Both the position numbers and the translations under genes were made by a program. From positions 744,001 through 808,000 of the forward strand of contig JASANH010000913.1 of NCBI GenBank assembly GCA_030248295.1: a stretch of 64,000 nucleotides of DNA, read 5' to 3'. Source of the DNA: Mesodorylaimus sp. YZB2_4. Taxonomy: Eukaryota > Nematoda > Enoplea > Dorylaimida > Dorylaimidae. Below the pieces are notes generated by a model. That model ran no database searches, was not told the origin of the DNA, and saw only the letters and a list, made by a program, of their open reading frames with translations. Positions 1 through 64,000 of this stretch are shown here, piece after piece. Position 1 is the first letter of the stretch. The number at the start of each line of letters is the position of its first letter.

Positions 1-981
1 GCCGATCGAATTTTGTGCTGATATAAGTAAGCTGATTTCTTTGATTTCCTACTTGCCATTCAAAACGTGGCGGTTATTTTGCAGGAGAGAAAGCTTTGCG
101 TAAGAAGCAATTATGCATTCGAACCATGCCTCGGGAATCGGCTGTTGATGCGGTCAGTGACGTCATCTTGCTGGCCAAGCTTAAGAAACCTCCAGCGGGT
201 TATTCATTGGCGGGGTAAGATTTTTAGTGAAGTTTCGTCCTCGCATGGAAATTTATTGGGCATCAGGGCGGGTTCACTTTTGCTATACAAAGTCATGCAT
301 GTAGGCGAGAGTGGACTGCACTGCGTTTCGCATATACTGTACGCATGTTCTCATTTCAGTGATATCGATGGATTGTTGTTGTGCTACAAATACGGCACGA
401 TTCCTGCAACTTTTCCTGGCACTAAATTAGATGGGTCAGCAGGTGTCTATCCAAATTTGCCGTATCCTATTCATCCGCTGGGTCATTCTTCCGCAACTGG
501 TCATCCGGCGGCGTCTACACCGACTGAAGGTGGCTATCAACGTCAAAGCGGACCAGTCGACAGCGCAGGATACAGCACATTGGATCGACAGTACAGTGTA
601 CAGTCCGTCAAACTGGGTGAGTATGCGGGTAGGCAGGTCAGTCTGGACTGTGTAAAAGTGTTGCTGATAAATGAGTGATCTGCTGGTGCTGCTGGGCGAC
701 ACTTTGGTCCGAAATGGGGTTTTGGCCCAAAACGCAGGCTGTTAACGAAAGCAATTCAGCCATGTAACTTTCAGGTATCGAAGGAGTTCCATTTGAATTG
801 AGTCCTCTGCTCACTGGAAGCGATAATCAACGAGTAAGTTCTTTCACAGACTTTCCTATCATCTACAATGCCATCTTCGTTATAGCGCGACTTACCTTAT
901 CTCAAGCAAGCGACACTGGAGCGCTTGGAATCCGAGTTCAGCTATGATTTTAATGTGGAACAAACAGTTCTGGACAACTAA
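1..981 (+). CDS. mvb-12: MVB12-type ESCRT-I subunit, 3' part (5 exons, 5' end outside window)
   Basis: ESCRT-I accessory subunit; the family helps sort ubiquitinated membrane proteins into multivesicular bodies. Exons read 1-26 (partial), 85-214, 360-616, 775-833 and 886-981; every join has GT/AG sites and keeps frame, giving 188 codons before TAA. The second exon has the end of the MABP-like fold (RKKQLCIRTMPRES, then DVILLAKLKKPPAGYSLAG), and the third starts DIDGLLLCYKYG, the family's usual continuation. A Pro/Ser/Gly/Tyr-rich linker follows. The last two exons form the UMA domain: GIEGVPFELSPLL and LESEFSYDFNVEQT, matching the GVPF and acidic-aromatic E.EY.Y.F..E signatures of MVB12A/B. 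The N-terminal MABP half lies upstream. The identification rests on recalled family motifs but has several independent matches. Confidence 0.85.
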
Positions 982-1570
982 ACGATACTCGTCGTCGAGG
1001 TACCTGTCACCTTCGTTGCTTTCGCTTTTGTGAATTGTACTTGAAATTGAACAGAACTCTGTAGGATGTAGTCTTCAATTTGTGTCGGCTTACGCATTCG
1101 TTTGTGTAAATTATTACGGGCCTAGGATCCAATATACTGTGCATGATGACTGGAGTTTCGAGACTCGTGTGCAAATGTTGTGTCTACTGTAGTGTTTCGT
1201 GATGGGATGCCGATCGCATGGGTTTAGTGTTTTAATGGTGCGTGAATGAAGATTTGAAAAGTGGGGAGGGGGAGGGGTGCTATGTGGAAGTTGCGTAGGA
1301 TTGCTCGTTAGATCATAGCGAGGGGGCAGAAGGTGAGCAAGGCGAGGAGCGATAAACACAGATTTTGGACTACAAAATGCGATACAGGGTTTGATGGTTG
1401 ATGCAATCTGACCTGACTTGCATATAATCGGACACTTGAAAATATTTATTACGATACAAGAATTTATTGCCATGATCAGTGGCTGATCGATTTCTAATCG
1501 ATAGTCACGGCATCGATCGATGGATAATTAATCAAGGCATCAATCGATCAATAATCGATCGACCATGATC
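982..1570. other. Intergenic spacer between convergent genes
   Basis: This is the 3' spacer between the MVB12-like gene and the ASPHD-like gene. I see no coding exon. From about 1478 to 1567 it has a dense cluster of ATCGAT/AATCGATC words, a low-complexity tract touching the stop codon of the next gene. A G-rich segment lies at 1260-1290. Confidence 0.6.
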
Positions 1571-4500
1571 TCACCAGTAAACATCTCTCAGCCAAGATGG
1601 GAAAATCGTTTTAAGACAATGGATTTCTTCTTTGGTCAAATCGGGATGCCATAGATCAAGGATCAGGACACATCGATCATTCAATTGGTTTGATAAATAT
1701 CGATGCTTATCGAACCCATAATGAACACTGTGTGTGAATGAATCATCGAAAATGAGCCAATCGGAATCTTTCCATTCGTGAGTGACTCCATCGACGGTAA
1801 GTGTGCAATGGACAGAGTGCGACTGATTTGGTGGAGTCTGCATTGACAAGTGGGTCCGTAAACGAATGTTGGTCGGCCCAACATGAGGCTCGATGCTTGC
1901 GCCAGGCTGGAAAGGGAAGGTAATCACTTTGTGAGCTCAGAATTTCAGCCAGGAAGGGTGACAAATTTACCCAATAAGTTCTACTAATCAGATGCGAGTA
2001 CACTTTATTGTACATGCAGAAAGGGACGATAAGGCTGCTTAGCGTGTAGTAAATCGGACGTCTAGCTCGAGCTTCAGATCACGTGATATTCTGATACGTT
2101 AGCGCACCGCGGCTCGCCAGCGCCATCTCAGGGGCTTCACAGTTTCTACTGTACGTACAGTGGATTCAACTCCACCAAGTTCAGATCCAGTCAAACCAGG
2201 GGGGGAAGGCTGATAACAGCAGCAAAGAAAAGCTGGGTTGATTGCAATAAGACGCTTGGCACAGCGGACACACAACTTAGGGTAGGTAAAAAGAGCCATA
2301 TTTTACACGCGGTGCGTAAAATATAGTTTCAGATAGGGATTCCATTGTGTGTGCTTCATGGAACTAACAGATAGCAGCAGAACAAGTACTCCTAACGCCC
2401 AGACCTACTCGTAGGTTCCTGGCGGCGAAGATGCGATTTAAAAAAAAACTGCGAAGCTTGCGTCGTTGTAATCATTATGATACAGAGACCTGCATGGGAG
2501 AGGTCCGTGGGAGAGACCGTACACACTCTACATCGGTTGTAGTCAATCACTGCTGGCTATGCATCCAGCACAGTCAATCTTGGCTGATCGTTAGACACTC
2601 TCTTCATAGCTTTCCTCTCTAGAATACAATCTTTGTCCACATTTGCACTCAGACATTACCCCTTGCATGAAACTAATGTTTAGCAGCAATCGCTGTGACA
2701 CTTCCAGTCTTCCAGTACTTTTGACCGCCATGAATGCTTTCATTACAGAAAAATTTACGACCAGAAATAACGGAGCAGAAGCCCTGTAATATTAGTGTGG
2801 GTAAAAGTTAGTTTCAGATAAGAGCTCGTCAAAGATAGCCGTATGTACAGCAGCGCAGCAGTGTGCAACAGACATCGGCCCAGGCCAAAGAGGGCACTCT
2901 TTTACAACGCTCCCCAGCGCGCGCGCGCGCGGTGCGCGCAGGCAGTTATTTTGTTAGCCGTGACATTGTAAAATCGAGATTCAGATTCGATGGCGATAAA
3001 TCCCAATGGGTTATCTTTGACGGGAAACCAATAGGAAACTGTTTGTATTTAATAGGTACTATGCCATAAAAGAAGTTGAATTGGTGTCGACTAAAACAGG
3101 GTTACTGTAGTCTCCTGTTCGTGAATATCAGAAAAAAGGATCAGCCGGCTAAGTATTCTGTTTCTTCGAAGGGAGGGCTCAGAGGGAAGGTTTCGGCACT
3201 AACAAGCGGGGTGTGTTTCCAACCTGGAACTTGCTCCATTCGTTTCTTTGTGTATTTTTGCGTGTCTTATCACTTTCTATCTAATCCTAGGCTTGGGCTT
3301 AGTCTGGCGCTTCCTTGTTTGCAGATTTGTCTGACTAAAAAATGCGTGTCTCCGTTAGCCGTGTCTTCTAAAGCGTGCGGGAATTGTAAACACATCCTGC
3401 TCGTTAGTACCGCGTGAGGGAAGGGAGGTTTAGACCACCCTGAGCATGCCCTGCCAACGGCGATGAATCCATTTGAGCCTCGGGGGGGGGGGGGGGGGGG
3501 AGTGTATAAGAACACTCCAACCTCCCCTGTTCCCCTCACCCGCTCTTTATCCCCCCTCTCCCCTCTACCTAGAGCTCTCGATTAGCCTTCTCCCCTCGGA
3601 GTTTAAACGCGAAAGCGTCTTATTCCGTATGTGTAAAGTAAACTTATGCTACATCTTTTACCTATTCGCATCACCGATACTTATCTATATCGATCTAGAA
3701 TCTATTCATATTTTTTAAAAGCCTAAGGATAAGTGGCAAAGCTATTTCTCTCACTAAATCGCTAATCATTCTTCCCACTCAGCTTGGCGGCTCGGCTCAA
3801 CTGGTTTTATGTGATTGTTTTAGGATAAGTTTCGGATAGCGTATAAGATCCTTTTTTGACAAAGGAGAAATTTTTAATCTCTTGTCTTTTATCAATGTTT
3901 GTAGATTTTTGGAAAGGTTAATTTGCTCTTTTAAACAATTACTTTCTCGCCGCCTCAATAGCGGAGCTTACCCTTTTAGAAACAGTTTATATTAAAACTA
4001 ATTAATGACGCAATAAAAACAATCTATTTGATAAAGTATCATCACTTTCATTTTCTAATTTCTACTGCATACCCTATCTAACTAAACGTAGCCTGAATGT
4101 GCTCTTCATCAACACCCGCTCTTACGAAACCGATTTTACAAAGAGACATTGGGCCTTGGCATTTCATGGCCGATGGGCCACTTTTTTCCAGTTAATAACA
4201 CCACCGCCTTCAGGGCGGGGTATTCGGGGAGCAAGCTGTAGCGCTCCCCACTTCTTTACTGGAAAAGTGCTCCGTTCCAGGTATTGTTGTAGTTCGTTAT
4301 CAGATATTCTTTTCGCGAGGCAAGACTAATGCAGTTTTACTATTACAAACTAACGCTAGTAAAGTCTAACAAAGAGCACTGAGCCAAGAGAAGGCTACGA
4401 GGGCAACAAGAGAAGCGGCTAGGCCCAAAACTTTTAAACTTTTAGTCCTCTAGTCTCTTCTGCCCTTTTCCTTCCAAGAAACTGCCCTTTCCTAACGCCT

Positions 4501-7500
4501 CTTCTCCCAGGGGCAGCTTTTTAGCTACGAAAGCTCTATCCTACATGCCGTAGAGCATTCGACTACACAGGTATTGTTCATCCTGGTTCTTCGTGTTGTC
4601 GTTCCTCGTTTTCCTCCTCCATCCTTTTTCGCCTCCTGTTTTTTCTATCGCGTGTTCCAAGTTTCCCTCCTCAACTTCTACGAGATTTCTTCTTCGGTTC
4701 CACGTCGGATAGCGATTGTTATCACTATTTCCTCACGCATTCGCAAGTCCCATCCCGCGTTCTTCCCTAACCCTCCATCGTTTTCTCCTCTCGATCTCTT
4801 TCAAATTTCCTTGAGAAAACAAAATCCTTCTTTTCTCCATTCAAGAAGTTTTTGCTTGGATGCCTTATGGGTTTTTGTTTTTTTTTATAAGTTCGCTTAG
4901 GCTTTTGATGTTATTTATGACGTTCTTCCTTGAATTTGAATGACGGATTGTATGAAGATTTTGAGATTATTAGTAGGTTAAAGTTTTTTGGTCATCGTTT
5001 TTCAACCGGTTTACCTTTCTTTACTTGTTATTTTCTCCTTTATTTGCTTGTTTTTGCCTCTTCTTTCAGGGTTTTGTCCTTTAAAATTTTGGTCAATAAA
5101 CTTTCTCGGCTGGATGGTTCTTATTCACTTAGTCGAATTACGATTTCCCCTCTTTTAGCCTCTTACACTTTTTAGTTTCAACAGTTGGGTGTTTAATTTT
5201 ATTAGACATTAATCGTAACTCACCGGGTTCATTTCTTTACCTCCTTTTTCTTTTTCTTTCATTCTCTTTATGAGTCAAAGTGAGAATTAAATATTTCACC
5301 GCATCCGCTGGATGTGAGCGAAAGCATAACTTCTTCTTTTTCTCTTATATCCATTTCAGGTTTTTTCTTGGGGGCATGGCTGTCCAGCACTGAAAAAAGC
5401 ACGCCGCCATCTTGGTTGCTTCGTTTCCAGCTTGTAAAGGATACTTTTGCTTGTGTGTTTTTCCGTCAGTATTAGTTTGGCATTTTCTGTGACAGTGGGG
5501 TAACTTTCGCCTGGACTTGTTGGCGGAAATAGAACTATTATTTCACGACATGGTTTTCTCGATTGCGGCCAGCAAGAGCTACCCCGGTTGACCAGGGTCA
5601 AGAAGAGACTCGAGGATTAGCTTTAAATACTGCCTTAACATAAGCCACCTTCGTATCGGCAGCTCTCCCGAGGGTTCTCTTGGTGTTCAATACACAACCT
5701 AGATTCGCCATTTACGCTGGAGCGAAGAAGGAACCCTCGTCAGACAGTTGAGGAGGAAAACTTGTCGACACGCGATAGAAAAAACAGGAGGCGAACAAGG
5801 AAGGAGCAAAAACGATCTTTGAAATGGCACGACAAGCAAGGATTTTTGCTTTTCTTCAAGGAAATTTCGAACGAGACGATCCGGAAGCAAACGATGGAGG
5901 CATTATCGGGTCAAGACCGCCGTTCGGATCTTCCCGATGCGACGCCAATAGTGATAACAATTCGCTATCCGCGTGGACCGAAGAAGAAAATCCTCGTCAG
6001 ACAGTTGAGGAGGGAAACTTGTCGAACCACGCGATAGAAAAAACAGGAGGCGAAACAAGGATGGAGGAGGAAACCACGAGGAACGACAACACCGAAGAAC
6101 CAGGTCATGAACAATACCTGTTAGTAGTTCGAATGCTCTTACGGCATGCTAGGACTAGAGCCTTTTCGTAGCTCAAAATAGCCCTGCCCCCTGGCGAGAA
6201 GAGGCGTTAGGAAACGGCGCAGTTTCTTGGAAGTCTCTTGGAAAATAGCCCTGCCCCCCGGCAGAAGAGACTAGAGGACTAAAAGTTTAAAAGTTCTTGG
6301 GCCTAGCCGCTTCTTCTTGTTGCCCTCGTAGCCTTTCTGCTTGGCTCAGTGCTCTTTGTTAGACTTTACTAGCGTTAGTTTGTAATAGTAAAACTGCATT
6401 AGTCTTGCCTCGTCGTCAAAAGAATATCCTGATAACGCAACTGCACCAACAATACCTGCGCAACGGCAGCACCTTTTTCCAGTCAACAGAAGTGGGGAGC
6501 CGTCTTATCAGCTTGCTTCCCCGAATACCCCGCCCTGTAAGGCGGTGGTGTTATTAACTGGAAAAAAGTGCGCCCATTGCGGCCATGAAATGCCAAGGCC
6601 CAATGTGCTCTTTGTCAAAATCGGCTTTCGTTAGAGAGCGGGTGTTGATGAAGAGCACATTACAGGCTACGTTTAGTTAGATAGGGTATGCAGTAGAAAT
6701 CTAGAAAATGAAAGTGATGATACTTTATCAAATAGATTGTTTTTATTGCGTCATTAATTAGTTTTAATATAAACTGTTTCTAAAAGGGTAAGCTCCGCTA
6801 TTGAGGCGGCCAGAGAAAGTAATTGTTTAAAAGAGCAAATTAACCTTTCCAAAAATCTACAAACATTGATAAAAGACAAGAGATTAAAAATTTCTCCTTT
6901 GTCAAAAAAGGATCTTATACGCTATCCGAAACTTATCCTAAAACAATCACATAAAACCAGTTGAGCCGAGCCCGCCAAGCTGAGTGGGGAAGAATGATTA
7001 GCGATTTAGTGAGAGAAATAGCTTTGCCACTTATCCTTACGGCTTTTAAAAAATATGAATAGATTCTAGATCGTATATAGATAAGTATCGGTGATGCGAA
7101 TTAGCTCGTAAAAGATGTAGCATAAGTTTACTTTACACATACGGACATACAGACACGCTTTTCGCGCTTTAAACTCCGTTAGGGGATGATAGGTACCTAA
7201 TTACACCGCGAGCGGGCCAGTACTTCTAGGTTAGAGGGGAGAGGGGGCCTGTACTTTAAAGAGTCACCGGGTGCTAGTCGGGATAATACACAGGGGCAGG
7301 CCTCTGTAGTGCTATGTTATACTACTGGGGGTCTGAGGGGCAGAGCCCACCAGGGCCGAAATTGAGGGCCACGTCATATTGGGCCAAGGTAGCTGGTCTT
7401 TTCGAGACTAAGGCACACGAATTGTCCTTCCAGCTATTTGTTCAGTTTCTTCCCCGTCTGTCAGTTGGCCTGAGCCACCCGTCGCCGCAGGTGATGAATT

Positions 7501-8465
7501 CATTTACGTGACCCAGACATACGAGAAAGGAAATAACTGGGTTTTTGGGGTCCGCTAGCTCGGACGGTAGAGCGGCGGAACTCAAATCGAATAGCGCCTG
7601 CGCTGACGAGATCAATTTTAAGTGGCGCAATGCTCTTTCGAAAATTTGCGGAGATGTCTGCTAGAAGCGGGGAAGTGCACGGCTAACAGAAATAAACAAC
7701 AGAAAACGTTGGGGGGGCCAAGTAAAAGAGGGCCTGAAAGAGATTCAAAAATCCCTAAAAGACAATGTTACACAACCAGTCATGATCCTGTACGGCACGC
7801 CCAGATAAGAGGAAGATAAACTGTACGTCCTTGCGGTCTAATGCCTTCCAGACCTTAAAACTTACCTTTAAAACGGAGAAAAATGCATTCCCGAAAACGC
7901 ATCCATCCATCAGACCATCAACCCTTTTCAAGATTTCCGTCACTTTACAATCTAAAGTCGATGAAACCCAATCGCCTTGATTCAAAAACGAATGAGTTGT
8001 CCAATTATTCTCCGAATCATTCGATGAAAATGTTTCGATTTTTTTATATTCGTCAAGCAAATGCCGCCAATGATCGACTTTTAACGAGTTCATCGAAAGA
8101 GCAATATTCGAGGAGAATTCTCGCCAAGACCAAATCGGTTGCCGTCTGAGATTTTTCATGAAGAAAATGTAAGATTCATCACTTTTTACAGGAAAAAGTA
8201 AAGATTCGTGGATTCGAGATAAAGCAGGGCTCGGATTTTGTCCGTAATGCTCATGAAAAAGGGTCAAAGCACGTTGCCGTGTTTCATTAGCGTGGTGACA
8301 ACGAACACAATCCATTTTTGGGCAAAAGACAATTTTTGATGACGATTCGAGGCTGGATGGCGGATGGGTGGAAAAGAATGAAATCAACTTTGAAATCAGA
8401 TAAATAAACACAAATGAAATGATCGAAACAATGATCACAAACGGGGTGTCTAATGCGATATCCAT
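1571..8465 (-). CDS. Aspartyl/asparaginyl beta-hydroxylase domain protein (ASPHD1/2-like), 2 exons
   Basis: Predicted type II membrane protein with a C-terminal 2-oxoglutarate/Fe(II) aspartyl/asparaginyl hydroxylase fold. Exon 1 runs 8465 down to 7866 (200 codons) and exon 2 from 1906 down to 1571 (111 codons plus TGA). The join is phase 0: exon 1 ends FFSVLK before GTAAGT, and exon 2 opens PGASIEPHVGPTNIRLRTHL after TTCCAG, rebuilding the family's core. Residues 8-31 are a hydrophobic signal-anchor, followed by a Cys pair (CPKMDCVRC). In exon 2, His in EPHVG and His in DDSFTHSVHYG fit the two iron-binding histidines, and nearby arginines fit oxoglutarate binding. The usual HxD Asp is not expected in this family. 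ATG at 8465 is the first real Met; an upstream TTG is not needed. The 311 aa length is near ASPHD2 (about 370). Its substrate is unknown. Confidence 0.82.
2016..3480. other. ASPHD intron, part outside the foldback element
   Basis: Single-copy-looking intronic DNA with a GCGCGC run at about 2920-2940 and a poly-G run at 3481-3500. The short ORFs here lack codon or family support. I see no further exon, because the ASPHD frame is complete without one. Confidence 0.4.
3543..7262. mobile_element. Giant foldback (long inverted-repeat) element in the ASPHD intron
   Basis: About 3.7 kb bounded by two long inverted arms, roughly 3543-4850 and 5820-7262. Matching landmarks include ACTTATGCTACATCTTTTAC at about 3641 and its complement near 7110; the CACCACCGCCTTCAGGGCGGG region at 4200-4220 and its complement near 6530; and GATAGCGATTGTTATCACTA at about 4708 and its complement near 5948-5968. 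The arms differ by scattered substitutions and small indels. The centre (about 4850-5820) is T-rich. No transposase reading frame is recognisable. Outer ends share CCCCTCTCCCCTCTA/TAGAGGGGAGAGGGG. Class is unknown; the structure fits a Foldback-type or non-autonomous DNA transposon. Confidence 0.75.
5700..6060 (+). repeat. Direct duplication inside the foldback element
   Basis: The stretch at about 5725-5810 recurs at about 5980-6065. Both carry CCTCGTCAGACAGTTGAGGA followed by ACTTGTCGA, ACGCGATAGAAAAAACAGGA and GGCGAAC/GGCGAAA. Only one inverted partner (about 4590-4700) is seen in the left arm, so the duplication is confined to the right arm. An open frame of 115 codons at 5824-6171 crosses it; it is Glu/Arg/Asn-rich and resembles nothing I recognise. 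Confidence 0.65.
7551..7625 (+). repeat. tRNA-like fragment, probably a SINE head
   Basis: GGGGTCCGCTAGCTCGGACG followed by GTAGAGCGGCGGAACTC resembles a tRNA acceptor and D-arm (A-box) followed by an anticodon stem, but no B-box GGTTCGAATCC lies at the proper distance. It is better read as a tRNA-derived repeat fragment in the ASPHD intron than a functional tRNA gene. Confidence 0.35.
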
Positions 8466-8521
8466 CCTAGGACCCAATCGCTATCGATCCAATCATACAT
8501 GGGAATGTATACATACTGTAT

Positions 8522-8544
8522 CCCCCCCCCCCCCCCCCCCCCCC
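8522..8544. repeat. Poly-C run
   Basis: A homopolymer of about 23 C just upstream of the ASPHD start codon. Its exact length is likely unreliable. Confidence 0.8.
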
Positions 8545-10675
8545 ACTGCCGCCTCATAGCAGACAAGGTAACCAGGCGGGGGCACCTATGTGGCTTAACC
8601 AAGCAAATAAATAAAAAAACTCCAAATTATGTGCTACTTACAAAGTAGCAGTCTTTCTTGCCAACAAATTTCAAATTTGTTCGACCTCCCGCTCTTGCTG
8701 AGGCTGCTTATATCAGCTGGGTAAGCCATGTGGTGGACGCTGCGTAACCAGTCATCGCAGAAGTAAAGTAAAAACAACTTCAGAAAATCCGCTGGAAATA
8801 TTTATAGAATATTTTGGTGCTATCACTTTGCAAAAAATTCCTCTAAGAAAGCGCGCGAACTTCAAATTTAAGTTTGGAAATATTGACTTTAATTTCGCTT
8901 AATCTGAACGAAATGGGCTTCGCAATTTTTTTCGGATTGGCTTTACAAACGTTTTTAATTTCGCATCCCCGCCCTTTTTGTTGGAGTTACGGGAAAGTGA
9001 GAGCACTGCGGTAGCCAACCAGGCCCAATCTTTTTTTTGAGGTAATTTTTGAACAGTGCGCAAAAAAGCATGGAGTTCGATCAGTATTCCCAGGCATAGC
9101 ATCTGTGCACTTTTCTACATAATATTTCCTTCTTGGAACTAGGCGAGTGATCACAACTATCTTCCCCGCTTTCGTTGCGGTTGAAAACAGCTGCTTGTCG
9201 GAAGGATCCTCCCCAGGGCATATACTGGGGAAAATGCAGCATCTAGCCAGAATAACTTTCTTCAATTACAATGTTGCCTCTTTTAGACGCACTTTGCCTG
9301 TGCTTCAGCGTCTAGTCTCCGTCAGCACGAAGACATTTTTCAAACGACTGCAAAAAGGCTACATTTGAGAGACATTCGCGAACCTCAAAGGAAAAATTGA
9401 CTGGAGTTTTCAAAAATTGTGGCTGTGAAATGCTGTTGAAGTAGAAAAATTAAGGCTTGCAAAACGATCAAACATGGCGAGGTCCATAGTCGGTTTCTTT
9501 AGCTAGAAAATTAAAATCTAGATTAATTCCAGAAGAGACACGCAAGTAAGGTAGAGAAAACATAAGATCAAAATTCAAATTTCGCGCCATTCATGAATAG
9601 CGTAGCCTGATTTGGCATATCACCTACTGTTTCGTGGACAGTAGAATTCATTGACTCCACAAATTTTTTATCTGTCGTTGATTATCTTATCCATAAAAGC
9701 AAGGATTTATCTTAACAGAAACTACTAGTTATCTAAAAAATATCCTCAGAATATACAGTTGGGCTTGCGAACTAAAAATTGTCAATTCATGGCATACTTT
9801 TGACCAACTTTCGTGCTAATTTTATTCCTTAAGATCGATTACGCTGTTAAATCCCGAAGAAACTGAAAACAAATAGTTTCCACCTGTTTTTTTCACTATT
9901 GTTACTGAAAATCGTAGCGGTTACAGTACTCTGTTATCCTGCGCATCACAGGCAAAAGCGCGCGAAGTGAGTGCAATTCAACTTTCTCCCAAAAAATCGC
10001 TTTTCGCATCTTTTAAAATATTAATACGGATCTGAGCAAAATAAAGTATGCCTAGCTTATTTCACATGTGGACTGCATATCACAGCACTCCACCTTCTTC
10101 GAGGTTACTCCCATGCTAGTATAGCTTCAAGCTTTTACATGCAAGAAAGCAATGATCTCAGCCTTTAAAGGAAACGATAATTAAAGTGGGAAAATAGCAT
10201 TTTAATAAAACATTTCTTACACTTGGCACGTGCACAGTTTTTGATCCAAAGCGCTTTGCTTGGAGTATGTACTGCTTTTAGCGTGAAATTCAAATTTCAC
10301 GCCGCGCGAGGCTTGTGGAGTTCTCTGTCTTTTGAACCTGTACTTTTGAATTGGCGAGTCTAGTTTGTAAGATAGTGTGTGTCTGTGGTGTCAGTCCCTC
10401 AAGAGTTAGTTGCTGCGGCTGTACTGTTGAAGCAGGCGTTGCAGAGCCACATTAACTACCTGTACTTTTTCATAAACTAATTCACTCACATGCCATAAAC
10501 GGACACGAACTGTTGGACTTAAAGAATTATCACAAGATAAATACAAGAGATTTCCATGCAATCTGACGAGAAAATTCTAAAGTAGAATAGGCCTTCAAAT
10601 TTCAGACCTACCCACAAAATACAACATTTCGCAATTTATAATTACATCCAATCCATATCTAACAGTGCAACTTTT
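8545..10675. other. Intergenic, no gene recognised
   Basis: Between the ASPHD 5' end and the chemoreceptor 3' end. Short ORFs (for example 8987-9265 minus and 9147-9368 plus) have no family resemblance. The segment has two copies of the AAATTCAAATTTCRCGCC word (about 9574 and 10289). Nothing else can be supported. Confidence 0.5.
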
Positions 10676-11581
10676 TCATCGATTGACGCCACCCAACGGC
10701 ACAACAGCATTTTTGTTAAAATGTCGTAGAAAAATATTTATAAAAGCGGCCTTAAAAGGTCGATTCAAGCAGAGATAAACAGTCAGGGGCGAGCAGCAAC
10801 TAATTAAGGAAAATATTGAACTGACTGGAGCCAATTTGACATTGACATCTAATGAGAAGTAAGACAAAGCGACAGTGGCGATGGCTGTGCCAGCATTGCA
10901 CACTAGATATATGGAAGACAGACATAACATTGACATGAACACGTCCAAATCCATGTGACGCCTCCATTCGTTTCGACGCGCTTCACCAAAAAATTTTATC
11001 TTCTTATAGTAATATAGTATTTTTATCGCGGTTACAGAGAAGATAATAAAAGTCAGTGCACTAATCGTATTATATTCGACAGATGTATAAAAAATAAAAC
11101 TTTCGTTAAAACTAGTAGCATATGTACAAACTGGCAAATATATATTTCGATATAAATTTATGAATGCTATTGGAAATTTAAAAAAACAGTAGCCCCATGA
11201 AATTATATTTAATATTATAGCATATTTTATATGACTTTTAGATCTGTGGAAGTTTGGATAAAATATGCACAAAAATCGATCGATCGACATGGCAAATGTA
11301 AACGTTTTAAAACCGATACCCATAAATAAGAGAGGATATTGCTTTAAAATACAATGAAACTTATCGGATACTTCAGGATTTCCAAAAACATGCGCTGAAT
11401 ATCTTTTCAAACCAGTGGCAAAATATGTTAGCGAAAAAATAATTTTTGCAGCACTATGAGACAATAAGACTACTTGACTTTTATTATAAAGAGACTTTGT
11501 GGAAAGAATTGTGAAAACCACTAAAAAATTTGTGAGGGCAGCGAATGGTGAGATAGTGATCCAGCATAAATGATTGGGTGC
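10676..11581 (-). CDS. Seven-transmembrane receptor, Srsx-like chemoreceptor (main exon; 5' exon not found)
   Basis: A rhodopsin-like receptor exon, probably a nematode Srsx-type chemosensory receptor. The exon opens after an acceptor (CCTAACAG) at 11582 and reads in phase 0 as APNHLCWITISPFAALTNFL and on, so TM1 is partly here. About 300 codons follow with seven hydrophobic segments. After TM3 comes SIDRFLCIFYP, the Srsx version of the DRY motif, and TM7 ends LTVYLCLNRPFKAAF. No ATG lies at the exon start; a first coding exon with the extreme N-terminus must lie above 11582, and I could not identify it. The C-terminal tail is short and basic. The ligand is unknown. Another rhodopsin-family branch is possible. 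Confidence 0.72.
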   Translation of the reverse strand, partial: APNHLCWITISPFAALTNFLVVFTILSTKSLYNKSQVVLLSHSAAKIIFSLTYFATGLKRYSAHVFGNPEVSDKFHCILKQYPLLFMGIGFKTFTFAMSIDRFLCIFYPNFHRSKSHIKYAIILNIISWGYCFFKFPIAFINLYRNIYLPVCTYATSFNESFIFYTSVEYNTISALTFIIFSVTAIKILYYYKKIKFFGEARRNEWRRHMDLDVFMSMLCLSSIYLVCNAGTAIATVALSYFSLDVNVKLAPVSSIFSLISCCSPLTVYLCLNRPFKAAFINIFLRHFNKNAVVPLGGVNR

Positions 11582-11600
11582 CTGTTAGGAAAGAATGATC

Positions 11601-11660
11601 AGAGAGAGATTTTTTAGAAAAGTGGAATTCAGAGAGAGATTTTTTAGAAAAGTGGAATTC
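11601..11660. repeat. Exact 30-bp tandem duplication
   Basis: AGAGAGAGATTTTTTAGAAA plus AGTGGAATTC occurs twice head to tail (11601-11630 and 11631-11660) with no mismatch, about 20 bp upstream of the chemoreceptor exon acceptor, so inside that gene's 5' intron. Perfect identity implies a recent event. Confidence 0.9.
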
Positions 11661-11844
11661 ATATTGTTGAAGAATTTTTAAAAATTTTCACAGATTTTGC
11701 TTTTTTAAAATGATTTTGAAGTTTATAAATTCAAAAAAAGAGAAGAAAAAATCTTGGCGACACAAAATCAACCTGATTGGAATAAACTTTAACCGTTTTT
11801 GACTGGAAACCCGGCAGAGCTCGAGCTGGAATGAATAAGGGGGT

Positions 11845-12087
11845 ATGGAGGATAACGAAGAAGAAGGTACAGCTTGTCTAAAATCGATAGAAAATAGGCA
11901 AAAGGAAAGAAGAGAAACTTTGACGCGGGTGATTTATGGAAATTGTTTTATAGGCGGAGCATGGCCGCCCGATAATTTCAAAAATTATGCCTTCAGGCAT
12001 CTACAAGGCGTGTGTCGAAGAAAAAAGCAACAAGAATTTCTGAATTCGAGGTTGTCTAGAATCGATGGAGAGCTAATTAAAAGCTAG
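11845..12087 (+). CDS. Unrecognised short ORF, doubtful
   Basis: Eighty codons from ATG to TAG, rich in Glu, Arg and Lys (it begins MEDNEEEGTACLKSIENRQK). I do not recognise a family, no splice partners are evident, and no poly(A) or promoter signal supports it. Listed because its charge pattern is less repeat-like than neighbouring ORFs; it may well be chance. Confidence 0.15.
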   Translation: MEDNEEEGTACLKSIENRQKERRETLTRVIYGNCFIGGAWPPDNFKNYAFRHLQGVCRRKKQQEFLNSRLSRIDGELIKS

Positions 12088-12439
12088 GCGTGGTTGACGG
12101 ATCGAACGAAGGGAGAAAAGGTCAAATTCGTCAAGTTTATTTTGAATCTTGATGCACCAACACGCCATACAATAAAATACGGGCAGCATTCATTTGAAGC
12201 ATCATCCATTTCGTCGAAGCATTTTTGAAGATCACAAATTCAGATCATTTTTTTGATGTCAATGCGCCAGTCTCTAGGCAATGTCTCCTGACACAATGAA
12301 CATGCGGGCTGGACGTGTGGTATGCTGAAAATGAAATGAAATCCTAGACTTAGTAAGAACATTCTACAAAAAGTGTAATCGCAGACGTTATATTCTGACA
12401 TTAGCATGCAAATTTTAGAGATGGCTAGAAGTCGAAAAA

Positions 12440-12670
12440 ACTTTTATCTCCAGCGTGCATACAGCGGTGGCATATGTATACCAATGTTGGTTGGTAGCGA
12501 GTGGCGGCTCCTTCCAGGTTCGATCCCTGATCATGGAGATCGCTTCGCGAGCCATAAACCCTCGCTGACCTTGCACGCCAGGCCGTGCACACCTGGTACC
12601 GTCTAAGTGCTCCAAGTAGAGAGACGGAAGCCAAACGAGGGGACAGTTTCGGGTGTCGAACACTGGCAGG
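12440..12670 (+). repeat. tRNA-related dispersed repeat (family D)
   Basis: TTGGTAGCGAGTGGCGGCTC followed by CAGGTTCGATCCCTGATCA carries a B-box-like core. A related copy lies reversed at 26461-26530 (GGGGATCGAACCTCGACGTC and CTCGCTACCA). Two copies with the same GGTAGCGAGTG...GGTTCGATCCC order indicate a dispersed SINE-like family. Confidence 0.5.
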
Positions 12671-13550
12671 GTTCACCGTCCACCTACCTTTGACTGAGGA
12701 AGTCGGTTTTCACTCAAGGTTGCTTTCTTCTGACTTGTGAGTGTGTCTTTAAAGCTTTTTTTGGCAGGATGTCCACAAATGTCATGTGATTTAAAGAGGT
12801 ATCTGAATTGCGGAGTCTGCATGCATTAAAAGCAAATCCGCTGTTTGTTACGGGAAGCAGTTATCTGATCGTGAGCGTGAGGTATTGTTTGAAAGCAGCC
12901 CACATTTTTATCTTGCGCGATTATTTTTTGCTATTGCTCAGGAAATTCGCCTTGTACTCCTCGTTCGTCCCAAGAAAACAATTTATCCCAGCTGAAAAAC
13001 CAGAATGCACCATTCAGTGTTACTTCGAGCAGATGAAGAGTATGAGAAAGAGAGATCAATTCGTAATCACATCATATCTCTCGGTGCAAGTTAAATAATC
13101 AGCTCGAATATGGATATAAGGCGGATTATCAAAACAATAAACAGGATATCAGGCCAAGATTCACCAGCGACTAAAAGACCTAATGAGGAATAATCAAGGC
13201 GTAATTTGCATAGCGATAGATATCGCCAAGGACGTGCTAAAGAGCGTGGATCAATCTTATTACTAGTTCCTGGCTACAAGCACGGAAATTGAAGGTTGTT
13301 TACTGTAGGGTCTGTTCTTCAGTTTTCCTGACACTTCATACATGCGATGCAGAGTACATTTTTGTACTTGCTAGAGAACAAATTTCGACAACGTTATGAG
13401 AAAATGGATTTCTTGTTAAGTCAGCACGGGATGCCAAAGATTTAATATCAATAATCATCGATCATTTAACCCTCTAATGGGCGGAGTCCTTCAAACGCAT
13501 GCCGGAAGCAAACAGACTTCATTTTCAAATTACAGGACCCCTCCCTCTTG
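12671..13550. other. Intergenic, no gene recognised
   Basis: The only long ORF (12808-13098, 96 codons) is hydrophobic and aromatic but matches no family I know. No repeat structure was noted. Confidence 0.4.
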
Positions 13551-13559
13551 CTGCTGATT

Positions 13560-13740
13560 TTTTTACCACCTTATATATGCCATGTCCAAAAATGGAAACT
13601 ACCTCTGCAGTGGGGCCCGCCCCGAAACGGTCAACCCACCTGAGTGGTGCCCGCCTTCGACCTATCCCACTGTAGTGATACTCGCCCATTCAGGTAAACC
13701 ACTGTAGTGGTGCTTGCCCACTTGCATAACCTATTCTTTA
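13560..13740. repeat. Short GTGGTGCCCGCC-like repeats beside the piggyBac remnant
   Basis: Loosely repeated units of the form CCACTGTAGTGGTGCTTGCC / CACCTGAGTGGTGCCCGCC occur at about 13608-13720. A related GGACCCCACTTGAGTGGTGG lies beyond the other side of the transposase remnant at 14233-14252. Placement on both sides suggests subterminal repeats of the same element. Confidence 0.45.
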
Positions 13741-13814
13741 CTTGTCAGAAATCCTCATTTAAAACGATTCAATAAATAAACATACCACCGCCGGCATTGG
13801 AATGAAAAAGCGTA

Positions 13815-14222
13815 CTATGAACGAATCACATCGCTCAAATCGACTTCGCCCATGAATTTACTATACTCGCCGATCATCGCCGGACGTTCGACTTCGATGT
13901 GCTTTTTCTTAGATCGGTCGTATCTTCAGCACTTGTCCAAGGGTTGGCGGCCGACGTTATTTGAAATGGATGAAACCATCTTGTTGTCCTGCCACTGGAC
14001 GACACCAATATTCGTATGCTTCTCGACGAATTCGACAAATGTGCCTCGACCACATTTTTCCAAATGGTTTTCTGATATCGTCGGCGCTCCCTTCACTCGA
14101 ACTTTACCAGTTGTAAATTTTATTTCTTTCGAATGGACATAGCCTAAAAGGAAATTTACATCATATTCAGACCAGAAACATGCATTATCCCCTTGAAAGA
14201 ACACATGAAGATACTGGCACAC
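13815..14222 (-). pseudogene. piggyBac-family transposase remnant
   Basis: Read on the minus strand, the frame from 14222 contains a GRGTFVEF segment, then NIGVVQWQDNKMVSSISNN, corresponding to the piggyBac VVRWKDNK.V.LLS block. After an in-frame TGA at about 13923-13925 the same frame continues RYDRSKKKHIEVERPAMIGE and YSKFMGEVDLSD, the family's RYDR...P..I..YN..MGGVDL.D block. It stops at TAG (13815-13817) where the family normally continues into YR. No catalytic N-terminal half is readable upstream (14223-14530), and the start Met is arbitrary. The copy is inactive: one in-frame stop, early termination and missing sequence. Family assignment is from two adjacent conserved blocks in correct order and spacing. 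Confidence 0.8.
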
Positions 14223-14579
14223 ACCCTACGGGTGGACCCCACTTGAGTGGTGGTTTTAAAATTTCTAAATAACTCGCTAAATGTTTCAAAAAAACGATTC
14301 CACTTCCGATGGACGAATTCAACGTGGAAAATTGATCAGAAATAATAATATTCTTGAAAAAAATATAATTTTTTCAAGTATAACAAACGACGGAACCTAT
14401 GTATTTCGAACATGTTCGAATAACGCATGGAACTCACATGGAAATTCCCGTTTTCCACCTTCACATAAAACAGTGTCACGAATTATTATGTCCGCTGGTA
14501 GGTGTTGTCCCTCCGACACCTACAGTTAGAACTACCGACACCCACTAAAAAAGGTCCATAAAATGGACCACGGCCAAGT

Positions 14580-14663
14580 GCTTAGGAATAGAGAACACAA
14601 ACCTGCCAGCAAACAAAAAATGTGAAAAATGTGCCCTCTCCACGAGCTTCTCTATTCCTAAGC
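14580..14663. repeat. 16-bp hairpin arms
   Basis: GCTTAGGAATAGAGAA at 14580-14595 and its exact complement TTCTCTATTCCTAAGC at 14648-14663 enclose a 52-nt loop. Half of the same word (ATAGGAATAGAGAA) recurs at about 16432-16445. It may be terminal repeats of a small element. Confidence 0.75.
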
Positions 14664-14699
14664 CCGGAAAAAATAAATGTATTTTCGGGTTTTTTGTCG

Positions 14700-15400
14700 A
14701 TGGTTTGAAGTAAAAAAGTCAGAGGAAGGGGATCCCGTGGCGAGACGCGGTGTACGGGGCCGTGCGTGTTTGTTATAGGCAGCCGCGTTGCGGTGCGTTG
14801 TGCAATTCGTTTTACGTCGGGTGAACGTTTGGAAGGAGGATGCTCGCGCTTTGATGTCGTCGTGACTGTTTGTGGCGAGATCCGTTTACTAAGCTGTAAC
14901 GTTTGCTTGGTGAGTTATTTCACAATTTTCGCATGTAGGGGTAAGTTTTTAAAACTGTGTGGGGAAGTGTGTGTGTGATGGTTTGGGTAATTTTTCGGAA
15001 TGTAGGAAATTTTTTATTGGAGAATTTAGTTACAGTATGGGTCAGAATATGCCGAAAGTTTTGAGTTTTGTTGTGAAAAAGGTAGGTGGTTGTGTGATTG
15101 TTTCAAGCGGAAAAGAAAATGGCGGCGTTGCTGGTCAGCTTTTCTTTTGAGGCATGACAATTAGGACAAGTTTTAGTGAAAGCATGAGTCATGTGTATTG
15201 CGTTATAGGAGGCCATTGTCGTGCTCGTGGGCATAGGTAGGGAACAAGTTGGTTGTGGTACAAATTATCGGAGTAAAGGAAAGTATTCAGGATTGTCAAT
15301 GGGTGTGAAATGTAGGAATAGGTTGCGCACTGCAGTGCTGTGTTATAAGGCAGTATGACGAGATTTTTTGGGTGTACACACTACATCCATAAAATACCTA
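14700..15400. other. G/T-rich intergenic segment
   Basis: Unusually G+T-rich on the plus strand (many GTGTGTG and TTTGGG runs), with no supported ORF. No other feature seen. Confidence 0.4.
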
Positions 15401-15472
15401 ACAATTTTGAGAAATCACTGATCATAAGATCACCTCGCTGCCACCCGACCTACCAAGGCAAAAACCTAATGT

Positions 15473-16226
15473 AAAATCTGTACATGTGTTTTTCAGCCAA
15501 AGATTCCTCAAAAACTGCGCGACCTAGAGCAAATTTTCATACAAAGTTTTGTATCGCATGTAATTTGCTACGGGATGGTGTTATTAAAATTGAAAACCTT
15601 CACTCCTAGCCGAGATAATTAAGCTATAACAGACAGAAGCCAGGAAAATTTAAAAGCGAAAAAAACAGTATAAAAGGATGTTTTCTCAACAATTTCCCAA
15701 AAAAATTTTTTGTTTTTTTTCGAGTGAAAAATTCAAATCTCCATAAACTTTGTGAAAAATCCCGAAAAAAGTGCCGGTTTTTAATCCTCTAGCAAGCCCG
15801 TTTTCACAGGCTGGGCACTTTTATCTATTCATACTTAAGAATACGATGTCATGTGATGACCTATTTCTAGAGTAAAAACAAAAATATTCACCCGGGAAAT
15901 TGTCAAGAAACCATCATTTTAGTGTTTTTCGCGCTCAAGAATTTTCTTGGATTTTTTCTGCTCCACCTAGATCATCTCCGGGAGGAGAGCAGGTTGAGGG
16001 AAATTGTTGAGAAAACATCCTTTTATACTGTTTTTTTCACTTATAAATTTTTCTGGCTTCTGTCTGTTATAGCTTAATTATCTCGGCTAGGAGTGAAGGT
16101 TTCCAATTTTAATAACACCATCCCGTAGCAAATTACATTCGCTACAAAACTTTGTATGAAAATTTGTTCTACAGTAGGTTGCGCAGTTTTTGAGGAAGAT
16201 TTGGCTGAAAAACACATGTACGGATT
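15473..16226. mobile_element. Foldback MITE-like element, about 750 bp
   Basis: Arms 15473-15698 and 15998-16226 are inverted copies of each other over about 225 bp, for example TGTACATGTGTTTTTCAGCC against GGCTGAAAAACACATGTACG and GATAATTAAGCTATAACAGA against TCTGTTATAGCTTAATTATC. The 300-bp centre has no coding capacity. Probably a non-autonomous DNA transposon. Confidence 0.8.
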
Positions 16227-18470
16227 TGAGCGATTTCTGAGGGCGCTTACGTAAAATCGATATAACTTTTGATCGGCTTGAGCGAAAAATTTTCATAGCG
16301 ATAAATAATGCATCGGATACAAAGTTTTTCAGATTAAGTCAAAAAATGTTTGTGCGGCGTCGACGAACCACAAGGAGTAATAAGACACTTTTATTTGCAC
16401 CACTTTAATCCCAATTAAACTGGTCCTTATATAGGAATAGAGAAGATAAAGAGGCGGGTGAGCAATTGCTAAACGAAGCGAGCATTCCTGGGTAATTGAG
16501 CTGGCGTAGGAAGCGGGGAGCTAATTGAATAATGCAGTAGTGAGTTATGACTGGGCGGCAGACTACGTAAGCAGGAAAATACAGTCAGAGAAAGGCGTGG
16601 GAACTGTTCAAGACCTTTCGCGTAAGACGCGACAAATTGTGCCTCGGTAGGTTGAGGAGGTCGAGTCTTACGAAAAATGGGTTTTAAGTCGATGGTGTTT
16701 GAAATAATTATTGGCAAACCACTGACTTGTAATTTTTCCAACCACCCTAGTGTGATGGGCAAGATGAGATCATTATTCTGCATTGATGCCTCCTCTTTTC
16801 TGCTCGTACTTCGAGTGGCGCTTCATTGTTTGAGACCAAAAAAGACATTGATGGCTCAGATTTTAAAAAAAGTTTGAAGTCGGATTAGAGGAGTGAAAAA
16901 ACTATTTAAAAAAATATAAAGATCAGCATGGATATATTTCACACGATCCGACCCAATCCAACAAATATCTATCGGATTTGGCTGTGACTCAAAACTAACT
17001 GCCTAGACAGGTTTTTTTACAGCCTGGAGTCTGGCAGCATTGCGTCGCCGGATAGCATTTAATGTGTTACGTATATCAGTGAATATTTATGGTAAGCGCG
17101 GCCAACAGTGTAGGAATACTCCTTCGGGGGTGGACACTACGTGAGGAACAATAACTACCTCAATAATCAGGCTTTACATCGTCTGAGGTGTTTATAGTTG
17201 CTCTGATACATATTTTTAAATTGTGAGACAAAGACTCTGTCGCTGTTCGGCCGCGTTTCGCCGCATACCCACACCATAACTCATCAGTCAGGTATCGCTA
17301 CACAACCTCTCTTGATGCTCTAGCTTACTGCATGAAGAAACATTTTTTAGAAGAACTTTCACTCTTACGCAAGAAAGTCTGCAACACACTCAACGTAACG
17401 CGCTCTTCTTGGAATCAGACACTCTTGCGTTATCATTTTCTGTCTTCCATAACGTTTCTTGGCTATTCCTCTATCAGTTTTTTCCGACAAAACGAGCAAA
17501 AAATAACGCAGTGCCTGAAAAACAAATTTGATCATGGACACAAAACTACTCCGTTTTTCATAAAATATTGGTTATCGTTGTTATTCCACACGAACATTGT
17601 ATTTCTAATAATCGCATCTACCCACTCTTTTTGAATAAGTTTTGTTTCATATCTATTTTCGATAAACTTACAATACATGAAACAGTGTAGCTTGGAAGCA
17701 AACCTTATCTGCGCGTAAACAGAGAAGAAAATAAATTTGGACATCTTTTAAGCTACTATAGAGTGGCAAAAAGCTATGTATTAGGAGTGCGGCATACAGT
17801 ATTTAAGAGTCTTACACGCAGTTTCGACTTCTTTTCTCAATGCGCTCACTGTAGTTAGCGTAGCTGATGCCTGTAACCAACAAACATTGCTGGGTTCACG
17901 GAGCTGACATAAGGTTATAATCTCAAACTTTTTTTGTCACCAGGAAAAGATAATACCGCTCGGGCGAAAAGTGAAGCGATAATCAAGATAGTCAACAAAA
18001 CCATAGCTTTTTTCATGGTCATCCTTTCACAAAGTCGACTTAAGTTAGTTCAGTGTTTAAAAATTGACGAGATCTCTAACGACTCCAGTCAACAGACTAA
18101 TAACTGTGCCAGTCTCGCAGCGTCTAATCTCCTGTCCCCATGTATACAAGATATATACGTATAGTAAATATTGTCCACAGCCAGTTCGAATAAGGACGAC
18201 ATGCAATTAAAAAAATCTGGCGCATCCGTCGACAGCTGTCAGTCTAATGCGTACAGGTATCATAGCGACATCTTGCTAGTGATAGGCTGGGGCTGCAGAG
18301 CAGAATCTTGTGTTTTTGTATTTTCTTCTTCTATCAGATAATACACTGCCTGGTGCAGCAGAGCTGTGTTTTTACTTGATTAAATTCACAATCGACGTCG
18401 CTAGGCTGCCAGTTATATGCACTGAGAAGGACTGTCCGTGAAATATAGAACTTCGTTGCAGAGGGCTCTT
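16227..18470. other. Intergenic, no gene recognised
   Basis: ORFs at 16469-16783 (minus), 17332-17634 (plus) and 17934-18164 (plus) have no recognisable domain and no paired splice exons. No large repeat was seen. Confidence 0.4.
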
Positions 18471-18474
18471 CGAA

Positions 18475-18532
18475 ATAAGTGTGTTAAGAACATAGTAGAA
18501 CTGATTCTATAAAGTTTTTAACACACTTATAG
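18475..18532. repeat. Short hairpin followed by poly-G
   Basis: ATAAGTGTGTTAAGAAC and GTTTTTAACACACTTAT form an imperfect hairpin with a loop of about 22 nt. A run of about 17 G follows at 18546-18562. Confidence 0.65.
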
Positions 18533-18588
18533 ACAAGTTTTCTCCGGGGGGGGGGGGGGGGGGCAAAAGAGAGAGCCATCTGCGAAAT

Positions 18589-18775
18589 TTTAGGGGTGTC
18601 TGGCCAACTTATCAGCAGTGCTCCACGCCAAAAGTCCTGAAAATTTTCGAAATTTGCGTCGTAAGGAACACCAGCGTTGCAGAAAAACTTGCAGGTTTCT
18701 TACTAAATTTGAGTTTTAGGTTTCAGGCTTTGAGTTTAGGCTTTCAGCACGCGGGTTTTGGGTTTTCTGCCACAT
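18589..18775 (+). repeat. Dispersed repeat related to 56018-56279
   Basis: GTGTCTGGCCAACTTATCA, then AAGTCCTGAAAATTTT, GTAAGGAACACCAGCGT and a tail of TTTAGGTTTCAGGCTTTGAG parallel in order the element at 56030 (GCGTCTGGCCAACTGATCAA, GAAGTCCTAGAAATTTT, GTAAGGAGCCCAAGCGT). The right inverted end present at 56 kb is absent here, so this copy is truncated. Confidence 0.65.
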
Positions 18776-19312
18776 GAAATATACACAAGAAATCCAGAAC
18801 TCTAAAATTTGACATTGGGACAACATCCCAAACCACCCACTACTAGCTGGTAGTGGTGTGCCAGGTCGAACAACACTTCTTTATTTGCTCTCCTCCCAAC
18901 CTTTTTTCGAAACTGCTGACACATAAGCACCAAGACTGAAAATATGATAACCGCTATTTTCCTAGTTTTATATTTGCCGATTGCGATTCTGGTCATTGTT
19001 GAATTTTATCGAGAGCGAACATTCAAGCTTGTTCAACAGCCACACGACTCGACAAGATTCGATGATGGTAATCGTAATTCTAAGAACACGTAAATTTTAG
19101 CCAGATTCTTGATAAACTGACGTATGGTGTTGTAGTCCTTTCACGTTTCTATGCTGGATGCGTAGAAGCTTTATAAAAGTGTCTTCTTGTCGCTTGTATA
19201 AAAAATCTGTGTTGTTACACACAAATCATTTTTAAAACTCCCGCCTATTTTTTCTTGATGCAGAAGTTGTCTGCTGCGAAGCGGTAGGGAAGTTATAAAT
19301 GCAGAAATCTTC

Positions 19313-20493
19313 GGGAGGGGCTAATCGCAGGAACAGGAACAGTAACAGGAACGATCCTGCGCGCAGGAATGGGGTCTAAAAGCAGGAAGAGGAACGAGAG
19401 TAGCAGCCCGTTGATGCTCAGGTACAGTGTGCTTTTACGCGAATCGGCGCATTTTATGAAAAATATTCAGTCTGAATCCTGTTGATTGTAATGTTATTTC
19501 GCTGTGTATTTTGATGTGAGCTAGAAACAAAATGACTGCAACTGAGATCCAGGAAAAGACGTGGATTTCAAAGTGCGATCGGTGAACGAATGGGTTCGTT
19601 AAACCAAGTTCCAGTTCAATTTTGAAAGTGCAACAAAAGAAAAAGAGTTCTGAACTCAAAGAACAACAGCATCGACGATGAAGTATACTGCCATGATACC
19701 ATCATCCTGAATGACTAGAAATACCGGGCAGTCTATCCGCACTGGAAGTGTACTGTAAACGAATACCCTCGAACCCTGATGTATACTGTATCTCTCTACG
19801 TCTATGAGGTATAAGCAAGCAATTACTTAACTACATATTTCTGGCCCTCTGACGTCACCCACAGTATGAGTCAGCTACCAGTCAGCTAGATCAGTTGTAT
19901 ATGACCTATGTAGAATACTAGGCGCTTTTGCTGGTTGTTCCTCAGGCAAAAGCTGGAATAATAAGGCTAGCTCAAGCCTAATATCAGCGTAAGCCTAAGC
20001 CCAATATCAGCCTAAAGCCTAGGGTATACTCGGTCACACACCACATAGAGTCACACGAAAATTCGCCTATCTATCTTGGTAACCTATCTTGGAGACCAAA
20101 CAGCAAAAGTACTGAGTATTTTATCAATGGACCATCGTAATGATGATTGCTGTAGTTCTGTGGGTCTCGGAAAATTGCTGTGATTGTAGGTTTCACGCCC
20201 CAGAAGTAAGTTTATACGCTTTTTGATTGCGGTGTTGTCTTTTTTGTCTAGGAACTCAACTTTTTCGTAATTGCCGCCAGCTCATATCGAATGTTATTGA
20301 ACCTGAGCAATAATTATCTCCTACTGTTTCACTTACGAACAATCAGATTTTTCGTAATTGGCGCCAGCCTGCGTAAAAGTAAACTGTACCTGAGCATCAA
20401 TGGGCTGCTACTTTCGTTCCTGTTCCTGCTTTTAGACCCCGTTCCTGCGCGCAGGATCGTTCCTGTTCCTGTTCCTGCGATTAGCCCCTCCCT
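19313..20493. mobile_element. 1.2-kb element with 125-bp inverted ends
   Basis: The left end 19313-19440 (GGGAGGGGCTAATCGCAGGA, AACAGGAACGATCCTGCGCG, ACGAGAGTAGCAGCCCGTTG) is the inverse of 20371-20493. The ends carry AACAGG simple repeats and a CCTGCGCGCAGG palindrome. No transposase is readable in the 930-bp centre. Confidence 0.75.
19966..20030 (+). repeat. GCCTAA-rich tract resembling nematode telomere repeat
   Basis: GCCTAATATCAGCGTAAGCC / TAAGCCCAATATCAGCCTAA contains several GCCTAA hexamers (complement of TTAGGC) interleaved with AATATCA. It sits inside the 19.3-20.5 kb element, so it is not a telomere. Confidence 0.5.
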
Positions 20494-20717
20494 TTCGTCA
20501 TTCATCACTGGGATGTTCGCGCGTTTCAGCAGACAAAGTCTATATCGATGTAGGTTTTGAGTCAATAAACGCGCAAAATTTGAAAATTTTAGACAGTGTG
20601 AAATTTTTAAAAATTTTCTCAGAAAACAAAATCCCGCTTTACGTACTAAGTGATGCTCAAGTACCGCTTCCAAATTTTTAAAAACGCGCGAGTTATTTGA
20701 GTTGAAAATCCGCGGAC

Positions 20718-21462
20718 CTTTATTGCCAACTAGTGTTGATATCGTTAGCGAAAAAAGATATCGTTTATCGTTACAGTTAACGATATCCTGCCAAAAAAAT
20801 ATCGTTACCGTTAATCGTTAACGCGTTCCAAAATATATCGTTAACGCGTTAAATATCGTTATTTTTATTATCAACCCAGCGTGACATCAAGCTTACTGCA
20901 TTTTATGGGTCGAAAAAGCATATATGCGCGTGTTATCACAACAATGTCCCACGAGCATATTCATTAAAAGTGCTGCCATACAAAGTGACTGGATCTGTTA
21001 TATTAATACAGTCTTTGTCATCAGTATTATTTCCTACTCCCGAACTTGACATTATTTTGGATATCAATATCGAAAATTTCTTAATGAAGAAATTTCTGAT
21101 AACCAATCAGGCGACATCCAATGACACGCTGGCGTCGAATGACGAAACACAAAAATACATATAATCACTGACACACTCACACTGTCTGTCCGCGGATGCG
21201 GAACATTCCCACCCCCCCCCCCCATTAGCAGACATCTCATGCTATATCGCTGGAAACAAGGGCAGATTTTAAATTTGACGCTGTAGTAGTGTATGCACAA
21301 ATAACGCGTTATTCGACACAAAAAAGATACCGTTACCGTTATAACGCGTTCTCTGAAAATAGATATCGTTATCGTTACCGTTAATAACGTTAGCCAAAAA
21401 CGATGCCGTTAACGCGTGAAATATCGTTAATAGCGTTAACGGTTAACAACTTTATTGCCAAC
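20718..21462. repeat. GTTAACG-rich repeat segment flanked by 13-bp direct repeats
   Basis: Two clusters of degenerate ATATCGTTAACG words (about 20735-20870 and 21301-21450) surround a 430-bp single-copy-like core with a poly-C run at about 21210. CTTTATTGCCAAC occurs in direct orientation at 20718-20730 and 21450-21462, as a target duplication would. GTTAAC and ACGCGT palindromes are frequent in the clusters. Confidence 0.6.
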
Positions 21463-21467
21463 CCTGT

Positions 21468-21943
21468 ATATGTATGTGTACTTGAAAAGAAAAAAACAAA
21501 TTCATAAAATCTTTTTAAGGGTTATTTCACGTAACTTAGCATCCGGGGCATCGAATTGCCCTACGAAGAATGCATAGTTTGAATTTTTAATTCTTGACAG
21601 ACTTCTTTCTATACTCGTTTTATAGTTATTTCAAAGTGATATCAATTTTACGCCACCAGATAGAGGCACAAGAAGTATCCCAGAATTCACGTTGCTAGAA
21701 TTAGAAATCTATGTGCATGAACAGAGTTTTTAAGTACATTCTTGTACCTTATTCTCATTCACTCATATATAGTCGTATACTCATATACATATGCGAATGC
21801 AAAAAGGTCTGCCAAAAATTATACAATCGAAACTATGCATTCTTCGTAGGGCAATCCGGTACCCGGGATGCCAAGTTACGTAAGATCACTCTTTAAAAAA
21901 TTTTAAGGATTTGTTTTTCCTTTTCAAGTACCCATATACCTAG
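21468..21943. mobile_element. Foldback element, about 480 bp
   Basis: Arms 21468-21584 and 21827-21943 are inverted copies (GCCCTACGAAGAATGCATAG against CTATGCATTCTTCGTAGGGC; GTACTTGAAAAG against CTTTTCAAGTAC). The centre is TA-rich with no ORF of note. Confidence 0.8.
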
Positions 21944-22228
21944 AAAATTCGCAGTGGAAGAATAGGGCAGTTCCCTTTTTTTGTTTTTAAAACACTAAAG
22001 CCTACATAAATTTCGCTCACCAAGAACTTGAACGGATCAAAATTTTCTGCTCTTTCGATTAATCTACAGGATATTTAGTTTCATCCGCAATTTATCGAGA
22101 TATGTGAAAAAAACCAGAACTGCCGATTTCCCAATATCGTGCGCCTTGCGCGGACGACCTTGCACACTGTGGGCATTGGCTGCTAAGTATCCTGAGTAGT
22201 GTATCCATGTATTTTACCGCCTCCCTTT

Positions 22229-22864
22229 CATGGCTATACTATATGTGATAAATCATTGGCTCGCACCGCTGCTCGCGCCACCTAGCGGTATGAATCAGTC
22301 ACCGTCGGCACGAAACGGCGGGAAGGCTCGGAAAGGGATGATAACAAATGAATAGTGCCAAGAGGCATGAAATCAGCCACATATGGTTAATTGCCCAGGA
22401 AATTGAAATATGGCAATCAGCGAATATTTTGAATTTGCCGCCGATAAGGTTTGGTGTCTTGGTGTCTGCTAGAAGCGCCAAAAAGTCACTGTCAGCCAGA
22501 CCATGGTCTCTGATCCTCGTTAGTGAACTTCAACAAATAAAAGTCAATCCAACCTTATCTACAAATAACGAACGAACGAATCCAACGAAAGAACGAGGAT
22601 CCGAGACCATGGTCTGGCTGACAGTGACTTTTTGGCGCTTCTAGCAGACACCAAGACACCAAACCTGATCGGCGGCAAACTCAAAATATTCGCTGAATTG
22701 CCATATTTCAATTTCCTGGGCAATTAACCATATGTGGCTGATTTCATGCCTCTTGGCACTATTCATTTGTTATCATCTTGACGCTACACGTTGACTGATT
22801 CATACCGCTAGGGGGCGCGAGCGGCGGTGCGAGCCAGTGATTTATCACATATAGTATAGCCATG
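22229..22864. mobile_element. Near-perfect foldback element, about 635 bp
   Basis: Arms 22229-22520 and 22592-22864 are inverted copies with few mismatches: CATGGCTATACTATATGTGA against TCACATATAGTATAGCCATG at the ends, and GCCAGACCATGGTCTC against GAGACCATGGTCTGGC at the loop side. The loop is about 70 bp. The high arm identity points to recent origin or ongoing homogenisation. The ORFs spanning it are palindrome shadows. Confidence 0.85.
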
Positions 22865-22967
22865 CTCCCTTTTCCACAAGACCTGCAAATCAGACTGAAG
22901 GCTCGTTTATACTCGCTACGCTGCCGCGGGGAGGCGCAGGGAAGGGGAAAATGGGGCGACCGAAAAA

Positions 22968-29423
<6,456 letters not shown>

Positions 29424-29793
29424 AATGTTTTGATTAGAAATGGTCGATGGAAGAAATTTCCGAGGAATATGGGATGTTAAGTTGTCATTTATTGAATGAT
29501 TCGGTGAAGTCGTGGAATGTCGTGTTTGTGATTCTAGTTTTGCTAGGTACTTATATTTTCAACGGGAAATAAAAAAAGTGAAGTTGCGAGACTTTTAAAT
29601 TTTCCCGCGCTTTGTAGTGTAACGGGTCTGTGCAGCTGCTTACGTCAGTTTGTCACGACGGGATGTGCGCGGACGGAATGAAATTTGTAGATTTCTTTTC
29701 TTTTACTGTATTTCTAGCTCGAAACTTTTCAAGATTCTGGAAAGTTATTAGAGTGTCGTTTTGTTAAAATATTTTGCGGTGGAAGAAATTAAA

Positions 29794-32199
29794 ATGGTCG
29801 TTTCACGAGATATTCAATGGGCAGTTATTCGCCGAACTTCGTCATTTTTGCGCAGGCAACGTGGAGTGAATAAAACATTCACTCGGGTAAGATTTCTGGA
29901 TGCTTTTCTGGTTATAGTTTTGTCTTTTTTACGTTCCTGTGATTCTGGAAGTACTTAAATTCTCAAATTGAAGAATTTAAAACTCTAGGAATTTAAGAAT
30001 TGTAAATTCTTAAATTCTTGGCTCTCCGGTTGAATCTTGATTCTTTTTTGTTTGGCCTACAAGTGGCTTTTTCAAAGTTTCTTATCAGAATCTTGGTAAC
30101 TTTTGAGTGGCCGGCCCTACAGAATTTTTGGTGCACAAAGACGTGTGTCAAAGTGACACGGTTCACTAACTTTTTATTTCGTTTTTCAGGAGCCAAACAA
30201 TTTGAAAGGAGTCAACAGTTTCCGCTACAACGGTTTGATCCATAAACGCGTTTTGGGTGTCGAACCAGCTCCCGATGGGAAGAAAGGCGTCGTTTTGATC
30301 ACGAAACGTGCTCGATGTAAGTTTGTTGGAGTTTTGGTGCCTTTTTTTACCGTGTCAAGTACGCTAAAATTTGCGGGAAAACTTCAAAATGACGACGCCT
30401 TTTGTAGGAAAGGATCAGGGCCCGACTTTTAAAAATCATGTAGGACATGTTTTTCTTGTTGGGCTGGGCCCCGTGCCGCCTCAGCTCCCCACAGGAATTC
30501 CTGTCCGTTTTGCCTATGTCCCGACATCAGTCATGCTATGATAAGCGGGGCTGTGAGGTGACCAGCTCTCACGGCAGCTTCCCTCTGTATGTCTCCACTG
30601 GGAGCACCTCCACGCGAGGGCATCCTGTGCCAGCACCATCATCCCAGGATGATACTGGACGAGAAGGGAGGGTCCTTCCCGACTGGTGTTCGGGAACCAG
30701 TCTCCTGATTCTCTGCCCGTCCGGCTGGGTGAGCCGCCCAGAGCCAGATGTGCAAGGCCATCGATAAACTTACTGAAACCAACGTTCACTCGGGATCGGG
30801 ACTCGCTGGATCCCAACCAGGACTGGGATCGGGAGTTAAAGAATGCCTTTTCACCTCTCGTTCGCTCTAGATGAACTGCTACCCATCCTGAATAGCCAGC
30901 AAATATAGAGCCAAAACTCTTTATTTCTTTGGGTAATTTTCAGTATACAGTATTCATCATTGCCAGACAAGCAAAAAGCGGAGAAGCAGTCGGAAATTAG
31001 CAAACAACTCCCTTCCTTCCTCTCACTCAGTTCAATCGTCTCCCAAATTTTATCCAGCTTCCCTTCCTTAAACATTACCTTCCCATTTACTCCCTCTCCT
31101 CTTTCCCTTATCCCAGAGCATTTAGTCCCGACCATCTTTTGTCGGGACTAGATTCGGGAGGGGCCTTTCCCAATTGGTATCGGGATCCCGAACGAGCGCT
31201 AATCAAATCGCCGTCGAAGACTACCCTGACTGAGATAGGGTTTACTAAACTGCTGTCCTCAGCTGGAACAGAACTGCGGCCTCCCAGTCACGGCTGCTGG
31301 CTGACCAAAGCAATTTGGGGCCCCCACGCCTTAAAAACCAACCGCGCCACCGTGGCTCAGCATCTAGGACATGCATGCCAGTTAAGAAGGCCATTTCCTT
31401 TAGGTAGGGTAGTACTTGGGGCCTCCTAGCATTTGTGACATATGTTGGCTGATTATAAAACCAGTCCCATTTTCTAAATTTTTGTTAGATCTTTGAGCAT
31501 TTTTGTGGACTGCTCGATGACACTGGTATTATTCTTTTCAGTCCAACGGAAACCAGCGGAAGCTTTGGTACGTACCACTCTGACGAAAGGACGTCGCCCG
31601 ACCATGTCCGCTATCCGAGCGATTGTCAAAAATAACAACTACAAGGCCGGATTGTTGAAGGTAAAACGGGCAAGATGCAAGTATGGGCAAGAGGGTGCCC
31701 CCTTCCCCTGTTGGGCCGGCCAGGACATCGAACTCTTCCTTTTAACTTCCCGCCCCCCCCCCCCCCCCCCCCGCCAAGCTCAGGTCCAGCCCTGGCCTCC
31801 AAGCGCAGGCCAATTGTCCAGCCAGCCTACAGTATTGTAAGTAAACAGTCATACAATTCACCCACTCGACTCGGCCCGAACCTGACCTGTCTCGCTCGCA
31901 ATCTGATCTGACCTCTAACCCCTCCCCCTTCAACCCAGCCGACCTTGCCCATACTTGGCAAGATAAGATTTTTTACTGTGAGTCTCTGGCTGATTTACTG
32001 GGGTTCTCCTCAAGGTTTTGTTACCTTTTAGAAAAGGGCAAAAAACCTGAGCTCCGTAAGTGATTTGACCATGGGCTTATGTCATCTGATTTTTCAGGCT
32101 GCTCAACGCAGGGCGGCACAAATTATCCGTAGTCAAAGGCCAATCACCGTCAAGAAACAACAACGTCGTCGTACTCGTAAGGAGAAAGCCGCCAAGTGA
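29794..32199 (+). CDS. rpl-28: 60S ribosomal protein L28 (eL28), 4 exons
   Basis: Structural protein of the large cytosolic ribosomal subunit. Exons 29794-29886, 30190-30316, 31542-31660 and 32098-32199 join in frame to 146 aa, slightly longer than the usual 125-140. It reads [19 protein letters not shown], then [20 protein letters not shown] (the family's most conserved block), [40 protein letters not shown], and a basic C-terminus [20 protein letters not shown] ending KEKAAK. The ATG is preceded by AAAA. It lies 370 bp downstream of the glutathione reductase stop on the same strand; nothing shows whether the two are co-transcribed. Intron 2 (1.2 kb) carries repeat copies, and intron 3 (437 bp) has a poly-C run at 31752-31772. 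Confidence 0.95.
30451..30757 (-). repeat. Dispersed repeat family C, copy 3 (eL28 intron 2)
   Basis: Inverse of 28461-28740: GGGCTGGGCCCCGTGCCGCC at the start, GACCAGCTCTCACGGCAGCT in the middle, CCTCCACGCGAGGGCATCCT and GGTTCGGGAACCAGTCTCCT-type blocks toward the end. The ORFs on both strands here are shadows of the repeat. Confidence 0.75.
31258..31362 (-). repeat. tRNA-like SINE, family B, copy 2 (eL28 intron 2)
   Basis: On the minus strand: TGCTGAGCCACGGTGGCGCG, GTTTTTAAGGCGTGG and, further on, GGCCGCAGTTCTGTTCCAGC, paralleling the 28083-28185 copy. Confidence 0.55.
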
Positions 32200-33010
32200 A
32201 CTTGAAAGGAGAGGGTGGAAGAGCAAGTATGAATAGGCTGAATGGAGCCCTGTTTTTTGGTTTCATGTTAACGTTGTCGAGTTTGATTTGAGATAAATTT
32301 GAAGGAAAACATTTTGAGAAGTCTAGGGATCCGATTCAAAATTTTTACAAAGAAAATCACCCTTTATTTAGAATTAATCACATGGAACACTAATTAGTGC
32401 ACACCATCACAACTAGTGGCCATAGGCCGAGTGAAAAACAGTGAATCCTAAGCACATCTACAATACGCTAGCTAACATGAACATGGCACAAGGAATGTGC
32501 AAAGTGCAATAATATCCTAAAATGTACTCACAACGAAGCTCTAAGATGAAAAGCTATAAAATTGATCGATATGCTTATAATATCTATATATCTCATTCAA
32601 AAATTGTGGATGGATTTTTAAAGAAGTGAACACATAAATCCGGGCCAGTTCGATGCCAATTTAGTAAGACCGCTAAACATGACTATGACTTGCACAAATC
32701 ACCAACTGCCCGCTTTCAAACTACCAGCGCGATGAAAATGGGTGTGCGTAAATAATGATCACTGCGTATCCATTCTGTCGTCTTTTGTCGATGATAAGGA
32801 AGAAGAAGCATCAGATGGGTTCAAAACACCGCGTCGATGCTGATCGAGTGATTGTTCTACATTTGAACCAAAAACTGGAACTGATGTTCGACGACTTTGG
32901 GCGCATTTTGACAACATATTGGATACTTGATGCTCGAAACTGTTTTGCTGCGCTTTGTACTCTTCTTCGCGCTAAAAACAGATTGTTTAGCAACGAAAAA
33001 TCAGTCGATT
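32200..33010. other. Downstream of eL28; no confident gene
   Basis: Contains the eL28 3' UTR. A frame at about 32765-32843 (SSFVDDKEEEASDGFKTPRR then stop) looks protein-like, but I could not link it to another exon. Nothing else is supported. Confidence 0.3.
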
Positions 33011-33016
33011 GAGAAC

Positions 33017-33909
33017 TGATTACGTTGCGGTCGCAAATGATGGTGAAATTATTTGCTGCTTTTGAACAGAATTTTAGAAGTGTGGATTCCAGAAAGAGCT
33101 ATCAAAAGAGGGGCCTGTAATCCTGGGTAAGGTACGACTAATTACTTTGCAGTCGCAAAATAGAAACAGTAGAAATAGCAAAATGACAGTTAAGTTAGGG
33201 GGGGGGGGGGAAGGCAAAAGGAAGTGTTTTGACAAACACATCAGGAACGTTCCCTGGTGAGTTTAAAAGGTGAGTTGCATGAGTTGAGCTGGTGTCAACT
33301 TTGCTGCCAATTTCTTTCAATAAGAATGAATCACAGCCAGGGAAAGAAAGAGTTGAAAATGCTTAGCTTCTGGACCTTCTCGAGAACAAAGCTGAGGAGT
33401 ATGATACACTCAGAATACCAAACATCATTCAATGAACAAAAAAACAGAAAGATACATTGCTGATTACTTTGCAGTCGCAAAAATGTCGCGCTCATAAATC
33501 ACTATAAGCGCGAAATGAGCCTCCCTTTCAAAAGTGCGTCGCAGGGAGATAAAAAATTTTAAATTGTGGAAATGAGTTTTTTTGAAACACTGCGCAAAGG
33601 AACTGGAATGGAACTTGAGAAAACTGACTAGAAGGGCGCAGGACCCATGTGATTACTGTACGCTGAATTAGAAAAAGTGTAAAGAAAAGCTACTATTGTA
33701 AAGGACTGATCGTGCAGGGCTTGGGTAGTTGCCTATCGGTCAAGGCGTCTGCCTCTCACGCTGGGTGCGCAATTACAAGGAAGGGTTCGACTCCCGCCTG
33801 GGGTAAACATGATTGTCAAATATGTGTTCCTTAGCCCTCGAGTGCGCCGTACGGTGCTTGGCTATGGATAAAGTATGACATGACTGCTGATTACTTTGCA
33901 GTCGCAAAA
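33017..33909 (+). repeat. Four dispersed copies of CTGATTACTTTGCAGTCGCAAA
   Basis: Copies at about 33017-33037 (diverged: TTGCGGTCGCAAA), 33139-33160, 33459-33481 and 33887-33909, all in the same orientation at irregular spacing (122, 320 and 428 bp). The core TTTGC-AGTC-GCAAA is a 5-bp stem with a 4-nt loop, and GATTACTTTGCAGTCGCAAA is conserved exactly in the last two copies. Confidence 0.8.
33716..33883 (+). repeat. tRNA-derived SINE, family A, copy 2
   Basis: GGCTTGGGTAGTTGCCTATC, AAGGCGTCTGCCTCTCACGC, GGGTTCGACTCCCGCCTGGG and the tail GCTTGGCTATGGATAAAGTA. It ends 4 bp before the fourth TTTGCAGTCGCAAA copy. Confidence 0.8.
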
Positions 33910-33959
33910 GCATGTGTCGCACATATCCAAATGATGTGTGCATGGTCATTCAGAGTGTA

Positions 33960-36088
33960 GAATAAAATCATGTAACCCCGGCGCCTGGTGGGCCACGGCG
34001 AGATGAGAGAATAATGGAACTCCCCATCTGAAAAAGGTCAACCTCTAAGGTTGATGTTTCAGCCGCAAGTATAGTCGGAAGACACCCTCGGGACAATACC
34101 TCTGGTCAAGCATGAAGGCGAGGGGCTGCCGTTTTCCAGCCAGGGTGATCGAGTATTCTCTCCCACTCGCCACAGACCACCAGGCGCTCGGGTTTCACAT
34201 GGATGACTTGCATACCTACTTATCCAGCATCGCAGTGATCCAGCAAAGACAGGGTGATGAAGTGTGAATGTGAACTCTGCAATGCCTTGAAGTTCCCTAT
34301 GACGCCTGTGATGCCCGTTACGACGAGCCACTACAGTACGTACAGAAAAATGATTCGATTCGAACATGGTCCTGTGCTGTAGAGGCTCGACAGGCATTCG
34401 ATCATTTGCATGGAGCTAGCAGCTGAGCGTCTCCTGGCTTGGTGATGTTTCAGCCATGCCAGGTGACGCTCAGGATGAAAGACTTTGTGATGGCTGCCAT
34501 GGGCCTCTGACGTGGTCCATTCACTTAGTCCAGTACTACAGTCCCAGTCGTACTACAGTGCGATTTGAACATTCTGGTTGTGCTGGCGAATACAAGTTGA
34601 CGAGACAAGATTTAAAAAAAGTTTTTTTTTTAATGTCCTGAATCAGGTTCATTTTCAGAACGAATATGCTGCAGCACATGTACTCGTCAAAATCTGAGAT
34701 CTGTGATAAAATTTAAAGCTGAACCAGTTTTAAAATTACCTCAATTCCTAAAATCTGGGGGAAAGATTAGATTTTTCACTTAAAGTTGTAAAAAATTCAA
34801 ATCTTTAGTATGACAAAAAATGAAATTCGAACAAAGTTTTTTGGTTGAGGTAATTTGAAGAACACCATCATAACATTCCCATGATTTTTATTTTTCTTGT
34901 GGCTATAAAACATGTGGCTCAGTCCTGCTGGCTCAATTTCTTCAAAAATAGATTTTTTGGATTACAAATGTTGACTGCATGTGCTGGTTTGTACCACTCG
35001 TTGCGAGTGTACAGCCATGGATCAATATAGCACATGAAGTAGGTCACACTTGGCGACTATACTTGCAGAAGAATACGTCAAGCACGCAGGCACAAGTTTG
35101 ACAGGTTATAGCTGTGCATAAAACTGTCCATAGCCCGTCAAACTCACGTGTCAGTTCAGTTAATCTCCCATGCCATCATCCCTCCTCACGGCATCTTTGT
35201 GCACTGAAATGAGTTATTCACTGATCCTTGACCCTGTTTCTCCTCCTTACATCTCACAATCAAACCAACCTAACAGTGTGTCCCTCTCCCCTCCATCACC
35301 CCGCGCGCACGGCCTAAGTCGCACTGTCTTCACCAGGCTAGCAACACGTCAAAGTTGACTATTCTATTGGTGCTGTGCCCAAACTGGTTACTTCATCCAC
35401 TAACTATTTTCAATTATGACAAAACTAGTTTATGCATATTCAGCTAAGACTCGAGCCATGAGTAAAAGTGCCTTGAACTGTTGTGAAAACGAAAGTGTGA
35501 AAAGGACGCGACTCGTAAAACTTGTTGAAATGTCCTGTTCCAAAATATGTCATCATAGATAAGGCTGTAGCACGAACATATATGACTATTTGGGACATTT
35601 AGGAGAAGTGAATCGAGTAAAAAGGAATGCGACTATTTCTGATGTTCATATCAAAAAACTAACTTTTACAAACCAAATCATCATTAAGTGGAAAAATCAA
35701 GAAATTTTTTATACTGTACATAGTTTTAGGGCATACAGGAGCAGAAGACTGCAGACCATATCCAGCCAGCAGTGTGTTGTGTGCATAAGCTAAGCGTCAT
35801 TTTAAATCTGGTCGAATCAGTGTGTTGAAAAATGACAGCAGCTGCAAAAACTGCTGTGCAAATAAAAATACCATAGCTGACTTGTAAGGTTGGAAACAAA
35901 GATTGGCGGACGAGGTGGGTGGGTTTTTTGAAGGGCCAACTATGGTCTAAATTCCCGGGGTAGCAAGGGGACAATATGTATTAAACTCCACGAAAAGTAT
36001 TGGCCTCAGTGAGCTTTGAACCCTGCACCAGTGCTGTTTTGTCAGTGTGCTACGTGATTACACCACGTCCATTCCGTCCTATAAAAAT
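33960..36088. other. Intergenic, no gene recognised
   Basis: ORFs such as 34059-34397 (minus), 35590-35793 (plus) and 35726-35974 (minus) have no family resemblance. A tRNA-like fragment lies on the minus strand at about 36005-36075 (ACGTGGTGTAATCACGTAGC then GCAGGGTTCAAAG), too degenerate to be a gene. Confidence 0.4.
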
Positions 36089-37016
36089 TCAGAAATGACG
36101 TACCTGCATGAATGAAGCCCTTCTCTTAATTCGATCTTCCCTCTGAGTCTTAATCATACTCGTCAATCGTTCAGTCAATTCGTTGTTCCTTTTCTCAAAT
36201 GTGTCCAAATACTTGTTAAAGTGATCCAACTGAGTATCCAGCTTTTTTATTTCTAAAAAAAGAGAGGACAGAAATGAGATGTTTTGGCGAGAAAATTGCT
36301 TAGTACCATTTGCTGACCCAGCTAGTGCGCACCCGTGCCAGCCAGGACAAGGCGGGCTGATTAGAAACGCTGAAAACGCCAGACGGGCTGCTAGCTAGGC
36401 GCCAGACGTTAGAAGGTTTTTTCAATGGCGAAGGAAACAGAAGACTTTGGAAATAGGCCCAGCCACGGGGAATCCACAGAATGTAAGGGGGGTTGGCGGT
36501 GCATGCCCTTTTGTAGTAGGCTAGATAGTCCTACATTGGAGAAGATACGGCAGGCAGTAGATGGTCTTTAAGACCCTCCAGGCAGGTTTCCTGGCCTGAG
36601 ACATCAACCAGACGGGTTCTGCCCGCTCCAGAGGTCACCCACCGGTTTGGTCACAGGACACAGGATCTACAGTATGTACAGGACAGAAAGGATCATGGCG
36701 ACCCTACCCTACCAAGGGGTTGCACCAATCTGTCAGACAGACTGGTGCTTGCTCTGCAATTCATGACGTGGTTGTCCACCTTTCACTCACCTTCCAAATT
36801 CTGATCCAATTCCTGTTCGGCCAACACCTCGAGTCCTCGTTGTATGGCCGCGTGTCCATTGGACTGCTGTTGCCCATTGACCACACTGCTTCCATTGCGT
36901 AAGCGGACCACGGGCTGTTCTTCAGCTGCGGCTAATTCGGGAGGCAGAGGATCCTGTTCTCGAACAATGCCCCTGGTCGGAGTTCCGTTCGCACTTTTGC
37001 CCGAATCGTTGCTCAT
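36089..37016 (-). CDS. Small coiled-coil protein resembling bublin (BBLN/UPF0184), 2 exons
   Basis: Exon 1 runs 37016 to 36791 (75 codons plus 1 nt) and exon 2 from 36252 down. The join G|AA is in frame after an acceptor TTTTTTTAG. The N-terminal 75 residues are polar and likely disordered, with a Gln/Asn/Gly stretch. Across the junction the frame reads LDQNLEGEIKKLDTQLDHFN and YLDTFEKRNNELTERLTSMI, a heptad-patterned coiled coil resembling the bublin core (LDQINSCLDHLEEKNDHL in human, from memory). Exon 2 either reads on to TGA at 36091-36089 (129 aa total), or is spliced at a good donor CAG|GTACGT at 36103 to an unseen exon. Human BBLN is 83 aa, so the N-terminal extension is unusual. Bublin is described as an intermediate-filament organiser; a role here is inferred only. 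Confidence 0.55.
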
Positions 37017-38097
37017 TGTTATCGTCCGGTGATATTCAAAAAAATTTTATAAAAAAGCCTACGAAAACAATTCGTCTATAGCAGTTTTCCACTTTTAAAT
37101 AGAACCAGCAGCAACTTCTGTTCATGGGTGAGTCAGGGGAAAAAGGCTCGGCTGCCAGCCCACACACTCTCTATCTCCGTGCACGAGTGGTAGGCGTCAG
37201 CCAAACAGTTACTGGCAGCTATGACTCGACACAAAAGGGTACCCTTCTCCACAGTACACAAACCATCTATTATAAACTTCACTAAAACCCAAGTCGACCA
37301 GTTGCGAGGTCGATTCGGCAAGCAAATGCCGCACGTGGAAAGACTTCCACTGGCGTCGGCGATATGTTAGGTACATACTGGAGACAGGGCAGATTGCGTG
37401 TGCAAGCGAGTAGACAGGTGACAGATTCGTATCGGTTAGGAGAGGCGGGTACAAGTAAAATTGAGTGCCAACACGGCATTCATTACGCCCATTCTCCTAT
37501 GTCGGTGTAGCAGATGAGGTGTAGTGAGAATGTTTTGTTGGTTACTTGTGGGGTGTTGTGGCCAGGACACAAATGTAATAAAAAGGCTGAACAAAGATCA
37601 CGTGCGGAGTATGTGTCAAATAGAAAATAGAAGGTAGTTGTAAGAATTTCAAAACAAAACTACTAACAGCCGTAATAAGCTTCAGCGGGTCTTCTTTTTA
37701 GAAAACTAATTGGAAGAAATCTGCGCACATAAGTCAACTGACCTGAGGGCACAGAAAACTTAAAACTGTGAAAACTGATGCACTTGATTGAATCACAAAA
37801 AATTCGCTAGAGGAATGTGACACCGGGTATAAGGTTATGCAAATAAGGATCAAGAATGCTACAGAATGTGAAAAGGAATAGCAGCAGCGCAAGCGCATGA
37901 CAAATTGCACGGCTAAAGGGAGAATTGTGAGGACACACGCTTCGTCACATGATATATACACCACTGGCCAGAAGGATGATTCCGCGATGCTAGACCTTAA
38001 AATGGGAAATTGTCGTCTGAAACTACATTTTACGCATCGAGGTGAAAAGAAGCCAACATATAAGAAATTACACCTGGCCCTTCGTGGCTAGACACCA
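37017..38097. other. Intergenic, no gene recognised
   Basis: Upstream of the bublin-like gene. ORFs overlap in several frames without family resemblance. No repeat was noted. Confidence 0.4.
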
Positions 38098-38224
38098 GGG
38101 GCCAATTTCGCAATCAGCTGGGACATGTTCTAAATATTAGGACACCGTAAGTCCTATCTTACATCATTGCGATTTGATCGTCCTAACTTTAGGACATGTC
38201 CCAGCTGATGGTGAAACCGGCCCC
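38098..38224. mobile_element. Small MITE, 127 bp
   Basis: Inverted arms: GGGGCCAATTTCGCAATCAG plus CTGGGACATGTTCTAA (38098-38133) against TTAGGACATGTCCCAGCTG and GGTGAAACCGGCCCC (38189-38224). The interior has TAGGACACCGTAAGTCCTA. The terminal GGGGCCRRTTTC suggests a terminal-inverted-repeat element. Confidence 0.8.
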
Positions 38225-39682
38225 AGCTGATCAGGTACCTGGCTCGACCCAGCCCTTTACTTGAAATTTCGGTTACGGCTGACCCGAAACAGATGAAATT
38301 CATTGAGATATAAACTTTGCATAATTCTGCCAAACATTTGGTGACTTTAGTGCAAAGGCGACTGTGTGAAGATATTTTAATATGCATCCAGTCTTTACAA
38401 AAAACACTGCTTACAGTCATAGTTATTGTGCTGGAAACTCGCTCCTGTCAAAAACTTTACTACTGATTGAGGAATGTATGAGGGCTTGACTTTTAAACGC
38501 AGTAAACTGCTTTGCAATGTGACATTAATGGCGAGCAAGGAAGTTATTATTGGTGCACAGAATAAATGACAGGCTTTTGCAACCAGGTATACTCAAGAAC
38601 TTACAGTACTTCTTCACAGTCAGGAGTCAAATGTGACTTGATAATACCTGTTAGAATTATCAAGTCCAACTCATGCTATGCTACTTCCATTCATTTATCA
38701 TCATATTTGCTAGAATGTTAATGAGAGCTCCCAGGACTGGCCAAAATTGCGTAAAATGTGGTTTCTGTAGCTAGTTATGTATGTTGGCGGCAAACGCGGA
38801 ATGCCAGCGCCGTGGCAGAGGCTAAAATGACTTCTGTCATTCTGTCGGAAATTGTAGAGGTCACTGTTGTAACAATGACTCGTTTCAGTCTTGTTTCACT
38901 CTGTAAAGAGAGTCGTTACCGAGAATAAGAGATCTCAAACTCTCTCTCAGTCACCAAGAATTGCTATATCCGACAGCTCGCTAATGGAGAGGTGCACTGC
39001 AGACTTCCCTGATTCTGACAAGTTTTCTCTTTTAATATTGCTTTATAGTAGCGAAAAGGGAGATCAAGAGCCAGTTTTGCGTAATTCGACCAAGAACTAT
39101 TGTTACAATGTCCTGGGTTTTTCACTCTCTGATCTGACCCTGAACTTGACCGACCCCTCAAAAAACTTTCTGACCTGACCTACGGCACTGACTCGGACAT
39201 TTATCAGATAAAAAAAAGATGCTTATAATCGGCAGCAGTAATTTTTATAGCAGAGCGTGCACAAACACATTTAATAAGAATGCCCAATCTACTATCTGTT
39301 TTCTTTGAGAATGTACACGCGGCCTATGGGGCAACGTGGAGAGCGTGTATATTCCCAAAGAGAACAGATTACAGGCAGAGACACGGTGGACCAACTTATA
39401 AACAAGAATACTACAACAGTAGAATTTCTGACAGCTCAGCCTGGCTTACTACATAAAGCCTGCTTTATTTTATTTTCACCGACCTTTACTGTGGATTATT
39501 TGATCTCATTGTCAAAAAAGTTCCTTTTCTGAAGTTGTTAGCACGCAACGCAGCATGTGGCATTTGCTGTTTATCTGTTAGCCGTGCGAGGAGCAGTAAT
39601 TTACCTTTGTGATTTTCTGACTTCGAAAGCACCGCAATCGGAAAAGTAAATTAACATTTTTCTTTCTTTTGCAAAAAGAATC
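38225..39682. other. Intergenic, no gene recognised
   Basis: Includes a TGACC/GACCTGA low-complexity tract at 39130-39185. The ORFs at 38891-39178 and 39305-39532 match no family I know. Confidence 0.4.
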
Positions 39683-40480
39683 ATGACTCTAATTTTTCGG
39701 ATCACATCACATCATTCGCGATTTCTTCGCTTTGCATTCCCCTCATCAAATTTGCGTCCAATAATTTCATTTTCAAACTATTCGTCAACCGATGCCTCTG
39801 CGTCTGTAATCGATGCTGAAAAACTAAAGCCAGTAAATTCTTCTTTAGATTTGACAACAAATTCAACAAAATTACAATTGAAAAAACGATCATTTAGTGA
39901 AGATGAAGAACGAAATTTCGGTGATCTGATTTATCGATCTACATTAATGAATAACGTGTATTGGTGCAAAACTCTATCCTTGTCTACTTCGATCACTGCA
40001 GTCATTCTTACACCAATCGTGATTAATATGGCCATGGAACAAGCCGTGGCTACGGGCGTATCGGCCGCCACTTCAATCGCTCTCTGGAGTTCATTCAGTT
40101 CGGCCTTCACATTCACGCCTTTATTACTCCATCAAATCACGAAACGATTCGTTCTCGAAATGTATTATAATTCGGATAAACAATTATTTACAGCCATTTT
40201 TTTCAATGTTCTTGTACGAAAAAGAGCTTTAACATTTGGATTAGACGATATACGAGCCGTCGATCCGGCGACCGCTCTTTTACATACGCATAAAATTGGT
40301 AAACATGCATTGCTTTTTGATCGGCAAGGTTATCGAGATGCAAATACAAGGAATTTGTTCGAATCGATGTTGGATCAAGTATTGGAAGAGAAAATGAACG
40401 AGAAAGACGACGACGATGATGGAAACGACGAACCAGCAAAGGCATCCACGGATCATCATAAAAGACAACAAGACCAATAA
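39683..40480 (+). CDS. TMEM70-like mitochondrial inner-membrane protein, single exon
   Basis: 265 codons, intronless. TMEM70 in other animals helps assemble ATP synthase and complex I in the inner mitochondrial membrane. Residues 1-25 are rich in Arg, Ser, His and hydrophobics with no acidic residue, as in a mitochondrial presequence. Then comes DLIYRSTLMNNVYWCKTLSL, equivalent to the family's G.LIY.G....V...K..S block. Two membrane segments, about 98-118 and 122-150, are joined by a short turn and end FTPLLLHQITKRFV (family: TPVLLHFITKGYV). A conserved YYNSDKQLFTAIFFN stretch follows. The acidic tail (EKDDDDDGNDE) is not a family hallmark. Length is close to human TMEM70 (260). It has no operon-like neighbour: TTTGC-rich DNA precedes and 3.6 kb of repeats follow. 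Confidence 0.82.
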   Translation: MTLIFRITSHHSRFLRFAFPSSNLRPIISFSNYSSTDASASVIDAEKLKPVNSSLDLTTNSTKLQLKKRSFSEDEERNFGDLIYRSTLMNNVYWCKTLSLSTSITAVILTPIVINMAMEQAVATGVSAATSIALWSSFSSAFTFTPLLLHQITKRFVLEMYYNSDKQLFTAIFFNVLVRKRALTFGLDDIRAVDPATALLHTHKIGKHALLFDRQGYRDANTRNLFESMLDQVLEEKMNEKDDDDDGNDEPAKASTDHHKRQQDQ

Positions 40481-40785
40481 TCGAGTGATTTAGAACCGTG
40501 TTTAGTAGAAAGATGAAATTTGGTTGAGTCGACCTAGCTTAATTTCGATTCGATAAATGTTCTTAGAAGGATAAAAACTTGTTTAAACTCAAATGATATT
40601 TGCAATTTACTTTTATCCAAAACACACGCTACGGAGGACATGGAAGAAAGGAGGGAAAAGTAGCGATTCTATCACATGAACGTCTTATTGTCAGCCTGCA
40701 AGAAAAGTGTATTTTAGAAATCTTGAAACTATGACCTTGAAACAAGGCACCTGTTTGAAGAAGGTGTTTTGCAATTGACCCTTGT

Positions 40786-41105
40786 GCCTGGTCCAGCTTT
40801 GACCTAACCAACGAACCAGCCAAACTGGACCAGGACCAGGCTGTGCCCTGTATCAGTTCACATTGACTGCAGGCTCTGGAGGAAAAGATACTTTTCGAGC
40901 CGTGCAGCCCGCGTTCCTGAGTCGAACTGGCTGACCAGTTCAACCAAGCTCAGCCAACCGCAAGCTGAGCTAGCTGAGCCCAGGTCCGACAATGGGTTCA
41001 CAGTTCGAACCAGACCCAGCCCAAACCCATTTTTGAAATTTACAGTAAAACCCAACCCACAAAACCCATATTTTTTGAAAAACTTGACTAAAACCCCAAG
41101 AAAAC
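40786..41105. repeat. ACCAG/AACCC low-complexity tract
   Basis: Degenerate CCAGCCAAACTGGACCAGGA-type words pass into AACCCAACCC-like words (AAAACCCAACCCACAAAACC). A similar AACCC tract lies at 42885-42935. Confidence 0.55.
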
Positions 41106-41250
41106 CGCTTTCGTTCAGTGAAGTATATTATCAATATGCCGCACCTTTCTGTGAAAATGCTATCATTCTTTACTAAGCGACCTGTGGGGGAAGCAATCTT
41201 GGCATGGTGGCTTTAAAGGAATGTCTTCCCTGAGAGAGAAGTTGGTAGGT

Positions 41251-41716
41251 GGGGTGAGTTCAAAATAGCCGATCCAAATGGATGCAGTTGGATGTCCAGT
41301 GGACGTCCAAAGTCGCGAGCTGGACGTCCAGAATGGGTGCAGTTTTGGGGGAAAACTGGATCTGTGTGGACGCGCGCTCTCCTATTTCTGGACGTCCAGA
41401 GTTATGATGGATGTTTTATGGTAACTCATTTGACCTGGCTAGATCGCGAGGAAGGCGGCCGCGAACATGGTCCACATCGAGGGCGACAATGGTAGACAGC
41501 AGCCACGCGCCCCGCGCACGTGGCTGTCTCCTCTGCAATGTGTCAAAATGGTGCATTGTGGAACTAAAAGACATCCAACTAGTCTCCTGGACGTCCAGAA
41601 ATGAGAGTGTGGCGTCCACTGGCACTGCGCGCATTCTGGGTGTCTAGCACGCGATTTTGGACGTCCACTGGACATCCAACTACATCGACTTGGAGCGGCT
41701 ATTTTTAACTCACCCC
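41251..41716. mobile_element. MITE with GGGGTGAGTTMAAAATAGCC ends
   Basis: The terminal 20 bp (GGGGTGAGTTCAAAATAGCC at 41251) is inverted at 41697-41716 (GGCTATTTTTAACTCACCCC). Arms continue with GATGTCCAGTGGACGTCCAA against TTGGACGTCCACTGGACATC. The GGACGTCC palindrome recurs at least six times within 466 bp. Centre about 41440-41530. ORFs on both strands are shadows of the inverted repeat. Confidence 0.82.
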
Positions 41717-44135
41717 AGCGCAAGAGTCTCTCATGGCCTCCCCAGGGATCTGGGCGCAAATTTGACATTACACATATGACTCTAAAAACTGCCCTTAGGA
41801 TGACTACTTTTTTGTGCAGCTGAGTGAGTCGTACCACGCTCGCATCTTTATGTACCTTCAAAAAGATCTCCAGGGGTACCAGAAGCAACTTATCAAGCAG
41901 GTAATGAACTGGCATGAGCTGATCTGACTGCACCTCCGAATTCTGTTATTTTACTCCTTCAAAAGCAAATCGTCAACCTGACAATCCTGCGCGTATCTCA
42001 ACGACCATTCTATCTTCCAAAGACCATTTTCACCAGGGCCCTGTTCCTCGAACAAAGATATGCTGGTCTCTTGTCATCATATTCACCTGCCAATAGAGCC
42101 GCGGTGGCATTACTTCTGGCGTCTACGCAGGATTTCGAGGTGTAGGAGCCAACAAAAAAATGCATAAATATGCTATAATTTAGAGCTCAAGGATGAGCAC
42201 CGAAGGCGCAATCCGAGGGCGCGCACCAGAGAAGGGGTGGGTGCGGGGCGGGGGCACACCTCCGCCCCGCTGGGGGCGAAAATTTTTGAAATTCAGGTTA
42301 GAGGAAGGTGGAAATTCAGGTCTTTCTGGCATCATTTCAGATCATTTTCTGGTGTTTTGGAGGGTTTTCACTCACCTCCCCCCCCCACCCCGCCGGAGGC
42401 AAAATTTTTCTCGCAGACATAATTTCTCACTAGTCTCCGAATAAATTTGCAGGAAACACCTGTTTCAAAGCAAGAAATCACTCTCTAAACCCGACCAAAA
42501 AATCAAGCCAATGCCCTGCCGAAAAGCAAGAGGCTTCTTCATGGATTGTGGCCGACCAGACTTTTAAACTTTCAAAATTAGGACCTGGCTGACCTGGTCT
42601 CTGACTGCGAGTCAACAAGAAATCAGGTCAGAGCTCGATATCATCTGCTGACAGACGATTTCTCAGTTCCGTCACAGTCAGACTGACATGTCGAATAAGA
42701 CTAGCTGGGGGCACTAGGTACATTTTTGAAACACCAAGATCGGTCGATTCGAAACCAGCGGACATCATATGGCAGAGGCTTCAAACGCTGTGCCGGTGCA
42801 CCACATACTCATGCTAACCCTAAGTCGAACAGTAGTTTTTTCAGGGCTGGACTCGAAAAAAGGTCAGCCCCCACGACCCAAAACCACCCTGTCTAAAAAC
42901 CCGGCCAAACCCAACCCAAAAAAAGTTGGGTTTTAGGATCCAATGTTGGACCTGGAGCTGAGCTGATATCCGCAATGTGAGCGAAATATCAGCTGCTAAG
43001 CTCATCTTCAGCTGGGCTGACTGGGCAGCAGATGTGCGATGTGGACGACTCCTGGCAGTGCAAATAGGTTTCTGATGAAGGACATTCATGGACTAGGATT
43101 CAAACTAAACCAGAATCTCAATTTATGAATCTCCCTCCACCAGAAGGCTTTTTAGCTAGTACTGTACATTTTCTTTCTGCGCTGCCAATCTGTAAGTCTG
43201 GTCTGGTACAATCACGCAGTATGAGCCTTGCTTGGCCACGAAAGGAAGCACAAACAATGGTTTTGCCTGCTCTTCCATCTTGTTTTGGTTGTTTGACCAC
43301 TTCTCCTGGCATTGCTCTGTGAGGGCTTGAGGCAAGCAGTCAGCCGCGCCGTGTATGGCTGCAAAAATGATTTTGCACAGAGCACCTCTTGTAAATTCAA
43401 AAGTGAACTTCCAGGCCATCAACTTACGCCCTTGCAAAAGTCGGCAGCTGTCACGATCAGCAATCCCTTGCCACACCCCAAGCAGCCGGCCAGTAACAGC
43501 TTGATTGCTCAACAACCAATGTGACACAACTTCACGCACACGGTCACGCACTGAAGTTGACCGGAATCTCATAGACGCGGGTTCGAATCCCGCTCAAGGC
43601 CCAACTTTTTGTGTATGTTTCTGCATGCTACGGGTAACAACATACTCGCATAAATTGCCTAGAAACTAATCAGCTGACATGGACTTATAATGCATACGTT
43701 TAAATAAAAACTGGGTTTTTTGATTGAGGTGATTGTATTGTTGGCACGTGTAAGATTAAGCATTTCACTGTCCTGAAAAAGTCGCCATGCAACCGAAAGA
43801 AAAGTTCAAATCTAAACAAGAAAACTTTTTGCAATTTTACTGCTAAACTTGACTGAATTTAATCCTAGGTCATTCGGCCATGAATATCAACCACACATCA
43901 TGTATTTTCATTTCTACCTTAGGTAACTATTCGAAGTAGGACGCAAGTTCCACCAGACTACTCTGGCCAGTGTATGTGGAGCGACAGCTGCCAGATGAAC
44001 GTTACTGGGCGGCCCTGATACACATCGCGAAGGTGTAGGGGAAACTAGACGCTCGTGTTGTCGGGAGGAGAAAAATAAAATGCTCTAGTTTTATATTCTC
44101 AATAATAATTTCCATTTAAAATTTACCAAATTATA
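41717..44135. other. Intergenic with repeat fragments, no gene recognised
   Basis: CCCGCTGGGGGCGAAAATTT (42266) recurs in direct orientation as CCCGCCGGAGGCAAAATTTT (42388). A B-box-like GCGGGTTCGAATCCCGC lies at 43576-43592, but no matching tRNA 5' half is found upstream, so I do not call a tRNA gene. Overlapping ORFs at 43156-43572 lack family resemblance. Confidence 0.45.
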
Positions 44136-47100
44136 ATGGCGAATCCTAATCAAACATTTTTTCTCTTTTTCACAATTTTTATTCCATTTTCCACCGGGTC
44201 CCCATGGTTTACACTCAACGATGAAGCAATACTAAGTGGACTGATGGGTTCTCCAAATTCAACTAATCCACGACTTGCTTGTAATAAAATTGGTGGTTTA
44301 AGAGAAAAACATAAAAAAATGTGTTATCAAAGTCCAGCAATTTTATTTGCTATTGGCGAAGGAAATCGAAGAACTTTGGAACATTTGGAAAAAGTTTTCG
44401 AAGAGGATAGATTACCTGCGAGTTTATTAATTTATAATTCAGTGTTTTCATTTAGAATTAGTGAAGGAAGTAAGTTGCTTTACAAATTTGAACTCCCGCT
44501 TTTTATGCTTATTGCAAAATGAAAATATTTTTATCCATTGAGGAAACCGCGTTGGATTGCGTAAGAAATCATGGCTATATACCTACTTAGTATTCTAAGG
44601 CTCCCTGAACGCTACATTTTCGTCAGCGTGATGTCGCATCCATGATCACACTGAGGTTTCAGCTGAGGCTGAGGCACACTGAGAAAGACAATGTGGGAAG
44701 AAAGCAAACCAGCGGTTGAGGTTAGACCCTGTCAGTCAACATGCAACACAAAATTAATTTGTAGGTTTTTTTACAAAAGGCACTGTTTGATCGGCAAGAA
44801 AACATTCGCGCACACAGTATGTTCGTGCTCGTGTTTAGTTGCTCTTACTGCCTGCCTTTGCATTCACAACTTAGCTAAAGAAACTTCGAAACCAAGCAGG
44901 GCAGCTACTCGACCATTCCCACTCCCCCTTCTTAATCTTTCTTCTCCCACGCTTTTTTTGCCTCGCGCCAGCGCTCACCTTATTGCAATGCTGGCGGAAG
45001 AATACCTGTGAGGCGCCAAATTCAAACTGATTTGCCCATTTTAGTGAATGAAGCGAAGTGTCGACGTCACTTCCTCATTTGTGCCTAAAAACCTTTAGCA
45101 ATTACTGTTTTTGCGATATCATTTCAAATAGAGGCCTCGGAAGCCCATTTTTTTTTGAATTTCAGCGTGATAGGGCCCGTTAGAGCATGCTGAACCAGTT
45201 TTATAGGCGTTCAGGGAGCCTTAGAATACTTAAGTATACAGCCATGTAAGAAATGGGAAAAGCGGGCTGTCAAAATTTATCTAAAATATCCACATTTTTC
45301 TTGATGACTTACTTCTGGGTCAGAAATGGGTTTCTGTAAGGTTCGACCCATGTGAAACATAGGTTGCCGAATTTCAATTTTTGGCCCGGTTTTTTATGTG
45401 GGAATTCGATGCACCCATGAGTGTAGATAGTGACGCAACAATGTCTTTTCGTGCACACTCGATTCTCACGGAATTATCGCAAAAAAACGTTTTTTTTAAA
45501 GTGCTCTGGCGATATTGGCATAACTCACTGACCTTTCGGTCTTTCTCGATTAACGACACATCACCGTGTTCGCAAGCGAACGAGGAATCGAAAACTTGTC
45601 GGATCGAAATGTGTCTATCTTTCACCTATCTCAAGATACTGGGCGCCAGAGTAGGAGGTCCCCTCCAAGTTGACCACTTTTAAACCTCCTGTTCGTTTAT
45701 GCAAACTGGGAGACGGAGCCTAAAATATGCCCAGTCCATCCAACTTTCAACGTGATCCCCCATCGTCTATATTTTAGCTTTACATTTGATATCCAAATAT
45801 GCAAAAAACTGCACCCAAATTCAAAGAATTTTTAGAAAAATCTAGTTTTTTGAAATCTTGCAAGATAGCAGCAGGAACTGGACATTTTTTTCGGAAAGAG
45901 CGTAAAAATGGCATCGATTGGTTTTTTCTTGGTTGAAATTCGACTTCTAATTGCGAAAACAGAGGGAAAGAAAGTAGGGGTCACCAAGTGCCAGGAGTAC
46001 GCACCTTTTAAATTTCCCGCTGCTTATGGACAAGAGTGCTGTTTGGGTTGCTTACTTTGAAAATCACCAGAAAATATTCGTTTTATTTCACTTTTCACGA
46101 CGTGTTTGTATGTTTGTACTAGAAAGTCTATTTTTCGTGAAAAAAAAGAGAAGTTGCAAATTTTTCCAGCTTTACAAAATTAGCAGCCGAAGCCGCACTC
46201 TTGTCAATAAGCAGCGGGAAATTCAAAAGGCGCGTACTTTCGGCACTTGGTGACTCCTACTTTCTTTCCATCTGTTTTCTCTATTAGGAGTCGAATTTCG
46301 CCTGAGAAAACTGATCGATGCTATTTTTGAAGCTCTCCTAGAATTCAAGTCTAGATTTATGAACTATCTCGCATTTTCGAAAATAGATTTTGCAGAAAAT
46401 TCCCTAAAGTTGAGTGCAGTTTCCTCGCATATTTGGATGTCAAATGTAAAGCTGAAGTGAAGACGATGTTGGGTCATGCTGAAAGCCGTATGGATAACAG
46501 GAGGTCTGAAAGTCGTCGATTCGGAGGGCACTCCTGACTCTGGCGCCCAATAGCTCGAGACAGGTGAAGGATTGAAACTATTCGCACGAACATTCGATTC
46601 CTCGTTCGTTAGCGAACACGCTGACGTGACGCAGATCGAGAAAGACCGGAAGGTCAGTGACTTATAGCTGATATCGCCGAAGCACCTTCAAGAAAACGTA
46701 TTTTAGGATAATTCCGTGAAAATCGAGTGTGCACAAAAAAGCATTGTTGCGTCACTATCACCACTCATGGGTGCATCAAATTCACACAGAAAAAATGGGA
46801 GTTAAAAATTTCGACTGAGTAACCCCTGGGTTGGCTCTTAAGAAAGCTTGTCTTAAGTACTGTATTTTCTGTAAATTGTCAATAATTTTCGCAATTTATT
46901 ACGTTGTAAGCAGTTTTCTGTGGAAATCTCTTGCAAGAATTTCTGAATGCAAGCAGAAAAGCACAAAATATTTCTGTATGTCATGCCATATTTTATCCAT
47001 AGCCAAGCCATAGCGCACTCGAGAGATAAAGGAAAAAACAGATTGACAATCATTTTTTACCCAGGCGGGAGTCGAACCCCTGCAAGTGCGACTTGACGTG

Positions 47101-47765
47101 AGACGTGGATGCCTAATAGTTGATACAAAAGACGAAGTAATTTTTAAAAATAATCAACTGTTATCAACTGTTGTTTCTTACTTGTCTATACAAAAAATTT
47201 TGTAAAATTTTATTGTAGTAGACAAAAAAGAAAGCGGTATAAATGTTGAGATTCATGATAAGTATGCACATTTTGGAAACAGCGTGAAACAAATTCAAAA
47301 AATCAATTATATGTATCATTTGAAAAAAAGTTTTTTCATTCAGGCAAAAGGGAAATCGTGTACTTGGCTTCAATTCGAACCTCGGCCATCACCCACGAGC
47401 TCGCTGTCACATGTTCGGACGGTCTGGCCGAAGATGCGTGCCCGTGCTATCGGCCACCAGCAGAGCAGTCCAATTTGGAGTTCGAAACAACACTCGGCCT
47501 TCCTTTAGTCCTGGACCAAGGATGTCCCTATGCATTGGCACATGCACAACGTATCGCCCTGGATTATATTCTCAACGACCCTGAAATCAGCTCTGATACG
47601 AGACAAATGATCAAAGAGCACGCCATCGCTGCTGTGAAATCGATCGAAGCGGGTTGGATAGATCCCGAAGAAGAATGGGAAAGAAAGTTGAGAGAATTTG
47701 AGACTGAACATAACGGGCAATTAAGTGAAGGATTTGGTGCCAGTTATGCACATGGTGAATTGTAG
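44136..47765 (+). CDS. Truncated, divergent Wnt-like secreted protein, 2 exons
   Basis: Exons 44136-44469 and 47344-47765 join in frame (A|GC = Ser) to 251 aa. Residues 1-21 are a signal peptide (FFLFFTIFIPFSTGS). The mature part follows the Wnt N-terminal order: CNKIGGLREKHKKMC (Wnt C..I.GL....LC), PAILFAIGEGNRRTLEHLEK, then SKREIVYLASIRTSAITHEL and VTCSDGLAEDACPC (Wnt RE.A...AI.SAGV.HA...ACS.G.L..C.C), DQGCPYALAHAQRI (Wnt GGCSDN...A..) and IKEHAIAAVKSIE (Wnt LHNNEAGR.AV). Cys of ECQ and WNC are both absent. Instead of the lipidated CHGVSGSC loop it ends with an acidic, Trp/Glu-rich tail and TAG. The 2.9 kb intron holds two foldbacks and a SINE. It could be a true short Wnt relative, a decaying Wnt gene, or one with unseen 3' exons. 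Confidence 0.65.
44570..45246. mobile_element. MITE with 40-bp inverted ends (Wnt-like gene intron)
   Basis: CATGGCTATATACCTACTTA then GTATTCTAAGGCTCCCTGAACG at 44570-44612; inverse CGTTCAGGGAGCCTTAGAAT then ACTTAAGTATACAGCCATG at 45208-45246. The interior is not self-complementary. It contains ORF 44691-45011 without recognisable product. Confidence 0.8.
45389..46797. mobile_element. 1.4-kb foldback element (Wnt-like gene intron)
   Basis: Arms 45389-46036 and 46195-46797 are inverted copies, diverged by many substitutions. Examples: GATGCACCCATGAGTG and AGTGACGCAACAATG against CATTGTTGCGTCACT and CACTCATGGGTGCATC; TCGCAAGCGAACGAGGAATC against GATTCCTCGTTCGTTAGCGA; GGTCACCAAGTGCC against GGCACTTGGTGAC. 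Loop about 160 bp. The divergence implies an old insertion. ORFs here are shadows. Confidence 0.82.
46979..47121 (-). repeat. tRNA-derived SINE, family A, copy 3
   Basis: On the plus strand it reads TTTTATCCATAGCCAAGCC, then CCCAGGCGGGAGTCGAACCC and a degenerate head. It lies in the Wnt-like gene intron, 220 bp before exon 2. Confidence 0.75.
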
Positions 47766-49536
47766 ATAGTAGCTCGCGTGACGGCAGGATCGGGCTGATC
47801 GTACAACGTCTTTTATAGTCTAAGCCTGGTAGAAAGGTTTATCCTGCATAGTATCGGCCAGTAAGACCTCCAACAACCCCTCAGGCATTCATTCCGCGCC
47901 TCTGAATGCCGAAACTACTCTGTGCCATGATGCGCCAGTCTGGCTGCTGGTCGAGTGCACCCAGTCCTAAGATGCCTACGCTGGCGAACAGTTCCACTGT
48001 CAATGGCGCAATAAAAACTCCAGTCAGCCCCATAGGATCCTTCACGGAGCACAACAATGCACGACGATGTTGTCTTACCCACAGACAAATCAGCAGAAAA
48101 ACCAAGCACCTGCCTCGGAGTCAACTCCTGGACTCTTCCAGTGTGGACCAAAGGAAATGACGACCGCCGAGGCCCACTGAAAGTGTGCTAATCGAATTGA
48201 GCTGACGCCTGGCCTGCAGCACTGGTCTGCTAAATACGAAGGGTGGCTCCACGCGAATTCAAACGGAATTTTATGTTGAAACGAATCGAGCGCGCCACGG
48301 CAAGGGTGCATTAATCTCACCCAGGGCCTATTCTTATACTCCCCTGGCTAACCAGCCAACTGCCTCAGCCACACCCAACAACGGTACTGTAGGCGCCCTC
48401 AAGAGGCAAAAGTCACAAGAAAATGAAGCGCAAAAATCTTAAAAAGTCCAAATATGCTGTATGTTTTAAGATATGGTGATGGCTTCTCCAATATCCAAAT
48501 TTTGCTAAAACAGCCGCGAAATTCAAATTCCCGCCGCCACAACGCAGACAGACGTTGTCTGCTAAAAGACACGAATATTCAGAGGCTAGAAGTTCTCTTT
48601 TGTTTTTAGCAATAGACCATTAAAGTCAGCAAAAATTTGAATTCCCGCGATTACGGTAGCTCGACTGCTTATGACAATTTGGCACCCGATCCGATTGTAC
48701 TATCGATCCAAATGAATAATTGAGATCATCGAGGGCGAGTGGAATTTGAAAATTCGTATTTCCATGATACAAAAGCAATTTTCCTCATGCTTTCATCGTC
48801 AATAACTTTAGCTTTAAATATTGAGCTTTGTCCGGTCAGCCGAAATTTGCATAAGATCGCGCACAGATCTGCTGGATCCTTGTTTTCTTGTTATACGCAG
48901 CGGAAGCGGGAATTACAAATTTAAAACTTTTGGCGCACGCTGAAAAGGACTATTGGAAATGAGGTGACTGTTTTGAGTAAGCTGGGTACTTCGACGAAAA
49001 AATACTTCATTCGTAAAATTCAAACTGCCATTTTGCCAGTTTACAAAAAGCAGGCCTGCCAACTCCGCGTATTTTCGTTTCTATGGGCTACTGTACCACG
49101 TCATATCGTATAAAGAAGCGCAGATAGTTTTCTCTGGGGAACTCTTTCAGTCAGAGCCACAAGCATGCTCGTCACTCGCTCAGTAGAATCAAGGATGTGG
49201 GTGGTTTTCATGTTTTATGCTGCGAGTCTGCTGATGACTGTCTGAATTTGCTGTGGGATGACGGCTGGGACATTTTTACATAGTTGACAACGGGCCATCC
49301 GCGATAAAATTTGAGTCGGCGTAAGATCCATGCTTCATGATTTGAATTTGTCATAAGCACCCTGTACTTTGCGGCAAACGTGCTACCGTACGCTCGAATC
49401 AAGACGCTGCTCCGCTGCGGAGTCAGTGAAGGGGTGAGTCATCCAGAATTTTCAGGCTCAGTTCTCTTTTATTCGAACTTGTTTTGGAAAGGAAATATCG
49501 AAAAAGAATATCAAGAAAGTTAGAGAATAGTTTGTA
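47766..49536. other. Intergenic; searched for missing Wnt exons, none seen
   Basis: I looked by eye for a CHGVSGSC-like block or other cysteine-rich Wnt C-terminal exons and found none. It contains AAATTCAAATTCCCGCCG (48522) and TTTGAATTCCCGCG (48637) words. ORFs at 47881-48320 on both strands are overlapping and unconvincing. Confidence 0.45.
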
Positions 49537-52500
49537 ATGGCGCATGCTGTTGGTTTGAAGCATGTGGTTGGCAGAAGTAAGTTTTTTGTAAGAGCGGACC
49601 TATCACTGTCCCCTGATATTTTCCTTATCGTTGAACTAACATCTTTCTGTTCCCGATTGAAAAATTTAAAAATGCTCCTGTACAGCAAAAGAATTCGTCT
49701 AGTCTCTCGACTTTAGCGCTATTCTAATAAATATTTGGTCAAATCGCGACTCGTTCCGTCATAATTCTGAAGACGATACCAAAATATCAGTTTTGACTAA
49801 AAGTTACCTCGATACCAACAAATATTTTTGCGCAAGCTAAAATAAGATTGCGAGATTTTTTGGTTTGTTTTTCCTTGACTTCTGCTTTTCTCATTTGTTC
49901 GCGGAAACACTTGCGTGCTAAATTGAGTTCATAATTTTGAAATTTTCATCGGCACTTGCGTTTTAAAAAGGACGGAAAAAAATTATTCGAGCCCCGCCAG
50001 GACATAGAATGCAGTAAAATGAATTAAACTCTAAGTTTCCAAAGAAATTTTTTTAAAACTGGACCCTATCAGAAACCATGCTCATGCGCAGGAGAACATT
50101 GCTTTTGCATTTTTGCGCGCCCAGTCACTTTCATTTGCATAACAGCAGATCATGCTCGAAGTGAGTAATCACACACATCATGTGGCCATAGACAATGGCC
50201 TCGGCAACTTGATATATTCACTGAAGGGGAAAAAGAAAACATGTTTCAGGAATTCTGGACGATGTTATCAAACCGATGAAGAAAACCACGAAACCAGCGA
50301 CATGGAATGTTTTAGTGGTTGATAAAACAGCAATGCGAGTCATTAGCGCTTGTTGTCGAATGCACGATATTATGGACGAGGGAATAACGAGTAAGAGCAC
50401 TTGAATAGTTCATGATAAAATTTAAAAGGGAATATCTGAAACATAATTTTATCAAATTCCGCTGGGTGATTCTTTAGTAAAATTTTCTCGATAAATGACA
50501 TATAGCCATCTGAAAAGAGGTACAAATAAGTAAAAATAACACCCTGCCTGTAACCGAATTTTACCGCATGCGTTTTAAAATTTCTGACCAATCAGAGAGC
50601 GCGAAGAAAAAATTAGCGAGACATTTCTAGTTTAACAAGTTTTTTGTTTTAGTCGTTGAAGATTTAAACAAATGTCGAGAGCCCTTGAATCTCGATGGGA
50701 TATATTTAATTACACCAACAAAGGAATCGATCGAAAGACTAATGGCTGATTTTCCGAATGTGAATAAACGTCAATACAAAGCTGCGCACGTCTTCTTCAT
50801 CGAAGCGTGTCCCGATGAGTTGTTTAATCAATTGTCGCGTAGTCACGCATCGAAACACATCCAAACATTGAAAGAGATTAATATCGCTTTTACGCCTTAT
50901 GAATCTCAGGTAAGAGTGGCGCGGTCTTGGTGACCAGTGCCATGAATAGCATAGATCCATGATGGATAGCAGCTTCAGTATGTGGTCGATGCCCTTTGAT
51001 ACTCTGTAGCTTAATATGAGTACATATTGAACTACAGAGCTCAATATGTAGTCGTAATGAACCATGTGCCGAGCCGTGATGGCATATGCGCACCAGGGTT
51101 GTTCACCGTGGTCGCTCGCTAAGAGTGGTAATGTGCGCGTGAGGTATGGTCAAAACAACGCCCATAATAATGATGTAGTAATGACATTAGTCAACTTGAT
51201 TATGCTTTAAGCAGCGGTTTAGATCGACGACTTCCATATTTTGTGATCTCAACTTTTATCCCTCACTTTCTTCCTTTCAGATCACAGTTAAAAATGTTGG
51301 TCTTTTGGAAGAATAAAGATTAAACATTAAGTTTACATAAATCTTCAGGATTTCTCAAATTTTGATGTCAATAACTTCTCGACCTAATTAAAAAAGAGCT
51401 TTTTTTAAACGGCCTTCCCCGAATCCCTCGAAATATGCACTCGTTTTATCGATTGATACTTGCATTGTGTTTTCAGGTGTTTTCCTTGGACAGTCCGGAT
51501 ACTTTTCAATACTATTACAGTCAGAGTAAGCAGCCGGGATTCACAGCCAATTTGGAGCGTATCGCTGAACAAATTGCCACCTTGTGTGCTACATTGGGCG
51601 AGTACCCGAGTGTACGCTATCGATCCGACTTCGACCGTAATGTCGAGTTGGCTCATTTGGTGCAACAGAAATTGGACGCGTACAAGGCTGACGATGCGAC
51701 CATGGGTCAAGTAGGAATGCTAGTTTCCTGTTTTTGTTGGGCGAGTATGGACGTATGTATGTATATGTATTATATAACGATATATATAATGCATATGCAT
51801 ATATGTGAATAATATGGTATATAAACCTGCATGTATATATACATGTACATTTATGCATGAAATATATGCATATATACATGTATATAAATATATACATGCA
51901 TGTGTATATATATACACATATAAAGTCACAGTCACGGAGACTAAAACAGTCACAGCTCTTGCCCTAAACTCCTTCTCAATCAAGGAATCAATCGCGGTAC
52001 ATCAGGATACTCAGCTACTCGTGAGAAAGCAGCCGTTACAGATCTTATTCAGAGTTTACACTGAAAATTTTGCTACCGTAAGACTGAACCTGAGTATTGT
52101 TACGGCCTCTGGTAGTGAAATCACAATGTAAAGTGAAGCCTAGTGTAAATAAGATCTGTGGCGATTGCTTTCTCACGCATATGACGCCTTTGAGATCATG
52201 AATACTTTGCTGTTCCACCGCCCCCATTGTAGTTATGTCATGGGCTGAACTAAAGGACACAGTAGCATTTTCTCGCACTAGGGTTCTGAAAAAGCTCGAT
52301 CCCAATTACTGATCCTTGATCGCGGTTTCGACGCAATTTCGCCCTTATTGCATGAATTGACATTCCAAGCAATGGTTTATGACTTATTGGAAATAGAAAA
52401 CGATGTTTTCACATATGAGACCGGATCAAGCGATGTGGCCTGCGAAAAAGAAGTATTGCTGGACGAGAATGACGCATTGTGGACCAAGTTGCGCCATCAG

Positions 52501-55223
52501 CATATCGCTGTTGTGTCACAGTAAGTGCGTGTCCATCAGTACTTTGGATCATGCAGTCTATGCGGTTGATGTAATGACAACCACCACCACCTGCAGCTGA
52601 GGCTACGATACACACAGCTATCATCAGATATCGCCCTTGAACAGCTGGGCCTGGCCTGTAGGCGTCTGCCTTCCGCTGCAGATGCACTTCCCGGCCGGTG
52701 TTCGAGTCGCGGCCTAATAAGTTTTTTGCTAGCTGGAGGCCAGCATCGGCCGATCCACCAATCCGGGGGGGATCGGTTCCCGATACGATTCAACTGCTGG
52801 ATCGGCCAGAATGTTTTTCGCGCTTTATCTGCTGGGAAATGATAAAGTGTGACGAACTTTAACAAGAAAATGCCGTTTTTCGCTGAAATCAGCATCTAAT
52901 CCCACTTTAGGTGCTGCTTATCTTTCCTGTGTCCCTTGGAGTGGTCTAACAGAGAGTGACATCAAATAGGGCAGGTTGGTGAGGCGCAGTGCCCATCTAT
53001 CTTCGGCCGCCCTGTCTTCTATTTTTTGAAGCGGATCGGCCAGATCGGATCGGGATCGGGGCGTTCAATCAAGACCCTGGATCGGATTAGGATCGAGATC
53101 CAGGCCTAGGGTCGAATCGGTCGATGCTGGGCTGGAGGCCACAAGAACGGCAGAATTAGGTTGTCACTCATGAGGTATATCTCACTTGACAAAAGAAGGC
53201 TCAGTATTTCCTACCTGCCGAAATACATGGCCAATATTTTCCTTCTTTGAAGTATGGTGTCAGTACTCAGTCATGATTCAATCTATTGCTGGAATTTTCC
53301 ACAAAAAATCGTCAGTGTCCATCACTGATTAAGAACCAGTATATCTCACCTGTTGAAATCTGCCACAATTTTGGTTATATCCTTCAATTTCTTATTATCT
53401 CTCCACTTCAGGGAAGTCACAAGTTGTCTGAAGAGATTTATGAAAGATAATGTTCGCGGCTCTGCTGATACGACCAAAATCAAAGATTTATCAAATTTGA
53501 TTAAGAAAATGCCACAGTTTCAAAAAGAATTGAATAACTATAGCACTCACTTGAACTTGGCTGAAAAGTGCATGCAGCGCTTCCAAACCGGTGTGGACAA
53601 GCTGTGTAAAGTTGAACAGGTTTGTGATTTCAGTTCTGGGAGGGTAGGTAATGAGGGATAATGTGCTTGTAGGATCTGGCTATGGGTGTGGACTCGACTG
53701 GAGAGCGGGTCAAGGATGGTGTGAAACTGCTGACACCCTTGTTGATCGAACCAGCTGTGGACGAATATGATAAAATCCGATTGATCCTCCTGCATATTTT
53801 GACAAAGAATGGTATGCAAACTATTTTTTGATACGTTATCAGAGAGAGGTGATGGGGACTGCGAAGAAATGACTGCCATATTTTGATAAAGTGTGGTGTG
53901 ATATCACAGTAGCATCGACTTATCAGCTTATCAATGATGTGCCAATAATTTTATAACTGATAGCAGAAGGCATTTTTTAAATCTTGCCAGCCAAATGGTC
54001 TTATCCTTTGCTAATGATAAGCTGATTTCAGCCACTGTGATGCAACTTTTCAGGCATCCCAGAAGAAAACTTGGGTCGGTTGCTGCAACACGCCAATATT
54101 CCAAGCGCTGATAAGCCTATGATAACCAACTTGGCCAATTTGGGCCTGAATGTACTGTCGGATCAGCCAAAAAAGAAGACGTGGCAGCCGAATCGCAAAG
54201 AACGCGTTTCGGAACACACGTATCAAATGTCCCGTTGGACACCAGTTATTAAAGATTTGATGGAGGACTGCATTGATGAGAAACTAGATCTGAGACATTT
54301 CCCATTTTTGTCCTCGGCTCCAAAATCTGGCGGGGACGATGGATTCCGGGCTGCTTCCAGGTTTGTGGTGTCTTGCATGGGTCGGCTGAACAGTCGAAAA
54401 GGGCGTGCCTATCCTTGATTTCCTACCTTTTTTTAAAGGGTGCCTGAACTAATCGTAAATAGAGCAAAAATTGTGAAAATTCAAATTTTAAAAATGGCGG
54501 GAATTTACGGATTAGCTTTGCTGAATCCAGCGTTTTCCCATACATCGAATAGGATTAGGTTTTGGTGATGTGTGTACGAGAATGCACAAAAATGTGACCA
54601 CTAGTGGCAAGAACTTGATTATATTTTTCAGTGCACGTTATGGGCAATGGCACAAGGAGCGTAGTCAGCAAGTGCAGAAGAGTGGGCCTCGTCTTATCGT
54701 GTTTGTGGTTGGTGGTGTCGCATTTTCTGAGATCCGGTGCGCTTACGAGGTGACCAAAGATCGAAGACCGTGGGAAGTCATAATTGGTGAGTAGGACTTT
54801 TCGATTCTGCTGAAAGTTTTAAAAGGTGAGAAATACCTGATTGTCGCAAAGGAAACTTCTGTTTATTCGTTAGTAGGTCCGCAAAAATCTACAGTACAGC
54901 AGATAGGTTTTTAATTAGTGAGAAATACTTTTTAATTGGGGAGGACTACTGCAACGATCCGACAAAGCATCCATGTTTCAACGAGTGATAAATACTTCAA
55001 GCAAAGTGGATTAGGAGGCGGAGCTAAGAACGAAGTGACCAATAGGAAAGCTGCATAATCTAGTTCCAGAGACATACATTTGCAAGCAGCAGAAAAACGA
55101 AAAATATAATCATAAATTTGTCTTCCTTTTCTTTTAGGTTCGGACCAAATTATTACACCACGCAAGTTTCTTGTCAGTCTATCGAAACTGGCACAACCGG
55201 CATATAATCGCCAGGAAGTGTAA
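49537..55223 (+). CDS. unc-18: UNC-18 / Munc18-1 (STXBP1) syntaxin-binding SM protein, 10 exons
   Basis: Sec1/Munc18 protein that binds syntaxin and SNARE complexes for synaptic vesicle fusion. Exons: 49537-49576, 50250-50390, 50653-50909, 51477-51710, 52282-52520, 53412-53619, 53673-53811, 54054-54360, 54632-54786 and 55138-55223; all GT/AG and in frame, 601 aa against about 590-600 for the family. The start reads [14 protein letters not shown] with exon 2 [11 protein letters not shown], matching the SM N-terminus. Diagnostic blocks: [162 protein letters not shown]. It is intact and closest to UNC-18/STXBP1 rather than Sly1, Vps33 or Vps45. The largest intron is 891 bp; intron 4 has a TA microsatellite. 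Confidence 0.96.
51745..51935. repeat. TATATACATG microsatellite-like tract in unc-18 intron 4
   Basis: Alternating TATATA, ATACATG and ATGCATAT words over about 190 bp. ORFs on both strands here (Tyr/Ile-rich) are artefacts of this tract. Confidence 0.8.
52640..53125. repeat. tRNA-like fragment and GGATCG low-complexity in unc-18 intron 5
   Basis: GGCCTGTAGGCGTCTGCCTT ... GGTGTTCGAGTCGCGGCC at about 52650-52712 resembles a tRNA-type SINE. GGATCGGCC/GATCGGGATCGG words follow at 52740-52810 and 53033-53125. Confidence 0.5.
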
Positions 55224-56017
55224 TTCCACGAAAACTGAGGGAATTTGGATTTGTCATTAAGTATTTAGCTTTTGTTGTTTTGTGGCAGTTTTAACATAGT
55301 CATTTTTGGGAGTATGTGATGGTCGGGTCTTTTGAAATTTTGTTCTCGTATTCAAGAAACGTTACATTTCGTGCTAGCATTCCAAAAGTGTATAATAACC
55401 GTGGCATTGCTTATGCCTTGCTTTCTCGCCAGGGATAATTGGAAAGGAAAATTCGTGCTTTAGTGCGTGGTTTTTTATATTTATTGGTCGGAAAAGGATA
55501 GTAAAGGGGATGCTGGGGTGGGGCATGTTTTTGGTAGTGTACTCTGCGAAGTCAAATACAGCATACAGTGTAAAGTACAGTAGGTTGGAATACAGTGTAC
55601 TGTAGTCATTTCCTGCCTGTACAGCTGATGCTTTCATAGATATCAGAATTGTAACCCAGACTCACTGTCGGGATCGGATCCCATCCGTTCGGATCAGATA
55701 TCCGATCCGACCTGAGAAATCATCCGAAAATTCGAATCTGATCTGAAGTGTCCGATCCGACATTCTAAGCTGATGGTGTTTGCAAGCAACCACTGTTACC
55801 ACTTTTTCTCGAAGCATTGTAGTGTAATGAATGAGATGGGATCAATATTCTGCATTGATTCTTATAATCTGCTTATAATAAGATTCACAAGTCCCCTCCT
55901 CATTATTTTAGACCAGAGAAAACATGGATGACTCACAAGGGAACATCGCCAACCGCTAACTGGAACTTTACGAAATTTGCTGATTGTTCCTAGGTGCTAA
56001 CGAAAGCCCTGCATAAT
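55224..56017. other. unc-18 3' flank
   Basis: Holds the unc-18 3' UTR and a GATCCGA tract (55668-55770: CGGGATCGGATCCCATCCG, GATATCCGATCCGACC). No gene seen. Confidence 0.5.
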
Positions 56018-56279
56018 ATCAGAGGCGTCTGGCCAACTGATCAAATGGCGGTGGCCTGAAGTCCTAGAAATTTTGTAGTTTCTGTATGGTAAGGAGCCCA
56101 AGCGTAGAGAAAAACATACAGGGTTCTTCCCAAACTCAGTTTTCGGGTTTTGTGCTTCTTGAAGCTCCAACTGTCAGGTTCTTGGCATTTTTCCTCGAAA
56201 AATCTAAAAACTCCAGAAGAATTTTGAAAATTCTAAGGACATAAGGCGCTGACCGTTCGGCCAGACGCCTATGATATTT
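56018..56279. mobile_element. Inverted-repeat element related to 18589-18775
   Basis: AATATCAGAGGCGTCTGGCC at 56017 is inverted as GGCCAGACGCCTATGATATT at 56258-56277. Inner arms GTCCTAGAAATTTT against GAAAATTCTAAGGAC. About 260 bp, no ORF. Confidence 0.75.
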
Positions 56280-56819
56280 CTATTGCATCTAGTCAGTACC
56301 ATTTCTTACTTTGTTAAGTTCACGCAACGGTTGACTCATTGATGAGCAGCGTGGATCTTCCATTTATCGGACTGTAAAGTACAGTAGATCCACTATGAGC
56401 AGAGTGGCAAAGCTTTGAGCGAGGGCTGCTAGTGCCATGAGAAGCATTTTCGAAAAAAAATTGATGCGATATTGATTGTTCAAAAAAAATTACAAATTTT
56501 CACATGTCGACCTCGGATAATTGCAACCGCCCGGGACCCCAAAAAGAGTTGCGATTAGCCAAAGTTGCAATTACGCAAAGTTCAGATGGATTTTTAAAAA
56601 AAAGTTGCAATTACGCGAAGTTTGCTGTGCTATGAGCACAAAAATCACTACCAATCTTTATTACCGCTTTCAAAAAAATTTTTATCAGGGATTTTTCGTA
56701 CTCACAGTTATTTTAACCAGTCGATTATAACCGAAATCTCTCGCTTTCCAATCTCACAGCAAAAACTGTTAGCAATTTTGCGTTGACGATGATGAACGAC
56801 AGAGTTTTTTTCAAGCACA

Positions 56820-57342
56820 CAGTAGAGTCCACTTATAGTCACATTGGATAATGTCACACTCCGGTCATTATCACAGGCTGTCAAAGTCACAAATTTTCCT
56901 CCATACTTGGTGAGTATTTTGAGTTCGCTTATTAGCACACTAAATTTGGCCCAGTCCGCTTATTGTCACATGAATTTCTTGGCCAGGGGGGAAGAGTATT
57001 AAAAAATCGTCAGGCTTACACTCTTGGCAGTCTAAAACAAGTGCAAAATCGTCAAAAACTAGTCGCAAGAAAAGGCGTGCATGAAGGCGCATGGCATCTT
57101 TACGCTTCAGCTCTGATTTGACTGATCCTCATAACTTAGATTTCTATGATTTACAAAAACTGGCTGAAACGCATTTCGTCTTTCAAAAGAGTTGGAATAC
57201 ACGAAAATGGTCTGAAGTGGCGACAAAACTCATAAAAGTAAAGTTTCGGCCATTTTAGAGCGTGCTTCGGTTTAGGTCATAGTCCGGATAGTGTCACATC
57301 TTCTTCCCAACCGGAGCTGGTGATATTAAGCGAACTCGACTG
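56820..57342. mobile_element. pogo/Tigger-like MITE, 523 bp
   Basis: The left end CAGTAGAGTCCACTTATAGT and right end (inverse) CAGTCGAGTTCGCTTAATAT are terminal inverted repeats, followed inside by TGTCACACTCCGG against its partner GTCCGGATAGTGTCACA. CAGT..AGT.C.CTTA ends resemble Tc1/mariner pogo-Tigger elements. A TA target duplication is not evident, so the edges may be decayed. No transposase. Confidence 0.6.
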
Positions 57343-57532
57343 AAAATCGGAACTCGAGTCACTGTCACGAACTTTTTCAGACAGGAAATTAAAAAATAAG
57401 CCTGTTTGCCAAATGTTTTTTAGACTCTTAGCGCGCTTCAGCTATTGTCTGAAATAAATGGGTACGATTATTGAATGAACTGCCTCGGACTGTTGTGAAG
57501 AGGGTTCAATGTTCATGTTTTACCACATCACA

Positions 57533-58390
57533 GGGATATGGATATCCATGTGATGATATGGATATCCATGTGATGATATATATATCCATGTGATGATATG
57601 GACATCCATGTGATGATATGGATATCCATGTGATGATATGGATATCCATGTGATGATATGGATATCCATGTGATGATATGGATATCCATGTGATGATATG
57701 GATATCCATGTGATGATATATATATCCATGTGATGATATGGACATCCATGTGATGATATGGATATCCATGTGATGATATGGATATCCATGTGATGATATG
57801 GATATCCATGTGATGATATGGATATCCATGTGATGATATGGATATCCATGTGATGATATGGATATCCATGTGATGATATGGATATCCATGTGATGATATG
57901 GATATCCATGTGATGATATGGATATCCATGTGATGATATGGATATCCATGTGATGATATGGATATCCATGTGATGATATGGATATCCATGTGATGATATG
58001 GATATCCATGTGATGATATGGATATCCATGTGATGATATGGATATCCATGTGATGATATGGATATCCATGTGATGATATGGATATCCATGTGATGATATG
58101 GATATCCATGTGATGATATGGATATCCATGGCCAGATATGGATATCCATGTGATGATATGGATATCCATGTGATGATATGGATATCCATGTGATGATATG
58201 GATATCCATGTGATGATATGGATATCCATGTGATGATATGGATATCCATGTGATGATATGGATATCCATGTGATGATATGGATATCCATGTGATGATATG
58301 GATATCCATGTGATGATATGGATATCCATGTGATGATATGGATATCCATGTGATGATATGGATATCCATGTGATGATATGGATATCCATA
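57533..58390. repeat. 20-bp minisatellite, about 43 units
   Basis: Tandem units of GATATCCATGTGATGATATG, almost invariant. Variants: TATATCCATG at about 57580 and 57720, GACATCCATG at about 57600 and 57740, and one GATATCCATGGCCAGATATG at about 58121-58140. The variant pair recurs exactly 140 bp (7 units) apart. Because 20 is not a multiple of 3, all three minus frames stay open as long repetitive ORFs of 273-298 codons; these are not genes. A degenerate tail of ATATCC/GATATGAA words runs on to about 58510. Confidence 0.97.
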
Positions 58391-58510
58391 TCTATATCCG
58401 ATGAATGAATATTCATTTCTTTCAGGATATGAATTTCAATATCATATCTTTCTTCTGGGAGCCGCGATATGCATTTGAGATATGAATTCTAATATCCTGC
58501 GGAAATCCAT

Positions 58511-60691
58511 GTCATGTCTGCCCCTTCAATGCGCATCGACTGCTCTGGATTGCAGTAAAATAAGACAGGAGTGATAAGAAATCCAAAGTGCTCGAATATG
58601 TACGCTGCTTGCATTACCTATAAGCAAATTTTCTCTTTTTCCAGAAAGATCAAGAATTCGTTGACGAGTCCAGCCGAGCCAGCATTGCTGGTGTGTGCTG
58701 CACACGCATTGACTTGGAGCTTGTGCGGTTAGCTCAGCTAGAGAGGTGAAGTAAAAAAAACACGACAGAGCCCATGTATACATTGTTATATGCTTGTTGT
58801 ATTTAGTACAGTATCCAATCTAAATCATATCTACAGTACGTCTTTCCTTTTTTATGTTCATATCAACACTAAATACAGGTTACATCCTGTTATGGGTTAT
58901 GGGGGGGGGGTTAAATTTTTCCCCTCTTGGCGCCCCCCCCGGGTTCCGCCCCCCCCCCGCCCCCTAATAAAAAACCCGGAGAAAAAAAACTCTAACACAA
59001 AAAGAGGGAGAAGCGCGGGGCCCGCTGCTTAGAGAAAGAACTCACTCTAAAAAAACTTCTGCAAAATAATAGGGGTCGTAGGGGGGAGAAACAAAAAAAA
59101 ACCAACACCCACATCCGTAATTAGCAACCTGGGCAACAACAGTCTCAAATAGAGAAGCACCATTCTCATGACTGCTGTCTGATTTTTTAAAAGCAGCTCC
59201 CAATTCAGTTCCAAATCCAGCTTCAAATTTCAGTTCACCTGAAATCAATTTACAGTAAATGGTAAGATGCCTTTTATTGCGTCTCGCAAGTTTTGTATCT
59301 TTTCCCACTAACCCCTGACTCACTACTTTTCCAACTACTGCATTGTAGAGGGCTGGCAATACAGACCCGCGAAATTTCAACTCAAATAATTCGCGCATTT
59401 TTAGAAATTTAAAAGCGATACTTTAGCATAGCATAGTATGCAGAGCGGGATTTCGGTTTTTTGACAACCCGCATGTCTGAACCCTTGTTAGAGCCAATAG
59501 AAAATTGTACGATCGAGCAGTTCCGCTTAGCATCCACTGTGCTGCACACAAACTCTGAAATGGACACTCTTTTCGACACGCCTGCGCCGCCTTGTCTACC
59601 GCGTGACTGCTTTGTAATTTGGTTCTGATATACAAGCAGCCATTCTACATTTTTATCGCATATTTTGTACGGTAGACGCCTCGGGATTTTTGATGCAGAA
59701 ATATATTTTTTGTCATAGGCAGCTTAAAGCAGGAAATTCAAATTTCGCATGGCTCCAAAAGCTCGACGTGCCTATAAAAGATGTAATGAAGCTGTTCACG
59801 CTTTATGCCAGTGACAATAGCCAGGTCGAGTGCACTGGGGCTTTTGTCCACTTCACATGGGCAATGATTTTGGATGCTTACATTGATAACAGTCCCTAGG
59901 CCTTTTTTATGTCTTTATGTATGTCCTCTATTACAAACCCGTTTTATGAAGGACGTAGGAGGAGCATTTCACCAGAAATGGACGGAGGTGCTTAGAGGCG
60001 TTCGTTAGGAGTGACTGGTGAAGCACTCGCTGGACAGACTCATCCTTGACGGACGGACGAACTCCGTTAACAGGGACGCGGTGCAACGCGGCCTGGATGC
60101 CAGAGGTAGTAGGCTGACAGACCTGGTGCCAGCCGGGGACCGGGGTCGTGGCCTAGCGGGTTAAGGCGCCCCCCCCCACGCGGGCCCACACGGGGGGGGC
60201 CCCCCCCCCCGGAAAAAACCCCCCCCCCCCCCCCAAAAAAAAAAAGCCACACTACAGCTTCCAAGTGGGAGCAGACTCGAATGGCCGCTGTATGGGGATC
60301 TCATTTTCCTTATAATCCTACTATATACTAGATCGGGACAATGTGAGTTTCGACCACTCATTCGTCGACTTCCTCATTTTGACTTGCTTGTCTCCTCCAT
60401 CACAGCTGACAAAACATATTTTCAAAGCTTTTGTTTAATATCCGAGTTGCGAACTTCCATTGAGCAGCCGCTGCCTGCTGCTTCCTCAAAAGTAACATTC
60501 TCAGTTTGAATTTGCCGCACTTTTCCTGACGTTTCTGCAGTTGTCTGCTAGACCCGCGCTAACACATTTGCGGCCATAACAAAGAGTCTGAATTCAAACC
60601 TGCTGGCTGCTGCCAGTCGGGCTGGTTAGCGCATTAGCTTATCGTTTTATTGGTGAAAGCAGTCTGCGGTGAAATCGTGCCCCGAGTAAAC
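58511..60691. other. Intergenic with low-quality patches
   Basis: 58905-58985 (G, C and A runs: GGGGGGGG, CGCCCCCCCC) and 60164-60245 (C and A runs) look like unreliable base calls. A family A SINE head (GGGGTCGTGGCCTAGCGGGT then TAAGGCG) at 60142-60168 runs straight into the second patch. A 118-codon minus ORF at 59042-59398 has mixed composition but no family I know, and part of it adjoins the poor patch. Confidence 0.5.
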
Positions 60692-63600
60692 ATGTCGATC
60701 CATTTTGGTGGGTTTACGGTGGACAGGTAGAATTCCAGTTTTTCCTGTTGTTTTTAAGATTTGATGGGCATGTATGATGTTTTTTGGATATTGGTCATGT
60801 AATACTGTATGACTGCAATTCTAAGAACTTATATTTTAGCGAAATTGACTGTTACGGATTCCGGAAGTCAGAAGATTTTAATGAAAAGCTTTACCGTGAA
60901 TTTCTCGAATCTTATCGTCCCGTTTTGGCAAGACGGTTAAAACGATGGGAAAAATTTTTCTATCCTGCTTCTACAAATGAAATTTCGACAGTAGCTTTAC
61001 TAAATAAGAAGTTCAGAAAAAAGACACGTAAGTATTTAACTTTTCACTTCCAGAAATGATACTGAAAATTGTTCGATTTTGTTTTCAGTTACACGCTTTA
61101 TCCACAAAGGCATTCCAGCTTCTTTACGTCCGAGGGTAAGAACAATCTTGTTTTCTGGTTTTCTATTCCTATTTACCCAAGTTATTGAATTGTGCCCCCC
61201 CAATGTCGGGCGTATTTGCTATTGGTGAAGTGACAATCAATTAGGAACGTGATCTGTCCGCCACACGAGCCACCCTATTTCCGCTGACTCACGATATTGA
61301 GAAACCATGGAAATTGGATACCTTTTTTATATGCTAGGTTTGGTTGGCTGTCACTGGTGCGGAGGAAGCCATATCTACGCATCCGAACACTTTTGAAGTC
61401 TATTCATGCACGAAATTGCCGAACGATGTGGTGAACGCAATCGAGCTTGGTGTGTTGGAATATTTGCAACAGCTTGAGCTAACTCTTAAAATTTTTTTTT
61501 AGATTTGGATCGTACTTTTCCAGACAATGAACATTTTCAAAAACGTGGTGGTAACGGACGCGTAGCGTTGAAGCAAGTTTTGCGAGCCTTAGCTGCCAGA
61601 AGACCCGATATCGGATATTGTCAGGTGGGAAAAACGTATAGCGGTTTTTTGTTAAAAAAATATGAGTCGATTTAGGGATTTAACTTTATCGCTGGTATGC
61701 TCCTATTGATTATGAACTCTCCAGAACGAGCTTTCTGGTTAATGGATTCGATTTTGGATCGTTTTCCGCAAGATTTCTACGGCTCGCATTTGCACGGCGT
61801 ACGTGTCGAGATAAGGTTATTAAAAATGTTAATTGCGTAAGTTTGTTTTTTTTAAATTTTCAGTTTCTGAAAGTCCATGTTTTAGGGAGAAAGCGGAAGA
61901 TGTCGATGCTGTATTGAATCGGTTCGATGTGGATTTGGCTCTTATGACGACCAAATGGTTTATTTGCTGGTTTTTGGAAAACCTTCCTATCGAGGTAAGA
62001 TTGCTGAACGTTGGTGGGGGAGATAACTTGAGGAGGCTAGAGGATTTTCATTATTGGCTTGAGACATGTCGAGAATCTTGAGACCATCATGGTGATTTGG
62101 TCGTTTGGCAGTTTAGACATGTCATAGTGTGGATATGTCCTTTTTTGACCACGTTACCAGTGGTAAAACAAGGGGTCGTAGTCCTTGGATTTTGGGGTGC
62201 TGAAGTTACATTCTCGTATGCCACACAACACTCGACAACGACGAACCTAGTAGTTGTGCATGTAGTGCTGGTGTAAAAAAACCGGCGTCAGGAAAGGACT
62301 GTTAGTCAGCATTAGTCATTACTTTCTCAAACATGACTCTTTTTTTCTTCTGACTTGAAAAATACCATAAACCACACGCACACGACTGGTGGGTAATATT
62401 TAGCCCGTGCATACACAGCACAGTGTTCATCCCTATCCTTGTTGGTTCATGTGTTTTTATGTTTTCTAGACGGTGCTGCGCCTGTGGGATTGTTTATTCA
62501 GCGATGGTGGTGGCGCTGACTTATTGACTAGAGCGGCTTTCACTTTGATTACGCATCATCGCGAACGTTTATTGAGATGTACGAATTTTCAACATGTGGC
62601 CGATCTGTTTCAACGCGGAATGACTGCTGATTCGTTCGCTATGGATTGTCATTCATTTATTCAAGTAAGAAAAGCGTATTAGCTTATTCGCCCTGGGAGA
62701 CCTGTTTATGTTTGGTTGATTTTTGATTGATTAGGGTCAAAGTGGATAGCATTTTAAAAACCTATTGAGCATGTGGTACAGTGGGCTGTGCCCTTGGGAG
62801 GAGAGTTGGATAAAAGGGGATGATGGAGTGGGAATGGAAAATGCCAGAAGTGATGGGCGTGCGAGTACAATAGAAGACGTGATGGACGGTGGGTGTGTCC
62901 GGGTGGGCATATATGGTCTGTGAGGCTGGCAGTTTTGTGGTACAGCTAGTGGGACACATGGGACACAGCCTGGCGAGACGAGTCTGCATGGCTGAACAAC
63001 AGGGAGCAGGCAGAAAAATGTGCTGATCCTTCCATTTTACACTGCAAGTAGTGTTTGACCACAGATACAGTACATGACTCATAGCATGTCCTTCTACAAT
63101 ATCTATGCGAGGGACTGGTTTGGTTTAATACAGACGCAGGCAGAGTGTTTCAGGTTGTATGAGGTGTAGCATTTTCACAGTTCCACAGAAAATTTTGCGT
63201 TGAGCGGGTGGTCTGAAACCCTTTAGGCGGGATCCCAGTCATAGGAGGCAGAGACACATCAATCCGACGTGTTTCTGCCTCGCACGGAGGAGCATGCGTA
63301 TGGCGTTAGCGCCAGAAGAATGATTCTTGCTTAGTTCTAATTTCGATTTACACTATGGCCACTGTTTCCTGCTGCCCCAGAATAAAACACTCAGTACCTA
63401 CCCGTTAAAGGGCCACCCGCTGTAGCCTAAGTTTTCAAAAGATTTCATGTAACTGCGCCTAAAGACCAAACATTTCACCAGCTGCCCTCCCTCAGGCATA
63501 CAACGCATAGACAAGTCAAAAAATTTGAATTCGCGCCAATTTCTCATAGCTCAGCAGGTTCGAGCTTCTTACTACAAAAACTGCCTGAAAGTGAGATGTG

Positions 63601-64000
63601 CGCAATTTTTGCTGAGAAACTTTTTCGATATTTTGAAAAGCATCGATAAAAGCAGAAATAAACAAATGGAAATCAAAAATCTAGATACTAAATGCAGCCG
63701 ATTTTTGAAATGTTTATGAGGCGAGATTGGTACAGTAATAATTACTGCTTACTAACACCGTCTTTTTTTAAATAAACAGCTTGAAACCAAGGAGCAATGA
63801 AACAACCGCGCTAATTTGAATTTTCGACGCTTTTTTTGTTTCTATAGGAGCCTAGTATCAAGTTATTAGCTCTAGGTGAAGAGCATGGCGTCTTCTTGAC
63901 TATCCTGGCCCTGTATGTGGAAACTTGTGACCTATTGTATGTGGCCTGTTTTAGGAAACGTACGACAAGACCAAATGGCTGAGCTCGTCTCGCCTGAAAG
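60692..64000 (+). CDS. GRTP1-like TBC-domain Rab GTPase-activating protein (3' end outside window)
   Basis: RabGAP of the GRTP1/TBC1D6 group. Exons: 60692-60726, 60840-61027, 61089-61135, 61338-61449, 61503-61624, 61676-61836, 61886-61994 and 62470-62664; all GT/AG and in frame, 323 codons. ATG at 60692 gives MSIHFGGFTVD, joining SEIDCYGFRKSEDF, the family's D.YGF.RPEDF start. TBC blocks in order: IHKGIPASLRPRVWLAVTGA; DLDRTFPDN with the catalytic Arg finger; DIGYCQGFNFIAGM with the Gln finger; FWLMDSILDRFPQDFYGSHL; TKWFICWFLENLPIETVLRL; WDCLFSDGG; ADSFAMDCHSFIQ. Both catalytic residues are present, so it should be an active GAP. A possible ninth exon starts after TTTTAG at 63955 (ETYDKTKWLSSSRLK, open to the window end), weakly like the family's C-terminus. 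The target Rab is not predictable from this. Confidence 0.9.

Follow-up and report, generated by a model that had tools for sequence, protein, structure and literature searches.

The window analysed here is a stretch of 64,000 nucleotides that is free of N and lies within an 856 kb contig. It contains a two-exon gene related to the Wnt family (hereafter the window gene), the spliced product of which is 251 amino acids long with its stop codon at 47763-47765. The following features were noted in the window.

44136..44469, + strand: exon 1, 111 full codons and one further base; C49/C63 and L84/A95, with a signal-peptide-like start
44470..47343, + strand: intron, 2874 bp, GT-AG, phase 1, at the Wnt-conserved position
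47344..47642, + strand: Wnt-homologous part of exon 2, with KREIVYLASIRTSAITHEL, CSDGLAEDACPC and the GC helix to HAIAAVKS; cysteines 135, 144, 146 and 172
47643..47765, + strand: acidic tail of exon 2, 40 codons plus stop, past the point where the intron-2 donor was lost; without secure homology
48010..48015, + strand: AATAAA, a possible poly(A) signal 245 nt 3' of the stop (consensus match only)
39650-40480, + strand: TMEM70-family ORF, upstream neighbour of the window gene
50631-54418, + strand: multi-exon Sec1-family gene, downstream neighbour of the window gene
10679-11584, - strand: Srsx chemoreceptor ORF, 302 aa, E 3e-11
57506-58488, - strand: long repeat of the HHMDIHIITWIS type, with three frames open

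The donor of the window gene reads GAA/GTAAGT and the acceptor TTCATTCAG/GC, where the slash marks the junction. The donor scores 8.2, and 16 donors of the other Wnt genes of the same genome span 4.2-12.0 when scored leave-one-out. Exon 1 begins with a stretch that is signal-peptide-like by hydropathy alone (peak 2.16 at residues 7-17). The four Wnt N-terminal motifs that had been quoted in the first-pass annotation are all found in the spliced protein. A single-sequence fold of exon 2 alone was of low confidence, with a mean pLDDT of 46.6 and a pTM of 0.28. The intron is enlarged by a 1.4-kb fold-back element at 45390-46795, the arms of which are 78-86% complementary, and an apparent 0.7-kb terminal-inverted-repeat element, seen by eye only, is present near 44571-45250 of the same intron (44470-47343).

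Wnt homology and the Wnt set of the genome

The first-pass annotation had read the gene as a secreted protein made of the Wnt N-terminal domain alone and had proposed an HMM search with the Wnt family profile PF00110. In that search the spliced protein scored 35.8 bits (E 8.3e-9, profile positions 2-146 of 305), which is above the curated cut-off of 20.3 bits. When the exons were taken separately, exon 2 gave 15.4 bits and exon 1 gave no match. Because neither exon by itself reaches the Pfam cut-off, a PF00110 scan of the genome (E<=0.001) returned 31 matches with none inside the window. In a phmmer search of the PDB, Wnt-7a was the best match (E 7e-9) and Wnt-5a was also matched (E 1e-4). Going by the Pfam and PDB scores, the match to Wnt is therefore well above chance. 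The gap-free alignment from the GC helix to HAIAAVKS is itself profile-supported, with 8.3 bits that none of 2000 shuffles equalled.

Gene structure points in the same direction. Intron 1 of the window gene matches the other Wnt loci of the genome in position and phase, and in most of those loci it is a phase 1 intron lying directly before R/K-E residues. An intron at this shared position and phase argues for a true gene copy and against a chance ORF or a retrocopy; judged from sequence, the window gene is a real copy of a Wnt gene. Its N-domain shows 14-24% identity to the other Wnt N-domains, the highest aligned identity (23-24%) being to the loci C115 and C33_177k. In an IQ-TREE tree the protein was placed in no Wnt subfamily and had an end branch of 10. 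When the full 251 residues were used as query against the genome, the gene itself and one weak exon on C54 (E 0.1) were returned, and a second copy was not seen.

Nine other Wnt loci are present in the genome (145 Mb, 1067 contigs), all of them with CHG[VL]S and C-terminal profile matches, the PF00110 matches of the C93 and C115 Wnts stopping at profile positions 280-281 of 305. These two form a close pair with 73% N-domain identity, and on C3 (1599326-1604557) two further Wnt loci are arranged head to head, their nearest matched exons being about 2.3 kb apart. For a nematode, a set of nine loci in addition to the window gene would be large when compared with the five Wnts that the available text of PMC3003278 gives for C. 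elegans.

The 3' end of the gene

Wnts are two-domain ligands, the function of which needs the thumb lipid and the C-terminal finger. In eight of the nine other Wnt loci intron 2 has a phase 0 donor straight after AGRK-like residues, and in the ninth the donor, GTACGT, lies one codon further 3'. The donor after the AGRK-like residues is absent from the window gene. It had been claimed in the first-pass annotation that the stop comes right after the helix; this needs correction, as 40 residues intervene between the usual intron-2 donor point and the stop. The related claim that the protein is without lipidated serine and C-terminal domain held: the CHGVSGSC thumb, the acylated serine, the linker and the cysteine-rich C-terminal domain are all absent from the protein, and no such exon was found downstream. 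For this search an HMM was built from the nine other Wnts and run with hmmsearch --max against six-frame ORFs of at least 15 aa. It recovered only the two exons of the window gene (E 7e-6 and 0.011), the next best match having an E of 3.6, and no thumb or C-terminal exon was detected in the window, in 20 kb downstream or in 10 kb upstream; for the final 28 kb of the contig, coverage came from the PF00110 scan alone. In that scan the Wnt at C33:177k, which has many exons, showed C-terminal exons matching with E 4e-9 to 5e-13. The first Sec1-family ORF downstream begins at 50631 on the same strand, which leaves about 2.9 kb after the window gene.

The acidic tail has a GC3 of 0.30, and its codons are indistinguishable from non-coding sequence (0.12; synonymous-only 0.44). 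The low GC3 is compatible with an intronic origin, without proving it. A GT is present at 47755 (ATG/GTGAAT), within the third-to-last sense codon, and as a donor it scores 5.3, higher than 3 of the 16 donors of the other Wnts (leave-one-out).

Two placements of the tail on known parts of a Wnt compete with each other. One MAFFT alignment set IKEHAIAAVKSIEAGW of the tail on CKCHGVSGSCELKTCW of the thumb. The ungapped score of this placement was equalled by 11 of 5000 shuffles, and with windows taken over the whole region it was equalled by 6 of 200 shuffles at 16 residues and by 1 of 200 at 24 residues. When the windows lay within the GC-AGRK region, the tail fell on the last helix, and there none of 200 shuffles was equal at either 24 or 32 residues. 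Profile tests for a thumb in the tail gave shuffles at least as good as the real sequence in 1122 of 5000 cases with an HMM of the part after intron 2 and in 1170 of 5000 with a thumb HMM. The tail as a cysteine-free thumb was dropped as a candidate, having no profile support and a competing placement on the last helix. The thumb reading was not adopted because other windows favour the last helix, and also because shuffling breaks the helix periodicity. Read as a duplicate of the last helix, the tail scores 2.6 bits, with 7 of 2000 shuffles as good, and at the DNA level the two showed no similarity (485 of 500 shuffles were at least as good); this hints, weakly, that the tail could be such a copy. 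Since the thumb is unsupported by the HMMs and the two placements are in conflict, no homology was assigned to the tail.

Cysteines and signs of constraint

The protein has cysteines at 49, 63, 135, 144, 146 and 172 and thus retains six of the eight N-domain cysteines, C49 and C63 being the first Wnt pair. In Wnt structures the ECQ cysteine pairs with the WNC cysteine. The first-pass annotation had reported that both of these are replaced while the neighbouring cysteines remain, and the alignment agrees, as it gives Leu84 and Ala95 at the two places, with a spacing of 11 residues (the numbering was done by hand). What remains would, by homology, be three of the four cysteine pairs of the Wnt N-domain, with bridges expected at 49-63, 135-144 and 146-172. 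It had also been inferred that the loss of both partners of one bridge reflects selection, and this did not hold in that form. The chance that two cysteines lost among eight (four pairs) are partners is 4/28, that is 1/7, and therefore partner loss is on its own weak evidence of selection. It lends mild support to a folded protein.

Neutral decay was simulated with substitutions only, starting from eight of the nine other Wnt N-domains and running until the score fell to 47 bits or less; the simulation is free of indels and tests only full neutrality since a typical Wnt. Stop-free copies made up 8 of 800, and six or more cysteines were kept in 69 of 800. When C33_177k, in its completed form, and C3b were the starting sequences, 6 of 400 copies were stop-free and 2 of 400 were stop-free with at most two cysteines lost. 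At most two cysteines were lost in 100 of these 400 copies whatever their frame, and therefore cysteine retention alone is not strong evidence.

In exon 1, GC3 is 0.19 with GC1 at 0.40 and GC2 at 0.41 (Fisher 7e-5), and in the homologous codons 47-111 GC3 is 0.12 (p 1e-4). Among 3424 overlapping stretches assumed to be non-coding, none was as strongly skewed as exon 1. The exon pieces of the other Wnts (n=34) have a GC3 of 0.41-0.71, and the homologous part of exon 2 has 0.54 as against 0.19 in exon 1, an unusual contrast inside one gene. In exon 1 GC3 has dropped without GC1 and GC2 following, and this therefore fits selection on the protein with drift at the silent sites. A codon-usage score trained on the other Wnts points the other way for exon 1, which falls below the non-coding background (96% of non-coding stretches score as high); by the same score the homologous part of exon 2 is coding-like (3% score as high). 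The intact frame and the codon-position signature are better signs of constraint than the loss of the cysteine pair.

Origin and possible role of the encoded protein

The window protein resembles the Wnt family (PF00110) in the order of its motifs and in the position and phase of intron 1, and it may do so in its start, which looks like a signal peptide by hydropathy. It differs from the family in being without the ECQ/WNC pair, the thumb with its acylated serine, the linker and the cysteine-rich C-terminal domain. We put at close to an even chance, though just short of it, that the two-exon, Wnt-derived gene encodes a non-lipidated, stand-alone secreted Wnt N-domain. The fuller proposal, that this domain arose by the loss of a splice donor and has been selected for a role outside Frizzled binding, is offered more tentatively. 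An old Wnt paralogue would have lost the donor of intron 2, or else intron 2 together with everything 3' of it. By the simplest route, donor loss would have led to read-through into the former intron and to an early stop, and the downstream exons, having become useless, would then have been lost. The product would be the helical N-terminal domain of a Wnt, secreted and disulfide-bonded, from which the acylated thumb hairpin, the linker and the C-terminal domain are all missing. If expressed, it could leave the cell by way of its putative signal peptide without acylation by Porcupine and without Wntless, acylation being unlikely because the serine is missing. It would presumably not bind Frizzled in the manner of a Wnt, because both Frizzled contacts are missing, and it can probably no longer signal as a Wnt. 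It could instead work outside the cell as a domain on its own, either with a different partner or in a structural role. Counting against this reading are the poor codon score of exon 1 and the non-coding-like codons of the tail, the GT at 47755, the short-window placements of the tail on thumb or last helix, the low identity to other Wnt N-domains, the failure of the tree to place the protein and the low-confidence fold of exon 2.

Pieces of other Wnts give some guidance here. Drosophila WntD itself is a full-length protein. It is a non-lipidated Wnt, the N-terminal region of which has been solved as a separate piece, going by the available text of PMC7458405 (PDB 4krr), and the match between that fragment and the window protein is weak (E 0.2). 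According to the available part of PMC4068752, residues 1-276 of mouse Wnt3a are secreted from HEK293T cells and moderately inhibit full-length Wnt3a in a reporter assay; the same text cites further inhibitory Wnt N-terminal domains, and the 1-276 piece contains the lipid-bearing Ser209 and residues downstream of it. Like Wnt3a 1-276 and the N-terminal domain of fly Wg (Wg-NTD), the window protein is a Wnt N-domain without the C-terminal domain. Unlike them it is encoded as such by a gene, those pieces being products of truncation or of a protease, and it ends earlier. The acylated serine of Wg also lies within residues 1-245. Flies expressing Wg-NTD (1-245) had no phenotype, and their Wg effectors were unchanged, as far as the available text of PMC6646336 goes. 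A narrow search of titles and abstracts in the open-access literature found no natural Wnt gene coding for the N-domain only, and such a gene is not mentioned in the available portions of PMC3890508, PMC3276606 and PMC11633749.

The main rival to a stand-alone domain is decay, which we consider unlikely though still to be taken seriously: a fast-evolving Wnt would recently have lost its C-terminal exons, and the two exons would be a relic with the frame still unbroken. It agrees with this that the gene has the lowest-scoring Wnt N-domain of the genome, at 41-49 bits as compared with 113-199 for the others (the N-domain of C33_177k scores 124 when complete and 87 without its middle exon), that exon 1 is AT-rich with a poor codon score, that the intron is full of transposon-like inverted repeats and that the intron-2 donor is gone. 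However, 251 codons are open, the intron position and phase are conserved with usable splice sites, and GC3 of exon 1 is low without a parallel fall in GC1 and GC2. The six remaining cysteines also speak against decay by the first simulation, but less so by the second. A longer gene is improbable. In that case exon 2 would be spliced at least partly, for example at 47755, to 3' exons that were missed, or the tail would be a degenerate thumb. The score of the GT at 47755 and the few shuffles that equal the MAFFT placement would suit such a gene, but the thumb is without profile support, other windows move the tail to the last helix, and the periodicity of a helix is broken in the shuffles. A thumb in the tail would moreover retain none of the four thumb cysteines and no serine, and a C-terminal-like exon was not found in the window or in the next 20 kb, with the Sec1 ORF beginning so close by.

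Still more doubtful is a natural Wnt antagonist, a secreted N-domain that would occupy a receptor, a co-receptor or a carrier in competition with full-length Wnts. The inhibition by Wnt3a 1-276 described in PMC4068752 and the presence of Frizzled and Wntless matches in the genome are in its favour. The Wnt3a fragment, however, has Ser209 and residues beyond it, as far as that text goes, and the window protein ends before the thumb, linker and C-terminal domain; Wg-NTD, for its part, left flies and Wg effectors unaltered in what PMC6646336 describes. The suggestion of a Wnt decoy in the first-pass annotation is thereby weakened. A Frizzled decoy in particular appears unlikely, because the protein has neither of the two Frizzled contacts and no linker. 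A stand-alone domain with a different partner is favoured over a decoy because the Wnt3a piece keeps Ser209, Wg-NTD is without phenotype and WntD is non-lipidated, in so far as the available texts of these papers describe them. If a stand-alone N-domain is indeed what the gene encodes, the two halves of a Wnt could part in evolution, and an N-domain-only gene in a worm that has nine further Wnt loci would offer a natural experiment on what the isolated domain does and on a possible regulation of signalling by Wnt pieces that carry no lipid.

Some further observations concern the assembly as a whole. Transthyretin-like and Srsx families mark nematodes, and the genome has 27 transthyretin-like matches (PF01060) and, among the matches listed, 150 to Srsx, so that it probably belongs to a nematode. 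COX1 reads with mitochondrial code 5. There are 15 COX1 matches on 11 contigs (C73, C273, C741, C47 and others), and several of them have stops besides TGA; the copies with extra stops are mitochondrial insertions or misjoins.
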